64,000 nt of DNA from Incurvaria masculella (taxonomy: Eukaryota; Arthropoda; Insecta; Lepidoptera; Incurvariidae). Every line of letters begins with the position of its first letter. The stretch's first letter is position 1. This document shows positions 1 to 64,000 of this stretch, in pieces. The notes beneath the pieces were generated by a model, which was not told the origin of the DNA, made no database searches, and saw only the letters and a program-made list of their open reading frames with translations. The DNA is taken from assembly GCA_946894095.1 (NCBI GenBank), contig OX335655.1:15376001-15440000 (forward strand), written 5' to 3'. The translations under genes were made by a program, and so were the position numbers.

Positions 1-9
1 ACGCAACTA

Positions 10-187
10 GGCTGAAATAAATAGTCGTAACAGAAACTAAGACTAACGAAAAGTAGTACATACTTTGTGACGTCATTTGGACACATTTTGTATGGACGAA
101 ATCTCAAATTAATGCACACTGACGACATCGCAAAGTACTACTTTTCGTTAGTCGTAGCTTCTGTTACGACTATTTTTATCAGCCTTA
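10..187. mobile_element. H-family MITE, copy 1 (complete)
   Basis: Short non-coding inverted-repeat element. The first ~50 bases (GGCTGAAATAAATAG..., AACAGAAACTAAGACTAACG) return inverted at the right end (CGTTAGTCGTAGCTTCTG..., TATTTTTATCAGCCTTA). The centre has the TTTGTATGGACGAAATCTC and TGACGTCA-like motifs seen in all H copies. No coding capacity, so any movement would need a transposase from elsewhere. Related copies lie at 12.4, 35.8 and 41.7 kb. Confidence 0.85.
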
Positions 188-1140
188 ATCCGAGTAAAAA
201 GAAAAAAAAGCTAAGCTAAAACGAAGTAAAAGCGTGGGCGAGCGATGCGACGGGTTGGATCGATCACCGAGGGCGAAATTTGCCGGGCTCTGTTTGGGTG
301 CTTGTGCAAAACGAAATTGCCCGCGCGGACCTGAGATAGATGGTAACAGTGAATACGTTTAGCAAACTTTTGGCCGGTATTTAGGTACCCGTACACGGGC
401 AACTAAAGTTGCTCGACTTGCAGCAATCTCTGTCGATTTCGTCGTCACGACTACATCTCCGGCAACATGGTTTATGGTCAAGGTTGGAATAATTCATGGA
501 GCAATTATTTGCCCGCATGTGGCGAGCAAGTGCACGGATACGTGGCAATTCGATAAACAACTCACCGGTGACACGAACAGTATGTAGCGATGTGGAGCAA
601 TATCGCTCCATATCGCTGGGATGATAGCCGAAAATGTATTGGGGTTGCTCTATATTGCTCCATTTGTTGCTCCACTATGTTTGGCAACAGTTGGCCAGCA
701 ATTAAAAACAGCCATAATAATTGGGCTCCTGTGTACATATATTGGTACAATCGCCGCTACCGTGCAACTGCGCAGCAAAACGCATCGGCAATTATCCTAC
801 TTTATTTGCGCAGTTTCAAATACACCGTTTAATTCTCACCAGGCGTCACACAAGGCGATCACTTTCGCCCTTCACATTACAGGAGCGACGAACCTCCAGG
901 AATAACGGGATTCGGGGCGTCTCCTGTTCCCCCTCGTTCCCGGTCCCCGAACCTCACCCCGCCATTGTCTGGTGGATCTTTTTGCGAGAACCGGTCCGCG
1001 AATCCGATCCGTGGATGCCGTTGACATTACACTTATTGAAGGGCGCCGATTGTTAGGAGAAAGTGTTTATTTTTTCGAATACTAATATTCGTATGAATAT
1101 TCTTGTCAGTCCAAGAAGATGAGACACAGCGATACGTGTG
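188..1140. other. No recognised gene or repeat
   Basis: Several overlapping short open frames of 60-111 codons occur on both strands, but none shows a recognisable domain, consistent codon pattern or splice context. A local motif TTGCTCCAT/GGAGCAATA recurs between about 588 and 680. The part from 840 to 1020 is richer in CpG. Nothing functional can be supported. Confidence 0.5.
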
Positions 1141-1320
1141 CAGTTTGGGTTTTTGATGCTTACCTCATGTCAAAAAAGGAAGTAGAAGTACGCCTACAAT
1201 GAGACCCGCTGTCGCTGTCGCAAATTTTCTAGAGCTACCAACCTAACCACGCAAACATAGTCGCAGACGTTTTGGAGTGTTTGTGTTGGTGGGAACTGAC
1301 TTGTCACTTCTTCCTTTTCA
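1141..1320 (-). repeat. P-family dispersed repeat fragment
   Basis: Shares CAAACATAGTCGCAGACGT, GTTTGTGTTGGTGGGAACTG and a AAAAAGGAAGTAGA segment with the P copies near 10.6, 19.0, 25.5 and 26-27 kb. It lies in the reverse orientation relative to the copy at 25.9-27.2 kb. P has no obvious ends or coding sequence; it is an old, diverged repeat that elsewhere serves as target for A, C and E. Confidence 0.6.
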
Positions 1321-1617
1321 CTTCTGTGTATCAGTGTTGACCCACAGCAAGGTAAGCAATCCGAAAAATATTGCTCATTGACCATATATAGAAGTTATGT
1401 AACAGCAAACACTGAAGTACGTTCGGGAAATGATTTCTAAGGCAATTGAGGTCAATGCAAACAGGAAATCTGAGATGACATTTCGGTATTTTACGTATAA
1501 GAAGTTGAACATGTTGTGCATACTTGGTTTGACTGATGGCGGGCAGGTGGTTGGGAGCTGTCAGATCACACAAGGTAAGATTTATTGGTGATCTGAGGTG
1601 CTGTATTGAAATATTCT
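1321..1617. other. No recognised feature
   Basis: Moderately AT-rich single-copy-looking sequence between a P fragment and a tandem duplication. No open frame with recognisable content, no inverted repeat and no known repeat end is visible. Confidence 0.5.
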
Positions 1618-2005
1618 AACAAACATGTTTTAGCAAAATTTGCGAAACTGGATATAAATAATGTGTTAGTAAATAATAAACCGTTGGGTGCCCTGCGACT
1701 GAACATCGTCGCTCAGAAGTCAGAAATGGCACTGCCCGCGTTTTTTTTAATAGTGATAATTTCTACGTTCAAAACTACAACTACAAATGGGTGACGACAT
1801 TATTCCAAAAAAAAATTACATTTACATGTTTTGGCAAGATTTGAGAAAGTGGAAATAAATGATGTGTTAGTAAAAAGAAACCGCTGTCTGGGTTCCCTGA
1901 GCCTGAATATCGCCATATAGCAATATCTCTGCCAGCATAGATGTTTATTTTTGTATAAGTCATAATTTCAACGATCACAGCTACAAGACAGATGAACAGG
2001 CATTT
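1618..2005. repeat. Diverged ~203-bp tandem duplication
   Basis: Two adjacent, similar segments: ACATGTTTTAGCAAAATTTG at about 1623 and ACATGTTTTGGCAAGATTTG at about 1825, each followed at the same distance by ATGTGTTAGTAAA, then a CCCTG..GCCTGAA-type stretch and a ATAATTTC...AACTACAA-type stretch. The offset is about 203 bases. Divergence is substantial, so the duplication is old. No coding frame is shared. Confidence 0.65.
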
Positions 2006-2489
2006 TTGTATGTAGATCAGAAGAAAAAGTATTAAAATTCCCGGCAAAGCCTTTGAAAATTTCAATTAAAATTCGTAACCCCCACACGAATCTCATCGTC
2101 AAGCGTCGACTTGTTAATGGGCTAGCTCTGAATGAATAATAGAAGCCCCACCCATATCCATATGGTTATGGTAAAGATGTTATTGTGTGCGCGCGTGTCT
2201 GTTCGTCTGTCCATTGACTGCGTCCGGCGACTGGCGCCGTATATGGAGGCGACTCCTGCGCACGTAACGGTAATGAATATCCTGTCGATGTCCTTATAGT
2301 CGTAGGTGTGATAGACAATAAACATTGTGACTTTTTTATTGTTTCGATGGTTTTTCTCGAGACGAAGTCATTAAATTAACTGCTGGAATATTTTATATAA
2401 AAATATTGATTATGTTTTTATCGTCTTGCTATAAAACCGTGATGGACAAATTATTATGATGTCTAACCTCTTCATAAACTTAATCGTTG
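2006..2489. other. No recognised feature
   Basis: AT-rich with one CpG-rich patch at about 2185-2270 (GCGTCCGGCGACTGGCGCCG). No recognisable domain, repeat end or RNA gene. Confidence 0.4.
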
Positions 2490-2636
2490 TTTTCCCTATT
2501 TTATGTTACTGGACTGAGATGGCTGTCATGGTATAAAAATAAAACACCTACGTGGGAAATTGGTGTCAGGCCATGTCCTTCTTTATATTGTAGGGCTACG
2601 TTGAACTGCTGGATGGAAAACACAGACAATCTTCAT
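2490..2636 (-). mobile_element. SINE B, 3' part of a copy split by a 7.8-kb insertion
   Basis: Reverse-oriented SINE tail: T-rich start, then GGGAAATTGGTGTCAGGCCA and CTGGATGGAAAACACAGAC, all diverged from the SINE body. The copy breaks at ATCTTCAT. Its continuation, CATTGCCGCTTCGACC, is found at 10451. In intact copies these two segments are contiguous (TTTTCATTGCCGCTTCGACC), so this SINE was interrupted. CAT is present on both sides (2634-2636 and 10451-10453), a possible 3-bp target duplication. Confidence 0.8.
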
Positions 2637-3480
2637 ACTCCGTTGAATGGGGCATTTGAGACATGCATGAATTCGCCCGTCCATGAAATCTTCAGAATGT
2701 GTACAAATACAGGTTTTAAAAATGAATGACTCAGAATCTAACATTTTTTTTTCCCGGAACTTAGGGATTTTGGCCAAAAACACAAAATATGCGGTATCAT
2801 TTGCTGCAAAAATGGCCCGCCAAATTTCTTTTCAATGTCTAATAAAATGGGTTAAAAGGTATATATGTGTTCAGGAATCCAACAATTTTTTTACACAAAA
2901 GCGAGTTTTTTTTAAAAAATACACAGTTTTCGGTCTCATAAAATCGGCAAAATTGGCCAGCCCAAACTGTCGTCACACATTGTTTTTTAATTCTAATCAG
3001 ATCGATAATTTCAAAGAATCCAACAAAATTGTTACTGGCAACACATATATTTTGCAAATGCCCAAATAAAGTGAACAGCATAATTGGCCCGCGCACTTTT
3101 TGAAATATAATGACAATAAAAGATATAATCGAAGATACTTTTAACAGAATCCAACAAAAAAGTTACACGACCGTCAGTTTTGCAGCGTTTAACGCAACTT
3201 TGAATTTCGCGCTAAAACGGCAAGATGAGCGCGGGTGGTAGGCTGAGGCAGGCCGAAGCGGGACGGCAGCGGCGGCTGAGGCACGTGTTTCAATATGTGT
3301 GATTGCGTAAGTGTGCGTGTGCGCCGACCTTTGCTCGAGGCAACGAAACGCTCGAGGCGCGGGGCTTTGGAGTGTGGTGGCAAAGATAATACTAATAATT
3401 ACTTTGGTGGTGCATAATCGAATGTACCTTAAGCGAGCGCGTAGTTGGGAGCTGGCGAGCATTTCGGATGATTTTGGTAA
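2637..3480 (+). repeat. K, left long inverted repeat
   Basis: From about 2679 this arm matches the reverse complement of about 9743-10412 at high identity, e.g. GAAATCTTCAGAATGTGTAC, GGCCCGCCAAATTTCTTTTC, AGAATCCAACAAAAAAGTTA and CAGTTTTGCAGCGT. The inner 200 bases are GC-rich and more diverged. Open frames of 66-128 codons here are mirrored in the right arm and show no recognisable protein, so they are not called genes. Confidence 0.85.
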
Positions 3481-3573
3481 ATAAATTGGTCATGTACGTG
3501 CATAACTCGTGTATGTTTTCTATGGCAAGTGACACATCTTTATAACCGGCTCGACTCGTAGATTCTAGCAGTT

Positions 3574-3689
3574 GTATTCAGAGTGAACTGTAATCATTTT
3601 ATACGGATTATCACTGGACTAACTATGCAAAATAATACATAGGACGGACATAATCCGGGTCGTCAAGTTAGACCGCCCACTCTGAATAC
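3574..3689. mobile_element. L-family MITE, copy 1
   Basis: A 116-bp element with inverted ends GTATTCAGAGTG / CACTCTGAATAC. A second copy of almost the same length and with the same ends lies at 59990-60107. No coding capacity. Confidence 0.75.
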
Positions 3690-3691
3690 TA

Positions 3692-3825
3692 CTTTTTTAG
3701 GGTTCCGTACCCAAAGGATGCCAACTCCGCTCTCCGTCCGTCTATCCGTCCGTCTGTCACAGGGCTCTATCTTATGAACCGTAATAAGTAGGAAGGTGAA
3801 ATTTACACAGAGTATGTATGTATTT
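3692..3825 (+). mobile_element. A element, truncated copy
   Basis: Left half only: TTTTTTAGGGTTCCGTACCC, a (GTCY)n tract (CCGTCCGTCTATCCGTCCGT), then the CACAGGGCTCTATCTTATGA and TTTACACAGAGTATG segments. It stops just before the left end of the next A copy, so the two A elements are head to tail. Confidence 0.85.
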
Positions 3826-3837
3826 TATTTATTTATT

Positions 3838-4150
3838 ACTTTTTAGGGTTCCGTACCCAAAGGGTGAAAACGGAACCCTATTACTAAGCCTCCGCTGTCC
3901 GTCCGTCCGTCCGTCCGTCCGTCTGTCCGTCTGTCACAGAGCTGTATCTCAGTAACCGTAACAGGTAGACAGTTGAAATTTTCACAGAGTGTGTATTTAT
4001 TTTGCCGCTATAACAACAAATAGGTAAGATTAAAAAATAATTAAAATTAAAGGGGGCTCCCATACAAAAAACGTGATTTTTTTGTTTTTTTTTTCTACGA
4101 TGGTACGGAACCCTTCGTGTGCGAGTCCGACTCGCACTTGGCCGGTTTTT
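3838..4150 (+). mobile_element. A element, complete ((GTCY)n-carrying MITE-like repeat)
   Basis: Full copy. Layout: T-run, GGGTTCCGTACCC near the start, (GTCC)n/(GTCT)n tract at 3898-3936, TATTTTGCCGCTATAACAAC, CCCATACAAAAAACGTGA, then GGTACGGAACCCTTCGTG, the interrupted palindrome GTGCGAGTC-C-GACTCGCAC, and CTTGGCCGGTTTTT. GGGTTCCGTACC and GGTACGGAACCC make subterminal inverted repeats. This family, with its hitchhiking GTCY microsatellite, is described from Lepidoptera (recalled, not checked). It is the strongest taxonomic marker in the window. Its right end is the seed of each J monomer that follows. Confidence 0.92.
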
Positions 4151-4306
4151 AATATGTTGTTATATGATTAAAAAAGTAAATAAAATGTTATACCCACCGG
4201 ATTTTTCTTTGAATTAAAAAAAATAAGTGCATTTTATGTTTCCTTCATATTGACTTTTATGTGGCTAGAGAAAATTGATAATGTATTCAACTTATCAGTA
4301 TATTCA

Positions 4307-4530
4307 CTCCATTAGCATGAAAAAAGATCGTCGGTGTATAAAGTATCGGTGAAAATGCGTCTTAACAATGTTTTAAATTTTAAATGTATGGAAATAAAAA
4401 TACCGTCCATCTTTTTTCGCTTATGGAGTCTTTGACTTGCTATCTTTAATGGTGAAAACCTCATTTCAATCTGACCATTAATTTCCGATATATTCGCATG
4501 TCAATACTGTCAAAATTGTACAGTAAAATT
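4307..4530 (+). repeat. Left inverted repeat flanking the J array
   Basis: ACTCCATTAGCATG, AAAAAGATCGTCGGTGTATA, ATACCGTCCATCTTTTTT and CTATCTTTAATGGTGAAAA occur here and, reverse-complemented and in the mirrored order, at about 8880-9115. The J array is therefore itself a palindromic block lying inside the K inverted repeats. Confidence 0.8.
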
Positions 4531-6662
4531 TCAAAAATATAATTAAAAGGAATTTTTACCGATTTAAAAAAAACATGAAAAATATGTTCAATATCGAAAA
4601 TAGGCAACGTTCAATAGGTGAAAATGCCTTAAACAATGTTTTAAATTTAAAAGTATGGAAAATTTACTGTTTTGAGTGTATTCAAATGCGAATATCTCGT
4701 AAATGAGTCGTCAGATTTTAATAAAGTTTTCATCATTTAAAATAACAGGTTGAAGACTCCATTAGCAAACAAAGATGAACGGTATTAATATTTTCACACA
4801 TTTAAAATTTTCAAATTTTTTTAAAGGAAAAGAAAGAGGCATTTATACCGATACAAATGTTTATACCGTATACACAGATTTAAATGAGGTTTTCACCATT
4901 AGAGATAGCTCGGCAAAGACTCCATTAGCAAAAAATATGGAAGCAAAAATTATGAAAATTACATACAAAACTTTTTTGTGTTATATCTTGTACGATGGTA
5001 CGGAACCCTTCGTGTGCGAGTCAGACTCGCACATGGCCGGTTTTTCATGCCCATGGAGTCGTTGACGTGTTATTTTAAATGATGAAAAGTTCATTAAAAT
5101 CTGACGACTAATTTAAGAGATATTCGCATTTTAATACGCTCAAAACAGTAAATTTTCAATACATTTACATTTAAAACATTGTTAAAGGCATTTTCACCGA
5201 TCCAATGTTATCTATTTTTGATATAGAACACATTTTTCATGTTTTATCAGACCGGTGAACAAGCCTCTTTAAAATTGTTTTAAGTTTTAAATGTATGGAA
5301 AATGTACTGTTTCGACAGTATTCACATGCGAATATCTCGGAAATTAATAGTCAGATTTTAATAAAGTTTTCACCATTCAAAGTAATAGGTTTAAGACTCC
5401 ATGAGCAAACAAAGATAAACGGTATTTATATTTTCACACATTTAAAATTTTCAAAAGGTTTTTAAACGAATTTTAAAGAAAGAGGCATTTATACCGATGC
5501 AAATGTATGTACCGTATATACAGATTTGAATAAGGTTTTCCCCATTAGAGATAGCACGTCAAATACTCCATAAGCAAAAAATATGGAATTAAAAAATTAT
5601 CAAAATTACGTACAAAACTTTTTTGTGTTATGCCTTGTAAGACGGTACGGAACCCTTCGTGTGCGAGTCAGACTCGCACATGGCCGGTTTTTCATGCTCA
5701 TGGAGTCGTTGAAGTGTTATTTAAAATGATGAAAACTTCATTAAAATCTGACGACTAATTTATGATATATTCGCATTTGAATGAGCTCAAAACAGTACAT
5801 TTTCAATACCTTAACATTTAAAACATTGTTAAAGGCATTTGTACCAATCTAACGTTTTCTATTTTCGATATAGAACACATTTTTCATGTTTTTTTTAGAT
5901 CTGTGAAAACGCCTTTCAAAAATTGTTTTAAGTTTTAAATGTATTGAAAATGTACTGTTTCGACATTATTCACATGCGAATATCTCAGAAATTAATGGTC
6001 AGATTTAAATAAAGTTTTCACCATTCAAAATAACAGGTTGAAGACGCCATGAGCAAACAAATAACATATTTAAAATTTTCAAAAATGTTTGAAGGAATTT
6101 TAAAGAAAGAGGTATTTATACCGATACAAATGTGTGTACCGTATATACTGATTTCAATGAGGTTTTCACCATTAGAGATAGCACGTCAAAGACTCCATAA
6201 GCAAAAAATATGGAATTAAAAATAGTCAAAATTACATACAACACTCTTTTGTGTTATGTCTTGTATGACGGTACGGAACCCTTCGTGTGCGAGTCAGACT
6301 CGCACATGGCCGGTTTTTCATGCTCATGGAGTCGTTCACGTGTTATTTTAAATGATCAAAACTGTATTAAAATCTGACGACTAATTTACGAGATATTCGC
6401 ATTCGAATGCGCTCAAAACAGTAAATTTTCAATACTTTTAAATTTAAAACATTGTTAAGGGCACTTTCACCGATCCAACGTTATCTATATTCGATATAGA
6501 ACACATTTTTCATGTTTTTTTAGATCGGTGAAAATGCATTTCAAAAATTGTTTCAAATTTTAAATGTATGGAAAATGTACTGTTTCGACAATATTCACAT
6601 GCGAATATCTCAGATATTAATGGTCAGATTTAAATAAAGTTTTCACTATTCAAAGTAATAGG

Positions 6663-7060
6663 TTTTTTTTTTTTTTTTTATGTGACTGGACATGGATGGC
6701 TAATACCACAAGTTCTGTCATGGTATTAGCCCAACACACCACATGGGAACTAGGTGCCATGCCAGGACCTTCCTTATATTGCACGGCTTCATTGAACTGG
6801 ATGGAAAACACGGACAATTTTCATTGCCGCTTCGACCATCGTTCATCCAATGCGATGGTACCAACCCGGGCGGGATAAACCCTACCACCTAGTAAGTAAG
6901 GAAGGGGACCTACAGCTTAACGTGGAATCCGAACCACGGCCAGCCTCTCTCAACGGTCGAATGGTCACCCATCCAAGACCAGACCGGACCCAGCGTTGCT
7001 TAACTTCGGAGAGCGATCGCCGAAGTGTCGCGCCACTGGGCCACTGAGGCTGACGAAGTC
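6663..7060 (-). mobile_element. SINE B variant with a 5S rRNA-derived head
   Basis: Inserted in the third J interval. In reverse orientation: T-run at 6663-6679, shared SINE body (GGATGGAAAACACGGACAAT, CATTGCCGCTTCGACCATCG, ATGGTACCAACCCGGGCGGG), then a head that is not tRNA-like. Read on the minus strand, 6956-7030 contains CCGAAGTTAAGCAACG and TTGGATGGGTGACC, which match the internal promoter boxes (A and C) of insect 5S rRNA in the right order and spacing. The AGGTT flanking both sides fits a short target duplication. Its body belongs to the subfamily with CACATGGGAACTAGGTGCC. Confidence 0.85.
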
Positions 7061-8879
7061 AAGGTTGAAGACTCCATGAGCAAACAAAGATCAACGGTAT
7101 TTTGACACATTTAAAATTTTCAAAGGTTTTTAAACGAATTTTAAAGAAAGAGGCATTTATACCGATGCAAATGTATGTACCGTATTTACTGATTTAAATG
7201 ACGTTTTCACCATTAGAGATAGCACGTCAAAGACTCCATAATAGAAACATATGGAATTAAAAAATAGTTAAGATTACATGCAAAACTTGTTTGTGTTATG
7301 TCTTGTTCGACGGTACGGAACCCTTCGTGTGCGAGTCAGACTCGCACATGGCCGGTTTTTCATGCTCATGGAGTCGGTCTCGTGTTATTTTAAATGATCA
7401 AAACTGTATTAAAATCTGACGACTAATTTACGAGATATTCGCATTCGAATGCGCTCAAAACAGTAAATTTTCAATACCTTTACATTTACAACATTGTTAA
7501 AGCCATTTGTACCGATCCAACGTTTTCTATTTTCGTAATAGAACACATTTTTCATGTTTTTTTAGACCGGTGAAAACGCCTTTTTAAAATTCTTTTAAGT
7601 TGTAAATGTATTGAAAATGTACTGTTTCGACAGTATTCATATGCGAATATCTCGGAAATTAATGGTCAGATTTAAATAAAGTTTTCACCATTCAAAGTAA
7701 TAGGTTGAATACTCCATGAGCAAACAAAGATCAACGGTATTAATATTTTGACACATTTAAAATTTTCAAAGGTTTTTAAACGAATTTTAAAGAAAGAGGC
7801 ATTTATACCGATGCAAATGTATGTACCGTATTTACAGATTTAAATGACGTTTTCACCATTAGAGATAGCACGTCAAAGACTCCATAAGAAAAACATATGG
7901 AATTAAAAAAAAAGTTAAGATTACATGCAAAACTTGTTTGTGTTATGTCTTGTTCGACGGTACGGAACCCTTCGTGTGCGAGTCAGACTCGCACATGGCC
8001 GGTTTTTCATGCTCATGGAGTCGTTCACGTGTTATTTTAAATGATCAAAACTGTATTAAAATCTGACGACTAATTTACGAGATATTCGCCTTCGAATGCA
8101 CTCAAAACAGTAAATGTTCAATACCTTTACATTTAAAACATTGTTAAAGGCATTTTCACCGATCCAACGTTATCTATATTCGATATAGACCACATTTTTC
8201 ATGTTTTTTTTAGATCGGTGAAAATACCTTTCAAAAATTGTTTTAAGTTTTTAATGTATGGAAATTTTACTGTTTCGACAGTATTCACTTGCGAATATCT
8301 CAGAAATTCATGGTCAGATTTAAATAAAGTTTTCACCATTCAAAATAACAGGTTGAAGACGCCTTGAGCAAACAAAAAACACATTAAAAATTTTCAAAAT
8401 TTTTTGAAGGAATTTTAAAGAAAGAGGCATTTATACCGATGCAAATGTATGTACCGTATATACAGATTTAAATGAGGTTTTCCCCATTAGAGATAGCACG
8501 TCAAATACTCCATAAGCAAAAAATATGGAATAAAAAAATAGTCAAAATTACACACAAAACTTTTTTGTGTTATGTCTTGTACGAGGGTACGGAACCCTTC
8601 GTGTGCGAGTCAGACTCGCACATGGCCGGTTTTTCATGCTCATGGAGTCGTTGACGTGTTATTTAAAATGATGAAAACTTCATTAAAATCTGACGAATAA
8701 TTTACGAGATATTCGCATTTGAATGCACTCAAAACAGTAAATTTTCAATACCTTTACATTTAAAACATTGTTAAAGGCATTTTCACCGATCCAACGTTAT
8801 CTATATTCGATATAGACCACATTTTTCATGTTTTTTTTAGATCGGTGAAAATACCTTTCAAAAATTGTTTTAAGTTTTT

Positions 8880-9115
8880 AATGTATGGAAATTTTACTGT
8901 TTCGACAGTATTCACTTGCGAATATCTTGGAAATTAATGGTCAGATTTAAATGAGATTTTCACCATTAAAGATAGCACGCTAGAGACTCCATAAACAAAA
9001 AAGATGGACGGTATATATATTTCATACATTTAAAATTTAAAAAAATGTTTTGAGACATTTTCACCGGTACTTTATACACCGACGATCTTTTTTAATGCTT
9101 ATGGAGTCTTCAACG
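8880..9115 (-). repeat. Right inverted repeat flanking the J array
   Basis: Mirror of 4307-4530: AGACTCCATAAACAAAAAAG, ATGGACGGTATATATATTTC, CACCGACGATCTTTTTTAAT. See the left partner for the matching motifs. Confidence 0.8.
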
Positions 9116-9225
9116 TGTTATTTGAATTGATGAAACTTCACTAAAATCTGATGAGTAATTAACTAGATATTCGCATTTGAATACGCTCGAAACAGTAAAT
9201 TTTCCATACTTTTAAATGTATGGTC

Positions 9226-9714
9226 AGTATTATATGACCGGTGCAAGCGAATTGCGGGGTATTTCACAGGCGTGCTCGGGTCTAGCGCTTTCGGCTCCTA
9301 TTTGCCCTGACGCCCGAGGCACAACATAATTCAATAAGTAAATATACTTTTTCGTACTAAGCTAGTGTGGCACTGAATCCAAGAACGTGATATATCACGT
9401 TCTTCATTCATGAATGTATGTATAATCCACCGTGAATTAATTTGTGATTTATAAATATGTAGTTTATCTAATTTCAGTGATTTATCTTCGCGGAATCATC
9501 TTGCATAAAAATAAAATAACTCAAATTGTATTCAACTTTTACCAAAGTATTTTACTCATTTACATGTGTATATTCGACGATCACTAGCAATTACAAAAGA
9601 ATAATACCTTTATCTAATTGGCGAATTAATTAATTCAAATTTCACATCACACTTTATAAACTCTTGTCCATTATGCAGTATACTACGCATGAAAACGAAC
9701 TATACATAAGTATC
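9226..9714. other. Inner spacer of the composite element
   Basis: AT-rich, no coding. Contains a perfect 24-bp palindrome at 9381-9404 (AAGAACGTGATA and its complement). A GC-richer patch at 9228-9320 includes CTAGCGCTTTCGGCTCC and GCCCGAGGCACAAC. No repeat partner for most of it is seen elsewhere in the window. Confidence 0.5.
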
Positions 9715-10450
9715 ACCAAAGATAATACTAATAATTACTTCGTAATCGGTATCACTAACACAGGCTAAACCCTTTCTTACCACCGCCACCGTTCCCACGC
9801 CACCGCGCCGCACTGCCTCCGCACCGCGCCGCCTACCACCCGCTTTCGCCAAGCTATTTTATCGCGAAATTCAATGTTACGTTATACGCTGCAAAACTGA
9901 CTGGCATGTAAATTTTTTGTTGGATTCTGTTAAAAGTATGTTCGTCTATATCATTTATTATCATTATAATTTAAAAAATGGGCGGGCAAATTATGCCGTT
10001 TACTTTATTTGGCCATTAGCAAAATATATGTGTTGCCAGTAACAAATTTGTTGGATTCGTTGAAATTATCGATCTGATAAGAATTAAAAACAAATGTGTG
10101 ACGACAGATTGGGCTGCCCAATTCTGCCGAGTTTATGAGAGCGAAAACTGTGTATTTTTAAAAAAAAACTTGCTTTTGTGTAAAAAAATTGTTGGATTCC
10201 TGAACACATATATACCTATTAACCCATTTTATTAGACATTGAAAAGAAATTTGGCGGGCCATTTTTGCAGCAAATGATACCGCATATTTTGTGTTTTTGG
10301 CCAAAATACCTAAATTCCGGGAAAAAAAAAATGTTAGATTCTGAGTCATTCATTTTTAAAACCTGTATTTGTACACATTCTGAAGATTTCATGGACGGAC
10401 GATTTAGTGCTTTGGTAAGCCCCAAATTTTAGCTTCATTCATTGGCCTAT
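9715..10450 (-). repeat. K, right long inverted repeat
   Basis: Reverse complement of the left K arm; see 2637-3480. Small indels and substitutions distinguish the arms. The core AAAGATAATACTAATAATTA near its inner edge (9718) is in the same orientation as at 3382, although its surroundings are inverted, suggesting a tiny local flip or chance near-palindromy. Confidence 0.85.
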
Positions 10451-10535
10451 CATTGCCGCTTCGACCATCGTTCATTCATTGCGATCAGCCCTACCATCTG
10501 GTAAGATAGTTTTGTAATGGAATGGAAGACAAACC
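10451..10535 (-). mobile_element. SINE B, continuation of the copy split at 2636
   Basis: CATTGCCGCTTCGACCATCG, ATTCATTGCGAT, then CCCTACCATCTGGTAAG: the SINE body resumes exactly where 2490-2636 stops. An internal deletion removes the GGTACCAACC segment. The 5' end decays into P sequence. Confidence 0.75.
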
Positions 10536-10539
10536 TCTA

Positions 10540-11085
10540 AGTCGCCCTTTGGATATGCGCTGGAAGAAATGCAGTGGAGCACTCTCCCGAAATGCATTCG
10601 CCAAGTCAGTTCCCACCCACAAAAACCTTTTGTCGGCGACTATGATACTATTACTTATTCTGTGCTATGATGCGTGCGGGCATGTACTTTCCGACGGGAC
10701 CAACTCATTCGCGGGCACGTAAAACAACGTGTTATTGCGCTCTGGGACCTTCTCTGTTTCAAAGACAAAGGCACGCTCCGTGATGAGGAGGATTAAAAGA
10801 TGTCCACAAAGCAGACAATGCGCCCAGTGTTTGATTTGGTAAGATTTACGAACTTTCTATAACTTAGAAACCAAACACTATTTTACAATGCCAATGGTCA
10901 TCAGACATCTAGTTCGATCAAATAAAGCAGTTTTGAGTGTAATTTTGGATCCCTGACAAGAAATATGCACATGATCTTCTTTACACGTTTGTATGGGGAG
11001 TTGAGCGGGAATGCCCACCTTAAATTGCATTGATAAGTCTCACAGGCACGCTAGATGGCACATCTACTTCCTTTTTGATCTGGCC
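10540..11085 (+). repeat. P-family copy interrupted by a C element
   Basis: Left part 10540-10691 carries GCATTCGCCAAGTCAGTTCC and CACCCACAAAAACC; right part 11024-11085 carries ACAGGCACGCTAGATGGCAC and CTACTTCCTTTTTGATCTG. In another P copy (19.0 kb) these parts occur without the C element between them. A 66-codon frame in the left part is not credible as a gene. Confidence 0.65.
10692..11023 (-). mobile_element. C-family (TTAA) MITE, internally deleted copy
   Basis: Reverse-oriented copy of the ~550-bp C element, with the inner ~200 bp missing. Starts in CGGGACCAACTCATTCGCGG, passes CTCCGTGATGAGGAGGAT and CCAATGGTCATCAGACATCT, and ends GGGAATGCCCACCTTAA (11007-11023), the TTAA-bearing end. 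The opposite terminal repeat is eroded. Confidence 0.8.
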
Positions 11086-11186
11086 CCCTACTACGAATGC
11101 TATCGAGAAGGCGACATCGCTTGTTAAAAATATTGGTTAGTATCGAGAGCGCTTTCGATACCATCCGTCAAACGCATAGTAGGGCT
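11086..11186. repeat. Possible short inverted-repeat element (M)
   Basis: CCCTACTACGAATGCTATCG at the left and, inverted, CATAGTAGGG with TTTCGATACC at the right. Arms are imperfect and there is one copy only, so this is a weak call. Confidence 0.35.
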
Positions 11187-11333
11187 CCTGAAGCCTGAGT
11201 CCGCTAATTGATAACTCCACTTTCGAGCGTTATCGTTATTAGAATCACACGAAATTGAACCAAATGTTGTGTTATCTCATAACGCTAACGCCCGAAAGTG
11301 GAGTTATTTATTAGCGGACTCAGGCTTCTGAGG
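11187..11333. mobile_element. N-family MITE, short palindromic copy
   Basis: ~147 bp with ~45-bp inverted ends: GAAGCCTGAGTCCGCTAATT, GATAACTCCACTTTCG at the left and AATAAATAACTCC.., GCGGACTCAGGCTTC at the right. The same ends bound a longer (~536-bp) relative at 23011-23546. Confidence 0.8.
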
Positions 11334-11657
11334 TTGTAACGAAGACGCCTTTCGCGAACTCGGGTTGATGGCATCTCACAGTCCGCGCCGCATCCGTCAC
11401 GCTTCGTGCCCGCGTTGCAACAGTTACGTTGCGGAGCGGACGAGGCCGAATATCCGCTTACGGCCGTTGTGTTACGTTGCGCGTAGCCGTTCGGCTGTCA
11501 CGCACCGTGCGCGCAGCGCTACGGGTAGCAGCGCCTCTTGCGGTTTCTCTACGTCGACGTCGAGTGATTCTGTGTCAGTGACTCTGATCATTATCAAGTC
11601 GTATTCATTATCTTGTGCTGTTTTTGACCCATATATTAATGCCTATAGAACTTTCTT
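11334..11657. other. CpG-rich stretch, no recognised gene
   Basis: GC- and CpG-rich to about 11580 (CGCCGCATCCGTCACGCTTC, GTCACGCACCGTGCGCGCAG), then AT-rich. A 131-codon open frame beginning at 11365 runs out of this stretch into the A element, so its C-terminal half is repeat DNA. It shows no domain. Could be a regulatory island or an older GC-rich repeat. Confidence 0.35.
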
Positions 11658-11942
11658 GGTTTTTAGGGTTCCGTACCCAAAGGGTGAAAACGGATCCCTA
11701 TTACTAAGCCTCCGCTGTCCGTCCGTCACAGGGCTGTATCTCATAAACCGTAATAGGTAGGCAGCTGAATTTTCACAGAGTGTGTATTTATTTTGCCGCT
11801 ATAACAACAAATAGGCAAAATAAAAAAAATATAAAAATTAAAGGGGGGCCCCATACAAAAAACGTGATTTTTTTGTGTCAAATCTTGTACGATGGAACGG
11901 AACCCTTCGTGTGAGAGTCCGACTCGCGCTTGGCCGGTTTTT
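11658..11942 (+). mobile_element. A element, copy with a short GTCY tract
   Basis: TTTTTAGGGTTCCGTACCCA to CTTGGCCGGTTTTT. The GTCY tract is reduced to CCGTCCGTC. The subterminal palindrome reads GAGAGTCCGACTCGCG, so it has decayed. T-runs flank both ends, as in the other A copies. Confidence 0.9.
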
Positions 11943-12404
11943 ACCTTTTCAGCTTTACGTTTGCTCTTTTTTGAGCGCGTCGTTTGGTGTTTGTCGGTGA
12001 CATGCATTTGATTCCGAATTGTTCTCCTATTAACGGTTAAAAATCCAATATAGGCACACTTATGTAGTTGTCACTTTCATGTAGGTTTCAATGGTAACCG
12101 CCATGTTTCGTATGTATGGTTTGTTTTAGACTATACATTAAAATGTCCTCAGAGTTCTGACCATATGTATACTATACATATCTGACTTAGGGCCGAGAGC
12201 GTGAAAGGACGTAAAATCCACGTCAAAATATAATCAACATATCGGCTTAGTCAAATTTATTAGTTTAATTAAAAGTGACGTGATTTTTAATTCATTAACG
12301 TCGACGTATTTTCCTGTAATCGAGCACCATCGGTACATATGCAATAATTCGGGTAGGTATATTCCATCTTCATCTAATTCACGGCTAACTAATATATTAA
12401 CAGC
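11943..12404. other. No recognised feature
   Basis: AT-rich; a few CGTCAAAATATAATC/TAAAAGTGACGTG stretches but no repeat partner or coding sequence recognised. Confidence 0.4.
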
Positions 12405-12650
12405 TAACTAACAGCTAATACTAACAAAAATTAGTACTTTGTTACGTCACTTTGACACATTTTGTATGGAGAAAATCTCAAAGTAATGCCAATTGACGTC
12501 ACAAAGTACTACTTTTCTTTAGTAGATAATAGGCGCAACTAGAACTAACACTTACCGAAAATAATACTAACTAGTGTCAAAAGTGAAATTTCGTTCATAC
12601 AAAATATGTCAAGAAAGTGCTACTTTGTGTTAGTTTTATTTTCGATTACG
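12405..12650. mobile_element. H-family MITE, two degenerate tandem copies
   Basis: 12405-12530 has AGTACTTTGTTACGTCACTT, TTTTGTATGGAGAAAATCTC and CACAAAGTACTACTTTTC; 12540-12650 repeats the unit in the opposite sense (AATTTCGTTCATACAAAAT, GCTACTTTGTGTTAG). Both resemble the centre and ends of the H copy at 10-187. Confidence 0.65.
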
Positions 12651-12651
12651 T

Positions 12652-12790
12652 CTTAAGTCTCTGTGACTGAGTTGATCAACGTTCAAACACGCCACTTTTA
12701 GTAAAGTGCATCAGCATCTATTAAAAGTGACACGTTTAATCCTTCGCTGACGTTGATTTTAATTTCGTGTCTTTTCGTGCACTCGGTGTG
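12652..12790 (+). mobile_element. G-family MITE, degenerate copy
   Basis: GACTGAGTTGATCAACGTTC, AAACACGCCACTTTTAGT, AAAAGTGACACGTTTAATC, GCTGACGTTGATTTTAAT and TTTTCGTGCACTCGG follow the order of the complete G copies (36.4, 47.2, 51.7, 56.6 kb), with an internal substitution. Confidence 0.75.
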
Positions 12791-13325
12791 TTTGCTTGAA
12801 AACTCAGCGCTCATGTGTCCAAGACGTAATGCTCCGCGGCAAATGCTAGTCTTCAACATTAAAGGGTAATTCTGTACTGCAGAGGGCCGCCGTTAATAGC
12901 ATCAGCATCTAAGGACTGGATCCATAAAATTACCAGCAATTTCGGCGTAAAACTACAAAATTGTTTTCGGTTCGGGCATTAAAACAGTATCGCGCGGTCG
13001 GTTACCGTTTAATAAACATCGCCTTTTTCGCCTCTTTCGTCTAAGCGCTAATCGGGCTGGCTGCAGGCGGTGAGGCTTGGATACGATTCCCGGAGATTAT
13101 TGTTTTCTTTATTATTTATTTTTGTAAAGATATAGTGAATAGGACGGAAGGGAGAAGAGATAGACTGAGATGGAAAGATTGAACGGCGCAAAAGTACTTA
13201 GTGAACAGAGGAGTTGGAATTCTGCGTCACTATCGTAATTTCGCCATCTATATATTTGACAACTCTTCTTGCACCACCTATTTCTTGAGACATACATTTT
13301 TTACGTTTATATGTTCGTTAACTCT
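12791..13325. other. No recognised feature
   Basis: Mixed composition, with a CpG-rich part at 12965-13075. No coding or repeat assignment. Confidence 0.4.
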
Positions 13326-13625
13326 AAAAACCGGCCAAGTGCGAGTCGGGCTCGCACATGAAGGGTTCCGCACCATCTTACAAAATCAAACAAAAATCTT
13401 TTTTTTTCAATCTTTTTTCCTTTAATTTTAATTATTTTTTTATTTTACCTATTTGTTGTTCTGGCGGCAAAATAAATACACACTCTGTGAAAATTTCAGC
13501 TGCCTCTACCTATTACGTCTCCTGAGATACAGCCCTGTGACAGACGGACGGACGGACGGACGGACAGACAGCGGAGGCTTAGTAATAGGGTTCCGTTTCA
13601 CCCTTTGGGTACGGAACCCTGAAAA
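13326..13625 (-). mobile_element. A element, reverse orientation
   Basis: AAAAACCGGCCAAGTGCGAG at the left and GGGTACGGAACCCTGAAAA at the right, with a (GGAC)n tract at 13545-13570. Two frames of 74-84 codons cross it but are repeat-derived. Confidence 0.92.
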
Positions 13626-14474
13626 GTATCTTGACGGTAACTTCGCGCATGGGTTTCGGAGCCCCAAAGAAAGCCCAAAAGCCCTTGGCTGCGGCGGTCT
13701 TAGGTGAGGAGCGGGCATACGCAACGTGCCGTGCTTTACTTAAGTATTTTTATAATGGATAAATTTTACAATCATCTTACTTGGCCTTTCATCATGCATA
13801 GTAAAAAGACTAATCAAATACGACGTCGGTCTTTCTATAGGCTTATAGCTCGATAACCATGAATAGCTGCATTATTCCTATCGGTTTAGGTATAGGCTTG
13901 CAGTCACTCTCACCGGAATCAAATCGGAAAAAGTACGAGTCCGCTTATAAGTCGAGAACCACTGACTTGTTTTAACAGGGTTTGCATTGACATACCTGGA
14001 ATAATCAAGGTTAATAATTATCTAATTACCTAAAGAGTACCTGAGGCAGCGTATTAGCCTAACCATCCAACGTGGAAACGCTTCCAGTGTTCTCGGTACT
14101 ATGGCCGCATCGTCTTTCCTAGAGGAGGATACAATATAGTTTTTCAATTTTGAAATATTAGATTTTAGTGTGTTTCCATTTATTTAATGTTAATGTTAGA
14201 TTTTATTTTGTATCATTATTTAAATTTGTATTATTACTAGAATTATGAATTAATTAACTAGTACTTAGTCGTCTATGTTTTTAAATATTAAACAAAGTGT
14301 TTTATTCACTGGAATATAAAATTTCTACTTATTATAATTATAACATTTATTGACCGCGAAAAGACCAAGATCGATCCACGGGTACGGCTTTACATTAGGC
14401 GTCAAATTTCATTTACATTTACCTGGAACGCCTTACTCTTCATAACATAAAGCTATCTAACCAAGTCCTGGGTG
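13626..14474. other. No recognised gene; AT-rich
   Basis: Begins with a GC-richer patch, then AT-rich DNA. CTAGAGGAGGATACAATATAG followed by T/A-rich sequence at 14120-14330 has the look of a retrotransposon 3' untranslated region, but no tail or partner confirms it. Confidence 0.35.
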
Positions 14475-14842
14475 TTAAGAACGGCCCGTAAGCTATGCTC
14501 CCCACACAAACGTAGTTTACTAATCATTTGTAAACCGCTATTCCAATTAAATTTATATTTAATATCTAATATCAGGTAACAAATATCTGTGTCTGCATGC
14601 TTTTGTTTTTTTGAAAAATCCAAACCGACTGAAATGAAAGCAAAAAGAAAATCTTCATACGAATTTTGTTTTCTCTGTGGTTTGACCCAGAATACATTTA
14701 CCGAAAAAACAAAGACATGCAGACACAGATATTTGTAGCCTAATATTAGATTCCAAATATCAACTAAGTTGGAACAGTAGTTTTCAAATTATTAGTAAAC
14801 TACGTTTGTATGGGAGGCGAAATTTTCAGGTGCTTACGGCAG
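14475..14842. mobile_element. I-family MITE, copy 1
   Basis: ~365 bp with long inverted arms: TTAAGAACGGCCCGTAAGC, ACAAACGTAGTTTACTAATC at the left; ATTAGTAAACTACGTTTGTA and GTGCTTACGGC at the right. Inner arms CAAATATCTGTGTCTGCATG and CATGCAGACACAGATATTTG also pair. The left end carries TTAA; the right end has lost it. A second copy lies at 37007-37794. Confidence 0.85.
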
Positions 14843-14923
14843 AAAAAATGAGAGTCAGAAAAAAAAACAAAACACGCAATCTGTAACATGAACCGCCGCC
14901 GGTGCCGAGCCGACAATCCAGGG

Positions 14924-15086
14924 GCGTTACTATGGTACATAACCTCGCCAGGTGAACAGACAAGTGTGTGATTAAATCTGACGTTTAGTTGCCTTTCGCA
15001 CCATGCTGTCAGGCGACGTGTTATTCGGCTAAGTGAGCTGGCATTTTCCAGTTAGCTTGGAGCGCCGCCGTTCACCCGGCGAGTGC
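14924..15086. repeat. O repeat, copy 1
   Basis: ACTATGGTACATAACCTCGC, GTGATTAAATCTGACGTTTA and GTTGCCTTTCGCACC match O copy 2 (55312-55406: ATGGTAAATTAACTCGCC, GTGATTAAAAGTGACGTTTA). CTCGCCAGGTGAAC near the left is mirrored by GTTCACCCGGCGAG at 15069-15082, suggesting an inverted-repeat element. Confidence 0.55.
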
Positions 15087-15310
15087 GGACGGCAGCCGTG
15101 AAGATACCCGCGCGTCGGAGGCAAGCGGGTGATTAAATCCGGCGGCAGTAAGCTCTGGGCGGGGCGCCGCCCCTCGGCTCGGAGCTCGCTAATCAGCCCC
15201 GGGCGCTCTGCCCCAATTACGTGCGGCACCCTCCGCCTCCGCCCGCCTCCAGCGCCTCCGGACCGCATTCCGACACTAATTAGTTTCGTCCCGGCACAGG
15301 TGCTTTATGT
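15087..15310. other. CpG-rich island without recognised repeat
   Basis: GGCGGCAGTAAGCTCTGGGC, GCCGCCCCTCGGCTCGGAGC, CCTCCGCCTCCGCCCGCC. Open on both strands for ~80 codons only because stops are scarce at this GC content. TAATTACGTG and CTAATTAGTTTCG are homeodomain-type sites. Enhancer, promoter or old repeat are all possible. Confidence 0.35.
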
Positions 15311-15496
15311 GCCGACGATGCAAATTGGCTTAAAACAATGCAACCCACCAAGAAGAGCTCTGCAAATCTGAATAGCTTAAAGACAGTATGCCGCACCGCA
15401 GCCTATTAGTTAACGCCACAGAATAGAAGATGAAGGAGAAATGTCATGTAGTTGTCACTCGCGACACCACATCTATGACGTTTGGACGTTCATGGG

Positions 15497-15895
15497 TAGG
15501 GTTGCCATCCGTCCGGGTATCCCCGGATTCGTCCTAGTTTAGAGGGCATCCGGGGAGCGTCCGGGCGGGGCTTCATTTGTAGTCCGGGTTTACAAATTTA
15601 AAGTTTTTACGATAATTATCTAACTGATTTGTAAAACAATTTGTAACATACTGTAATAATATTCTGTTTTATTAGGTAAGTACATTTAAAATTATGATAA
15701 CAGATCACTCAATTTAATTTCAAGATCTGAAAACAAATAAAAAGGTGATTAATGATATTTTGAACTTTTTTTTATTACACTGACAGTTTAAAAAAACCTG
15801 TTGATATGTCCGGGTTCTGGGCTCTAAAATACGGGGTTTTCACGCGTATTTTCACGTCTTGTCCTAGTTGCCAAATTTTAGAGATGGCAACCCTA
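15497..15895. mobile_element. R element (terminal TAGGGTTGCCAT)
   Basis: ~400 bp ending TAGGGTTGCCATCCGTCCGG at the left and TTAGAGATGGCAACCCTA at the right. Subterminal CCCCGGATTCGTCCTAGTTT at the left and TTGTCCTAGTTGCCAAATTT at the right. The interior is AT-rich and non-coding. A 122-codon frame starting at 15806 overlaps its right end and the SINE beyond, so it is not a gene. Confidence 0.75.
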
Positions 15896-15940
15896 ATCGT
15901 GGGTGATCATGGTGTGATCACAGTTAGTACATTTCACTTA

Positions 15941-16105
15941 TATGGGAATGGACATGGATGGCTAATAACACACTTTCATGATATTACCCCAAGAAACCTC
16001 ATGGGGACAAGGTGTAATGCCAGGACCTTCCTTTTATTATACAGCTATATTGACCTGAATGGAAAACGTGGACAATTTGCATTGCCGCTTGGACCATCAT
16101 GGCCA
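15941..16105 (-). mobile_element. SINE B, 5'-truncated copy
   Basis: GGACATGGATGGCTAATAAC, GTAATGCCAGGACCTTCC, TGAATGGAAAACGTGGAC and CATTGCCGCTTGGACCATC. The head is missing and there is no clear T-run. Confidence 0.8.
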
Positions 16106-16301
16106 AAAACCATTAGACTACGTTTCCACCTTGAAATGCTAGAATGCACGCTAGAATTTCCGAATCCTGGATAAGTGAGGGGCAGATTCTTCTTTAAGAA
16201 CCTCGGGATTCTACTTGTTTTAATTCTGTGGCCTTTCCTCGTTTTTCCACGTAGTGAAACCCCTCGGCTCATCTATGCAAACAGCAGCAAACATGGTTGA
16301 G

Positions 16302-16532
16302 CAGGTCTATTCCTGGCATTCAGTAATCAGGAATCAGGAATCTTGAGTCTAGAAAACCGCTTTTGTAGCGGTTCTCGAAGCGATTTTCTTAACGAAAATA
16401 TTCCGGAGCATAGTTTTTTTTAATCAATCGAGGTTTTCCGTAGAAAAACTCGCTTTGAAAATCGCTATAAAAGCGGTTTTCTAGACTCAGGATTCCTGAT
16501 TCCTGATAAGTGAATGCCAGGAATATACCTGC
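16302..16532. mobile_element. S-family MITE with >60-bp inverted arms
   Basis: Left arm: CAGGTCTATTCCTGGCATTC, CAGGAATCAGGAATC, AGTCTAGAAAACCGCTTTTG. Right arm is its complement: AAAGCGGTTTTCTAGACTC, GATTCCTGATTCCTG, GAATGCCAGGAATATACCTG. The arms are ~90% identical by eye, so a strong foldback would form. Weaker related motifs occur at 38930-39060. Confidence 0.85.
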
Positions 16533-18456
16533 AGGTTGCATCCGGAGATGTTTTGTGCAGTTTCGAATACCCTTCGCTGTTTATTTTATGGTGCTTCCAA
16601 TGACCAACCGTGAGGTTATAGCAAAGGGAGACGCAATTGCCACTGAACGCCCAAAAGCGTCCAGAGACATAGGTCTTCCATAGGTCTTGGAGCTTAGAAG
16701 CTTAGAAGCTCCGCTCGGATTAATGCTTGCGAGTTTAGTAGGCCGTTCGTGTGGATTTCCAAAATTAAATAATACCGTCGTGAACGATTTTGATGCAATT
16801 TATCAACCGCTGCTTAGTTGAGATGGGAAGGTTAATCACGCCACGGTTTGAACCATTGAATTGAATAAAAGATATTTCGAATCGATATTGAAAATCGTGT
16901 TTTCCATCCAGCTAAATTTAGCCGCGCAGCATGGCAATATCATGTGGCATGTTCTGTGTTAGGATAATATAACGACTGGGGTGGAAAATATGGAAAAAAA
17001 TCCGATAATCGAATTTAGCTGTTAAATTTCGTATCTCATTTGAGAGCCTGGTGAATTAAATAGCAGCGGTTTGATGCGGTCTGAAAAAAGACAAACATTT
17101 GTTTGGTATTCAGGCGCCGGCCACACAGCACGAACAATAGCCGTACGTCGAAGGCTTGTAATTAAATGGCCGGATTGACTCCTCCAAGACGGGATCATTA
17201 TAGTACGTGCCTTGGAACATGGGGAGGGGCTGGGGACTATGAACTCTTAGCGTAAATTTGTTTAACAACAACGCTAAAATCCACATTAAGAATTGGGTTG
17301 GGCAGAGCAATTTGGCCTTTGTCTGCGCGATTAAAGGCCACATACATTGAATCTATCAAAAATCTAAATATTCGTAGATTTTTAGGCGAATGGTACTTTT
17401 AAAAACATTATCAAGAAGTGGTGATTTCTTTAAACATGAAAATGTGTTTGTTCTATGTCAGTTTGTTTATTTGACATTTAATTTTGTGTGCATAAAAACT
17501 GCAAATCGTCCATGATTTGATTTCGTCTCCATACGCGACTCTCTTGGTTATTGAGAATATTTTATTTCTGCAAATGATCAAGTATGTATGTATGTATGTA
17601 CTACCTACATATCTCAAAAATTATCTGATTGCTTTGAAACGAAGCAAACCCTGTGTCATTCTATTTTACGACTAACCCATTTATTTACATTCCTATACCA
17701 CGGAGAGCAGTTCTAGATTATGCATGTCATGTGTTTCTTTTTAAAGTATGCGCAGTAAGTTTATCGGATAAGCTATGCAAAATTGAAATTTTACGTTGCA
17801 TTGCATTGTCGACTAAACTGAAGCTTTGAAGAAGAATTCAGAAAGGTACGTTAAGATAGTTTGGAAATTTGGAGCGAATGAATCATGACAGAATGACAAA
17901 ACGGATTTACAAATTGAAAGTGTGGAGTGTTCCATGACCAGATTTTGCCTCCAGGACTCCTAGAGATATCTGTAGAAGAAGCGAAATAAATATGCTGTGA
18001 TCGCAATCGTATGATCATCTCAAATGTGTTTAAAATAATTAGAGTGTGCATGTATTGTAGAGCGATCTTAATGTCAAAGCTTTTGAATCCGACAAATTTC
18101 GCTTTTGTTTCTGCACACGGTCTTCGAGATTCTGACTGATCGATACAGTAGATTCGAATATTGCCCACCGTAAACCCTAACGTAGCCAAAAGAATAAAAT
18201 GGACGATCGGTCAAACATACTCCTGGCGAAGGTTCATGGAACCCATCTTAACTCTGTTGGTGGCGAGTCTTCAACAAAAAAAAGACAGAGTGTCATCGGC
18301 TTTGGCGAAAGCGGTGTATGGAGGGCGTTGCAGTACGGTGCGTGTGGCCCGGATAATGTATGCAGGCGGTGTGGTCCCGCGAGGCCCGGCGGGACACTCC
18401 GCGCGTGGGAAGGACACGGGACCATTGTCACCGGATACTTGGCGAGCGCCGATCGT
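16533..18456. other. No recognised gene or repeat
   Basis: About 1.9 kb of mostly single-copy-looking sequence. A (GTAT)n microsatellite lies at 17582-17601. Short frames at 17110-17343 and 17851-18189 (minus) lack domains. From 18190 the GC content rises toward the P copy. Confidence 0.4.
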
Positions 18457-19070
18457 TGAAGAAAGGGCAGGAGAAGTGGCGTGCGGTCGATATCGCGACT
18501 CCGCCAAATGGCCAAAGTGACCATATAATTGTATGGGAATCCGGAGACGCTTCGTATGCCACACAGTCGAAAAACCGGCCAAGAGCGAGTCGAACCCGTA
18601 CACGAAGTGTTCCGTACCATCGCACAAGATTTAACACGAAAAAATCACGGTTTTTGTATGGGGTTGAATACCTTTACCATACCTTTGAAGTTTATAATTT
18701 TTTTTGCGGCAAAATAAACACACACTCTGTAAAAATTTCAGCTACCTGTCTATTACAGTTTTGGAGATGCAGCCCTGTGACAGACGGACGGACGGACGGA
18801 CAACGGACGGACGGACGGACAGCAGAGGTTTACTAATCGGGTTCCATTTTCACCCTTTGGGTACGGAACCCTATAAATGGGCACCGCACGCGAATGTGCT
18901 CTAAAATGCGTTCATCCAGTCAGTTTCCAATCACACAAGTCCTCCAATTCTCCGACTAGCTTTGGATGTGGCGTGCACGTTTAAGTTGGGTTGGTAGTTT
19001 TTGATAATTGGAGACAGCAGGTCTCATAGATGCGCGCTAGATGGCATATCTCCTTCCTTTTTGATCTGAG
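18457..19070 (+). repeat. P-family copy interrupted by an A element
   Basis: 18457-18569: AAAGGGCAGGAGAAGTGGCG, CCATATAATTGTATGGGAAT, ACACAGTCGAAA. 18877-19070: CACGCGAATGTGCTCTAAAA, TTGGGTTGGTAGTTTTTGAT, GCGCGCTAGATGGCATATCT. The segment TTGGTAGTTTTTGATAATTG (18991-19010) is the empty version of the site where the P copy at 26.1 kb received an A element. Confidence 0.7.
18570..18876 (-). mobile_element. A element nested in P
   Basis: AAAAACCGGCCAAGAGCGAG to GGGTACGGAACCCTATA, with two GGAC/GGACG tracts at 18782-18821. Flanking P sequence resumes on both sides, giving P carrying A. Overlapping frames of up to 158 codons are A/P-derived and rejected. Confidence 0.9.
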
Positions 19071-19353
19071 CGCGGTTCGGTCACGATATGTTCCGATTGG
19101 TTAGCCGGAGCAAGCTAGGAGGAATCCATTCCAGAGATCATTGGTTCGTTCCTAACCTCATTGCTGCATAACTGCATTTCGTCGCGAGTGCAAATTGTAG
19201 GACTATTCTTGGAAATCCGTGCTCAGGAATGTTTTTTTTATGGTTGCCTGGCAATACATTATACGGGGTGTTGCAACGGCCAACATATGCATTTCGGAAC
19301 CGTAATCTTCATGTTTTTCCAATAAGACATGTTTCTTTCCCTAAAGACGCGAT
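19071..19353. other. No recognised feature
   Basis: No coding or repeat assignment; short stretch between P and a SINE fragment. Confidence 0.35.
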
Positions 19354-19470
19354 GTTGTAACCGTACATAAGGAAAGTCTTGGCATGGGACCTAGATCCCA
19401 CATGACGTGTCAGGCTAATGTCACGACAGTAGGTGTTATCTTAGCCATCCATGTCCAATTACATAGAACG
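19354..19470 (+). mobile_element. SINE B, 3' fragment
   Basis: AAGGAAAGTCTTGGCATGGG, CCACATGACGTGTCAGGCTA and TTAGCCATCCATGTCCAATT. Diverged, body and tail only. It belongs to the CATGGGAACTAGG-type body subfamily. Confidence 0.7.
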
Positions 19471-19581
19471 TTCCCACGTTCTTACGGTACATTCGATTAT
19501 TTTTACACTAAATGAATGAATGACTTTGTATGGAAAGTCTATCATTTTATTTGAAGGATATTCAGCATTAAGAAATTAGAC

Positions 19582-19851
19582 TTTTTTAGGGTTCCGTACC
19601 CAAACGGGCGCCAACGGAACCCTAACTAAGCTTCCGCTGTCTCTCTGTATCTCATGAACCGTTACAGGTAGAAAGCTGATTTTTTTACAGCTTATGTGTT
19701 TATTTTGCCGCTATAACAACAAATTATAAAATAAAATTATAAAAGTTAAAGATGGGCCCCATACAAACAACGTGTTTCTTTTGTGGTAAATGTTGTACGA
19801 TGGTACGGAACCCTTCATGTGCGAGTCCGACTCGCACTTGGCCGGCTTTTT
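19582..19851 (+). mobile_element. A element, GTCY tract lost
   Basis: TTTTTAGGGTTCCGTACCCA to CTTGGCCGGCTTTTT. The microsatellite is down to CCGCTGTCTCTCTG, so this is an A copy without the hitchhiking repeat. Confidence 0.9.
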
Positions 19852-19959
19852 GTTTATTTCAATCTCAATAATAATATCCCATATTGCATGTAGTGGCTGT
19901 TGCAACACCTGTCGAAATTCATAGTCGTGCTTATGTCGAAAGTAAAATAAATGGTTGGG

Positions 19960-20270
19960 CCGCCTATAGTGAATTATCCTCCATATTGGTTCGTATTCGT
20001 CGACGCGCCGCGCAGGTCCCGCGGGCCGGGGCGGTGTGCGGTGCGGCGCGGGTGCGGGGTGCGGTGCGGGGAGGCACCGCCCGCGGCATACCTCGCGGTG
20101 CTCGCGGCGGCGGCGGCGGCGCGGCGGTCGCGGCGCCCGCGCACCACATTAGCATAAAGTTTTTGTATCTTTCGCCGCTGCCCGCGTCTCTGCGGCGGGT
20201 GCGGCGGCGGCGGCGGGCCCTCTCGTGTAATTATGCGATGCGTATTTTAATTGGCTCGATTCAATCTTGA
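19960..20270. other. Strongly GC-rich island
   Basis: Very CpG-rich (GGCGGCGGCGGCGGCGCGGC around 20104), between AT-rich flanks. Open on both strands for 63-128 codons as low-complexity Arg/Ala/Gly/Pro, the expected by-product of composition. ACATTAGCATAAAG at 20147 is echoed by ACATTAGCATAGTA at 21938 in the next island. Candidate regulatory island or 5' exon; no gene is called. Confidence 0.4.
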
Positions 20271-20343
20271 ACAGCCTTACCGGCTTAGAATGCAGTTGTG
20301 ATCCGAGATTCGGAAACGGAATCGACACTGTTGAGTAACGCCA

Positions 20344-20631
20344 ATAGGCTTGTAGCCTAGTGGCGCGGGGACTAGACTAGCATGCTAGAGGTCTGGGTTC
20401 AAATCCTCGGCCCGTTCATGCACCGCTTTCTTTCTCATTCTGAGTTGGTAAGGGCATTTCGTGAAGTATGCGAGTTGCTCCATGGTTCGGAATCCATGTA
20501 AAATTGTAGGTGTCCTTCCCCTACTAGGTGGTAGGGTTTAAGCCCGACCTGGTTGGTACCATCGCATTGAATTAAAAGATGTTCGAAGCGGCAACGAACA
20601 ATTGTCCGTGTTTTCCATCCAGTTCAATGTA
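20344..20631 (+). mobile_element. SINE B, 5' part, split by an insertion
   Basis: tRNA-like head: box A TGTAGCCTAGTGG (20349-20361), box B GGGTTCAAATCC; then GCTCCATGGTTCGGAATCCA, CTACTAGGTGGTAGGGTTTA, TTTTCCATCCAGTTCAATGTA. The copy stops at 20631 and resumes near 21322. Confidence 0.88.
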
Positions 20632-21314
20632 ATCATAAATCTTAAGCTTTCGCGTTTTTCACACATTATTAATTTACTTAAGGTGGCCCAACCCGCTCAT
20701 CTCCCCATACAAAAGGGGAAAGAAGATCACGCCTATATTTCTTGTCAGAGATCCAAAATTTTGCTCAAAACAGCTCTATTTGATTGAACTAGATGTCTGA
20801 TGACCATTGGCATTGTAAAATTGTGTTTGGTTTCCAAGTTATAAGGTCCGAAATTTCGGATTTTTCGCGCGTTTTATACAATAACTTTGGAGGTGGATTA
20901 CGCAATGATAAAGTAAGAACATCTTAATAAGATTAGTCATCAGACATAGCTTATTTAATCAAGATTTATAATCTATTTGGTTTTTGTTAGATTTTTGACT
21001 ACAGCGGTCGTGGTTTACTTTTAGCTATAAGTCATTTTGAAATAAAAATTTTCGTAAATCTTACCTAATCATACACTATGCATATTTTCTTTTTTGTGGA
21101 CATTTTGCATCTTCCTCATCACGGAGCCTATCTTATTCTTGGAAAGAGAGAAGGTCCCAGGGCGCAACAGCACGGTTTTGTACCGTGCCCGCAAATGAGT
21201 TGAGGCCGCCGGGTTGGGCCACCTTAAGCGGGGCTTACGCGAACAATTTTGAAAGAAAGATAACTTTTAAATACCTTTCTTAAACCCGACGTTTCGAAAG
21301 GAGTTGCATCCAAT
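20632..21314. mobile_element. Insertion in SINE B, itself carrying C
   Basis: CAATGTA flanks it on both sides (20625-20631 and 21315-21321), consistent with a 7-bp target duplication. Outside the nested C element only about 45 bp (left) and 86 bp (right, TTAAACCCGACGTTTCGAAA) remain. These are not recognised from elsewhere. Confidence 0.6.
20677..21228 (+). mobile_element. C-family (TTAA) MITE, full-length copy 1
   Basis: ~550 bp bounded by TTAAGGTGGCCCAACCC and GGGTTGGGCCACCTTAA. Interior landmarks: CATACAAAAGGGGAAAGAAG, GATGTCTGATGACCATTGGC, CTACAGCGGTCGTGGTTTAC, CTCATCACGGAGCCTATC. TTAA on both sides points to a piggyBac-type mechanism supplied in trans. A 61-codon frame inside is not credible. 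Confidence 0.9.
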
Positions 21315-21321
21315 CAATGTA

Positions 21322-21462
21322 GCCAATGTGCCGTGCTTATGAAGGGAAGGTCCTGGCATGGCACCTAATTCCTTCGGGAATGTCGTGTATTGGGCTAATA
21401 TCATAACGGTAGTAGTGTGGTATTCATCTCATGGCCATCCATGTCAGGTTGCATAAAAAAAG
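21322..21462 (+). mobile_element. SINE B, 3' part of the split copy
   Basis: GTGCCGTGCTTATGAAGGGA, TGGCATGGCACCTAATTCC, GGGCTAATATCATAACGGTA, GGCCATCCATGTCAGG, then CATAAAAAAA tail. Completes the SINE begun at 20344. Confidence 0.88.
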
Positions 21463-21695
21463 CCAAATCCACGACTATCGCCGAGCTATCTAGGTTATAC
21501 GGATCAAGTTCGGTCGCCACTTCCGTCCTTTTTCCCTCGGTGGCTGCGCTGTGGTGAGAAAGAAAGAAAAGAAAAGAAAAGAAAAATATAGTCTATTTTG
21601 CACATTTTTTACAGTGTTACATAATCGATATCGTTAAGAAATGTTTACTTAATTACAGTTTACGTTGGAATAGTGAATAGCAATAGTGTGCAAAG

Positions 21696-21989
21696 ATGGC
21701 CATGGCTCAGCATGCCAGGGAGGTACGTAAATTGCCCTGCCTGGCAATGCTGCTAATTGCCTGCCTGGTACGGTCCGTGTTTTGCCGAAAAGGATCCTGG
21801 GATCCCGCCGCCGCCGCCGCTAACCTTTCGCGAGACCAGCGGCACAGAATAAGTAATAGTGCTACCCAGCGGGTCAGTGCGACGCAGGTAGCGCCCGCCC
21901 TCCCCCGCACCCCACTCCACCCCGCCGCCCGATACAACATTAGCATAGTAACGAAGGGGCGGGGCAGCGGTAACTCACATAACCTATAA
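21696..21989 (+). CDS. Weak candidate first exon / short secreted-type frame
   Basis: No family recognised. The ATG at 21696 sits in CAAAGATGG, a fair insect start context. Codons 1-9 (MAMAQHARE) end exactly at GAG|GTACGT (21722/21723), a good splice-donor match, so this could be a short first coding exon. Read through instead, the frame is 97 codons with a hydrophobic run at residues 14-30 (CLAMLLIACLVRSVFC) that looks like a signal peptide or membrane segment, followed by low-complexity Ala/Pro/Arg. The upstream 150 bp has CTCGGTGGCTGCGCTGTGGTGAG and a (GAAAA)n run. Nothing downstream identifies a partner exon. RNA-seq or a spliced EST would decide; chance in a GC-rich island is the likelier reading. 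Confidence 0.18.
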   Translation: MAMAQHAREVRKLPCLAMLLIACLVRSVFCRKGSWDPAAAAANLSRDQRHRISNSATQRVSATQVAPALPRTPLHPAARYNISIVTKGRGSGNSHNL

Positions 21990-22202
21990 ACAATCGTTCG
22001 GACCGCGCCATGGCGTATGGGGTGTCAAAAAGGTTTTTAGGGTTCTATCTATCATCCATGATCCTCCTTTCGCGAGCTGGTTTGTTTCTCTACCTTGTGA
22101 GTTAGCGGTTCTCACATCGACATTAACGATTCCAGTCCCAGATAATTATTAAGATCCGTTTCTCTTCGGTGATGCCAGCGAAAAAAATCTCCATTACATT
22201 TT

Positions 22203-22249
22203 AAAAAACCGGCCAAGTGCGAGTCGGACTCGCACTTGACTGGGGTTTA
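22203..22249 (-). mobile_element. A element, terminal fragment
   Basis: AAAAAACCGGCCAAGTGCGAG and the palindrome GTGCGAGTC-G-GACTCGCAC, then truncated. About 47 bp only. Confidence 0.8.
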
Positions 22250-22265
22250 AATTGGCGACGATCAG

Positions 22266-22606
22266 AGGCTGTAGTCCCATTGTCACCTAAATTGACGTTT
22301 TCATTGTATGGAGAAATTGAAGAGCGCGCGCAGTGGGCGAACTATAATTGAACTACCATTTGCGAGTCCGAGTTTGATTTGACAGCTTACTCAACGTTGC
22401 CGTTAAAAACGACATACTCCATACAAGTTTTTACTGGATATTCTGTGGTTTTACTTCTTCAAGCTGTCAAAGTCAAACTCGGATTTCCGATTTGCATGAA
22501 AACGCGGGGTCGGCGTAAACGGCAAGGTCGACGTATTAAGGAAAACGCCAGTCTATCGGTTTGCCGTAAACGCCAATTTAGGTGAGAACTCAGACTGACC
22601 ACTCTG
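22266..22606. mobile_element. D-family MITE, copy 1
   Basis: ~340 bp with inverted ends around TTGTCACCTAAATTGACGTT and AACGCCAATTTAGGTGAGAA. Interior landmarks: GAGAAATTGAAGAGCGCGCG, TTTGACAGCTTACTCAACGT, GAAAACGCGGGGTCGGCGTA, AACGCCAGTCTATCGGTTTG. A 68-codon frame is repeat-derived. Confidence 0.85.
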
Positions 22607-22825
22607 TGGTGAGGGCGAAAAGGAGTTTATTACAAAGGGGCCAGTGGTGGTCCAGTGAAAGATAATTGGAGTAGGCGGCCCGAGATAAGGTTTCGCGAAC
22701 GGCGGGCTGGCATCGTAAATACCTCAGCGGAGCGCGGGCGACCGAAATATGTGGATGCTAAATTAGAAGCTAAGGCACTCGGCGACTCTACGTTTGATGA
22801 CCACACCACGATGCATTAAACTCTT
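22607..22825. other. No recognised feature
   Basis: GC-moderate, with AGGCGGCCCGAGATAAGG and CGGAGCGCGGGCGACCG; no partner. Confidence 0.3.
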
Positions 22826-22931
22826 TAGGGCCGATTTTTATAAACATTCAGATAACTATTCGACGAATTTATCTACCCCGCTGCTTATCCACCCTTTGTA
22901 GTAAGCCCGCATTTGTATTAGCAAAATTACA

Positions 22932-23715
22932 TTAAGGTGGCCCTTCCCGGCGGGACTAACTCATTCGCGGGCACGGTACAAAACCGTGCTATTGCGCTGG
23001 GACCTACTCTGAAGCCTTATTCTGCTAAATGATAACTGCGCGCGTTATGTTTGTGTTTTCTCAAAACCGCATGTTTCGCGCGAAATGGTATTCTACTAGC
23101 GCAGTTTGCAAAACGCATGCGTTGTGTTTGTGTTTTCTTCGCAAACTCGTAACGCGCGCCCATGTTCTCGTGGGCCGTGTGTTTTGCCGAAAACTTGCGG
23201 TTTTGAGAATTCTATTTGTCAAATTCGGAGCATCGCATCGCCGAACTTCGAATATCACTTTTCTACATTATGTTGGCATATCGCTGTCTCTTTCTTTTCT
23301 TATGTCATATTTGAGTGAGAAAATAACTGTCAAAATCGTGATAGGTTATTTTACCCTGTAGGCGGCGCGCAAGACAAACCACTCCATAGACAACAACAAA
23401 ACGCGTCTGTGAATTAGCTGAATACCGATTTTTGGAAACCGCACTCGAAACTTAGCGTGTTATGTTTGACGGAAACATAACTAATACGGAATGGTTTAAA
23501 ATTGGACAAATAGCAGAATCGGGCTTCTGTTTCCAAGTAAATGACAGGATTCGTGATGAGGAGGATGCAACATCTCCACAAAGCAGACAATGCACATAGT
23601 GTTTGGTTTGGAAAGTTTTCCGAAAATTTTAATTACAAAACGACTTATAGCGCTAACGACCGCGAACGCTGTAGTTGAAAATCTATCAAAAATCAAATTT
23701 TTTATCAATATTTTT
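22932..23715 (-). mobile_element. C-family MITE, truncated, interrupted by N
   Basis: 22932-23010: TTAAGGTGGCCCTTCCCGGC, CATTCGCGGGCACGGTACAA, TGCTATTGCGCTGGGACC. Resumes 23547: CGTGATGAGGAGGATGCAAC, CTCCACAAAGCAGACAATGC, TTACAAAACGACTTATAGCG, ending in decay by ~23715. The distal terminal repeat is absent. Confidence 0.8.
23011..23546. mobile_element. N-family MITE, long copy
   Basis: Inverted ends GAAGCCTTATTCTGCTAAAT and ATAGCAGAATCGGGCTTC, as in the short N copy at 11187. The interior is CpG-rich with TGTTTGTGTTTTC repeated at 23048 and 23125. Frames of 65-110 codons occur on both strands but look compositional. Possibly a longer parent of the 147-bp N form. Confidence 0.7.
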
Positions 23716-23840
23716 TTTTATCGATAATAGTGATAGGAGATATAATCATCCGGTAGTGACAATCGGTCTTTTGGCGAAAGTAAATTTTGCTATCAGACTG
23801 TAAAGTGTCTGAGGATGGAAAAATCGGCCTATCGGCTAAT

Positions 23841-24518
23841 CGAGTAAGCTGTCAAATCAAACCGGGACTCGCAAATGTTACTTCGCTTAAGGTGGCCCAA
23901 CCCGCTCATCTCCTCATACAAAAGGGGAAAGAAGATCACGCCCATATTTATTGTCAGAGATCCAAAATTTTGCTAAAAATAGCTTTATTTGATCGCTCTA
24001 GATGTCTGATGACCATTGGCATTGTAAAATTGTGTTTGGTTTCTAAGTTATAAGGTCCGAAAGTTCGAATTTTTCGCGCGTTTTATACAATAACTTTGGA
24101 GGTGGATTATGCAATGATAAAATAAGAACATCGTAAAAAGATTATTCATCAGACATAGCTTATTTAATGAAGATTTATGATCTATTTGGTTTTTGTTAGA
24201 TTTTTGACTACAGCGGTCGTGGTTTACTTTTAGCTATAAGTCGTCTTGAAATTAAAATTTTCGTAAATCTTACCAAATCATACATTATGCACATTGTCTT
24301 TTTTGTGGACATGTTGCATCTTCCTCATCACGGAGCCTGTCTTATTCTTTGAAACAGAGAAGGTCCCAGAGCGCAACAGCACGGTTTTGTACCGTCCCCG
24401 CGAATGAGTTGGGCCCGCCGGGTTGGGCCACCTTAACGGCCATTTGAAAACGCCAGTCGATAGGTTTGGCGTAAACGCCCATTTAGGTGACAACTGGGAC
24501 TACGGGCTCAGACTGCCT
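23841..24518. mobile_element. D-family MITE interrupted by C at TTAA
   Basis: Left part 23841-23890: GAGTAAGCTGTCAAATCAAA, ACTCGCAAATGTTACTTCGC, TTAA. Right part 24433-24518: TTAA, CATTTGAAAACGCCAGTCGA, TTGGCGTAAACGCCCATTTA. In other D copies this site reads TTAGTTCGCTTAACGCCC, so the unoccupied target contained a single TTAA. ~30 bp of D is deleted on the right. Confidence 0.82.
23887..24436 (+). mobile_element. C-family (TTAA) MITE, full-length copy 2
   Basis: 550 bp, TTAAGGTGGCCCAACCCGCT to GCCGGGTTGGGCCACCTTAA. Very similar to copy 1 (20677-21228). Its TTAA duplication is confirmed by the D empty-site comparison. Confidence 0.92.
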
Positions 24519-24835
24519 CAGATCTTTCCACTTCCGCTCCGCATGTTTTCAGGCGTAAACTGTGTCGGTTCTTCTGCGGAAAATCAAAGCCGAATCGGGA
24601 CGCTGGCTTTTGCCGTGCCACCGTCCCATTAGGGCACCGCGACCGCCATTACCGCACTCCACCTGCGCAATTACTCCGGGGTTTCGTGTGCTTCTAATGA
24701 CGAGATAATTCGGGTCTGCGCATGCGCCGCCTATTGGCAGCATCACGCAGCCAGCACACGCCAGCGCAAGACGCGAACTGCTCGGCGGCGGTGCCAATTA
24801 AATATTTAATTTTGCGCGCTGCGCTCGAAGAAAAG
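24519..24835. other. CpG-rich island, repeat-free
   Basis: CGGAAAATCAAAGCCGAATC, CACTCCACCTGCGCAATTAC, GCATGCGCCGCCTATTGGCA, GGTGCCAATTAAATATTTAA. CTATTGG is a CCAAT-type motif, and AATTAAATATTTAATT is a near-palindrome. Candidate cis-regulatory island. No gene supported. Confidence 0.35.
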
Positions 24836-24967
24836 GGAAGGTAAGTCGGGGAAGGGGGGGGGGGTGAAACTGCCTACAGAATTATGGTCTCTTTCATACC
24901 CAAGTATCGATGTACCCAAGCAAGCAGTTACGGTTTAAATCAAGTGGTATTGGGTATTTTAATGTTT

Positions 24968-25220
24968 TCACGTAATTTTATAATGACGGCTAATACCACA
25001 CCCACCGTGATGATAACAGGCAACACACCGCATTCCCGAAGCAATGAGGTGCCTTGCCGGGACGCTTCTTTTATTCGGATGGATTTAACTGAATCCTAAA
25101 TACGGCCAATTTGTTCATTGCCGTTTGGACCATCTTCAACCCGGGCGCGCTTAAACCTACCACAGAAGGGTTGGAGAGACCTACCGTTTTACATGGATTT
25201 TGGAACAGCTTGCATGCATA
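24968..25220 (-). mobile_element. SINE B, diverged copy
   Basis: GACGGCTAATACCACACCC, CGCATTCCCGAAGCAATGAG, GTTCATTGCCGTTTGGACCA, ACCCGGGCGCGCTTAAACCT, GTTTTACATGGATTTTGGAA. Old copy without a recognisable head. Confidence 0.75.
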
Positions 25221-25288
25221 TATCCGCAGATGTGGCATCGAGGGCGTCTACTATGGAACCCGCTGCCTCCAATTTTCAAAAACGACTA

Positions 25289-25418
25289 ACGCCCGGTTCC
25301 ACCACCTCCAGCTACAAAAATCCCAAAGTTATCTTTCGGTTACATCATACAAATATGCAATGTAGCCGAAAGTTAACTTTCGGATTTCAGGTAACTGGAG
25401 GTGGTGAAAACAGGGGTA
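25289..25418. mobile_element. F-family MITE, copy 1
   Basis: ~130 bp hairpin-type element. Left arm CCACCACCTCCAGCTAC, ATCCCAAAGTTATCTTTCGG; right arm CCGAAAGTTAACTTTCGGAT, GTAACTGGAGGTGGTGAAAA. Second copy at 56512-56636. Confidence 0.85.
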
Positions 25419-25429
25419 ATCCAACTTAA

Positions 25430-25622
25430 ACGTACGTGTCACATGCAAACATAGTCGCAGACGTATTAGAGGGTTTGTGTGGGTGGGAACTGACTTGACG
25501 AACGCTATTTGAGCTCATTCACGCGCCGTGGCGATGTTTCGACTGTGTGGCATGCGAAGCGCCGCCGGATTCCCATACGATTATATGGTCATTTTGACCA
25601 TATAGCGGAGACGCGTTCGAAC
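25430..25622 (-). repeat. P-family fragment
   Basis: ACATGCAAACATAGTCGCAG, GGGTTTGTGTGGGTGGGAAC, GGCGATGTTTCGACTGTGTG, GACCATATAGCGGAGACGCG. Reverse orientation, abutting the next P copy 280 bp away (inverted pair). Confidence 0.65.
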
Positions 25623-25904
25623 CTATGACCTATGGCATGGAAGGCCAGTCCATAAGTCGTCTGCTCGAATGGTCTTTATCACGTCTACACGCTGCGCTCA
25701 GACAAAATAGACACCGACCGTTGTAACATATTTACACAAATCCGAGTGACATGACAAAACTTTCGTGAGGTGTTTTTTAATTGTACGCCCATTATTATGC
25801 GTCTACAAAGGCGTGACTGGCGCGAACAAGCTGATCCGTGACACGCTCACCGGGGGTTGGAGGGTTCGGTGCCGGGGTGACGTCCAGTGCCGCAGGCGAG
25901 CGGT
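25623..25904. other. No recognised feature
   Basis: Sequence between two inverted P copies; CACCGGGGGTTGGAGGGTTC patch. No gene seen. Confidence 0.3.
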
Positions 25905-26141
25905 GACACTGAAGAGAAAGAAAGGAGAAGTGGCATGCGCTCGATATTGCGTCTCCGCCGTATGGTCAAAGTGACCATACAATTGTATGGTAATCCGGCG
26001 GCGGCGCGTCGATGCCGCATAGTCGAAACATCGCCACTGCGCGCGAATGTGCTCTAGAAATGCGTTCGCCAATCCAGATCCCAATACATAATCCACCCAA
26101 ACCCTCCGATATCTCTGCGATTATGTGGGTTGGGTTGGTAG

Positions 26142-26877
26142 TTTTTAGGGTTCCGTACCCAAAGGTTGAAAACGGAACCCTATTACTACTGAGCAGCTCG
26201 TAGCCTAGTGGCGCGGGGACTGGCCTAGCGTACCAGAGACCTGGGTTCAATACCGACATGCACCACTGTCTTTCTCTTTCCGAGTTCGATAAGTGCATTT
26301 CGTTACGAATGCGAGCTGCTCCATGGTTCGGAATCCATGTAAAACTGTAGGTCCCCTTCCCCTACTAGGTGGTAGGGTTTATGCCCGCCCGGGTTGGTAC
26401 CATCGCATTGAATGAAAAGATGGTCGAATCGGCAATGAAAAATTGTCCGTGTTTTCCATCCAGTTTAATGTAGCCGTGCTCATAAAGGGAAGGTCCTGGC
26501 ACGGCACCAAATTCCTTCGGGAATGAGGTGTATTGGGCTAATATCATAACGGTAGTTGTGTGGTATTAGCCATCCATGTCAGGTCGCATAAAAAAAAAAC
26601 TAAGCTTCCGCTGTCCGTCCGTCCGTCCGTCCGTACGTCCATCCGTCCGTCCGTCCGTCCGTCTGTCCGTCTGTCACAGGGCCGTATCTCGTGAACCGTA
26701 ATAGGTAGGCAGCTGAAATTTTGACAGACTGTGTATTTATTTTGCCGCTATATGACAACAAATAGGTAAAATAAAAAAGTAATAAAAAATAAAGGGCCCC
26801 CATACAAAAAACGTTACTTTTTTGTGTTTTATCTTGTACGATGGTGCGAGTCCGACTCGTACTTGGCCGGTTTTTGA
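26142..26877 (+). mobile_element. A element split by a SINE
   Basis: 26142-26188: TTTTTAGGGTTCCGTACCCA, GAAAACGGAACCCTATTACT. 26600-26877: CTAAGCTTCCGCTGTCCGTC through a long (GTCC)n tract (26618-26672) to TACTTGGCCGGTTTTT. The subterminal GGTACGGAACCC is partly deleted. It sits in P at a T-run; the empty site in the other P copy shows one T-run only, so TTTTT is the likely target duplication. Confidence 0.88.
26189..26599 (+). mobile_element. SINE B, full-length, nested in A
   Basis: Head GAGCAGCTCGTAGCCTAGTG (box A), CTGGGTTCAATACC (box B), GCACCACTGTCTTTCTCTTT, then the body and CATCCATGTCAGGTCGCATA with an A-run. Flanks ACTGA / ACTAA fit a short, slightly decayed target duplication from ATTACTAAGC in A. 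Confidence 0.92.
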
Positions 26878-26889
26878 AAATTGGATACA

Positions 26890-27123
26890 GCGGCAGTGCG
26901 ATTACGAAGCGCGGCATGAGGTGTAGGTGCCGCACCTACCCCAAATTGACAGCAAACTGACGGCTTTTGAGTACAAAATATGTCAGTTTTGGGGTACTAA
27001 CCGCACCTACACCTCATTTGGCGCTTCGTAATCGCAATACTGTTGCCGGTGCTTCTATTTCGCAATCGCAATAGCTGTCAGATGCAACCAACCTCCCCCG
27101 TTTCGTGCTTCGTAATCGCACTG
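26890..27123. mobile_element. E-family MITE, copy 1 (in P)
   Basis: Terminal CGGCAGTGCGATTACGAAGC at the left; the right end GTGCTTCGTAATCGCACTGC is its complement. An internal inverted pair GAGGTGTAGGTGC (26919-26930 area) / GCACCTACACCTC (27004-27016) and a third terminal-like segment GGCGCTTCGTAATCGCAATA at 27020 suggest one E inside another. Confidence 0.75.
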
Positions 27124-27180
27124 CGGGTCCCATAGTAGGCGCGTAAGGTGGCACATCTTCCAAGTGTTCCACGTGGACAT

Positions 27181-28429
27181 GGAAAGTGTCACACTATCGA
27201 GATGTGCATCGACAAACTTGGCCGTCACTCGGTGGCCAGCGACCAGCTCGGTGGCTAAAGTTGTAATTTCTGACGCCAAAAGCATATACATACATATTTA
27301 AAAATAATTGATTATATGATAGATTTGATGATACAGCATGGTTTTAAAACTAACATATCTAGGCTGGGCGAAATAGGCTCCTTGCTGATGAAACTTAAAA
27401 ATGGGTTGCCTAACAGAATAAAAAGAACAATATGGTTTAAATTCTGTTAACTTTAAAAAAAACCATTTAATAAATTCTAGTATATCAAATATCAGGGTGA
27501 TTTTTTCATGTATACCTATGCATTTTTCATGACCAATGCGAAACTATTTAAAATTGCGAAAAATAATGGGCCGGATTTGATTATAACTTTAACTATATTT
27601 TTAGATTTATTAATATTTTTAGATAATTTTGAAATGTTACTGGTAATGTATCAATAATTGAATAAATTAATTAAAAATCTATCCTTAACCTATTAAACAT
27701 TAATTCACTGAATTTTTTTTTGTGCAATCATTCAGAATTAGTTATTTTTCTCAAAATCAACAACTTCGATTTCCGGCTGAACTTTGTTTTTCCAAAAATC
27801 TAATAAACTCACTTAGAGTGTTTTCGCTATGTCTTACAGTTTCTAATTCGGCCATGAAGCCACACTTGATTCACCCTATATGAACCTCACCTTTTTCCGT
27901 CTGCTTCCGCACACGGTATCGGGGGATATTTCCGTCCAAGCAGGGCGTTTTCTTTCTCGCTATCATTGCCGCCGCCAACACTCCTCTCTCTCAGTTTGAG
28001 AACACAAAGTTAGTCGATCTATAAGCATACCCAAACGCACCATCGGGTCTTCCAGGGCAGCCCGGAGCACAATGGCACCCCCGCCGCCGAGATTCATACG
28101 CCATTGTGATTGTCTCGGAGATAATTTATTCACACGACACACGCAACAACACAAACATTTCAACGCATTCAAATTTATTATTGTGTCACCTCGGCACTCG
28201 TCTTCGGCTCCTCTTCGTGCTCTTATTGCGTGGAGGTTTATTTGTGGCGAGGTCCTGGTTTGAATCGACGCTGTCGAGGCGTTGTTGGGTGTCGGAGCTA
28301 GGGTCATTTGTATACAATGACGTCGTATGGTGGCAATAGTTGTATAGACAACGGTCAGTTGCTCTGTAGTCATTATACATTAATATTTTACTTATAAACC
28401 CGAAATATCCTCGCAACAGTCATAGACTA
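27181..28429. other. No recognised gene; part AT-rich, part GC-rich
   Basis: 27300-27950 is very AT-rich with no repeat partner. 27955-28380 is GC-richer (TTGCCGCCGCCAACACTCCT, GGCACCCCCGCCGCCGAGAT) with frames of 63-136 codons on both strands, none with a domain. The second part may be a conserved non-coding island. Confidence 0.35.
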
Positions 28430-28972
28430 GGAGGTCGCGACAAAAATGGTAACGATAACGTATATGGCTGAAACTGGGTTCACAGGATAGAGACCATCCC
28501 TCTGATGCTGATGGTGTCGGTCTGCCTGCACAAAGTGGTTGCGTTGCCTAGATAAAGCGCCTGAAATAGTATTTATCGTAACCAAAAAAAAATATGATGA
28601 GGTAAATAGCTGCAAATAACGAAGCATTAAAGTATCAGTACATACTTGCATATTAATACCAAAACTGAACAAATATCTGGTTGCATTTCGTAGTTAAAAG
28701 CGATTTAGTTTACAGGTATAACTTTAGGTGTATTTAATTATTTAATCAATAAACCGACTGGTTATTGTTGTACAATTTATGGATTTCAATATTTCCAGAC
28801 AATCACAATCAGTATATTCATCTGCCGGTACATACCAACATGTATTTTGTGCAACCAATCTACCTAACGCAACCACTTGGCGCAGGCAGACTGACATATA
28901 TAGCATCAGAGGGTTGGTCTCTAACACTTGAACCCATTTACATTATCGTGACCAAAAATGTCGTGACCTCCC
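28430..28972 (+). mobile_element. Q-family MITE, copy 1
   Basis: ~543 bp. Left end GGAGGTCGCGACAAAAATGG, TAACGATAACGTATATGGCT; right end ATTATCGTGACCAAAAATGT, CGTGACCTCC. Subterminal CCCTCTGATGCTGATGGTGT and GACATATATAGCATCAGAGG also pair, as do GGTTGCGTTGCCTAGAT and CTACCTAACGCAACC. No coding. Confidence 0.88.
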
Positions 28973-29948
28973 GAAATATCATGCCGAGTTTTGGAACTTA
29001 ATGTAACCAAAATAAGGACAAAACGTAGCAAGTGTAACTATTCCGAGTATGTTTCCGCGCACCGCCGCACGCACTCACTCGCCCTGAAAGCGAATTGCCC
29101 GGGACAGCTCAAAACGTCGGCAAGGACCGAGGAAATGAACTGTGGTAAAGCTAAAATCAGAAAACATTTTAATTACCCACAACACTCAAGTCAAGAATTG
29201 AGAATTCATGCAGACTAAAGGGTAAAAAAAAATCATTCTGCTAATAACCCAGATAACTGAAATTATACTTTAAATAAAATTATGCCGCAGACCTAAAAAT
29301 TAGTTTTGGCGCATCCACTGAGCAAGAATTTCAAGGGCATCCCAGCCTGCAGCGAGGTCGCACAAATGCATTTTATTTGTATATGTCGTGGAGCCTTGTG
29401 GGTGGCTGCTACCCGGTGGCTCGCTATCAGTCCGTCTCATCTCGAGCCACCGTGCCCTATGCAAATGGGCTTTTTACCAAAGTCACAATTATTGAGCACT
29501 GCTCCCCATTGCATCTGCCTCTCTACTCTGCACGCTCAACGCTTTGAGTTGGTTGCCAGTTTATCTTCCCAATATTCGTCCTGCATGCCATCTCCACAGT
29601 CCTCATAAAGTTATTTTAGCTTTGCCGTTGCCTTCCAAAAATCATAACATCATAAAACCAGAACATCCCAAGGTAAATGGTTTTTCTTGTGTATTATAAA
29701 AATCACAAATTATAACCTAACCTAACCTTATTGAAAATGTCCGTACTGATAAGAGTTTTGGATTCCGTGGGTTTTAGATCCTGTGCTTTTGGACTTGCCC
29801 CCACAAGACTCTGAATATAAAGCGCATCGTCGCATGTCATCTTGGTACACATAATTTAGCCCCGTTGCGATGGTAACTTTTTGTTTACTTTTTTTATTTT
29901 GACACTTTTGCCCGTGTATAACATCTGCCAAACACGCCATAAGTAAGA
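28973..29948. other. No recognised gene; one octamer motif
   Basis: Contains a CpG-rich patch (29055-29130) and a GC-moderate stretch at 29330-29600 with TATGCAAATGGG (POU-octamer-like ATGCAAAT at 29459-29466). The 80-codon minus-strand frame at 29728-29970 runs into the SINE and is not supported. AACCTAACCTAACCTTA at 29714 is only three telomere-like units. Confidence 0.35.
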
Positions 29949-30392
29949 TTTTTTTTATGCTACCTGACATGGATGGCTAATACCACACAACACCACAGTC
30001 CCGAAGGATTTAGGTGACATGCCAGGACCTTCCCTTTATGAGCACGGCTGCATTGGATTGGATGGAAAAACACTGACAATTTTACATTGCCGCTTCGACC
30101 ATATTTTCATTGAATTTTTTTCATTTCATTTCATTCATTTAAACTTATTGGTAGTCAAACTGCACCAAGTTACGTCACAAATTCAGTGCGATGGTACTAT
30201 CCTGGACGTGTTAAACCTTACCACCGAGCAGGGGAATTGTTTTACATGGGTTCTGAACCATAAATCAGCTCGCATTCGTGACGAAATGCACTTATCCAAC
30301 TCAGAATGAGAAAGTGGTGCATGCGAGGATTTGAACCCAGACCTCGGGTATTCTAGGCAAGTCCCCGCGCCACTAGGCTACGATCCGCTCAT
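29949..30392 (-). mobile_element. SINE B, full-length with a small internal insertion
   Basis: T-run, CTGACATGGATGGCTAATAC, GAGCACGGCTGCATTGGATT, CATTGCCGCTTCGACCATA, then ~75 bp of extra AT-rich sequence (about 30112-30188), then GTGCGATGGTACTATCC, GCACTTATCCAACTCAGAAT, box B GGATTTGAACCCAG and box A region CCGCGCCACTAGGCTACGAT. ATAAG flanks both ends. Confidence 0.88.
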
Positions 30393-30986
30393 AAGATACT
30401 TAGTTCAAAAATAGTTTTATTTTTCATCGTATAATTGAGAGTTTAGAACAAGCGAGCGCACGTGGTGGCTGCGGGTGGCGCAGTCGGCATCGTGTGGTGG
30501 TGGCGCAGTGGTAGGCTGCGGTAGGCCTTCCCGCAGCCCCGCCCGCCTCCCTGCACTGCAGTTAACTTGTTATTTTAACTGCAGTACGAATGCTACAAAT
30601 GAGCTCCAATCTCGGCTTTATCTGTGAACGGATAAATGCAATGTGTCACGTATGGACCTCGTCGGAATGTAAGGTTGTTTGCACCATGCTCACATCGTAT
30701 CATAACTATATAATACCATCACACCACATTTCCAGGTAGTTTTCGTCATGTCTCTGATTCACAGGGGAAATGCTAAAATTTTCACTAGCGCTTAGACAAC
30801 TATTTCCCTCAAAGTACAACCTGCAGCGGTAGCAACGAACGAATGATTCGGCTATTTCGATCGATAAAAGTATATCTTTCTCGTTTCGGCTCGCACTATA
30901 AGAGAAACAAAAACACATGCATCGATCAATACAACCGTTTCGTTGCGTATGTGCTCGCGCTGTAGGGGTCCTTCAGACATGGTGTG
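30393..30986. other. No recognised gene; GC-rich patch and small palindrome
   Basis: 30445-30550 is G-rich (GTGGTGGTGGCGCAGTGGTA). ACTGCAGTTAA (30555-30565) and TTAACTGCAGT (30574-30584) form a small hairpin. The rest is unassigned. Confidence 0.35.
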
Positions 30987-31278
30987 AAAAAGCACCGGCC
31001 AAGTGCGAGTCGGTCTCGCACACGAAGGTTTCCGTACCATCGTACAATATTTAACACAAACAATCACGTTTTTTGTAATTTTCAGCTGCCTTACTATTAC
31101 GGTTCATGAGATACAACCTATAACAACAACCATCAACAACAACCTATACAAACTATAACTATATTACGGTTCATGAGATACAACCCTGTGACAGACGGAC
31201 AGACGGACGGACGGGCGGACAGCGGAGGCTTAGTAATTAGGTTCCGTTGGCACCCTTTGGGTGCGGAACCCTAAAAAG
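30987..31278 (-). mobile_element. A element with an internal duplication
   Basis: AAAAAGCACCGGCCAAGTGC to GGGTGCGGAACCCTAAAAAG. The segment ATTACGGTTCATGAGATACA occurs twice (31096 and 31163), separated by a (AACAACAACC)-type stretch, so this copy has an internal tandem duplication and has lost the ATAGCGGCAAAATA region. Confidence 0.88.
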
Positions 31279-31419
31279 CACTTGTCCGGTCGGCATGGTT
31301 TTCGCAGACCCCTTGGAAGTTCGAAAGCCCATGGGCGTCTGCGGGCACGACTTATGTGAGGTTCCCGCGTTCGAGATAAAGAAAAAGGACCCATTAGTAG
31401 ACGATCATAATATATTCCG

Positions 31420-31932
31420 GGAGGTCACGACATTTTTGGTCACGATAAGGTAAATGGCTGAATCTGGGTTCACATGTTACGAGACCAACCCTCTGATGCT
31501 GAATATGTCGGTCTGCCTGTGCCAAGTGGTTGCGTTATCTAGATTGGCTATATAAAATATATGTTGGTATGTACCTGCTTATGAATATACTGATTGTCTA
31601 GAAACATTTGATATCAATTAATTTATGCAACGATAACCAGTCGGTTTTTTTATTAAATACTTAAATATACCTAAAGTTATATATGTAACCTAAATCGCCG
31701 ATAACTACGAAATGCAACCAAAGCTTTGTTCAGTTTTGGTATTGCTAAGCAAGGCATTTACCTTATCATATATTTTTTTGTCACCATAAATACTTTTTCA
31801 GGCGCCTTATCTAGATGATACAACCACTTGGCACAGGTAGAATGACATATTTAGCTTCAGAGGGTTGGTCTTTATCCTGTGAACCCAGTTTCAGCCATTC
31901 ACGTTATCGTTACCATTTTTGTCGCCACCTCC
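31420..31932 (-). mobile_element. Q-family MITE, copy 2
   Basis: GGAGGTCACGACATTTTTGG, CACGATAAGGTAAATGGC at the left; CACGTTATCGTTACCATTTT, TGTCGCCACCTCC at the right. Opposite orientation to copies 1 and 3. CTTTGTTCAGTTTTGGTATT matches the complement of copy 1. Confidence 0.88.
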
Positions 31933-33589
31933 AAGTCTAATAGCACCTAGCACCATCTGATAACTATCCACAACTTATATAGGACAATAGATTAAAACAA
32001 GAATTGTTGGCACGAATAGTTTCCATCAGCATTTTAAATAAACATCAGATGTATAACCACCTGAGAGATACGGGCATTCTCATCTCAGATGTACCTATGT
32101 TTGGTATTTGTTAAATGGATATGTGTGTAGTTCAAAGATATTTTTAATGGTGGCATAAAATAACGGTTTTCTTGGAAAGTTCGAGGTTAATAATTAAATA
32201 AACATGTTCATATACATGCTCATGGCATAAATAAATAAACATGCTCAGGTGCCATTTCTGGCTCCCGAGCACCGATATACGCCTCAGGGTACCTACCGGT
32301 TGACCTCATGTTCCTCAAGGGATCCATATTCAAATTGTTGTTTTAAAATTTTTATGTTCAAAAACGATCTAATAACCAACTAACTGAATCTCCCATTTTT
32401 TCCAAACCGAAAATTCAGCATAAACATTTTTGTAATGTAGAACTAGATAAGAATCGAAAAAATAAATTGGCAATTCCATGTAAAATTGCATTTACGAGTA
32501 TGAAGTCTAACATTGAAGAAAAAACAAAGTTAAAATAGGTACTTCTTCAAAATAACTATTGAGTGAATAAACGTCGATTTAGAAAAATTCCGGACAAAAC
32601 AACCTGTAAAAAATAAATGTATAACAATGATCTAGAGTCTAGGTATACATGTTTTTTGCGATTATTCCAAAAAGTGTAAATAAAATCCAAACCTAAAGCG
32701 TCATTTACTTAAAAATAAAATTATCTTACAACCTTAAAATCTTTAAGTTCTTTACAACCTGTTCTTCTTTTATGTTCCTACAGAGCAGAATAAAAACAGG
32801 TATTTTTCCAGCATGTAACGGCTTATGCTACTGACTCCTATTTACGGACACTTCCTTGCTTCCGCCTTAAAATAAGTTTAGACATAATAATTTGATTATT
32901 TTTATTCATCATTAAATATTGTTGTTACCTATCGTTAGCACAATAATATCTCACAAAAATAATCTACTCTCCATAATCTCACGAACACGTAATCGAATAG
33001 TAGAAGACTCGCTATATAAAAATGCATCTACTCTGCCTAGACCGACTCCGTCCTAGTGGATTAAAAGTGGCCACCTACACATTTAACGTCGAAGCTCAAA
33101 GCAAACGCAGGCGGCAGTATTGGTGGAAAGTGGCATAAAAACGAGAGTTGGATCCGAGATGCCGATATGTTAATATGTGGCATGTGTCCCTTATTGTATA
33201 ATGTTTTTTGCCACCCACAGTAATACGCTTAAGAAACCTTAAGGCGCTACTGCCGGCACGTTGGCAGAAAATGCAATATGTTGTATTTAGTAAGGTATCT
33301 AAATACGTAGATGGGAGTAACTTTAAAACATTGGGTCTAGTTTTGTTAACTAATATTGAAATCTTAAATCTGAATGTTGGTTAGCAGCGGTACACTCAAC
33401 CAATAAATTGTTAATTTAAAAAAAAATCAAACAACCAAGTCATTTTGGTTTTTTACTTGTGTTATGTGGGATTTGCAGGAAATATACCTCTTAACTTTAA
33501 CGAATTCGGGTACCGCATGGTCTCTTATTAATAATTGTTTTCTTTTGTTTGAAGTTTTTTGTTGCACTCAAACTATTTTACGATTTAAT
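31933..33589. other. No recognised gene or repeat; AT-rich
   Basis: About 1.65 kb, strongly AT-rich. A TATA-like CTATATAAAAATGC is at 33012-33025 but without any supported transcript. No open frame above 60 codons. Nothing else seen. Confidence 0.4.
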
Positions 33590-33722
33590 TTTGAAAGGAT
33601 AATATTGAATATATTGTTTTAGATGTAATAATAAAAATGTGTTTGTATTTTGGCTCCCGGCGAAGTTTCTTGTCGGTTCTTCATCGACCGTGGTAATAAA
33701 ACCATCATTATAAAATTTCAAA
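33590..33722 (+). mobile_element. Non-LTR retrotransposon 3' fragment
   Basis: GGCGAAGTTTCTTGTCGGTT, CTTCATCGACC, preceded by AAAAATGTGTTTGTATTTTG. The same block, reverse-complemented, is at 48020-48125, and a relative lies at 36020-36060. The GTTTCTTGCCGGTTCTTC-type motif is common in 3' regions of lepidopteran LINEs (recalled knowledge). Confidence 0.5.
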
Positions 33723-34049
33723 TTCAATAGTACGCGTAATGAAGGAAAACAAACAAATTAATTAAAAACAAAAAAAATATGCGAACACTACGCATGAAAA
33801 TATACCGCGGCCGAGTGTCGTTGCGTCTTAAGGCCTAATCTCGCGTGCGGGAAACAGGTGTCGCCAGAATCCCCCACATTGTTTTTTTGATATTCAAATG
33901 TTATGCATTTTTTCGTCATCCCCCGTTTTTTTTAGGGCAAAAAGCGGCATGGGTCGCGGACCAGGTGGTCGCCGGAAAGTATGACAGATGCGGAGCGTTG
34001 GAGTTAGTAAAGTACTCGTAAATCGTAAATCGGTGAGTAATTTGATTAA
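33723..34049. other. No recognised feature
   Basis: GC-moderate; ACCGCGGCCGAGTGTCGTTG patch. Nothing supported. Confidence 0.35.
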
Positions 34050-34250
34050 GTTTTTTTTCTATACGACCTGACATGGACGGCTAATACCACACAACCACCG
34101 TTATGATATTAGCCCAATACACCACTTTCCCGAAGGAATTAGGTGCCATGCCGGGACCTTCCCTTTATGAGCACGGCTACATTGAACTGGATGGAAAACA
34201 CGGACAATTTTTCATTGCCGCTTCGACCATCTTTCATCCAATGCTATAAG
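34050..34250 (-). mobile_element. SINE B, 5'-truncated
   Basis: T-run, GACCTGACATGGACGGCTAA, CCCGAAGGAATTAGGTGCCA, GAGCACGGCTACATTGAACT, CATTGCCGCTTCGACCATCT, ATCCAATGC, then unrelated DNA. Confidence 0.88.
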
Positions 34251-34960
34251 TAGGTATACCTAATCGATGGTGAGAATTGCGATGTCAATTGATCATTTTG
34301 TAAGAGGGCAGCAATGTCTGTCCACTTACAATGTGGAAAACAAACAAGCAAACCCATGGTCTGAAGAATCTGCCTTTCAAATGTACGTGATAGATAATTT
34401 TACTTCTGTAAAATTGTCTAGGACCCACAGAAGAGAAAAGAAAGGAGAAGTGGCGTGATTGAGATTGGAAGAGATTGACATTAGGCAATAAGTCCGGCCT
34501 TGTATGTACCATGTGTATCCACCCAGTAAGAGCGCAGATGTTATAACATAAACGGTTCTGATTGGTGAAGAATTTATCGAATTCGTTCTCCTATTTTCTC
34601 ACATTTTACGCCGGTTTGAAAACGAAAGTCTGGCCACATGTCATCTCGATGCGATTTTCACATCATGCATGTTTGATTATATGGCAATAGTAGATTATAC
34701 GATTTTGGTAAAATGTTAAAATGTCAGTGATAAAAAGGAAACGATAGAAGAAGTCTAGAGAAGGGATATACGCCGTAGAAATGGTTGCAGAAATATACAT
34801 GGCCAAACATACACTTTCCAGGCAATTTAGGCAAAAGCTGAAGTAAAAATAACAAATAAAAAAAATAAAACAAAAATATATCAATACGTACATTATCCTG
34901 CTAAAATCATAGCCCCCTATTGCTTTGCCGCCAACATTCCGACCAACAAGAAATAGACTA
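34251..34960. other. Mostly unassigned; small P fragment
   Basis: AAGAGAAAAGAAAGGAGAAG and TGGCGTG at 34430-34457 match P; the rest has no partner. Frames of 63-76 codons lack domains. Confidence 0.35.
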
Positions 34961-35506
34961 GGAGGTCGCGACGAAAATGGTAACGATAACGTAAATGGCT
35001 GAAACTGGGTTCACAGGATAAAGTACAACCCTCTGAAGCTAAATGTGTCAGTCTGCCTGTTCCAAGTGGTTGCGTTACGTAGATAAGGCGCCTGAAAAAG
35101 TAGTTATGGTGACAAAAAGTACATATGATACGGTAAATGGATGCAAATGACGAAGCATGAAAGTATCAATACATACTTGCTTAGCAATACAAAAACTGAA
35201 CAAATCTTTGGTTGAATTTAGTAGTTATAGGCGATTTATGTTACAGATATAACTTTAGGTATATTTAAATATTTAATTAAGGAAGCGTCTGGTTATTGTT
35301 GTATAATTAATAGATATCAATGTTTCCAGATAATCAGTATATTCATCAGCAGGTACATACCAGTATCTATTATATATAGCCAATCTAGAAAACGCAACCA
35401 CTTGGCACGGGCAGACCAACATATTTAGCATCAGAGGGTTGGTCTCTAACATGTGGACCCAAATTCAGCCATTTACCTTATCGTGACCAAAAATGTCGTG
35501 CCCTCC
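34961..35506 (+). mobile_element. Q-family MITE, copy 3
   Basis: GGAGGTCGCGACGAAAATGG to TTATCGTGACCAAAAATGTC, GTGCCCTCC. Same orientation as copy 1; ATAGACTA precedes both, so the element or its preferred target may extend a few bases further out. Confidence 0.88.
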
Positions 35507-35824
35507 CGGAATAAAATGTGTTCTTTTAATTTTACAAATTTGAAGAAAAAATATGTTTCTCTTGAATACTTTTAATTAATTTGAAAATTATTTGTTTTGG
35601 CTAATATAATGCTAGTTGTGTTTTAGTATATCTTTTCTTTGTATCATATTTGATCAAATTTTAATAAATGTATGACTGCGAAAACTTTGAAAACTAACGA
35701 TGAATTAGCTAAACGATATTAGTAAAAGTCCCACATTAAAAACTTTACTTTTTGTAAAAACTTAATTTTGTGAGTATAATACAGAGAACTCTCATAAATA
35801 TTTTGTCAGTTTTGAAGCATAATA
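35507..35824. other. AT-rich, nothing recognised
   Basis: No coding, RNA gene or repeat end identified. Confidence 0.4.
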
Positions 35825-36400
35825 AGGCGGAGATAAATAGTCGTAACAGAAACTAATACTAACGAAAAGTAGTAGGTGACTCCTACTCTGTGACGCCATT
35901 TGATACATTATGTACGGACGGAATGGTTGTTTATTGCTTATTGTTTATTGTTTATTCATCATCCATAGACAGTACACTGCACTCGGATTTGTCATATTTT
36001 ATCATTAGCCAGTTCGGCAATTCCAGCGAAGAAGAACTGGCAAGAAACTCCGCTGGTTTTTTTTCAACGTCCACTTTGTCTAAGTTTACAAAATTATAAA
36101 GTACAAACAATTAATATCATATGAAACAGTTCATGACAAATATCAGTTTATTTGTAAAGACTATGCCCAATATCTAACATATTGCCAATTGGAGCAAGCC
36201 GGTCCCCACAAACAGCACCCGTTCACGAGCATCACGCCGGGCTCAGCCATCGCCTCTGTCAACCATATTTTAGGGAAAGAGGAGACCCGAACCTAGCGTC
36301 GCCGTGGCAACATGAAATATCAAATTAATGCAAAGTGACGTCACAAAGTATTACTATTCGTTAGGCTTAGTTTATGTTACGACTATTTATCTCAGCCTTA
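35825..36400. mobile_element. H-family MITE interrupted by a LINE tail
   Basis: Left 35825-35927: AATAAGGCGGAGATAAATAG, AACAGAAACTAATACTAACG, TGTACGGACGGAAT. Right 36310-36400: ATGAAATATCAAATTAATGC, ATTCGTTAGGCTTAGTTTAT, ATTTATCTCAGCCTTA. The pieces join to a normal H element once 35928-36309 is removed. Confidence 0.82.
35928..36309 (-). mobile_element. LINE 3' fragment nested in H
   Basis: Starts with a tail-like repeat (TTGTTTATTG.. at 35929-35957; AATAAAC-type on the minus strand), then AAGAAGAACTGGCAAGAAAC, CTCCGCTGG, the complement of the GTTTCTTGCC-GGTTCTTC motif. No reading frame of length. A 69-codon plus-strand frame here is spurious. Confidence 0.6.
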
Positions 36401-36563
36401 GGCCCGGTTGCACGAAGAAACGGCTGAGTTAATCAATGTTCACACACTTCACTTTTAGTGAACCGCATAGAGTTCCTTCCATACTGTCCATGCAGAGTGA
36501 CGTGTTTAATCGTACGTTGACGTTGATTTTGTTTTTCTGTCCTTTCGTGCACTCGGCCCTTAG
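36398..36563 (+). mobile_element. G-family MITE, complete, abutting H
   Basis: ~165 bp: TTAGGCCCGGTTGCACGAAG, AACGGCTGAGTTAATCAATG, ACTTTTAGTGAACCGCATAG, AGTGACGTGTTTAATC, TTTCGTGCACTCGGCCCTTA. Ends are inverted (TAAGGCCCGGTTGCACGAA / TTCGTGCACTCGGCCCTTA). It starts in the terminal CTTA of the preceding H element, so the two share a boundary. Confidence 0.88.
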
Positions 36564-37006
36564 ACTTAATCATTCCTGCATATGACATTTAATAGAGTAA
36601 TATCGATAAATATTTGTGTTCAGAACTGTTGAACCCACGCGAGTGAAGTTGAAGGCAACAGCTCAGACAATGCAATTCGAAAGTACGTATAGAACAATTT
36701 TAACCCAAAGATAGTTCCACATTTCCTCTAGATATGCAAATGGCATGTTTGACGGGACAACGCCGTAACACGCAGCTCCATAATTTATTGATGCAATTAC
36801 TAGGAAAGCCTTTCATTATCCGTTTGCGTCTATCGAAGTTACCTAATACGACTGAATATTTCATGCCCATCAAAAAGTCAGACGTGAATATTCCATGAAG
36901 TTAGACCGATGTCGGTGCTGTAAGTGCTTTCCAAATCGATAACAATAATTAAGAGAGTTGTTTCCCTATCAACTCCCCATACTTCGAGCGATAACTGTTT
37001 GCGTGC
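36564..37006. other. No recognised feature
   Basis: AT-moderate, no gene, no partner repeat. Confidence 0.4.
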
Positions 37007-37794
37007 TTAAGAACGAGCGGCTCGTAGCCTAGTGGCGCGGGGACTGGCCTAGCGTACCAGAGGCCGGGGTTCAATACCGACATGCCCAACTGTCTTTCTC
37101 TTTCCGAGTGAGATAAGTGCATTTCGTCACGAATGCGAGCTGCTCCATGGTTCGGAATCCATGTAAAACTGTAGGTCCCCTTTCCCTACTAGGTGTTAGG
37201 GTTTAAGCCCGCCCGGGTTGGTACCATCGCATTGGATGAAAAGATGGTCGAAGCGGCAATGAAAAATTGTCCGTGTTTTCCATCCAGTTCAATGTAGCCG
37301 TGCTCATAAAGGGAAGGTCCTGGCATGGCACCATATTCCTTCGGGAATGTGGTGTATTGGGCACATATCATAACGGTAGTTGTGTGGTATTAGCCATCCA
37401 TGTCAGGTCGCATAAAAAAAAAGAACGACCCGTAAGCTACGTTCCCCATACAAACGTAGTTTACTAATCATTTGAAAAACACTGTTCCGATTTGCTTGAT
37501 ATTTGGTATCTAATATTCTACAATAAATATCTGTGTCCGCACGTTTTTGTTTGGCTGAAAAATCTAAAGCAAGTCAAATAACAGGCAAAAGAAAATCTTC
37601 ATACAAATGTTCTTTTCTCTGTTGTGTGACACAGGAACATTTTTAGAAAAAAACAAACACGTGCAGACGTAGATATTTGTTGCCTGATCTTAAGTTCCAA
37701 ATATCAAGCAAATTGCAATAGTGGTTTTCAAATGATTAGTAAACTACGTTTGTATGGAGAGCGTAATTTTCTGATGCTTCCGGGCCCACCTTAA
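37007..37794. mobile_element. I-family MITE, copy 2, interrupted by a SINE
   Basis: TTAAGAACGA at 37007, resumes 37421 with AAGAACGACCCGTAAGCTAC, CATACAAACGTAGTTTACTA, and ends ATTAGTAAACTACGTTTGTA, CTTCCGGGCCCACCTTAA. TTAA is present at both ends (37007-37010, 37791-37794). Inner arms AATATCTGTGTCCGCACG / CGTGCAGACGTAGATATT pair. Confidence 0.88.
37017..37420 (+). mobile_element. SINE B, full-length with perfect 8-bp target duplication
   Basis: 404 bp. Box A TCGTAGCCTAGTGG, box B GGGGTTCAATACC, body, and tail GTCAGGTCGCATAAAAAAA. AAGAACGA at 37009-37016 and 37421-37428 is an exact duplication of target sequence in the I element, which confirms both SINE boundaries and target-primed insertion. 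Short frames on both strands (60-66 codons) are SINE-derived. Confidence 0.95.
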
Positions 37795-38383
37795 TGCTTT
37801 ACTGGGTTTTTGAAATTTTGGTTTCTAAAATATGTTGTCAAAATCTACGTCTGTATGTTTTGATTTTTTTTTATATACCTTATAGATTGATAAGCATTGC
37901 TATTGCATTGGGCCCGCCTTTTGTAACCATTTTTAAGGTGTACAATAAATAATAATAATTATTAATAATATAAGTGATAATAACAATGCTTAATATTATT
38001 AGATTGAAAAATATTGGGCAAAAGTTGTCCGTTTTACCTTCAATTAAAAATTTTCAAATTAAAAATACAGATATATACAAAAACATACGGACATAGAATG
38101 AAGCTTCTCAAGTGATTAAAAACATTTCATTAAAATTAAAGGGTTAATGAAAATAATCTATTTCCGCTGCCTTAATGGTTTTTTTAAGAGAAAGCAGGCT
38201 ACCATTCCATCCATACATTTAGTTTATTTTTCTTTTGTTGCGACTTTAGGCTCATTAAGTGCACAGACGTGTTTAAATTAACATAAGCGCTATCTATAAT
38301 CATGAGTCTATCTATATTTTATCTTTTAGTTCTAGTTTATGCTCATCTCGCAGCATAACAAACCTCATATTGCTTGGAAAACT
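37795..38383. other. AT-rich, nothing recognised
   Basis: No coding or repeat assignment. Confidence 0.4.
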
Positions 38384-38660
38384 GTCTCAATGCAGGAAAA
38401 AACCGGCCAAGTGCGAGTCGGACTAAAAAATTACATTTGTATGGGACCTCCCTTTAATTTTTATATTTTTTTATTTTACCTTTTTTTTTGTTATAGCGGC
38501 AAAATAAATACACACTCTGTGAAAATTTCAGCTGCCTACCTATTACGGCTCATGAGATACAGCCCTATGACAGACGGACGGACAACTGAGGCTTAGTAAT
38601 AGGGTTCCGTTGGCACCCTTTGGGTATGGAACCCTAAACAGCGTCTGAATGCAGGAAAAA
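38384..38660 (-). mobile_element. A element flanked by 18-bp direct repeats
   Basis: AACCGGCCAAGTGCGAGTCG to GGGTATGGAACCCTAAACAG. GTCTCAATGCAGGAAAAA (38384-38401) and GTCTGAATGCAGGAAAAA (38643-38660) flank it, differing at one base. The palindromic GACTCGCAC half is deleted. The GTCY tract is nearly gone (GACGGACGGAC). Confidence 0.88.
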
Positions 38661-39052
38661 ATTTAATAATGTATCCATTCGTTCGGGCGATGTAAGTAGA
38701 TCGTACGAATGATTCTGGCACACGCCTTCCAACACGCGTCACGAAGTACCGGGTCAAGGGGTCGCAGATTTATGATTCCCTCGGACGTATAAAACTGTCC
38801 GTCTATTCGTGAGTATCGGAAATGTAACGCGTGGGCGTTTCGCGAGCCTGACTGGTCGGTGGCAGAGATGGGATTCGCACTACAGGCCTACAGTCCTACA
38901 ATACTGTAGGACTGTAGGCCTATTCTTCGAATTCCGTGTTCAGGAATCACAAATCTTTCAGTCGAGAAAGCCGCTTTTGTAGCGGAAAATTTCTCTCCCC
39001 CTTGTAATGTACTTGCAATTCCGTGCTCCGAAATATTTCCGTCGAGAAAATC
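38661..39052. other. Unassigned, with a 17-bp-arm hairpin
   Basis: 38884-38900 (AGGCCTACAGTCCTACA) and 38905-38921 are perfect inverted repeats with a 4-base loop. 38930-39050 has ATTCCGTGTTCAGGAATC, GAAAGCCGCTTTTGTAGCGG, reminiscent of the S element at 16.3 kb. Confidence 0.5.
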
Positions 39053-39420
39053 GCTCACACCACACCAATAGTAATATTCGCCCAACACACCGCATTCCCG
39101 AAGGAATTAGGTGCCATGACAGGACCTTACCTTTATGAACACGGCTACATTGAACTGGATGGAAAACACTCCCATTTTGTATTGCCACTTCAACGATATT
39201 TTAAAACAATGCGATGGTACCAACCGCAGGCTTATTGTAGGGGAAGACGGTTTTACATGCACTCCGAACAATGGAGTAGTTCGCATTTGTGACGAAATGC
39301 ACTTATCTATTTGGAAAAAGAAAGAAAGTGGTGCATAAACGGGGCGAGGATTTGAACCAAGACCTCTGGTATGTATGTTAAGCAAGTCCCCGCGCCACCA
39401 GGCCTCGAGCTGCTCGCTAA
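39053..39420 (-). mobile_element. SINE B, nearly full-length
   Basis: CCACACCAATAGTAATATTC, CCCGAAGGAATTAGGTGCCA, CACGGCTACATTGAACTGGA, GCGATGGTACCAACCGC, GGCGAGGATTTGAACCAAGA (box B), CCGCGCCACCAGGCCTCGAG (box A). The 3' end lacks the tail. Confidence 0.88.
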
Positions 39421-39428
39421 GTCATCAG

Positions 39429-39722
39429 AGTGGGCAGTCTGAGTTCTCACCTAAATTGGGGTTTACGTCAAACCGATCGACTGGCGTTTTCAAGCTGTCA
39501 AAGTCGAACGCGGACTTCCGATTTGTATGAAAACGCGGAGTGGACGTAAACGGCAACGTCGATGTATTTACGGCAACGTTGAGTAAGCTGTCAAATCAAG
39601 CTCGGACTCGCAAATGTTAGTTGGCTTAACGCCCACTGCGCGCGCTCTTCAATTTCTCCATACATTTGAAAACGCCAGTCGATCGGTTTGCCGTAACGCC
39701 AATTTAGGTGACAACTGAGACT
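39429..39722. mobile_element. D-family MITE, internally deleted copy
   Basis: AGTGGGCAGTCTGAGTTCTC, CGATCGACTGGCGTTTTCAA at the left; AAACGCCAGTCGATCGGTTT, CAATTTAGGTGACAACTGAG at the right. Contains CACTGCGCGCGCTCTTCAAT. Abuts the E element at 39725. Confidence 0.88.
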
Positions 39723-39724
39723 AC

Positions 39725-40107
39725 CGGCAGTGCAATTACGAAGCACAAAATTAGGTGTAGGTTGCTGTACTTACAGCAAAATGACAGCTTTTGCGATTAC
39801 GAAATCGATGCATTCACAAATGGTGCGGCACTTAGCGCTACCCGCAGCAATTAGGTCAACTCCATACATTTCGCGTCGAATCGGTATTACGAAACGGCAA
39901 ATAACTGTCAAATGCGGGGAGGTAAACGCCTATTTCGTCTGCTCGTCTAGTCAAGTACCTAAAAAGTTCAACTATTTTCGACACAGATTGGTCCGTGCTG
40001 GATGTAGGTGGATGAAAAACGGCTTCGTAATCGCGCTTTAGAAATGACGGGGGCGCACCTACACGTACCGCGGCACCATCCTCAAATTTTGCGTAATCGC
40101 ACTGCCG
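39725..40107. mobile_element. E-family MITE, copy 2
   Basis: CGGCAGTGCAATTACGAAGC at the left and TTTGCGTAATCGCACTGCCG at the right. Interior: TGCGATTACGAAATCGATGC, AACGGCTTCGTAATCGCGCT, so the terminal motif recurs inside. A 103-codon frame is repeat-derived. Confidence 0.82.
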
Positions 40108-40400
40108 CTCAGTAAGTCGTTTTCGTTACCGACGGTAAGGCTGAAACGCCTCTCTCTGTCTGCTATATTATAATAACTCTCTGTCTGTCTAATACCCCCT
40201 TCTGTCTGCCGTGTGAATCCCGCCGCCGAGGCCTGCCGGGCGAGATGCATCTTCTGAAGACAGTTTATAGGAGGCTGCTGAAGGTGCGCCGACGGACTAG
40301 GCTGCTCCTGCCCAGGAACCCTTCCCGATATCCTTTGTCTCCAGCGAGCGTGCAAGGGCTGAAGTGGCGATCGAAACTATTTCGTATGGCGGCAGCGTAG
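40108..40400. other. No recognised gene
   Basis: GC-moderate; TCTGTCTGCTATATTATAATAACTCTCTGTCTGTC is microsatellite-like in part. A 98-codon minus frame has no domain. Confidence 0.3.
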
Positions 40401-40688
40401 GAGCCACTATTGCGAGTTACACATCACTTATCGATGAATCGCCGAAACCATCGCTTACGCCATTGAATAGAACATTTGGGGATGCCCCGTCCATGTATTT
40501 TTAGTATATTTGTGTAGATACACATTCTCAACAGATTTCCGGTTCATATTTCTACAAAAATATAAAAATCCTTAGACGGGCTATTTAGTGTATGCCTCAA
40601 ATGCTCTATTCAATGGTGTGTAAGCGAGCGAATTCGATGAACTTATCGATTGATCGGATAAGTGATGTGTAACTCGTAATAGAGGCTC
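40401..40688. mobile_element. V element with ~110-bp inverted arms
   Basis: Left arm: GAGCCACTATTGCGAGTTAC, ACATCACTTATCGATGAATC, CATTGAATAGAACATTTGGG. Right arm: CAAATGCTCTATTCAATGGT, GATCGGATAAGTGATGTGTA, ACTCGTAATAGAGGCTC. Single copy in this window, so a family is inferred only from structure. Confidence 0.75.
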
Positions 40689-40936
40689 TATAGTTAGTTC
40701 GCTTACGAATTCGGATCGCGCAACATCGAATGTTCGATGCACCAAATAGCATTCAGTGAATTTATGAGGTGTTCTTACAGTTCCTACGTGTCATTGGAAC
40801 TCAGAAAATGATTGTTGAGCGAATTCGTTAGCGAATTAACGCCAGGTTTTGTGTGTAAAAGTGACTACGCGGCCCCCATACATGCTAGTTTCTTGATAAT
40901 TTTATGTATTTAATGGATACGACATTACCGTTATCT

Positions 40937-41046
40937 CATTAATTTGAGTTTCAGCGACATCTACATTTTAAGCATTGTAATCAGATTATTTTCAAAATCT
41001 GATTACAATGCTTAAAATGTAGATGTCGCTGAAACTCAAATTAATG
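40937..41046. repeat. Near-perfect 110-bp palindrome (51-bp arms)
   Basis: 40937-40987 (CATTAATTTGAGTTTCAGCG...) and 40996-41046 are exact inverted repeats with an 8-base centre (ATTTTCAA-type). All 51 positions checked by pairing sum agree. Could be a recently inserted hairpin MITE, or a hairpin RNA source. GCTAGTTTCT occurs on both sides (40886 and 41045). Confidence 0.92.
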
Positions 41047-41204
41047 CTAGTTTCTGTTTCCACTCCGGTCCTTTCATGCTCTTTGATTTTCTCTGTGTCC
41101 GCGGAGAGCTCGGGAGAAGCTTATCGCGTTGTCTAAGATATTGTAACGCGAATGCATTGGTCTTTTTAGTGGTTTCATTGTATTTTTTTTTACAATCTTA
41201 CGTA

Positions 41205-41268
41205 ATTCAGAGGCGCTGTACTGGCTCTCCATGCCAGAGTTCAAGGGTTCGATCCCCGCCTTTGTTTT
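41205..41268 (+). repeat. tRNA-like 3' half (SINE or tRNA relic)
   Basis: CTCTCCATGCCAGAGTTCAA, GGGTTCGATCCCCGCC: a good box B / T-arm (41245-41260) with anticodon-arm-like sequence before it. No convincing box A or acceptor stem, so not a tRNA gene. Confidence 0.45.
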
Positions 41269-41399
41269 TCTTCCTGAGTTATATATGTATGAGTTGAATG
41301 TTGTTATTATGTTATTACGTAACGTGAACGAGGAAATTTACCGTTTCGCCGCTGTGTTGTCGGGGTTCCACGGTGATCTTCCTTTGCGTGGAAAGTTGA

Positions 41400-41712
41400 G
41401 CGATATTCAGTCAAATGAGGGCGGTCGAAACTGAATCGGCACTCCTCGAAGACAGTGTAAAGATGCCCTCGGACAATGCAAAGTGATCATTGCCTTCGGT
41501 GGTCGGCGGTTGGCGGAGGTGGCGGCGGCGCGGCGGCGGCGGTCGCAGTTAATGCGCCCTAAATAGACGATAAAGTCAACCGCACACCGCCGCAATTTGT
41601 CGGAGCGTCCATCTAAATCATCGACAAAGGAGCCGCTTGGCCGCTTCGCCGCCTCGAACAAATTGCACCGGATCAACATTACCGGGACGCTCCGGGGTTA
41701 GCCGCGCTATTC
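41400..41712. other. CpG-rich island, repeat-free
   Basis: GGCGGCGGCGCGGCGGCGGC at ~41520, GTTAATGCGCCCTAAATAGA, AATTGTCGGAGCGTCCATCT, CAATTTGTCGGAGC, AATTGCACCGGATCAACATT. Sharp boundaries against AT-rich flanks and absence of known repeats make it a candidate conserved regulatory island. The 90-codon minus frame is compositional. Confidence 0.4.
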
Positions 41713-41732
41713 TCATTCCCATGTGTTATGCC

Positions 41733-42358
41733 TTAGACTGAGATAAATAGTCGTAACAGAAACGAACTACTTTGTGACAACAGAAACTAAAGATGAGATA
41801 AATAGTCATAAAAGTAACTAGCGGCTTTTGAGCGGCTCGTAGCCTAGTGGCGCGGGGACTGGCCTAGCGTACCAGAGACCTGGGTTCAATACCGACATGC
41901 ACCACTGTCTTTCTCTTTCCGAGTTCGATAAGTGCATTTTCATCACGAATGCGAGCTGCACCATGGTTCGGAATCCATGTAAAACTGTAGGTCCCCTTCC
42001 CCTACTAGGTGGTAGGGTTTAAGCCCGCCCGGGTTGGTACCATCGCATTGGATGAAAAGATGGTCGAAGCGGCAATGAAAAATTGTCCGTGTTTTCCATC
42101 CAGTTCAATGTAGCCGTGCTCATAAAGGGAAGGTCCTGGCATGGCACCAAATTCCTTCGGGAATGTGGTGTATTGGGCTAATATCATAACGGTAGTTGTG
42201 TGGTATTAGCCATCCATGTCGGGTCGCATAAAAAAAAAACTAAGACTACCGAAAAGTAGTAATTTATGACGTCACTTTGCATTACTTTGAGATTTCGTCC
42301 ATACAAAATATGTCACAAAAGTGACGCCACAAATGACTATTTACTACTATTTAAGGCC
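41733..42358. mobile_element. H-family MITE interrupted by a SINE
   Basis: 41733-41820: ACTGAGATAAATAGTCGTAA (duplicated once, at 41790). 42239-42358: ACTAAGACTACCGAAAAGTA, TTTGAGATTTCGTCCATACA, GACTATTTACTACTATTTAAG. AACTA at 41816-41820 and 42238-42242 is the target duplication of the SINE. Confidence 0.8.
41821..42240 (+). mobile_element. SINE B, full-length, nested in H
   Basis: GCGGCTTTTGAGCGGCTCGT, box A TCGTAGCCTAGTGG, box B CTGGGTTCAATACC, body and GTCGGGTCGCATA plus A-run. The first 13 bases may be a partial 5' duplication absent from other copies. The 60-codon minus-strand frame here recurs in every copy and is not a gene. Confidence 0.93.
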
Positions 42359-42611
42359 GACTGTCGCGCTATAGCGCTTGTTGCAACGACCTTGTGAAGG
42401 TCTAAAAGTGAATGGCCCTAATTGGAAGAGTCAAGAAGAAAGAACCCCCCTAAGGGGTTTGTCCGATCTAGAACAGTTTTTTGGAAATTGACGCAGGCCC
42501 TTTCACTTTTGAAGTCCTTCACAAGGACGAATCTTTTTATACTGGAATCCCTGCTGAGGATGCCAAGTCTGATGGGAGGTCCGACGGATGTGGCTTCGAT
42601 AGGGAGTAATT
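42359..42611. other. Unassigned; possibly upstream retroelement remnant
   Basis: Lies directly before the recognisable reverse transcriptase relic. CCTTGTGAAGGTCTAAAAGTG and ACTTTTGAAGTCCTTCACAAGG form an inverted pair (about 42388-42411 and 42507-42529). Confidence 0.4.
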
Positions 42612-43280
42612 AAAACGGGGCACAAACACACAGACATGTGTATTTAGTGCGAAGCGGGCATCGTTCACTGTACATCTGTGAACTTTGAGGGTATTGCGTA
42701 TTGACGACCACATTGACATTCTCAGTATCGACCTGACGCATGACCTGTACTTCGGACGCCATATCGAGGATAAAGCCAAGCTCGTCTCAAGACGTTCTTC
42801 TTAGAGTGCGTCATTATTTCACGCCGGACAAAAAACTGCTGTCAGTTCAGAAAGTCTTACAGGGAGTACTGTTCACATCTGTGGGATGGATCAGCTAAGT
42901 ACCTGCTTGGAACCTTTGACTCAATGAAGCGCAGTTCTGTCGTGCACCTCGCCGACGATTACGAGGTCTCCCAAAATGTAAGGACCCACCAACTCCGTTA
43001 ATAGGGTCTCTTTTCATGTCTATCTGTCTGTGTCTGTACCACGGAGGATGCTCTTCGGAGCTGCATAACGCAATCACTCCGTCTCCTTTCTAGTATAGCT
43101 TAAGGCGAAACAGGTAGGTAATGCACCCAATCACTGTCGACATTCCCAAAATAAGAACCACCTCTAGATCTTATATCTGCAGCGTTGGGAAACTGTCAAA
43201 TACACTACCACGAACTATTTACCGCAAGGAACAACCTAGGAGCCTCAAAACATAGTGTAAAGAAGAACCTGGTAAGAAAA
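42612..43280 (+). pseudogene. Decayed reverse transcriptase C-terminal region (jockey-like LINE)
   Basis: Remnant of the C-terminal part of a non-LTR retrotransposon ORF2. From 42637 one frame gives CVFSAKRASFTVHL, a stop, then DLYFGRHIEDKAKLVSRRSS and a stop. A shifted frame gives LRVRHYFTPDKKLLSVQKV. From 42858 a frame gives YREYCSHLWDGSAKYLLGTF, then two stops. Another frame gives LCLYHGGCSSELHNAITPSP and a stop at 43091-43093. Further on, LPRTIYRKEQPRSLKT is readable. These blocks follow the order of the conserved lepidopteran RT tail (HIEgKAKLASKKL, RRYFTPGQ, EYCSHLWAGAP.YL, YRIYHGECSEEL, PSPFY, as recalled). At least four frame changes or stops make it inactive. The 80-codon minus-strand frame at 42537-42779 is a shadow. 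Confidence 0.75.
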
Positions 43281-43532
43281 CGAAATTCAAAAAGTCCATG
43301 TGCGTCGTTCGGACCCTCCATCTTGAAAATAATTTAAACATACAATAAATGAAAGCAAATATGAAAATTTGGATGTTCAAACAACAACATAAGGGATAAA
43401 ATATACAAAAGGAAACTATCTTAATGTTAAACTTACCTGAAAATAAATGTTAAAAAACCTACTACCAAACAGTAAAAATAAGAAACATCAAATGTGCAAT
43501 GGGTCAGTGTTGACTCGCCTGATTCTGTGTAC
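43281..43532. other. AT-rich, nothing recognised
   Basis: May include the remains of the retroelement 3' untranslated region, but no tail is visible. Confidence 0.3.
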
Positions 43533-43901
43533 TTAAGGATGTTCCGACCCATACAATGTTTTTTTTACACAGAACGCAAAAAGTATTGCACTTTAAGGCA
43601 CGAATTCGTCAAAAATATTAAATATAGCCATAGTAGTTGCAGCGAAAACATATTCACAATTTCAGGTTTAATGGTTTCGTTGTAATTGCCGATTAGAAGT
43701 TTTACACCGTTAGATGGCGCTGTTAAATAAAAATCGTATTTAAATAAATTGTAACAAAACCAATGATCCTGAAATTGTGAAATTGTTTTCGCTGCAAGTA
43801 TTATGACTATATTAAACATTTATTATTAATTCGTAGCTTAAAGTGCAATACTTTTTGCGTTATGTGTGCAAACAACTTTATATGGGTCGGAACAGCCTTA
43901 A
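43533..43901. mobile_element. T-family (TTAA) MITE
   Basis: 369 bp, TTAAGGATGTTCCGACCCAT at the left and ATGGGTCGGAACAGCCTTAA at the right. Long arms continue: AACGCAAAAAGTATTGCACT, GCAGCGAAAACATATTCACA, and complements CACAATTTCAGG.. / CCTGAAATTGTGAAATTG. TTAA ends place it with C and I. The 63- and 84-codon frames are mirror products of the arms. Confidence 0.85.
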
Positions 43902-44560
43902 CATACTATCTACCAGTAACAACTGGCAAATAATGCTTTAGCGTAAGGTTTTTTTGTATTGTGTGTGTGGCTAATATTATTTATGTGCGCCCTAACTGGA
44001 AATGTATTTTTATTATATTTTATCTTAACGTTTATTCATAGAGCGTCAAATTGAAAACATAATAGCTCACGGAAAGATAAGAAATGGAATCGGGGGGCAC
44101 CAATTTCAGATAAGCTCTAAAACTATTGCTGGCAGGTGGGGATGGTCGGTTTGTTACTTAGTACATACCAGCAATTCAAACTTGGCAGTCGTTCCTGTAC
44201 ATCCCTATGCATGATGATTTAGTACAGAACCTCACTTTCGCCGTTTTTTTTTTTTATGTTAGAGTAACAATGTAATTTCATGATCATAGTAATTGTTTTA
44301 CATAAAAAATATCGCCCTAGACTCTCGTTGCAACAAATATTAAGAATCCAAGAAATACGTTAATAGACAGGGTTACCCTTGCTGTGGAAAACATTGAAGG
44401 TTAGCAAACTGGAAGGATACCGTGCATAGTATCTAGTAGTAGTTATCATTTCAACTGTGTCTTGTTATTAATATTTTCTTGTTATCCTATCTATTACCTT
44501 GATCTGTGCTTGAGCGTCAATAGATCATCGAGGCGCTGCAATTGATCGGAAACGATTTAA
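43902..44560. other. AT-rich, nothing recognised
   Basis: No open frames of note, no repeat partner. Confidence 0.4.
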
Positions 44561-44805
44561 TTTAGAGTGCATTTAGGACCGATCACGTGCGCTCGGGCTG
44601 CCTCCACCCAAACTGCAATTTCGTAATACACGTGTGTTATTACGGAGAGGAGCCAAAAGTAGCATGCGCCGCCTTAGCAACCGACCGCCTCCTCCGCGCG
44701 CCGCCTGACACGCGAACTTGCCACGGAGTACGGAATTCTCCAACCACACTGTTTCCCAGAGCGCCTAGTCCCAGTTTTCACCTAAATTAGCGTTTAGGGA
44801 ACTTC
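44561..44805. other. GC-richer stretch ending in a D fragment
   Basis: CCGACCGCCTCCTCCGCGCG at ~44680. A D-family terminal fragment is at 44768-44803 (CCCAGTTTTCACCTAAATTA, GCGTTTAGGG). A 67-codon frame is not supported. Confidence 0.45.
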
Positions 44806-46025
44806 GAAGCTACGTAGAAACGTCAAACACGTAACTCTTCCGAAAGAGGCACGTAACTATACCTGCGCTCTTCTGGAACGTTGTTGGTTTACCCCATAAT
44901 CAGTTGTAGATTATCTAAAATCCGTTTCCTTTTTGAGCTCAGAAGTTAAGAAATTAAAATAATAAACAAGCAGCGAGCCAATGTATTGCAATTGTATTAT
45001 GATTATGACGTCCTTGTAGTTAAATGTTTTGTAGTAGGCATTACATGTTCTTTTCAGTATTTGTGAATTCAACAAGAATTTCACGGATACACAATGCTAA
45101 GAACTTTAATCTTCTAATTTATTTCGACCATAACTCCATGTCCATGTTCGACTCCGATCCGCAACACGAACTGCAATCGGTCAAATGCACCACGATCTGG
45201 CGAAACACGCCGCGGGCACGGGCGCTACCGTCTGCCCTACCCTGAACATGCGATCCCTACCCCCAAGCGATGCCAGTGCTCTGCTCAATGGCTTAGCTCA
45301 ATCACTCACGGACCAGTGATCGACACGCTATCGCTTGCGCACGCGAGCGACAGTAGCATCTGTCCCGTCAGCGAGGAACCGGCAAGAACCAATGACAGAT
45401 GGAAGCCCGCGGCCGAGGCGACCTGTCAGACTCCTTTCGAATTTGGAACGCGTCGTTTGGCGATCTCCCGCCTATTTTGACAACGGGAGGCGTTTAGTAA
45501 CAATTATGTCAGCATTTGACGTGGGGCAGTCATGGTACCCAAATGGGAGGCAACTGTTGTTTAATATTTAAGCGGGCAAGTTAACAACGTCCATGAAGAC
45601 AAGCGTTTTCATCATATTAAAAAAGTGTACAAACGTGGGAATATTTAATGTGTTCGTATGATAAAAAATACGTATTGAAGCGGAAGTAATAAGACAATGC
45701 TTGACCACACATCGCTTTCAACGTGAAGCAATATATCGCTGATGCAAGAGATGAAATAAGCTGAAAATAAGACGATGTTACAACGCTGCGAAACAAGGAA
45801 TAGTTTGATTATTTTAGTTAAGATTCAGCAGCTGGATGCACCCGGTCTCAGTTTGGTAAGAAGAATCCGTTCCCATAAATAAATATTTCTTTCGTTTCAG
45901 TTATATGGTTAAAAAAACGTATTGATTAGTCCAAAGCTAATTACTAATGTAATCTAGTTAGTGCTTTAGGCAAGAACACCTCAAATCAATCAAATCAGCC
46001 AATAAATTCTATCATCGTTATCGGA
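44806..46025. other. No recognised gene or repeat
   Basis: Contains a GC-richer part at 45150-45480 with frames of 73-78 codons without domains. Rest AT-rich. Nothing supported. Confidence 0.35.
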
Positions 46026-46440
46026 GGCGGCGATCGACTAAGAAGCCTGACGCGTGATGGATGGCCGACGCACCTGCCACCGGAGTGTCAGGTGGAGTGG
46101 CCCGCGTCCCGCGTTGCCGCCATTTCGTGTCAGATTGACAGCTCTACACTAGAGTCTGTCTGTTTGTTTGTTTACGCGTCGCGTCGCGTTGTCGACGTTA
46201 TCAAAGTGGGCCATGCGCCCCCAAGCCCGCATGGCGCGCTCCGGTCCGTTTGATGCTTCGATTGCTTCGATCGATGCAATAAATAACCGACACAGTCGGC
46301 GGACGTCTGACGGTGTTAACTATCAATTTGCATGTTTTTCTCGCGTCTTAAGTATTAAATGGCAATCACGCTTGCAAACATCGATTATAGGTGTTGTCTC
46401 GATAATATAGAAGAGATTATGTAAATAGGCCACGCTGTAC
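46026..46440. other. CpG-rich island, repeat-free
   Basis: GTGGCCCGCGTCCCGCGTTG, CGCGTCGCGTCGCGTTGTCG (46176-46195), TCGATTGCTTCGATCGATGC, AATAAATAACCGACACAGTC. Mixed CpG-rich and TA-rich motifs, no known repeat. Candidate regulatory or 5'-exon sequence; the 80-codon frame has no domain. Confidence 0.35.
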
Positions 46441-47155
46441 CAAATAGTAGGTCTGGAGGCAAGAAAGCGGAAGAGACACACAGAAAAGCACCTTCTGTCT
46501 GCCCCTTCTGCGAAGCGAACACGAGTTCTCGCGTGAGAAGCAACAAAAAATGCCTACTTTTTTATATAGCGGATGGCATCTGTCAAACATCTCACCGACT
46601 GAGATTCAAGAGTGCGGAAAATGAGAAAGATTACTTATTCGTAGTACCAATGGCCAAAAGGTAGGCACGCTCTCGGGTTTCCCCGTGAAACAGCACAGAG
46701 TGACGTCCTTACGTATTTTCAAGTCGTCACACCGGAAATACCGGCGAGAGAAATACGAGGGCTTTTCACGCCACGGGATAACTGTGTTACCATAATAGAG
46801 TTTTCATTGTTACAGGGTAACGTTTTACCTTTTTCTGGGCTACACGAAGCAATACTCATGTAGAAGCTCGAGCTAGTATCGGGAAACGAAGGCTAGAAAT
46901 CCATTTGTGGTCGCTTTCGATTAGAAGAAGTTTAGGATAATTTTCTAGTAATTTAGGCCGATTTAACCCTGAAATAATACTTCCATATCTTCACATTGGG
47001 GAAGTTTTGGATAAAACTCTTTCCTTTTCTGTATTTGTCTCTCTTGTTTCCGTTTTCCTCTACTTAAAAGTGAGACAGGTTTTTCAGCATCGATTCAAAT
47101 CAAAACTAAGTTTTTGATTTCTTTAATTTCATTAAAATACACCAAAATGGCATTC
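46441..47155. other. No recognised feature
   Basis: No repeat partner and no credible frame. Confidence 0.4.
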
Positions 47156-47314
47156 TAAGCCCCGGTTGCACAAATAGACGGCCCAGTTAATCAATGATCA
47201 AACACGTCACTTTTAGTGTTCCGCAAGGAGTTCCTTCCATACTGTCCTTACAAAGTGACACGTTTAATCATACGTTGACGTTGATTTTTTGCCCTATCGT
47301 GCACTCGGCCCTTG
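47156..47314 (+). mobile_element. G-family MITE, complete
   Basis: TAAGCCCCGGTTGCACAAAT, CAAACACGTCACTTTTAGTG, GAGTTCCTTCCATACTGTCC, CGTTTAATCATACGTTGACG, TATCGTGCACTCGGCCCTTG. A 60-codon frame inside is repeat-derived. Confidence 0.9.
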
Positions 47315-48019
47315 GTTTGTATTTCTTATCTTATTTATTTATTTTGGTTTGTCTATCTATCGAAATTATTGCATAGACATTAGTAACGCTGCTGGATACA
47401 AACGTTGGATACAGATTTACGTAAGAAGGATATAAAAGTAGAAATTTAAAACCGTTTTATACACCTCCCGTATGGTCCGAAGATTAATTGTTTCATATTA
47501 CTTTAAATCCGGCGATTTTATCTAAACGAATTAAAGTATCCTCGGTAACAATTTCGCTCCTATGAATACCCATAACGGTTTTTAAACACAATTAACAGCA
47601 ATAAATAATGTGATGTGCGATGTGCACTCGACTGGATCAATTCAACGTTAACGTTATTACCGATTTACGTCTCCACCTATGCGAATCAAAACAACCCATT
47701 ATAATTTTATCAATAACTAGCTGCGGTACCAGGCTCCAATCAGGAAAATATTCAAAATGTTTTCCGGGACAAAAAGTATGCCAGTCTCCGACCTGTTCGA
47801 TTGGCACACTCTCTTTCGGATCCATATAATGCATCCCTCCATTCCATGCTTGGTCATGTCGTTTATTCGTTTGTTTTCGTCCATTAGGTGTAATGAAATG
47901 AAAATTAGAAAAAAGGCGGAAATTAATGCCATAAGGCAATCTCTAACGTTCAACCTTAGAAATGTAGGAGAGGTGCAGTGAGGCGGGCAAAGAACATACA
48001 CTCTTGGATTCATCATTTT
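47315..48019. other. Unassigned; possible retroelement fragment
   Basis: AATAACTAGCTGCGGTACC and TTTTCCGGGACAAAAAGTAT (47708-47780) resemble a motif common in lepidopteran RTE-type repeats (recalled). Overlapping frames of 69-100 codons on both strands are without domains. Confidence 0.35.
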
Positions 48020-48125
48020 TTATGGCCGGTTCGATTATCACGGACTAAGAAGAACCGACAACAAACTTCGCCGATAATCAAAATACAAATACATTTTTGT
48101 TCTTATGGCTAAAACAAATTATATG
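48020..48125 (-). mobile_element. LINE 3' fragment
   Basis: AAGAAGAACCGACAACAAAC, TTCGCCGATAATCAAAATAC: complement of the 33.65-kb fragment. Confidence 0.5.
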
Positions 48126-48159
48126 ACATTATCCCTTCCAATGCAACCTCATCAACTAT

Positions 48160-48600
48160 AAAAAATACTCCTTCGCGGTGCACGCAGCAAGGCAGTGGAA
48201 TCGGCTGCCTCGAGTAGGAAATTCCCTCTCTAATCATGTTTAAATATAACTAAAAGCTTTTTTCTTTCCTAATTATATCTTTACTACCCCCCCCCCCCCC
48301 TCATAGTTATCAGTTCATTTTTATTTCCATTGGCGATACATTTGTTTTTCCAATATTTGTTATTGTTTTAAGTATCATTTTTTATTGTCTATTTAATATG
48401 TACTATTTATGTATAAAAGTAGTTGGTGTATTGTGTATAATGTAGGAATTACGTTCGATTTAGTAAATTAATTTGTCTTTATAATTGCTACTCGCACTAC
48501 TGCTCACGATGCCCAAAGTTAGACTGGTAGAGAATGCCTCTGGAATTAAGTTGTCCCTTTTACCCGATTTTTAAGTGAAATAAACAAATATAAATAAATA
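48160..48600 (+). pseudogene. LINE 3' end: last codons of reverse transcriptase ORF plus 3' UTR
   Basis: 48169-48243 reads SFAVHAARQWNRLPRVGNSL.. to a stop at 48241-48243. The ARQWNRLP block matches the tail of CR1/jockey-type RT proteins (.A..WN.LP.). The 3' part has a C-run at 48286-48300, GACTGGTAGAGAATGCCTCT at ~48519, and ends in GTGAAATAAACAAATATAAA, i.e. a polyadenylation-type signal and tail. Only the last ~25 codons survive. The gene fragment is inactive. Confidence 0.6.
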
Positions 48601-49154
48601 ACAATGAATGATACTTCTGCATGAGATTCTAACCAAATTAACTACAATTCGGGTGCACAGAAGTCGTACAGGCGTTGATGTCTACAATACTGGATCGGGA
48701 GACGCAACCACTAGCGGAGAAAGAGAAATAGAGCTAGGGGCAGCCAGACGAACAGTAAAGTTATCGTATAAGGGGCATGTCTTCAAATATTAAGTTACGG
48801 AACCCTAGAAAACAAACGATCTGCACAATGCGTACCGATAACCGACGCTACGCACGTGTTACCGGAAGCTGTAAACCAATTTAGCATTTTAGGACCTAAA
48901 ATATTTACACGAAGTGACATGGGCGATGGGCTCACCGTTACAGGAACCAGGGAAGCAACCACTTGAGTCTGTCGGGACTCACTTAACAACTGGGTGCATG
49001 TGTTAAGTTTATCTTTCTTGTTTTCGTGAGTGAACACGGGTTTTTCGTTGGGAGCACAGATAAAATATCTATGGTCGGAAGGGTAAATAGGATTTGGTAA
49101 GGTTAAGTCAATCGAATCAGCAGATCAAATAGCTTTTGAAGTAACTACCCTAAC
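48601..49154. other. No recognised feature
   Basis: Frames of 61 and 80 codons have no domain. Sequence looks single-copy. Confidence 0.4.
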
Positions 49155-49295
49155 TTAGCCCCGGTTGCACGAAGAGACGGACGAGTTAATCAATGTTCAA
49201 ACATGTCACTTTTAGTGATCCGCATAGAGTTCCTTCCATACTGTCCACACAAAGTGACGTGTTTGATCAGACGTTGACGTTGCACTCGGCCCTTA
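49155..49295 (+). mobile_element. G-family MITE, internally deleted
   Basis: TTAGCCCCGGTTGCACGAAG, ACGGACGAGTTAATCAATGT, GATCAGACGTTGACG, then TTGCACTCGGCCCTTAA: about 25 bp of the TTGATTTTG...TTTCG segment is missing. Confidence 0.88.
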
Positions 49296-49472
49296 ATCTA
49301 GTCATGATTACCAGAAGAAAAAGAAAATATTTTCTAACTTGTATGTTAACTAACTTATGTTATCGGTCTTTCCCGTTGAAGTGCTGTCTGCTTATAACTT
49401 GAGAACCACCTACCGAACTATGATGAGGTGTGTATCTTTGTACATAGCTTGATTCTTCAGATCAATTTACTA
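49296..49472. other. Unassigned
   Basis: Short AT-rich spacer; nothing seen. Confidence 0.3.
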
Positions 49473-49868
49473 CCTTTTTTTTGCAACCTGACATGGATGG
49501 CTAAAATACCACACAACTATCGTTATTATATTAGCCTAATACGCCACATTCCCGAAGGAATTAGGTGCCATGCCAGGACCTTCCCTTTATGAGCACGGCT
49601 ACATTGAACTGGATGGAAAACACGGTCATAGTTTCATGCAATGCAGTGGTACCAACCCGGGTGGGCTTAACCCTACCACCTAGTAGGGAAAGGGGGCCTA
49701 CAGTTTTACATGCGTTCCGAACCATGGAACAGCTCGCATTCGTAACGAAATGCACTTATCGAACTCAGAAAGAGAAAGAAAGTGGTGCATGACCGGGCAA
49801 GGATTTGAACCCAGACCTCTCGGATGAAAGGCAAGTCCTCTAGCCCCTAGACCACGAGCTGTTCGACC
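49473..49868 (-). mobile_element. SINE B with clear tRNA-Glu-like head
   Basis: On the minus strand the head reads CGTGGTCTAGGGGCTAGAGG (box A), CTTGCCTTTCATCCGAGAGG, TCTGGGTTCAAATCC (box B). Box positions, the variable-loop length and TTTCA around the anticodon position follow tRNA-Glu(UUC). The body and T-run (3' tail) are standard. This copy shows the ancestry of the tRNA-headed subfamily best. Confidence 0.92.
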
Positions 49869-50119
49869 TTACCATCACACTCAATCATACGGGCAAAGTC
49901 GGGGAAAACCCGAGTGCTGTTGGTCGGGCAGAGCCGCTAGCATCTGCTAGGGTTCAGATATTTATGTAAATACAAGCATATCAACCAAAATCAGTATCAC
50001 CGTCAGCTGGCATCATTCGGTACAAATAACGGGAAGATTTTATTATTATCGTACGTACAATGCTTCGCATCATGAGAATGCTTCTGCACATGTTATCATT
50101 AAATTAAATTCGGAATCGA
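49869..50119. other. Unassigned
   Basis: GTCGGGGAAAACCCGAGTGC is a small palindrome-like patch. No gene. Confidence 0.3.
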
Positions 50120-50470
50120 TTTTCACCCCTCGCTCCGCCAGACGCTATTAGGCTTCATCCACCGGAGGGCGCTAGCGGGCACTTCCTCCGGGCGGCCAGG
50201 TACCGCCGTGACTGGCAACACCGGCGTCGGCACGCGCCATCTGCCGCGTCCGTTTTTTCGGCGGCGCATTACCGGAGCCGCCGCGCCAAATGGCGCTCCT
50301 AATGGCGGGCGATTTGTATCCGCGGCGCCATCTTGCGAATAAATACTGGCTCAATTAGCGCCACCCGCGCCCCCGCGCGCCACCTGCCGCGCGGCCCTGC
50401 GTACCTGCCAATTAGCGGGCTCGAGATAGCCATCGGGCCCGTGTGGCGGCTCAAGATACGCTCACGGGAG
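50120..50470. other. GC-rich island with repeated CAATTAGCG / GGCGC(C) motifs
   Basis: Contains GCGCCATCTGCCGC, CGCCAAATGGCGCTCC, GGCGCCATCTTGCG, GGCTCAATTAGCGCCACC and TGCCAATTAGCGGGCTCG. Two CAATTAGCG copies (50351, 50408) and several GGCGC palindromes in 200 bp suggest clustered factor sites (homeodomain-type TAAT core). Sharp borders with AT-rich DNA. Candidate enhancer. Confidence 0.4.
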
Positions 50471-50716
50471 CGTATCTTGGGCTGTTCGGGATGGTGCCGA
50501 CCTTCGGGCTTCGGATTTCGTTCGATTCGAGCAGATAAATCATAACCCTCAAAATGTCTGACCGGTTTATGCTCTGTGGCTGAACCACAGAATAAAGAAT
50601 ACTGAACCCTCCTGCTGCATGAACAACATTATTTCTCTTCAAAGTTTGATGGGTGAAAGCGTCATTGCGAGCTTGCTTGTTGGGTTTTTACATACCTACT
50701 TTTTTTTAAATGTAGA
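50471..50716. other. Unassigned
   Basis: AAGATACGCTCACGGGAGCGTATCTTGG (50452-50479) spans the border and is a perfect-arm hairpin (AAGATACGCTC / GAGCGTATCTT). No other feature. Confidence 0.45.
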
Positions 50717-50762
50717 CTAGGTTGATACCATCGCTTTGGATGAATGTTGGTCGAAGCGATAA
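50717..50762 (+). mobile_element. SINE B, small fragment
   Basis: GGTTGATACCATCGCTTTGG, ATGAATGTTGGTCGAAGCGAT. Opposite orientation to the copy 85 bp downstream. Confidence 0.6.
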
Positions 50763-50845
50763 GATATGCTGCTAGAGTCCACTATATATGTTTAGTATTA
50801 TAGTTATAGTAATTACAGATACATTCTTCTTCAGGCGAAAAGTCT

Positions 50846-51068
50846 TTTTTTTATGTAACTGGACATGGATGGCTAATACCGAACTGACCGTCCGATTTTA
50901 GCCTAACACACCACATGGGAACTAGGTGCCATCCCAGGACCTTCCTTATATTACTCGGCTACATTGAACTGGATGGAAAACACGGTCAATTTTCATTGCC
51001 GCTTCGACCATCGTTCATTCAATGAGATGGTACCAACCCGGGGAGGATTAACCCGACCACCTAATTGA
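50846..51068 (-). mobile_element. SINE B, 5'-truncated
   Basis: T-run, GTAACTGGACATGGATGGCT, CCACATGGGAACTAGGTGCC, CTACATTGAACTGGATGGAA, GAGATGGTACCAACCCGGGG. Shares the ACATGGGAACTAGG body type with the 5S-headed copy. Confidence 0.88.
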
Positions 51069-51153
51069 AACGGCAAATTACTGTTTATATTTCAACCCCT
51101 ATATAAAAATCAGTGGACGGGCGTTTTAAGGTGGAGTGCACAATCTCTGGTTA

Positions 51154-51436
51154 GTTTTTAGGGTTCCGTACCTAAAGGGTGCCAAGGGAACCCGCCCGTC
51201 CGTCCGTCCGTCCGTCCGTCACAGGGCTGTATCTCATGAACCGTAATAGATAGGCAGCTGAATTTTTAACAGAGTATGTTTTTATTTTGCCGCTATAACA
51301 ACAAATAGGTAAGATTTAAAATAATAATAATTAAAGGGGGTGCTCATACAAAAAACTTATTTTTTTGTGTTAAATCTTGTTCGATGGTACGGAACCCCCT
51401 TCGTGTGCGAGCCCGACTCGCACTTGGCCGGCTTTA
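51154..51436 (+). mobile_element. A element
   Basis: TTTTTAGGGTTCCGTACCTA to CGCACTTGGCCGGCTTTATA; GTCC tract at 51193-51218; GTGCGAGCCCGACTCGCAC palindrome. Confidence 0.9.
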
Positions 51437-51655
51437 TAATTAGGTTAATATAATAAGGCTTTTAATAAAGCTTTATTTTTTTATTATTTTGTTTTCTTCT
51501 TATTTATTTTTTCTTCTTATCGCTCGTTTATAGGGATGCTAAGGACATCACGCTAAATCACCTGAGGGGTGAGCAGTAGTATTTATATGAAAAAAGGCAG
51601 AATAAATCCAACTCTTTTCATCAAACACTAACGCGGGTGGAGCCTTGGACAACAC
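51437..51655. other. Unassigned
   Basis: AT-rich spacer; nothing seen. Confidence 0.3.
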
Positions 51656-51821
51656 TAAGCCCCGGTTGCACGAAGAAACGGCTGAGTTAATCACTGTTCA
51701 AACACGTCACTTTTAATGAACCACATAGAGTTCCTTCCGTACTGTGCATACAAAGTGACGTGTTTGATCGTACGTTGACGTTGATTTTGATTTTTTGTCC
51801 TTTCGTGCACTCGGCCCTTAG
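51656..51821 (+). mobile_element. G-family MITE, complete
   Basis: TAAGCCCCGGTTGCACGAAG, AACGGCTGAGTTAATCACTG, CACATAGAGTTCCTTCCGTA, GATCGTACGTTGACGTTGAT, CTTTCGTGCACTCGGCCCTT. A 73-codon minus frame is repeat-derived. Confidence 0.92.
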
Positions 51822-52124
51822 TAATAAGGCTTGCATGGATCACATGGCAGTATTTATTTGTATGTATATTACGACATAAATGATGTTGCATTATAAAGTG
51901 ACGCGTCGACAAAGCTTTGCGCCTTTGAGCGCCGACCAGAGAATTCGGAATCTGCTAGATGTACGATTTTATACGACTATACAATATTATAATTTGGTAG
52001 CAGTAGTAGGTAATTCGTTTTAAGTCCTAGTTTAGATTATGTTTCCTTCTTTTTTTATTTATTGTTTGTTTCAAATATATGTTTGGATTATGCATTACAT
52101 ATAATGTAATAAGTTAAAAATGTT
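51822..52124. other. AT-rich, nothing recognised
   Basis: No gene, no partner repeat. Confidence 0.35.
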
Positions 52125-52315
52125 TAAAAATGTGTAGGCGGTGGCGGAAGACCAGCGACTGGTGGGATTATACCCATCCAGGTTTTTTCTGAGCCATAGC
52201 CTTTTTACAAATTACATATTATTATTACTTTTTGTTTGCACCATGCCTTGTAACAGAAAAATGTGTAATCTTGTAAATAAATTTATTTTACTACTTACTA
52301 CTTACTAACTATCCA
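52125..52315 (+). mobile_element. Probable non-LTR element 3' end
   Basis: GGCGGTGGCGGAAGACCAGC, GGGATTATACCCATCCAGGT, TGAGCCATAGCC, GTAAATAAATTTATTTT, then a (TACT)n tail at 52290-52313. The AATAAA signal followed by a simple-repeat tail fits a retrotransposon end. The coding part is absent. Confidence 0.45.
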
Positions 52316-53947
52316 GAGCTTAACTTTTTGAACAAAAGTGAAGTGAAAAGTTAAAATTTTACAAATTTACATGGCTATAAACCATTGCCTTTGAATAAAC
52401 AGTAAAGACACGCACCTGACGGATGACACCAACATTATTTCTTACAAAATGTACTGAAATTCTTATTTTATTCGAAGACATCTCGGCATCGTTAATTAGC
52501 TGCAAAACAATGATCCTAAGGTATATTTCAAGTAGTACTTTGAAATAATTAAAAAAAGATAAGAAATATGATCGACAAGAAATCTTTGGGTCACCACCAG
52601 AAAAAAGTCTTCAATATTGCTTACTTTGAAAAGTTGGCAAAAAAATATTTTATACTAAATGAGCCGTGTGTGGCTACAACGATTCGAAAATTTGACGCAT
52701 CTGGTAGGTATGTTCCATCTCTTTCTAACTCGCGTTAGTGGTAAAGTTGACTTCTCACTCCCACACTGTGTTCGTCTTCATGCACTCACGTTCATGAAGG
52801 ATATAGCTAATTCCGTTTATTTAAGGTACCGGCAAATTTAAATCAATATCTCGTCACCCAAACTGAACATTATTGGCTGTATTTTAGGTTGACACAAGAA
52901 AGTTTACGTTGGACAGATATGGTATGTAATTTGAACAAATGGAATTTTTTTCGTCAGGTAAGTATGTAACTAAATATAAATAGTGTTAAGTGTATGAGGG
53001 TGTGGGAGGGTTTGTTAGGGTGTGTGTGAGATCTATTAAGTAAGGTAAAATGTGTGAGGGGGGGGTAGAATGAGAACGATTACTCATAGAGTCATCTTGA
53101 TGTCAATCCAGTCCAATCCAGTAAGTCATCCGTTCTTGCGGCCGTTTTGCCCTTATTTACTTACTAGCGACCGAAGCAATTCAATTTGTGTGCAATTTTA
53201 ATACAACGGCGACAAGACCATGTCAGTGACGCGAGAGGTATTTCTAGTCTATTCTGAAATCTGTGGCGCCGACCCTCATCGCCAGGTCCTCAGGTCAACG
53301 CGGGGGCGGAAAACTAATGGGTGGCTAATGTATCTGCTTCCGATCTAGACGTGCACATGCATCAAGACATTATGTGTACTATTATATACTACTAAGGCTG
53401 ACTCGTGTGAGAAGTTTTCACGCGAGTACTGTCATTAAATGAGTAAGAAACTGTTATTATTCACCGATTAGTCACTGGTGACTCAAAGGTGATTGTGAAT
53501 TTAAATATTAACCCCACTGGTATTGAATTTAATTAGAGTTAGTAATTTCTTCAATATTGTTTTCTTAAATCAGGAGGGATTGATGTTTCAGAAAATTTCG
53601 TTCAGTCCGCAGAGAGGAGAGACCCTAAATATTCCAATAAGTAGGTTGTATTTTTGCTTTTAGGAATACTCGATGTTAGCGGTCAATTAATACGAAACAT
53701 ACGAAATTTACCTATGTGAGTAGCGTAGGTATTTCGGTTCATATTAGTGTGTCTTTTTTATCGCGGATATCTAGATTGCCGTAATATTTGATATGGTTAG
53801 ATTTTCTGGTAAAATCATAGCTGTTTTAACAATGCTGTACCTATCTAGTCGCCTTACACAATTTTATTATCATTAGAGACAAAGTATTACTACTGGCAGT
53901 GTATTGGCAGGTTCTTTGATTTGACCTTTACGTACGTATGTACGTAT
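52316..53947. other. No recognised gene or repeat
   Basis: 1.6 kb. A GT/GA-rich tract (53000-53065) and (GTAC/GTAT)n at 53935-53950. One 60-codon frame without a domain. Nothing supported. Confidence 0.4.
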
Positions 53948-54161
53948 GTATGACAACGCGGAGTCGGCGTAAAATGGAAACGTCGACGTATTTACGGCAA
54001 CGTTGAGTAATTTGTCAAATCAAACTCGGACTCGCGAATGTTAGTTCGATTAACGCCCACTGCGCGCGCTATTCAATTTCTCCATACATTTGAAAACGCC
54101 AGTCAATCGTTTTGCCGTAAACGCCAATCTAGGTGGCAACTGGGACTACAGGCTCTGAACC
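53948..54161. mobile_element. D-family MITE, half copy
   Basis: CAACGCGGAGTCGGCGTAAA, ACGGCAACGTTGAGTAATTT, TTAGTTCGATTAACGCCCAC, GAAAACGCCAGTCAATCGTT, CAATCTAGGTGGCAACTGGG. The other half is missing. Confidence 0.85.
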
Positions 54162-54672
54162 CAATGTGTGTTGCAAGTAAGTGATGACCTAAGTTACATG
54201 CGTTACTCTATGCCAGAGAGCGATTTGTCCGGTGTGCGCGTTTCACTAATGATCTCACCTACCCAATACCTACCCTAGAATTTCTAAAAAGATCGTATAG
54301 ATTTTTTGCTGGCTGCAGTACACTAATTACCTGGCTCATAAAACCTTAATGTCCTCAACATCTGTGCTCTTTCATTGTTTCTGTCTGCAGGAAGATCCTA
54401 TACAATGAGATTTTTTTGACAGTTCCCGTGTGAAAAATTGTAACAGCGCCATTTTTGGGTCTGTTAGCCGAAGTCATAAAACCCAAAGTCATAAAGTCAT
54501 ATATTTTGAAGGATTAAGCATTTTTCGCCTGATTTTATTCTTTTAGCAAAACTGGTTTGTTTATGTATGGTTAATGAACTTACAACGCAGTTGTGTCGAA
54601 ATTCATCCTCCTATATACCTGCAAATTGAAATAAGTGGTTATTAGCACATCTGTCATAATATTATCTCATCG
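54162..54672. other. No recognised feature
   Basis: AT-moderate, no gene. Confidence 0.35.
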
Positions 54673-54815
54673 CAGCGCATTCCGAAGCACCTAGGTGCCA
54701 AACAGAAAAGGAATTTCCGTTTTCGATCTAAGGTGCCATGCCAGGTCCATCCATTTTTATAAGCACGACTAGGTACATGGTACCCACAGTTTTACATGGG
54801 TTCCAAACAACGATA
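54673..54815 (-). mobile_element. SINE B, degenerate fragment
   Basis: CATTCCGAAGCACCTAGGTG, AAGGTGCCATGCCAGGTCCA, ACAGTTTTACATGGGTTCC. Head to head with the next, plus-strand copy. Confidence 0.65.
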
Positions 54816-54825
54816 ATATTGTACG

Positions 54826-55148
54826 GCTCATGGTCTAGGGGCTAGAGGACTTGCCTTTCATGCGAGTGGTCTGGGCTCAAATCCTCGCACGGTCATGCAC
54901 CACTTTCTTTCTCTTTCTGAGTTGGATAAGTGTATTTCGTTACTAATGCGAGCTATTCCATGGTTAGGAACCCATGTAAAACCGAAGATTTAGTACCACC
55001 GGATTGCATGAAACTATGGTTGAAGCGGCAATAAAAAATTGTCCGTGTTTTCCATCCCGTTAAATGTAACCGTGCTCATAAAATGAAGGTCCTGGTATGG
55101 CACCGAATTCCTTCTGAATGTGGTGTATTCGGCTAATATCATAACGTC
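54826..55148 (+). mobile_element. SINE B, tRNA-Glu-type head, tail lost
   Basis: GCTCATGGTCTAGGGGCTAG, AGGACTTGCCTTTCATGCGA, CTGGGCTCAAATCC, GTCATGCACCACTTTCTTTC, GGCTAATATCATAACG. Same head type as the 49.5-kb copy. Confidence 0.88.
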
Positions 55149-55311
55149 ACGTTCAAATCTCGGATAGAAAAAACTCTTGAACTCGAACGCACGATTCGAT
55201 TCCGGAATATGCCTAAAAAAACTACAAATTGTCTACACCTCATGAATTATTTTGTTGTTGTACTGAAAAGAGAAAGCATTTCTAAATCCCTTTTGTTTGT
55301 CGACAAAAAGG
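55149..55311. other. Unassigned
   Basis: Nothing recognised. Confidence 0.3.
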
Positions 55312-55406
55312 GAGGAGTTACCATGGTAAATTAACTCGCCGGGTGAACAATCAAGTGAGTGATTAAAAGTGACGTTTAGTTGCATTTCGTAACGTGCTAA
55401 CGGGTA
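55312..55406 (+). repeat. O repeat, copy 2
   Basis: AGTTACCATGGTAAATTAAC, TCGCCGGGTGAACAATCAAG, GTGATTAAAAGTGACGTTTA, GTTGCATTTCGTAACGTGCT. See copy 1 at 14924. Confidence 0.6.
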
Positions 55407-55436
55407 ATTTTTATAATTATATTATTTTATGGTTTT

Positions 55437-55478
55437 ATAAAAAGGTCGCAGGTTCGAATCCTGGCTTTCGGCTAATGT
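55437..55478 (+). repeat. tRNA T-arm-like fragment
   Basis: GTCGCAGGTTCGAATCCTGG: exact box B (GGTTCGAATCC) with a 4-bp stem. No box A within 80 bases upstream and no acceptor stem, so it is a relic or chance. Confidence 0.35.
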
Positions 55479-55628
55479 CACGACAAAAAACTTTTCTAAT
55501 TATTTTCAAAACCTGGCTTCAATGTAGACTCGTTGGAAATCTCAAATCAATGGGAAATTTTAGTATTTTTTATTTTTGGCTCAATAACACGTCGTTTGAC
55601 AGTTAGCATGGTAGTACGAAACGCAGCG

Positions 55629-55727
55629 GAACCCATACAAAAAACGTGATTTTTTTTGCATTAAATCTTTTACGATGGTACGGAACCCTTCGTGTGCGAG
55701 TCCGACTCGCACTTGGCCGGTTTTTTG
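55629..55727 (+). mobile_element. A element, right-end fragment
   Basis: CCCATACAAAAAACGTGATT, GATGGTACGGAACCCTTCGT, GTGCGAGTCCGACTCGCAC, TTGGCCGGTTTTTT. It joins directly to a G fragment. Confidence 0.9.
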
Positions 55728-55753
55728 CCCTTTCGTGCACTCGGCCCTTAGTT
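55728..55753 (+). mobile_element. G-family MITE, terminal fragment
   Basis: CCCTTTCGTGCACTCGGCCC, TTAG, followed by TTTCTGTTACGACTATTTATC, an H terminal fragment. So A, G and H remnants are fused here. Confidence 0.75.
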
Positions 55754-56167
55754 TCTGTTACGACTATTTATCTTAGCCCCAGACCCACGTGCGAAAGAAC
55801 GACCCTATGTCACAGAATAAGTAATTTTCCAAAGTATGTTTCAACTTTTTATTAAAAACACTGTAGCTGGAAATGTGCTTAACTGGAATTTTCATAATAT
55901 TATTTTCCATCTTAAAGTTGTGTTCGACGAAAACATGAACATTGAAAATGAGTATACCACCGGCAATTTTTATTAAAAAACTCAACTGAACATATCGGTC
56001 TTTGAAACCGGTTTGTTTTATATTAACAAAAATAAACAGTCTCAAAAGCACACAATACATTATGATCTATGTATTAACTTTAATACCATTATACATATTA
56101 TAAGTACTTCATTAATGGCAGATTTTTCGATAACTTTATTGAAATAATTTTAATAAATATTTCAAAT
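55754..56167. other. H terminal fragment then AT-rich unassigned DNA
   Basis: TTTCTGTTACGACTATTTAT, CTTAGCC (55751-55777) is one H end. The rest, with a 95-codon minus frame, has no recognised content. Confidence 0.4.
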
Positions 56168-56407
56168 TAAGGGCCGATTTTTTAGTCCTCAGATAGTAGG
56201 TACTTATCGGACTGATAATACAAATTCACCATTGTCGAAAGACTGATAGTCATTGCCGGAGAATTATATCTTCAATCACAATTATCTGAATATAATTTTA
56301 CTAATAAACATATGGACTTTCTATATCAGATGGATAAGCAGAAGCGTAAATAAATCCGTCGAATAGTTATCTGGCTGTTTATCAGACTATTGAAAAATCC
56401 GCCCTTA
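56168..56407. mobile_element. U-family MITE, intact copy
   Basis: TTAAGGGCCGATTTTTTAGT at the left, CTATTGAAAAATCCGCCCTT at the right; CTCAGATAG / TATCTGGCTG and ATCGGACTGATAA / TTTATCAGACTATT arms. This copy provides the reference that shows the 22.8-23.8 kb copy is interrupted. Confidence 0.85.
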
Positions 56408-56511
56408 GTTAAATATTTTTTTTACAGATTGTTCTTTTTTTTAATCAACTGTGTTTCATGTTTTGCATCCTTTTCCTCATAAAGAAAATTCCGAATCGTT
56501 GGTTGTCTCAT

Positions 56512-56640
56512 GCCCGTTTTCACCACCTCAGACTAAAAAAATCCCAAAGTTAACTTTCGGTTCTACCATGTAAATATGCAATGTGACCGAAAGTTAAATA
56601 TCGCATATCAGGTAGCTGGAGGTGGTGAAATCAGAGCCGG
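56512..56640. mobile_element. F-family MITE, copy 2
   Basis: GCCCGTTTTCACCACCTCAG, CCCAAAGTTAACTTTCGGTT at the left; GACCGAAAGTTAAATATCGC, GGTAGCTGGAGGTGGTGAAA at the right. Confidence 0.88.
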
Positions 56641-56644
56641 TAGT

Positions 56645-56811
56645 CTAAGCCGCGGTTGCACGAAGAAACGGCTGAGTTAATCAATGTTCAAACACGTCAC
56701 TTTGAGTGGACCGCATAGAGTTCCTTCCATACTGTCCACACAAACTGACGTGTTTGATCATACTTTGACGTTGATTTTGATTTTTTGTTCGTTCGTGCAC
56801 TCGGCCCTAAG
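56645..56811 (+). mobile_element. G-family MITE, complete
   Basis: TAAGCCGCGGTTGCACGAAG to GTTCGTGCACTCGGCCCTAA. Lies five bases after F and touches D. Confidence 0.92.
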
Positions 56812-57148
56812 TTGTCACCTAAATTGGCGTTACGGCAAACCGATCGACTGGCGTTTTCAAATGTATGGAGAAATTGAAGAGCGCGCGCAGCGGGCGTTAA
56901 GCGAACTAACATTTGCGAGTCCGAGCTTGATTTGACAGCTTACTCAACGTTGCCGTAAATACGTCGACGTTGCCGTTTACGTCCACTCCGCGTTTTCATA
57001 CAAATCGGAAGTCCGCGTTTGACTTTGACAGCTGGAAGAAGTAAAACCACAGAATATCTAGTAAAAACTTGTATGGAGTTTGGAGAAAACGCCAGTCGAT
57101 CGGTTTGCCGTAAACGCCAATTTCGGTGAGAACTCAGACTGCCCACTC
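56812..57148. mobile_element. D-family MITE, full-length copy
   Basis: GTTGTCACCTAAATTGGCGT, CGATCGACTGGCGTTTTCAA at the left; AACGCCAGTCGATCGGTTTG, TTTCGGTGAGAACTCAGACT at the right. Longest and best preserved D copy. Confidence 0.9.
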
Positions 57149-57189
57149 AGGGGTTAGTTTAGAAAAAATACAATTTACAATGTTTTGAT

Positions 57190-57559
57190 ACGAACGCAGC
57201 AGCTGTTTTGGATTGGTCGGCAGCCCCGCCTCCTCAGCGCGCTCGCACGGGCCGCCGAGCGGGGGAAATGTTCATCCTGCGCCGAGTCTGGTCCCGTCCG
57301 CGACACCGCCAGTGTTGCGCGGTCGCTCGTCTAGAGCGTCCGTGCTGTTCCCCCGCGCGGTGAGCCGGTCGCGTGCTCCGATCGGAAGAGTCGTCGTTGA
57401 AAAAAAATTACAATTAGGAACATTTTCGTGAATTGTAAAATCACACGAATCGATCATTTCGCTAGTTGCGTTTCGGAATTGGACAGTTTGGTGAATTCGG
57501 TTGCCTTTTGCGGTTTTAGTTTGACAGTTAAGGTTATTTCCAGCTCGCGACAGTAATGG
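57190..57559 (+). promoter_or_regulatory. Candidate CpG promoter, 5' UTR and first-exon start
   Basis: GATTGGTCGGCAGCCCCGCC holds a reverse CCAAT box (ATTGG, 57212-57216) directly followed by a GC box (CCCCGCCTCC). A CpG-rich stretch to 57380 follows, then AT-richer DNA and, at 57556, ATGG|GTGAGT: a start codon with the donor site one base after it (phase 1). If real, the first coding exon holds a single codon and the intron begins at 57560. No downstream exon could be recognised in the remaining 6.4 kb, so the gene is unidentified. The 72-codon open frame across the GC-rich part lacks an ATG start and is not called. Confidence 0.35.
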
Positions 57560-58999
57560 GTGAGTGTGTTGTTTTATTTACCCTCCCTGGATTCGTGCAA
57601 TATTGTATGCAGTATCATTATTTCATTTATCAATATGCATTTTTTCCAACATTGCACTTTTAAATTTAAAAATTAAAAAGGTTGGTCGTTTGTCACTTTA
57701 AAAATACTAATAATACCTAAATGAAAATATACAGGCATTGATGTCAATAAACAGGTGATAAATAACGAATAAATAACTAAATTAACGAAGTAATTTTTTT
57801 ATAACCTAAAATGTTTTCTGAATTCCTATTATTTCAAACAATTTAGATTCTTATTGGAACCATAAGCTTAGCAGTCGCTTGTGTCGGTCTTGCCCACTGA
57901 AACTTAATTTTAAACAATCTTCAGTTTCCATGGCAACTCCTGCTGTAACCTGCTGGGAATAACAATGTGAATCTGTGAAACATTTCACTTGAGAAGGTCA
58001 GATAGGTATTATGGGATAGGTAAATCTGTCGAGTAGTGGGAGGCCAAACCAGTTCCTACCACCGTTGCTGGGCCGCAACTCCCACCCACATAGTGACAGT
58101 TGTGATGTATGGGAACTCTGTTAATCATACGCCAATTATGCCAGGACCCCATTCCAGGTAGGTACCTACCGACCTAGGTATATAACGTGCGTGCTCAGGT
58201 TATTACTTTTATTTTATATTTATGAAATGTGTAGATTGTAAAGGTGGTCATTTTTTTATTTGATAGTAGGTCTACCGACGTTCAAAATAACGTTACCTAT
58301 GCTTAGGTAGGTAGGCAACATCGAAATCTAGACCCGGATAACATTAGCGAACAAAACAAAAAAGTTAGTAGGTAGTTACCTACCTACCTACCTAGCTTTT
58401 CGTCAAATTTAAATCCCTATTTTTTATTGGTTTGCCATTCTTTGATTGTTGGTTTGTTAGTTGTCCTTCTGTCTCGTACCAACGGAGCAAGGTATTGACG
58501 TGATTTTCATTTAGAGATAGTTTATGGACTGGAGAAATTGGTAACTAGGCTACTTATTATCCCTGAAAATATAGGTATTTTTGTTATTGTGTCGATCGGA
58601 GCCGGCTACGGCCGTTGATACACAATGTTATAAAATATAAATAAATATTCAACAATGAAAGCATTGGTAGCTAATAGATCTTAGCACCTGGCTTAGGTAT
58701 CTACCTACCTAATGATCTCATAGAAATGAATATTGGTTGGTACATACAACTCACCTCTTACTAATTTCATGCTAATTTCCAAAAGTGTTATTTGCGATTT
58801 TCTGCCTATTAAACCTTTGTTAATTTTGCAACAATACTAGTTTCAACTGTTTACTCGGTCATGTGTAACATAACTACATATGTAGGTACATATTTGGGTT
58901 TCCTAGTAATTAATAATAGTAATAGTAGTAATAGTAAAAATCTCACGGGATAATTTGCAAGAAACCTTTTGAAACGTAACGGAACTTCCGAATTCACGC
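57560..58999. other. Repeat-poor, unassigned (possible intron)
   Basis: No MITE or SINE recognised. 58150-58410 is enriched in GGTAGGTACCTACC-type direct and inverted motifs. Could be the first intron of the gene proposed at 57.56 kb, which is speculation. Confidence 0.35.
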
Positions 59000-59300
59000 G
59001 AGCGGAGCCAACAGCCAGAGCTCTCGGGCCAATAAAAAGGCAATTGAACCGAACGAATGAACCCAGGGACCTTATGGACCTTTTCAAATGCCACCGAAGC
59101 AATTGCGTCGAATCGCGTCGGACGAATTGGACCGCACACAATCCGAGGGAAATCGGACCGTCATGGCGTCACAGCCGAGACGCGCCCCCGACCGCAATCA
59201 CCGACGAATTTCGTCGGGTAGGTACCTACTCGGTGTCGTGCGATCCGATCGGCGCCGGATTACCTACCTACCTGCATGAAATGGTGAAGATTGTTTAAAT
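59000..59300. other. Moderately GC-rich, unassigned
   Basis: Open on both strands for 63-109 codons. No domain, and composition alone explains it. GGTAGGTACCTACTCGG and TTACCTACCTACCTGC flank 59217-59275. Confidence 0.3.
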
Positions 59301-59989
59301 TGCGCGAAACATTCAAAAACATTTTCTCACTTTCCCGTGAAAATTAGGCACAATTTTTAACCATTGGGGCAGGGTACCTTAACATTTTTGTAGTCCCATT
59401 GCGAAATCTCAAAAATATGAATGACCCCTTCCTAACTCAAATGATGAAAAAGAAAACATGGCATTTAAAAAAATCTTTAATACCACAAAAATAGTATAGA
59501 TACCTGAATTTTAGGTCGATCACGCGCTGTATTTATTGTCATAATATCAAACGTTGAACTCCAGAACTCTGCCACGGACCGTAAGGGGGTCCATGGGAAA
59601 CCCTGCATTAGGGGCTTCTAGCCGCATCGCCCATTTCCAAAAGATACATACCTACTTCCATAACAATTCCCTTCCACCAGAACTTCGATTTTTTAATCGC
59701 AGCCTAAAAAAGTCCTCATCGGCAATTCAATTCGTCCGTGCTATGAATTTTGCATGTTTTTTTTAATCTATTGATTAGAAGACATTATAGGAACGGTTTA
59801 ATAATCAAAGCATGGATTTAATCAATTTTCTAATCAAACCCTCAATTTTCAGTGTCAACTTCAATGAATCTAGGGATCTACTCTAATCAGTGTAGGCACT
59901 CTTGATTCTCACTTCTGTCGGTGGTGCGCTTGTGAGATGTCATCAGCTTTACAGAAAAAAAGTAGGCATATTTTATTCTAATGACAGCC
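59301..59989. other. No recognised feature
   Basis: AT-rich; 70-codon frame at 59554 without a domain. Confidence 0.4.
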
Positions 59990-60107
59990 GTATTCAGAGT
60001 GAACCTGTCAAAACTTAGTACGGGATTAGCGCTGGACTAACGATACAAAAACCGGTTTAGTCCGCCATCTATACGCGTACTAAAGTAAGTTCGCCCACTC
60101 TGAATAC
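59990..60107. mobile_element. L-family MITE, copy 2
   Basis: GTATTCAGAGTGAACCTGTC, GCGCTGGACTAACGATAC and GTTCGCCCACTCTGAATAC. 118 bp versus 116 bp for copy 1 at 3574. Confidence 0.82.
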
Positions 60108-61165
60108 TGCTGATAGAGTTTGACAGCTTCGCATGCGAGAACTTCTCGTTTCCCATGAGCATTAAAACATGTGAATACAAACTTCGTTTGCTCGGTGATC
60201 GCAGCGTCCTGATCGATCGATGCAGGTCAAGGCTTCGCGAGGCATAGGTACACGCAGAAATTATATGATAAGTTCGAGGCGAAGTTTTGACGAAGGCAAA
60301 TAAACACGCTTCAGAGCCAGGGTTGCGCACCGGTGTGTGGCCCCGAAACGAGTTCCCACCGCTTACACTATATTCGCGCCAATTTGATTGTGCATCAACT
60401 CAATTAGCGTAGCGCCAAATGTTAGCTAACGCGCTAACGTTTGCTCCAGATAGCGGCGCTTTTCGCACGTTGCATCGCACGGTCGCACATATGGTCCGGG
60501 TGGTGTAACGGAGTGCGAACGCTTGAATTGGAACGCACGACATATTTCTCATGTTACCCCCATTTCGTCAGTATCAGTTTAAAAAAAAATCCAGGCACAA
60601 ATTAGTGGATCTACACCAATAGCCAAGGCTGTGGCAAGATGCTAAGCACACATATTTATCTTCATATGCAATATCTATTCAAGCGGGCGCCAATAATCTC
60701 TGCCCCCACCCACCTGACTCACCCGTTAAACTCGGGTTGGGCAATAGGACATGGCACGGCGCTCTTGCGTCGCTGCGTGCAATGGAAAACCCACCCACGG
60801 CCTATCGCGGATTTCATTCTGTATCATCTCTGCTTATTTTTGTTACATATAGGAAATTGATTACCTCCCTTAACATGATCGCAAGTAACGTTGTTGACTA
60901 GCCTCTCAATTTTTACTACATTGCCACCGTGTTAGTGTATGAACCGTAGTGCTAAATTTTAATAGCTCAGCCTCGGTATCCAGTGCCGCGACGCCTTGCC
61001 GTTCGATTATCGAGGTGAGGTAACTATGGGCATGGTCGGGTTTCGGATAGATGACGTTTATCTATGCCATTATCGACCGTTGAGGCTTGCCGTGGATCGG
61101 ATTTTGCGTACTTTTTTTTTGTGGTGGCCGATGAGAGAAGGTGCGGCAAGCAAGCGTGACTAAAG
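60108..61165. other. No recognised gene; clustered CAATTAGCG-like motifs
   Basis: 60360-60500 has GCGCCAATTTGATTG, CAACTCAATTAGCGTAGCGC, CAAATGTTAGCTAACGCGCT, CCAGATAGCGGCGC, comparable with the island at 50.1-50.47 kb. Possible enhancer. Frames of 73-97 codons lack domains. Confidence 0.35.
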
Positions 61166-61169
61166 CTTT

Positions 61170-61212
61170 CGCACCTAAATACCCGTACGGTGGGTACGGG
61201 TATTTAAGTGCG
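61170..61212. repeat. Hairpin (TAAATACCCGTAC / GTACGGGTATTTA)
   Basis: CGCAC-C-TAAATACCCGTAC, loop GGTGG, GTACGGGTATTTA-A-GTGCG: ~18-bp arms with one unpaired or mismatched position each. Could be a cruciform, an RNA hairpin or a MITE relic. Confidence 0.75.
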
Positions 61213-61279
61213 AGTAACTTATTGGTGCGAACATTGTTTGTCGTCTTGAAATGACCACATCAGTTCTTTTCCGCTCGAT

Positions 61280-61530
61280 GTGTACGCGTTTGTTACGGCT
61301 GAGGGTTTAGTAGTCGCACCGCGCAAGCGATTCATAATATTGAAATCATATCCGGCTCTAGCGCGGCGCGCGGCGGTAGGCACGGCCGCAACTTCCGTCC
61401 GTCTCCAACCGTGGTTTCCACCGCGCCGCCGCGCCGCTGCCGCGGCCGCCGCCCGCCGTGGCTACGCTGGCGGCGGCGTTTGGGTCGGTGGGAGCGGAGT
61501 TGACCTATGCAATGAAAATTTTAAAGCCGA
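61280..61530. other. GC-rich island
   Basis: GCGGCGCGCGGCGGTAGGCA, CCGCGGCCGCCGCCCGCCGT. Open frames of 63-119 codons are compositional. Confidence 0.35.
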
Positions 61531-62640
61531 TTTACACGCTACGTCTTGCTCGCAATCCGGGTTTGCGCAGGCAAACGGTGCGTGTAAACTTGCGCAAATT
61601 AAAAAGTGGCCGGTGCAATTTCAGTCGATGCCTAAATAGGTGCTTATAAGACAAATCGCCGCGCAGGTAGATTGTAGGCTCACGCTCAAGGTAGAGTTTA
61701 GACGCTTGCGCAGTGTTTCGCTGAGTCTCGCTACATCCGTAGCAAGACTGCACCAAAACGTTGCAAGTTTTGAACAAAATTAGCGATATTCGTCACGGCA
61801 TAAAACGTCAAGCTTTCTACCAGAGGGAACCAAAAATGTTTGATAGACCTGACTAAGCCCACGATAAAGTGGCGCAATTAGTTGCTAGATTTTTGTATAC
61901 TATATTACTGTCGACTTGTGGCGATGACCTGCGCTCATTATAATTTTCATCCTGAGCGATAGTCACTCAAAACAAGTATAACCCAGATAGATAGCCATCG
62001 ATAGTGTGCTGACAAAGCGCCCAACGTGTGATACCTATAGCCTTGTGCAAGCGAGAGTCGTTCTGGTTCCGCAACTATCGGACGAACAGGAGCCGACTTG
62101 TCGCAACTGGTCCGCCACGCGCCAGACAAGCCGGCGGCGGCGCGGCGGCGGAGCGGAGGCGTCTCGTCGCTCATTCACCATCTCACCGTCACAGAATGTA
62201 TCTGTCGGCCGCGGCACGGACTCAGAGACGCTGACGCATTGGCGTTTTGCGGCAATTCTGATGAATCCAATCAGTAAGGTGACTAATGTCACCAGTGTCG
62301 CTAATGTCACAAGAGTTCATACCGTTTGTTGGCTTTATGTAATCTTACGAAAATCAATTATCGATAAGGTAGGCTATGCCAATACGTGTAGACCTCACGA
62401 TATGTCCACACGAACTTTCCTATATTTCCAAATTAAGTTAGGGCAAACATGCAAACGTTTCGTCCACGTATCGAAAGTTCCTTACAAAGCGTGCATGAAG
62501 ACAACAAAAAAACACACAACCGTAACGCCGTGGATGTGGCGCGCTGGCTTCCACAAGGGAGACACTATGCCATCGACGACGGTCGTACGACTTCCCGAGA
62601 CTTCCGAACGGAAAGAGGGGACGAACACAGGTAGTTAATA
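61531..62640. other. Unassigned; holds the longest open frame (210 codons)
   Basis: The plus-strand frame 62006-62638 is the longest in the window. Residues 45-60 are Arg/Gly-rich (from GGCGGCGGCGCGGCGGCGGA), and the rest (e.g. SKVTNVTSVANVTRVHTV) has no domain, signal peptide or membrane segment I recognise. The opposite strand is also open for 91 codons over the same GC-rich part. I do not call it a gene, but it deserves a transcript check. GACTAATGTCACCAGTGTCG, CTAATGTCAC is a short local direct repeat (62281-62311). Confidence 0.3.
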
Positions 62641-64000
62641 AATCACAGCTGCAAAGCGATACCGTCTGTCAGAATAGTCGGAACGGACAGTTTGATAAAC
62701 CGTGAAATTGAATGGACATGACAAAACCAGAGCGGATTAATGCTCGACGGCTTGGAGCGGATTTGGGAATTCTGGGGGTATTTCACAAGGTTTACGGTTG
62801 TTGGCGTTATTGTTGCAGCGGCGAATTGATTGGTTTCTTTTTAATTCCAATTATTGTGATTGAAAACAGTAATGGAGTCGGTTCGATGTCCATTGTCTTT
62901 AACTCGTTGCCCCGTAAATCACTATGCTTTGTAGGTGACTCGTTTTTAGGTATAGTTTACTAATTTCTCAAAGTCATCGTTCTCTAGTGATGGATCTTTA
63001 AATGTGGGCGTACGGCACTGGAGGGTATTGTTTCGATTATATACAGGTGTTTTCCCCAGTCGAAGGGAAGTTTTTTGTATGTTGAAAGTTTATTTTCAAA
63101 TAAAATCAAACAACGTTGAACACCCAACAAACCTGATCGAATATTATCACAACGTTGATTAAATTGTTTTCTTCTTATAGATGTATTTCTCTTGAGAAGG
63201 CGTAAGCATAGATAAAAGAGAAAATTCGTATTTCAATACTGACTCATTAATCAGGTGACAGTGAATGAAACTGGCGCTAGATTCAACCGAGCCGATTGGA
63301 ACTCTTCCTCGGCTGCAAAATCGCACGGTAATTAAAGCGGCGGCGGTGCTTTCACGGTGCACGTAATAATAGAAATAGATTAGAATAGAATTATAATGGC
63401 GGTAGGTGGAGGCGTGGGAACTCTCCCAGCGGCTCGCGTGCTCTCGGACCGGAAGGCACTCGTCTTAATCACCGATTAATACCCGAGATTAAGAACTCTT
63501 ACCTATTTAATTCAACTTCTTTAAATAAGTCATTATTCCGACCGCGAAAGTCTGGAATGTCGTGATTAAAATCTGGGTAAATTATAGGCGCCGCTTTCGC
63601 TCTAGGTGGAAATGGGGTGCTGCGTTACGAAGCGTGTACAACATTTAAAAATACCCAGAGTTTCTCACTTCACGTTGAAAATATGCTAATATTGCGCCAT
63701 TAGCCCAGTATTCACTGGTGCTTAACGAAAATAGTTCTAACCCAAATGTGTAATGCTCCGCCTGGAAGAAAAGGGCCTACTTTACTTCCGTGGGATCATG
63801 AGTGTTCTTCAGCGCGATGAAAAACGTACAGGTAGAAACCAGTTAAATACGAGTGATTAGGAGACATAATAAATCAATTATCACCACGCAGAGGCGGGTT
63901 CGATTGTTGAAGTCGGACAGGTTGGACGGGGCGCCGTGGGCTCGTGCCGCTTCCACCTAGTTAGTGGTTCCGGATGCGGCCGGGACGTGTCGAGCGAGCG
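62641..64000. other. Repeat-poor, unassigned; GC-richer island at 63.27-63.49 kb
   Basis: 63270-63490 has CACGGTAATTAAAGCGGCGG, TATAATGGCGGTAGGTGGAG, CGTCTTAATCACCGATTAAT (TAATC..GATTA pair, bicoid/Otx-type cores). No known repeats in this 1.3 kb. Frames up to 83 codons without domains. Candidate conserved non-coding sequence. Confidence 0.35.

Follow-up and report, generated by a model that had tools for sequence, protein, structure and literature searches.

A SINE in the window (the whole 64,000-nt stretch of DNA analysed here, to whose positions all coordinates refer) is split by a 7,814-bp insert at 2636-10449 (Table 1). The initial annotation had already recognized an insert of this length inside the SINE, and closing the site restores the latter: when the flanks are joined with a single TCA, the SINE aligns through the junction (146 bp, 82%, versus the SINE at 6655-7065). 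The target duplication is this TCA and not the CAT that had been proposed.

Table 1. Features of the insert and its flanks in the window
Feature	Positions	Strand	Remarks
Interrupted SINE, left part	2523-2635	+	Its last 3 bp (2633-2635) are the left TCA of the target duplication
Whole mobile element	2636-10449	+	7,814 bp, 5'-TACTCC...GGCCTA-3'; boundaries recur in 13/13 copies read at both ends, one without the last 4 bp
Left terminal inverted repeat	2636-2653	+	12/18 positions in common with the right; 218 genomic copies at ≤1 mismatch
Left long arm (K)	2636-3275	+	Consists of some four diverged repeats of 140 bp; RGAATCYAACA motif at 2733, 2874, 3015 and 3146
Short MITE-like insertion	3572-3693	.	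Inverted ends GTATTCAGAGT/ACTCTGAATAC (by eye); copy at 59990-60111, 72% match
Element A, truncated copy	3694-3826	+	-
Element A, (GTCC)n tract and hairpin 3' end	3845-4145	+	Flanked by T5 tracts at 3840-3844 and 4146-4150
Left inner inverted repeat	4306-4767	+	Pairs with 8637-9107
Tandem array	4972-9002	+	Unit: 3' hairpin end of A, ~360-bp near-palindrome and linker
SINE nested in the array	6663-7061	-	Among 11 whole copies, only in the window copy
Right inner inverted repeat	8637-9107	-	Pairs with 4306-4767
Right long arm	9810-10449	-	Best match at 9831-10405
Right terminal inverted repeat	10432-10449	-	Pairs with the left terminus at 12/18 positions
Interrupted SINE, right part	10450-10485	+	Starts with the right TCA copy (10450-10452)

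Anatomy and coding capacity of the insert

The insert is bounded by inverted arms of about 0.6 kb, shorter than the ~0.75 kb first assigned to them: 2670-3243 and 9831-10405 match over 575 bp at 91.7%, and the outermost 34-44 bp match poorly, so that the strict terminal repeat is short, with agreement at 12 of the first 18 positions. The tandem repeats of the left arm score 56.8 bits, whereas the highest of 200 shuffles reaches 29.7. Further inside lies a second inverted pair, which at 473 bp and 85% identity is longer than the ~200 bp originally estimated. The array has spacings of ~612-650 bp, with a ~360-bp imperfect palindrome per unit as judged from the one unit examined closely. The hairpin at the end of element A was recognized by eye, and repeats of this type with a (GTCC)n tract occur many times in the window; A is probably a lepidopteran (GTCY)n microsatellite MITE, by resemblance rather than by sequence comparison. 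In an Rfam scan, the array gave two matches, both below threshold (E 0.48), and the SINE gave none.

Together, the inverted arms of 140-bp repeats, the inner inverted pair and the tandem core bear out the foldback architecture that had been proposed. Structurally, foldbacks are defined by a variable middle between long inverted arms that contain tandem repeats, and the insert has all of these. Terminal inverted repeats combined with a target duplication of constant length, the hallmarks of cut-and-paste TIR DNA transposons, are likewise both found (see below).

In agreement with the initial annotation, which had recognized no transposase, the longest stop-to-stop frame of the window copy spans 132 aa, and none of the six frames scanned reached the Pfam cutoff (best sub-cutoff E 0.055). 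The longest frame over 11 copies fetched whole is 140 aa, which makes the element non-autonomous as far as seen; this part of the earlier suggestion of a new non-autonomous element stands, and its novelty holds relative to the literature searched only.

Dispersal, age and length variation of the family

In the same genome (552 Mb), the left end occurs at 218 places with at most one mismatch, versus none for the control, which excludes chance. The left arm is near-complete in all 40 scored matches (of 484 candidates), at 99-100% identity, and arms, inner repeats and array occur together in 11/11 copies fetched whole, the left inner repeat being partly deleted in one of them (L009). In all 13 copies for which both ends were read, the termini TACTCC...GGCCTA agree, and a 3-bp duplication, identical on the two sides, flanks each copy; in one (L010) the right end is 4 bp short, and its duplication was read on that assumption. 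The duplicated trinucleotides conform to TNA in 3/13 copies and to TWA, the duplication of PIF/Harbinger elements, in only 2/13. A SINE is likewise unbroken once the site of another copy (L018) is closed, and the position within the SINE differs from that of the window copy. With its fixed ends, 3-bp target duplication, dispersal, and arms and array carried together, the element moves as one unit. The initial annotation had suggested looking for further K arms with the same outer boundaries and for a constant target-site length, and both are present; the opposite pattern that it envisaged, with K confined to this locus or K, L, A and J occurring independently with different boundaries, is not what the copies examined show.

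The family is young by its divergence: the 11 whole copies differ on average by 0.8% in the left 1,000 bp and by 1.2% in the right 620 bp. Element length in 11 copies ranges from 4.7 to 9.7 kb, differing by array units and nested insertions, and between two and eight array repeats are found in copies whose ends are ~1% apart. Whole units were gained and lost between copies, and 36 of the 43 comparable units are nearer to a unit of another element than to any of their own. Full element A is missing, with a single T5 at the site, in four of eight copies chosen for their odd appearance, and one more of these eight misses a stretch larger than A. The initial choice between one mobile unit and accretion is thus settled for the unit as a whole, while the array SINE private to the window copy and the stretches missing from some odd-looking copies point to some stepwise change inside the lineage. 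Before the burst, the element already carried a MITE, the array and the (GTCC)n element A; the SINE at 6663-7061 arrived later.

Of the 218 left ends, 100 were listed individually, and four of these were fetched whole in addition to the 90 sampled as follows. In each of 30 left ends read over the first 1.5 kb, the match to the family extends over 1,010 bp or more. For 60 further left ends, a 401-bp piece ~1.6-2.0 kb in belongs to the family in 56 cases and not in four, namely nested insertions in L129 and L132 and copies broken after 101 bp (L130) and 90 bp (L131). Given the two broken copies among these 60, the figure of 218 overstates the number of whole copies. The nested insertion in L129 carries a 350-aa frame, which by eye we take to be a mariner transposase, and a frame in L130 is presumably a LINE-like reverse transcriptase, again judged by eye only. 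An autonomous copy or transposase of the family was found neither in the 11 whole copies nor in the pieces read from 90 of the 218 left ends, and an autonomous copy may thus have gone unnoticed. Nor was any excision observed. A pattern for relatives with altered ends, TASKCCRWTGAATGY, occurs at 23 places versus 13 in the control, which is near chance; 17 of the 23 were fetched, and beyond the tip they show no arm sequence, only SINE, A or MITE matches. The exact element ends were not found in viral contigs.

Nature and affinities of the element

The block in the window very probably represents a single member of a DNA transposon family that is young, high in copy number, non-autonomous and of foldback anatomy. 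Stepwise accretion at a single locus, in which K, MITE, A and array would each have inserted on their own and the nesting would be only apparent, would be in line with the SINE in the array being private to the window copy among the 11 and with the absence of A from some copies, so that parts did arrive or leave separately. However, the entire order, including its outer ends and duplications, is found again elsewhere; the recurrent boundaries in 13/13 copies refute accretion at this one locus, and we give it very little credence. Long inverted repeats and arrays are difficult to assemble, and a collapsed array within a wrongly inverted join could in principle mimic this structure, but the architecture is shared by 11 whole copies, whose flanks are unrelated and whose duplications match, and the left arm is distinguished from the right by 65 differences fixed across those copies; an assembly artefact is highly improbable. 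Helentrons with tandem arrays are known (PMC7492417), and A has a terminal hairpin (by eye), which brings to mind a Helitron or Helentron-like rolling-circle element with array units ending in the hairpin of A. Such elements, according to the part of PMC9659126 consulted, make no target duplication, whereas one is present in 13/13 copies here and the ends are inverted repeats; this origin is thus highly improbable for the whole element, to which, and not to the passenger A, the evidence pertains.

The foldbacks in the literature searched are mostly Mutator elements, or else P (Galileo) or Tc4 elements, and the duplications observed here fit none of these, as far as the consulted parts of the sources describe them. 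Tetris, a foldback of Drosophila virilis with three complete copies (PMC4079207), resembles the present element in being non-autonomous with a variable non-coding middle, in lacking a transposase in the account available, and in its long inverted arms, which contain tandem repeats (of 220 bp in Tetris, ~140 bp here). It differs in its Mutator-type duplications of 8-10 bp against 3 bp in 13/13 copies here, in its copy number against left ends at 218 places, and in having no counterpart, in the same account, of the second inverted pair around a palindromic array. Galileo, named in PMC4079207 as a foldback-like P element, shares the long inverted arms, but P elements make duplications of 7-8 bp (PMC5199201). 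Tc4 has both the fold-back structure and a 3-bp duplication in common with the element, but duplicates TNA within CTNAG (PMC11071193), as against the three TNA cases noted above. IS3EU/GingerRoot elements have TA..TA termini (PMC10045372), as does the element (TACTCC...GGCCTA), but their 6-bp target duplication is not found. Satellite-carrying MITEs, such as miDNA4 in Xenopus (PMC9659126), similarly disperse a tandem array by means of a non-autonomous element; these are short MITEs, whereas the present one is a foldback-type element of 4.7-9.7 kb with a palindromic unit. The lepidopteran (GTCY)n microsatellite MITEs cited in the same source are mobile units, whereas A is a passenger here. We found no lepidopteran foldback of such kind in the literature searched.

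Duplications of 3 bp are described for Zator and the bacterial ISAzo13 (PMC10045372) and for Academ in insects (PMC5199201), the likeness resting on the description of duplication length only. It is about an even chance that the family is part of Zator or Academ, with the transposase still in the genome. It is less likely, though conceivable, that the family is mobilized by a transposase lineage new to foldbacks or undescribed, with TA..TA tips, recognition via the 140-bp subterminal repeats and 3-bp duplications that follow no strict motif.

Proposed mobilization and its consequences

The best reading is a new (with respect to the literature searched only) foldback-type, cut-and-paste family mobilized by a transposase made elsewhere. 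We propose that this transposase would recognize the TA..CC..TGAATG..GC tips and perhaps also the 140-bp arm repeats, excise the element and reinsert it where the target is cut with a 3-bp stagger. Array length could shift through unequal recombination or repair slippage, and the array is likely to be dispensable for movement.

In Drosophila, foldbacks contribute to the formation of inversions and of satellite DNA. With a recently amplified foldback that makes 3-bp duplications, more kinds of transposase come into consideration as drivers of such an architecture, and copies with ends ~1% apart and two to eight array repeats offer a natural series in which a palindromic array can be followed as it grows and shrinks. 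The numerous long inverted repeats may act as inversion breakpoints, and, if the proposed reading is true, a palindromic satellite-like array carried by a foldback would amount to ready-made satellite seeds sown across the moth genome.

Dispersal as a single mobile unit

A query taken from the left arm of the foldback-type element drew 484 candidates from the genome that contains the window (552 Mb in 31 contigs). All 40 that were scored match at 99-100% identity, 39 of them along the entire query and one starting at its second base. The 18-bp left end recurs 218 times with at most one mismatch, against none for the control. The left end is common to all 10 further copies read end to end, as is the right end, which in one of them lacks the final four bases. 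Each of the 13 copies read at both ends (these 10, the window copy and two more) is bracketed by an identical 3-bp target duplication: AAG, CTG, AGT, TTT, ATA, CTT, TTA, AAC, ATA, TAA, TCA, TAT and CTA. A or T occupies the middle position in 11/13 of these and in 24/30 other left flanks. Two copies, that of the window and L018, are flanked by SINE sequence, each at a different SINE position, and closing either site with one duplication kept yields a SINE alignment that crosses the junction. The initial annotation had set a mobile unit against stepwise accretion; the shared outer boundaries, the constant target-site length and the restored SINE identify a single mobile unit and rule out accretion at the window locus.

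Anatomy of the window copy

The target duplication first supposed is indeed present on both sides, as TCA rather than CAT. Both proposed levels of inverted repeat around the array are likewise there, with the arms shorter than the ~0.75 kb and the inner repeats longer than the ~200 bp originally assigned to them. The one array unit examined comprises the 3' hairpin end of A (the (GTCC)n-bearing element carried inside), a near-palindrome of ~360 bp and a linker. Read on the minus strand, the SINE within the array begins with what we take, by eye, to be a likeness to the 5S rRNA inner control region; an Rfam search gave no 5S match for this SINE.

Features of the window copy and its surroundings, in window coordinates
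Feature	Position	Strand	Description
Whole element	2636-10449		7,814 bp, inserted in a SINE
Terminal repeat			outermost part; imperfect inverted match, 12/18 positions
Long arms			inside terminal repeat; alignable over ~0.6 kb; 575 bp at 91.7%
Left-arm frame	2670-3066		132 aa
Left-side insertions			inward of arm; short MITE-like insertion, truncated A, A with (GTCC)n tract
24-bp match	3381-3404, 9717-9740		exact, direct orientation, just inward of inverted arms
Inner inverted repeats			enclosing tandem array; 473 bp, 85%
Tandem array			core; spacings ~612-650 bp
SINE within array	6663-7061	minus	
24-bp palindrome	9381-9404		perfect, within element
Further A / (GTCC)n copies	11660-11942, 13326-13628, 18570-18877, 26637-26875, 51192-51435, others		
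Two MITE-like palindromic stretches	17-190, 11196-11335		seen by eye

Age of the family, its arms and its array

The 11 whole copies diverge pairwise by a mean of 0.8% across the leftmost 1,000 bp and 1.2% across the rightmost 620 bp, the mark of a recent burst. At their mean length of 7.1 kb, 218 copies would amount to ~1.5 Mb (0.3% of the genome). This estimate lies on the upper side, since 2/60 sampled left ends are broken off. These figures come from the assembly alone, with 11 copies read whole and 90 of the 218 left ends sampled in part.

The arms differ from each other far more than the copies do, and of the 74 differences between the two arms, 65 are fixed in all 11 copies; the pair therefore predates the burst. 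Per 100 bp from the first, the differences number 13, 0 (100-199), 2 (200-299), 8, 14 and 15, with 22/59 at the inner end, an unevenness that gene conversion would give, as would constraint on a subterminal segment. The left arm also contains an internal repeat of ~140 bp (35-400 against 175-531, 60%), scoring 56.8 bits, where 200 dinucleotide shuffles reached at most 29.7. The motif RGAATCYAACA stands at element positions 98, 239, 380 and 511; counted from the right end, it also stands at 108, 250 and 522.

Among the 43 array units comparable both ways (tails and partnerless units left out), 36 have their closest relative in another element, five in their own (in L012 and L016) and two tie. 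Because most are thus nearest to a unit elsewhere, an array of distinct units, mostly ~90-92% alike, existed before the burst. Elements carry 3 to 9 hairpin ends, A's own counted, and whole units have been gained and lost since. The full A is missing from four of eight copies chosen for odd-looking early sequence (L038, L045, L046, L048), its site there being a single T5 tract, and L037 lacks a larger stretch. Deletion between two T5 tracts is a possible origin of the A-less copies; we read A instead as a passenger whose insertion into T5 took place in a single sublineage. A resembles the lepidopteran (GTCY)n repeats, so far as the citation in PMC9659126 describes them.

Coding capacity and place among known elements

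No transposase had been recognised in the window copy, and this holds: its longest frame is 132 aa (140 aa across the 11 whole copies), and a Pfam scan of six of its frames, that one included, gave none at cutoff. The 140-aa frame lies in the right arm and represents the same arm sequence; both frames are open in many copies, not all. One family copy (L129) contains a nested insertion at ~1547-2830 with a 350-aa open frame that, by eye, looks like a mariner transposase.

In the available portions of the published accounts, foldbacks are mostly Mutator elements, with duplications of 8-10 bp in Tetris, and Galileo is a P element (PMC4079207); P elements duplicate 7-8 bp (PMC5199201), and Tc4 duplicates TNA within CTNAG (PMC11071193). 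The 3-bp duplications of the present family, TNA in only 3/13, fit none of these, and so far as those descriptions go they set it apart from Mutator, P and Tc4. Zator (PMC10045372) and Academ (PMC5199201) are described with 3-bp duplications, a likeness in duplication length. IS3EU (PMC10045372) shares the TA..TA termini but is described with 6-bp duplications.

The family inserts with a 3-bp duplication, has fixed ends, is dispersed and lacks a long frame. A transposase supplied in trans would move it by cut-and-paste, reading the tips and perhaps also the arm repeats. Foldbacks such as Tetris, as outlined in PMC4079207, have inverted arms of tandem repeats around a variable non-coding middle, and the present element has the same anatomy. 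It is structurally a foldback and probably works like one.
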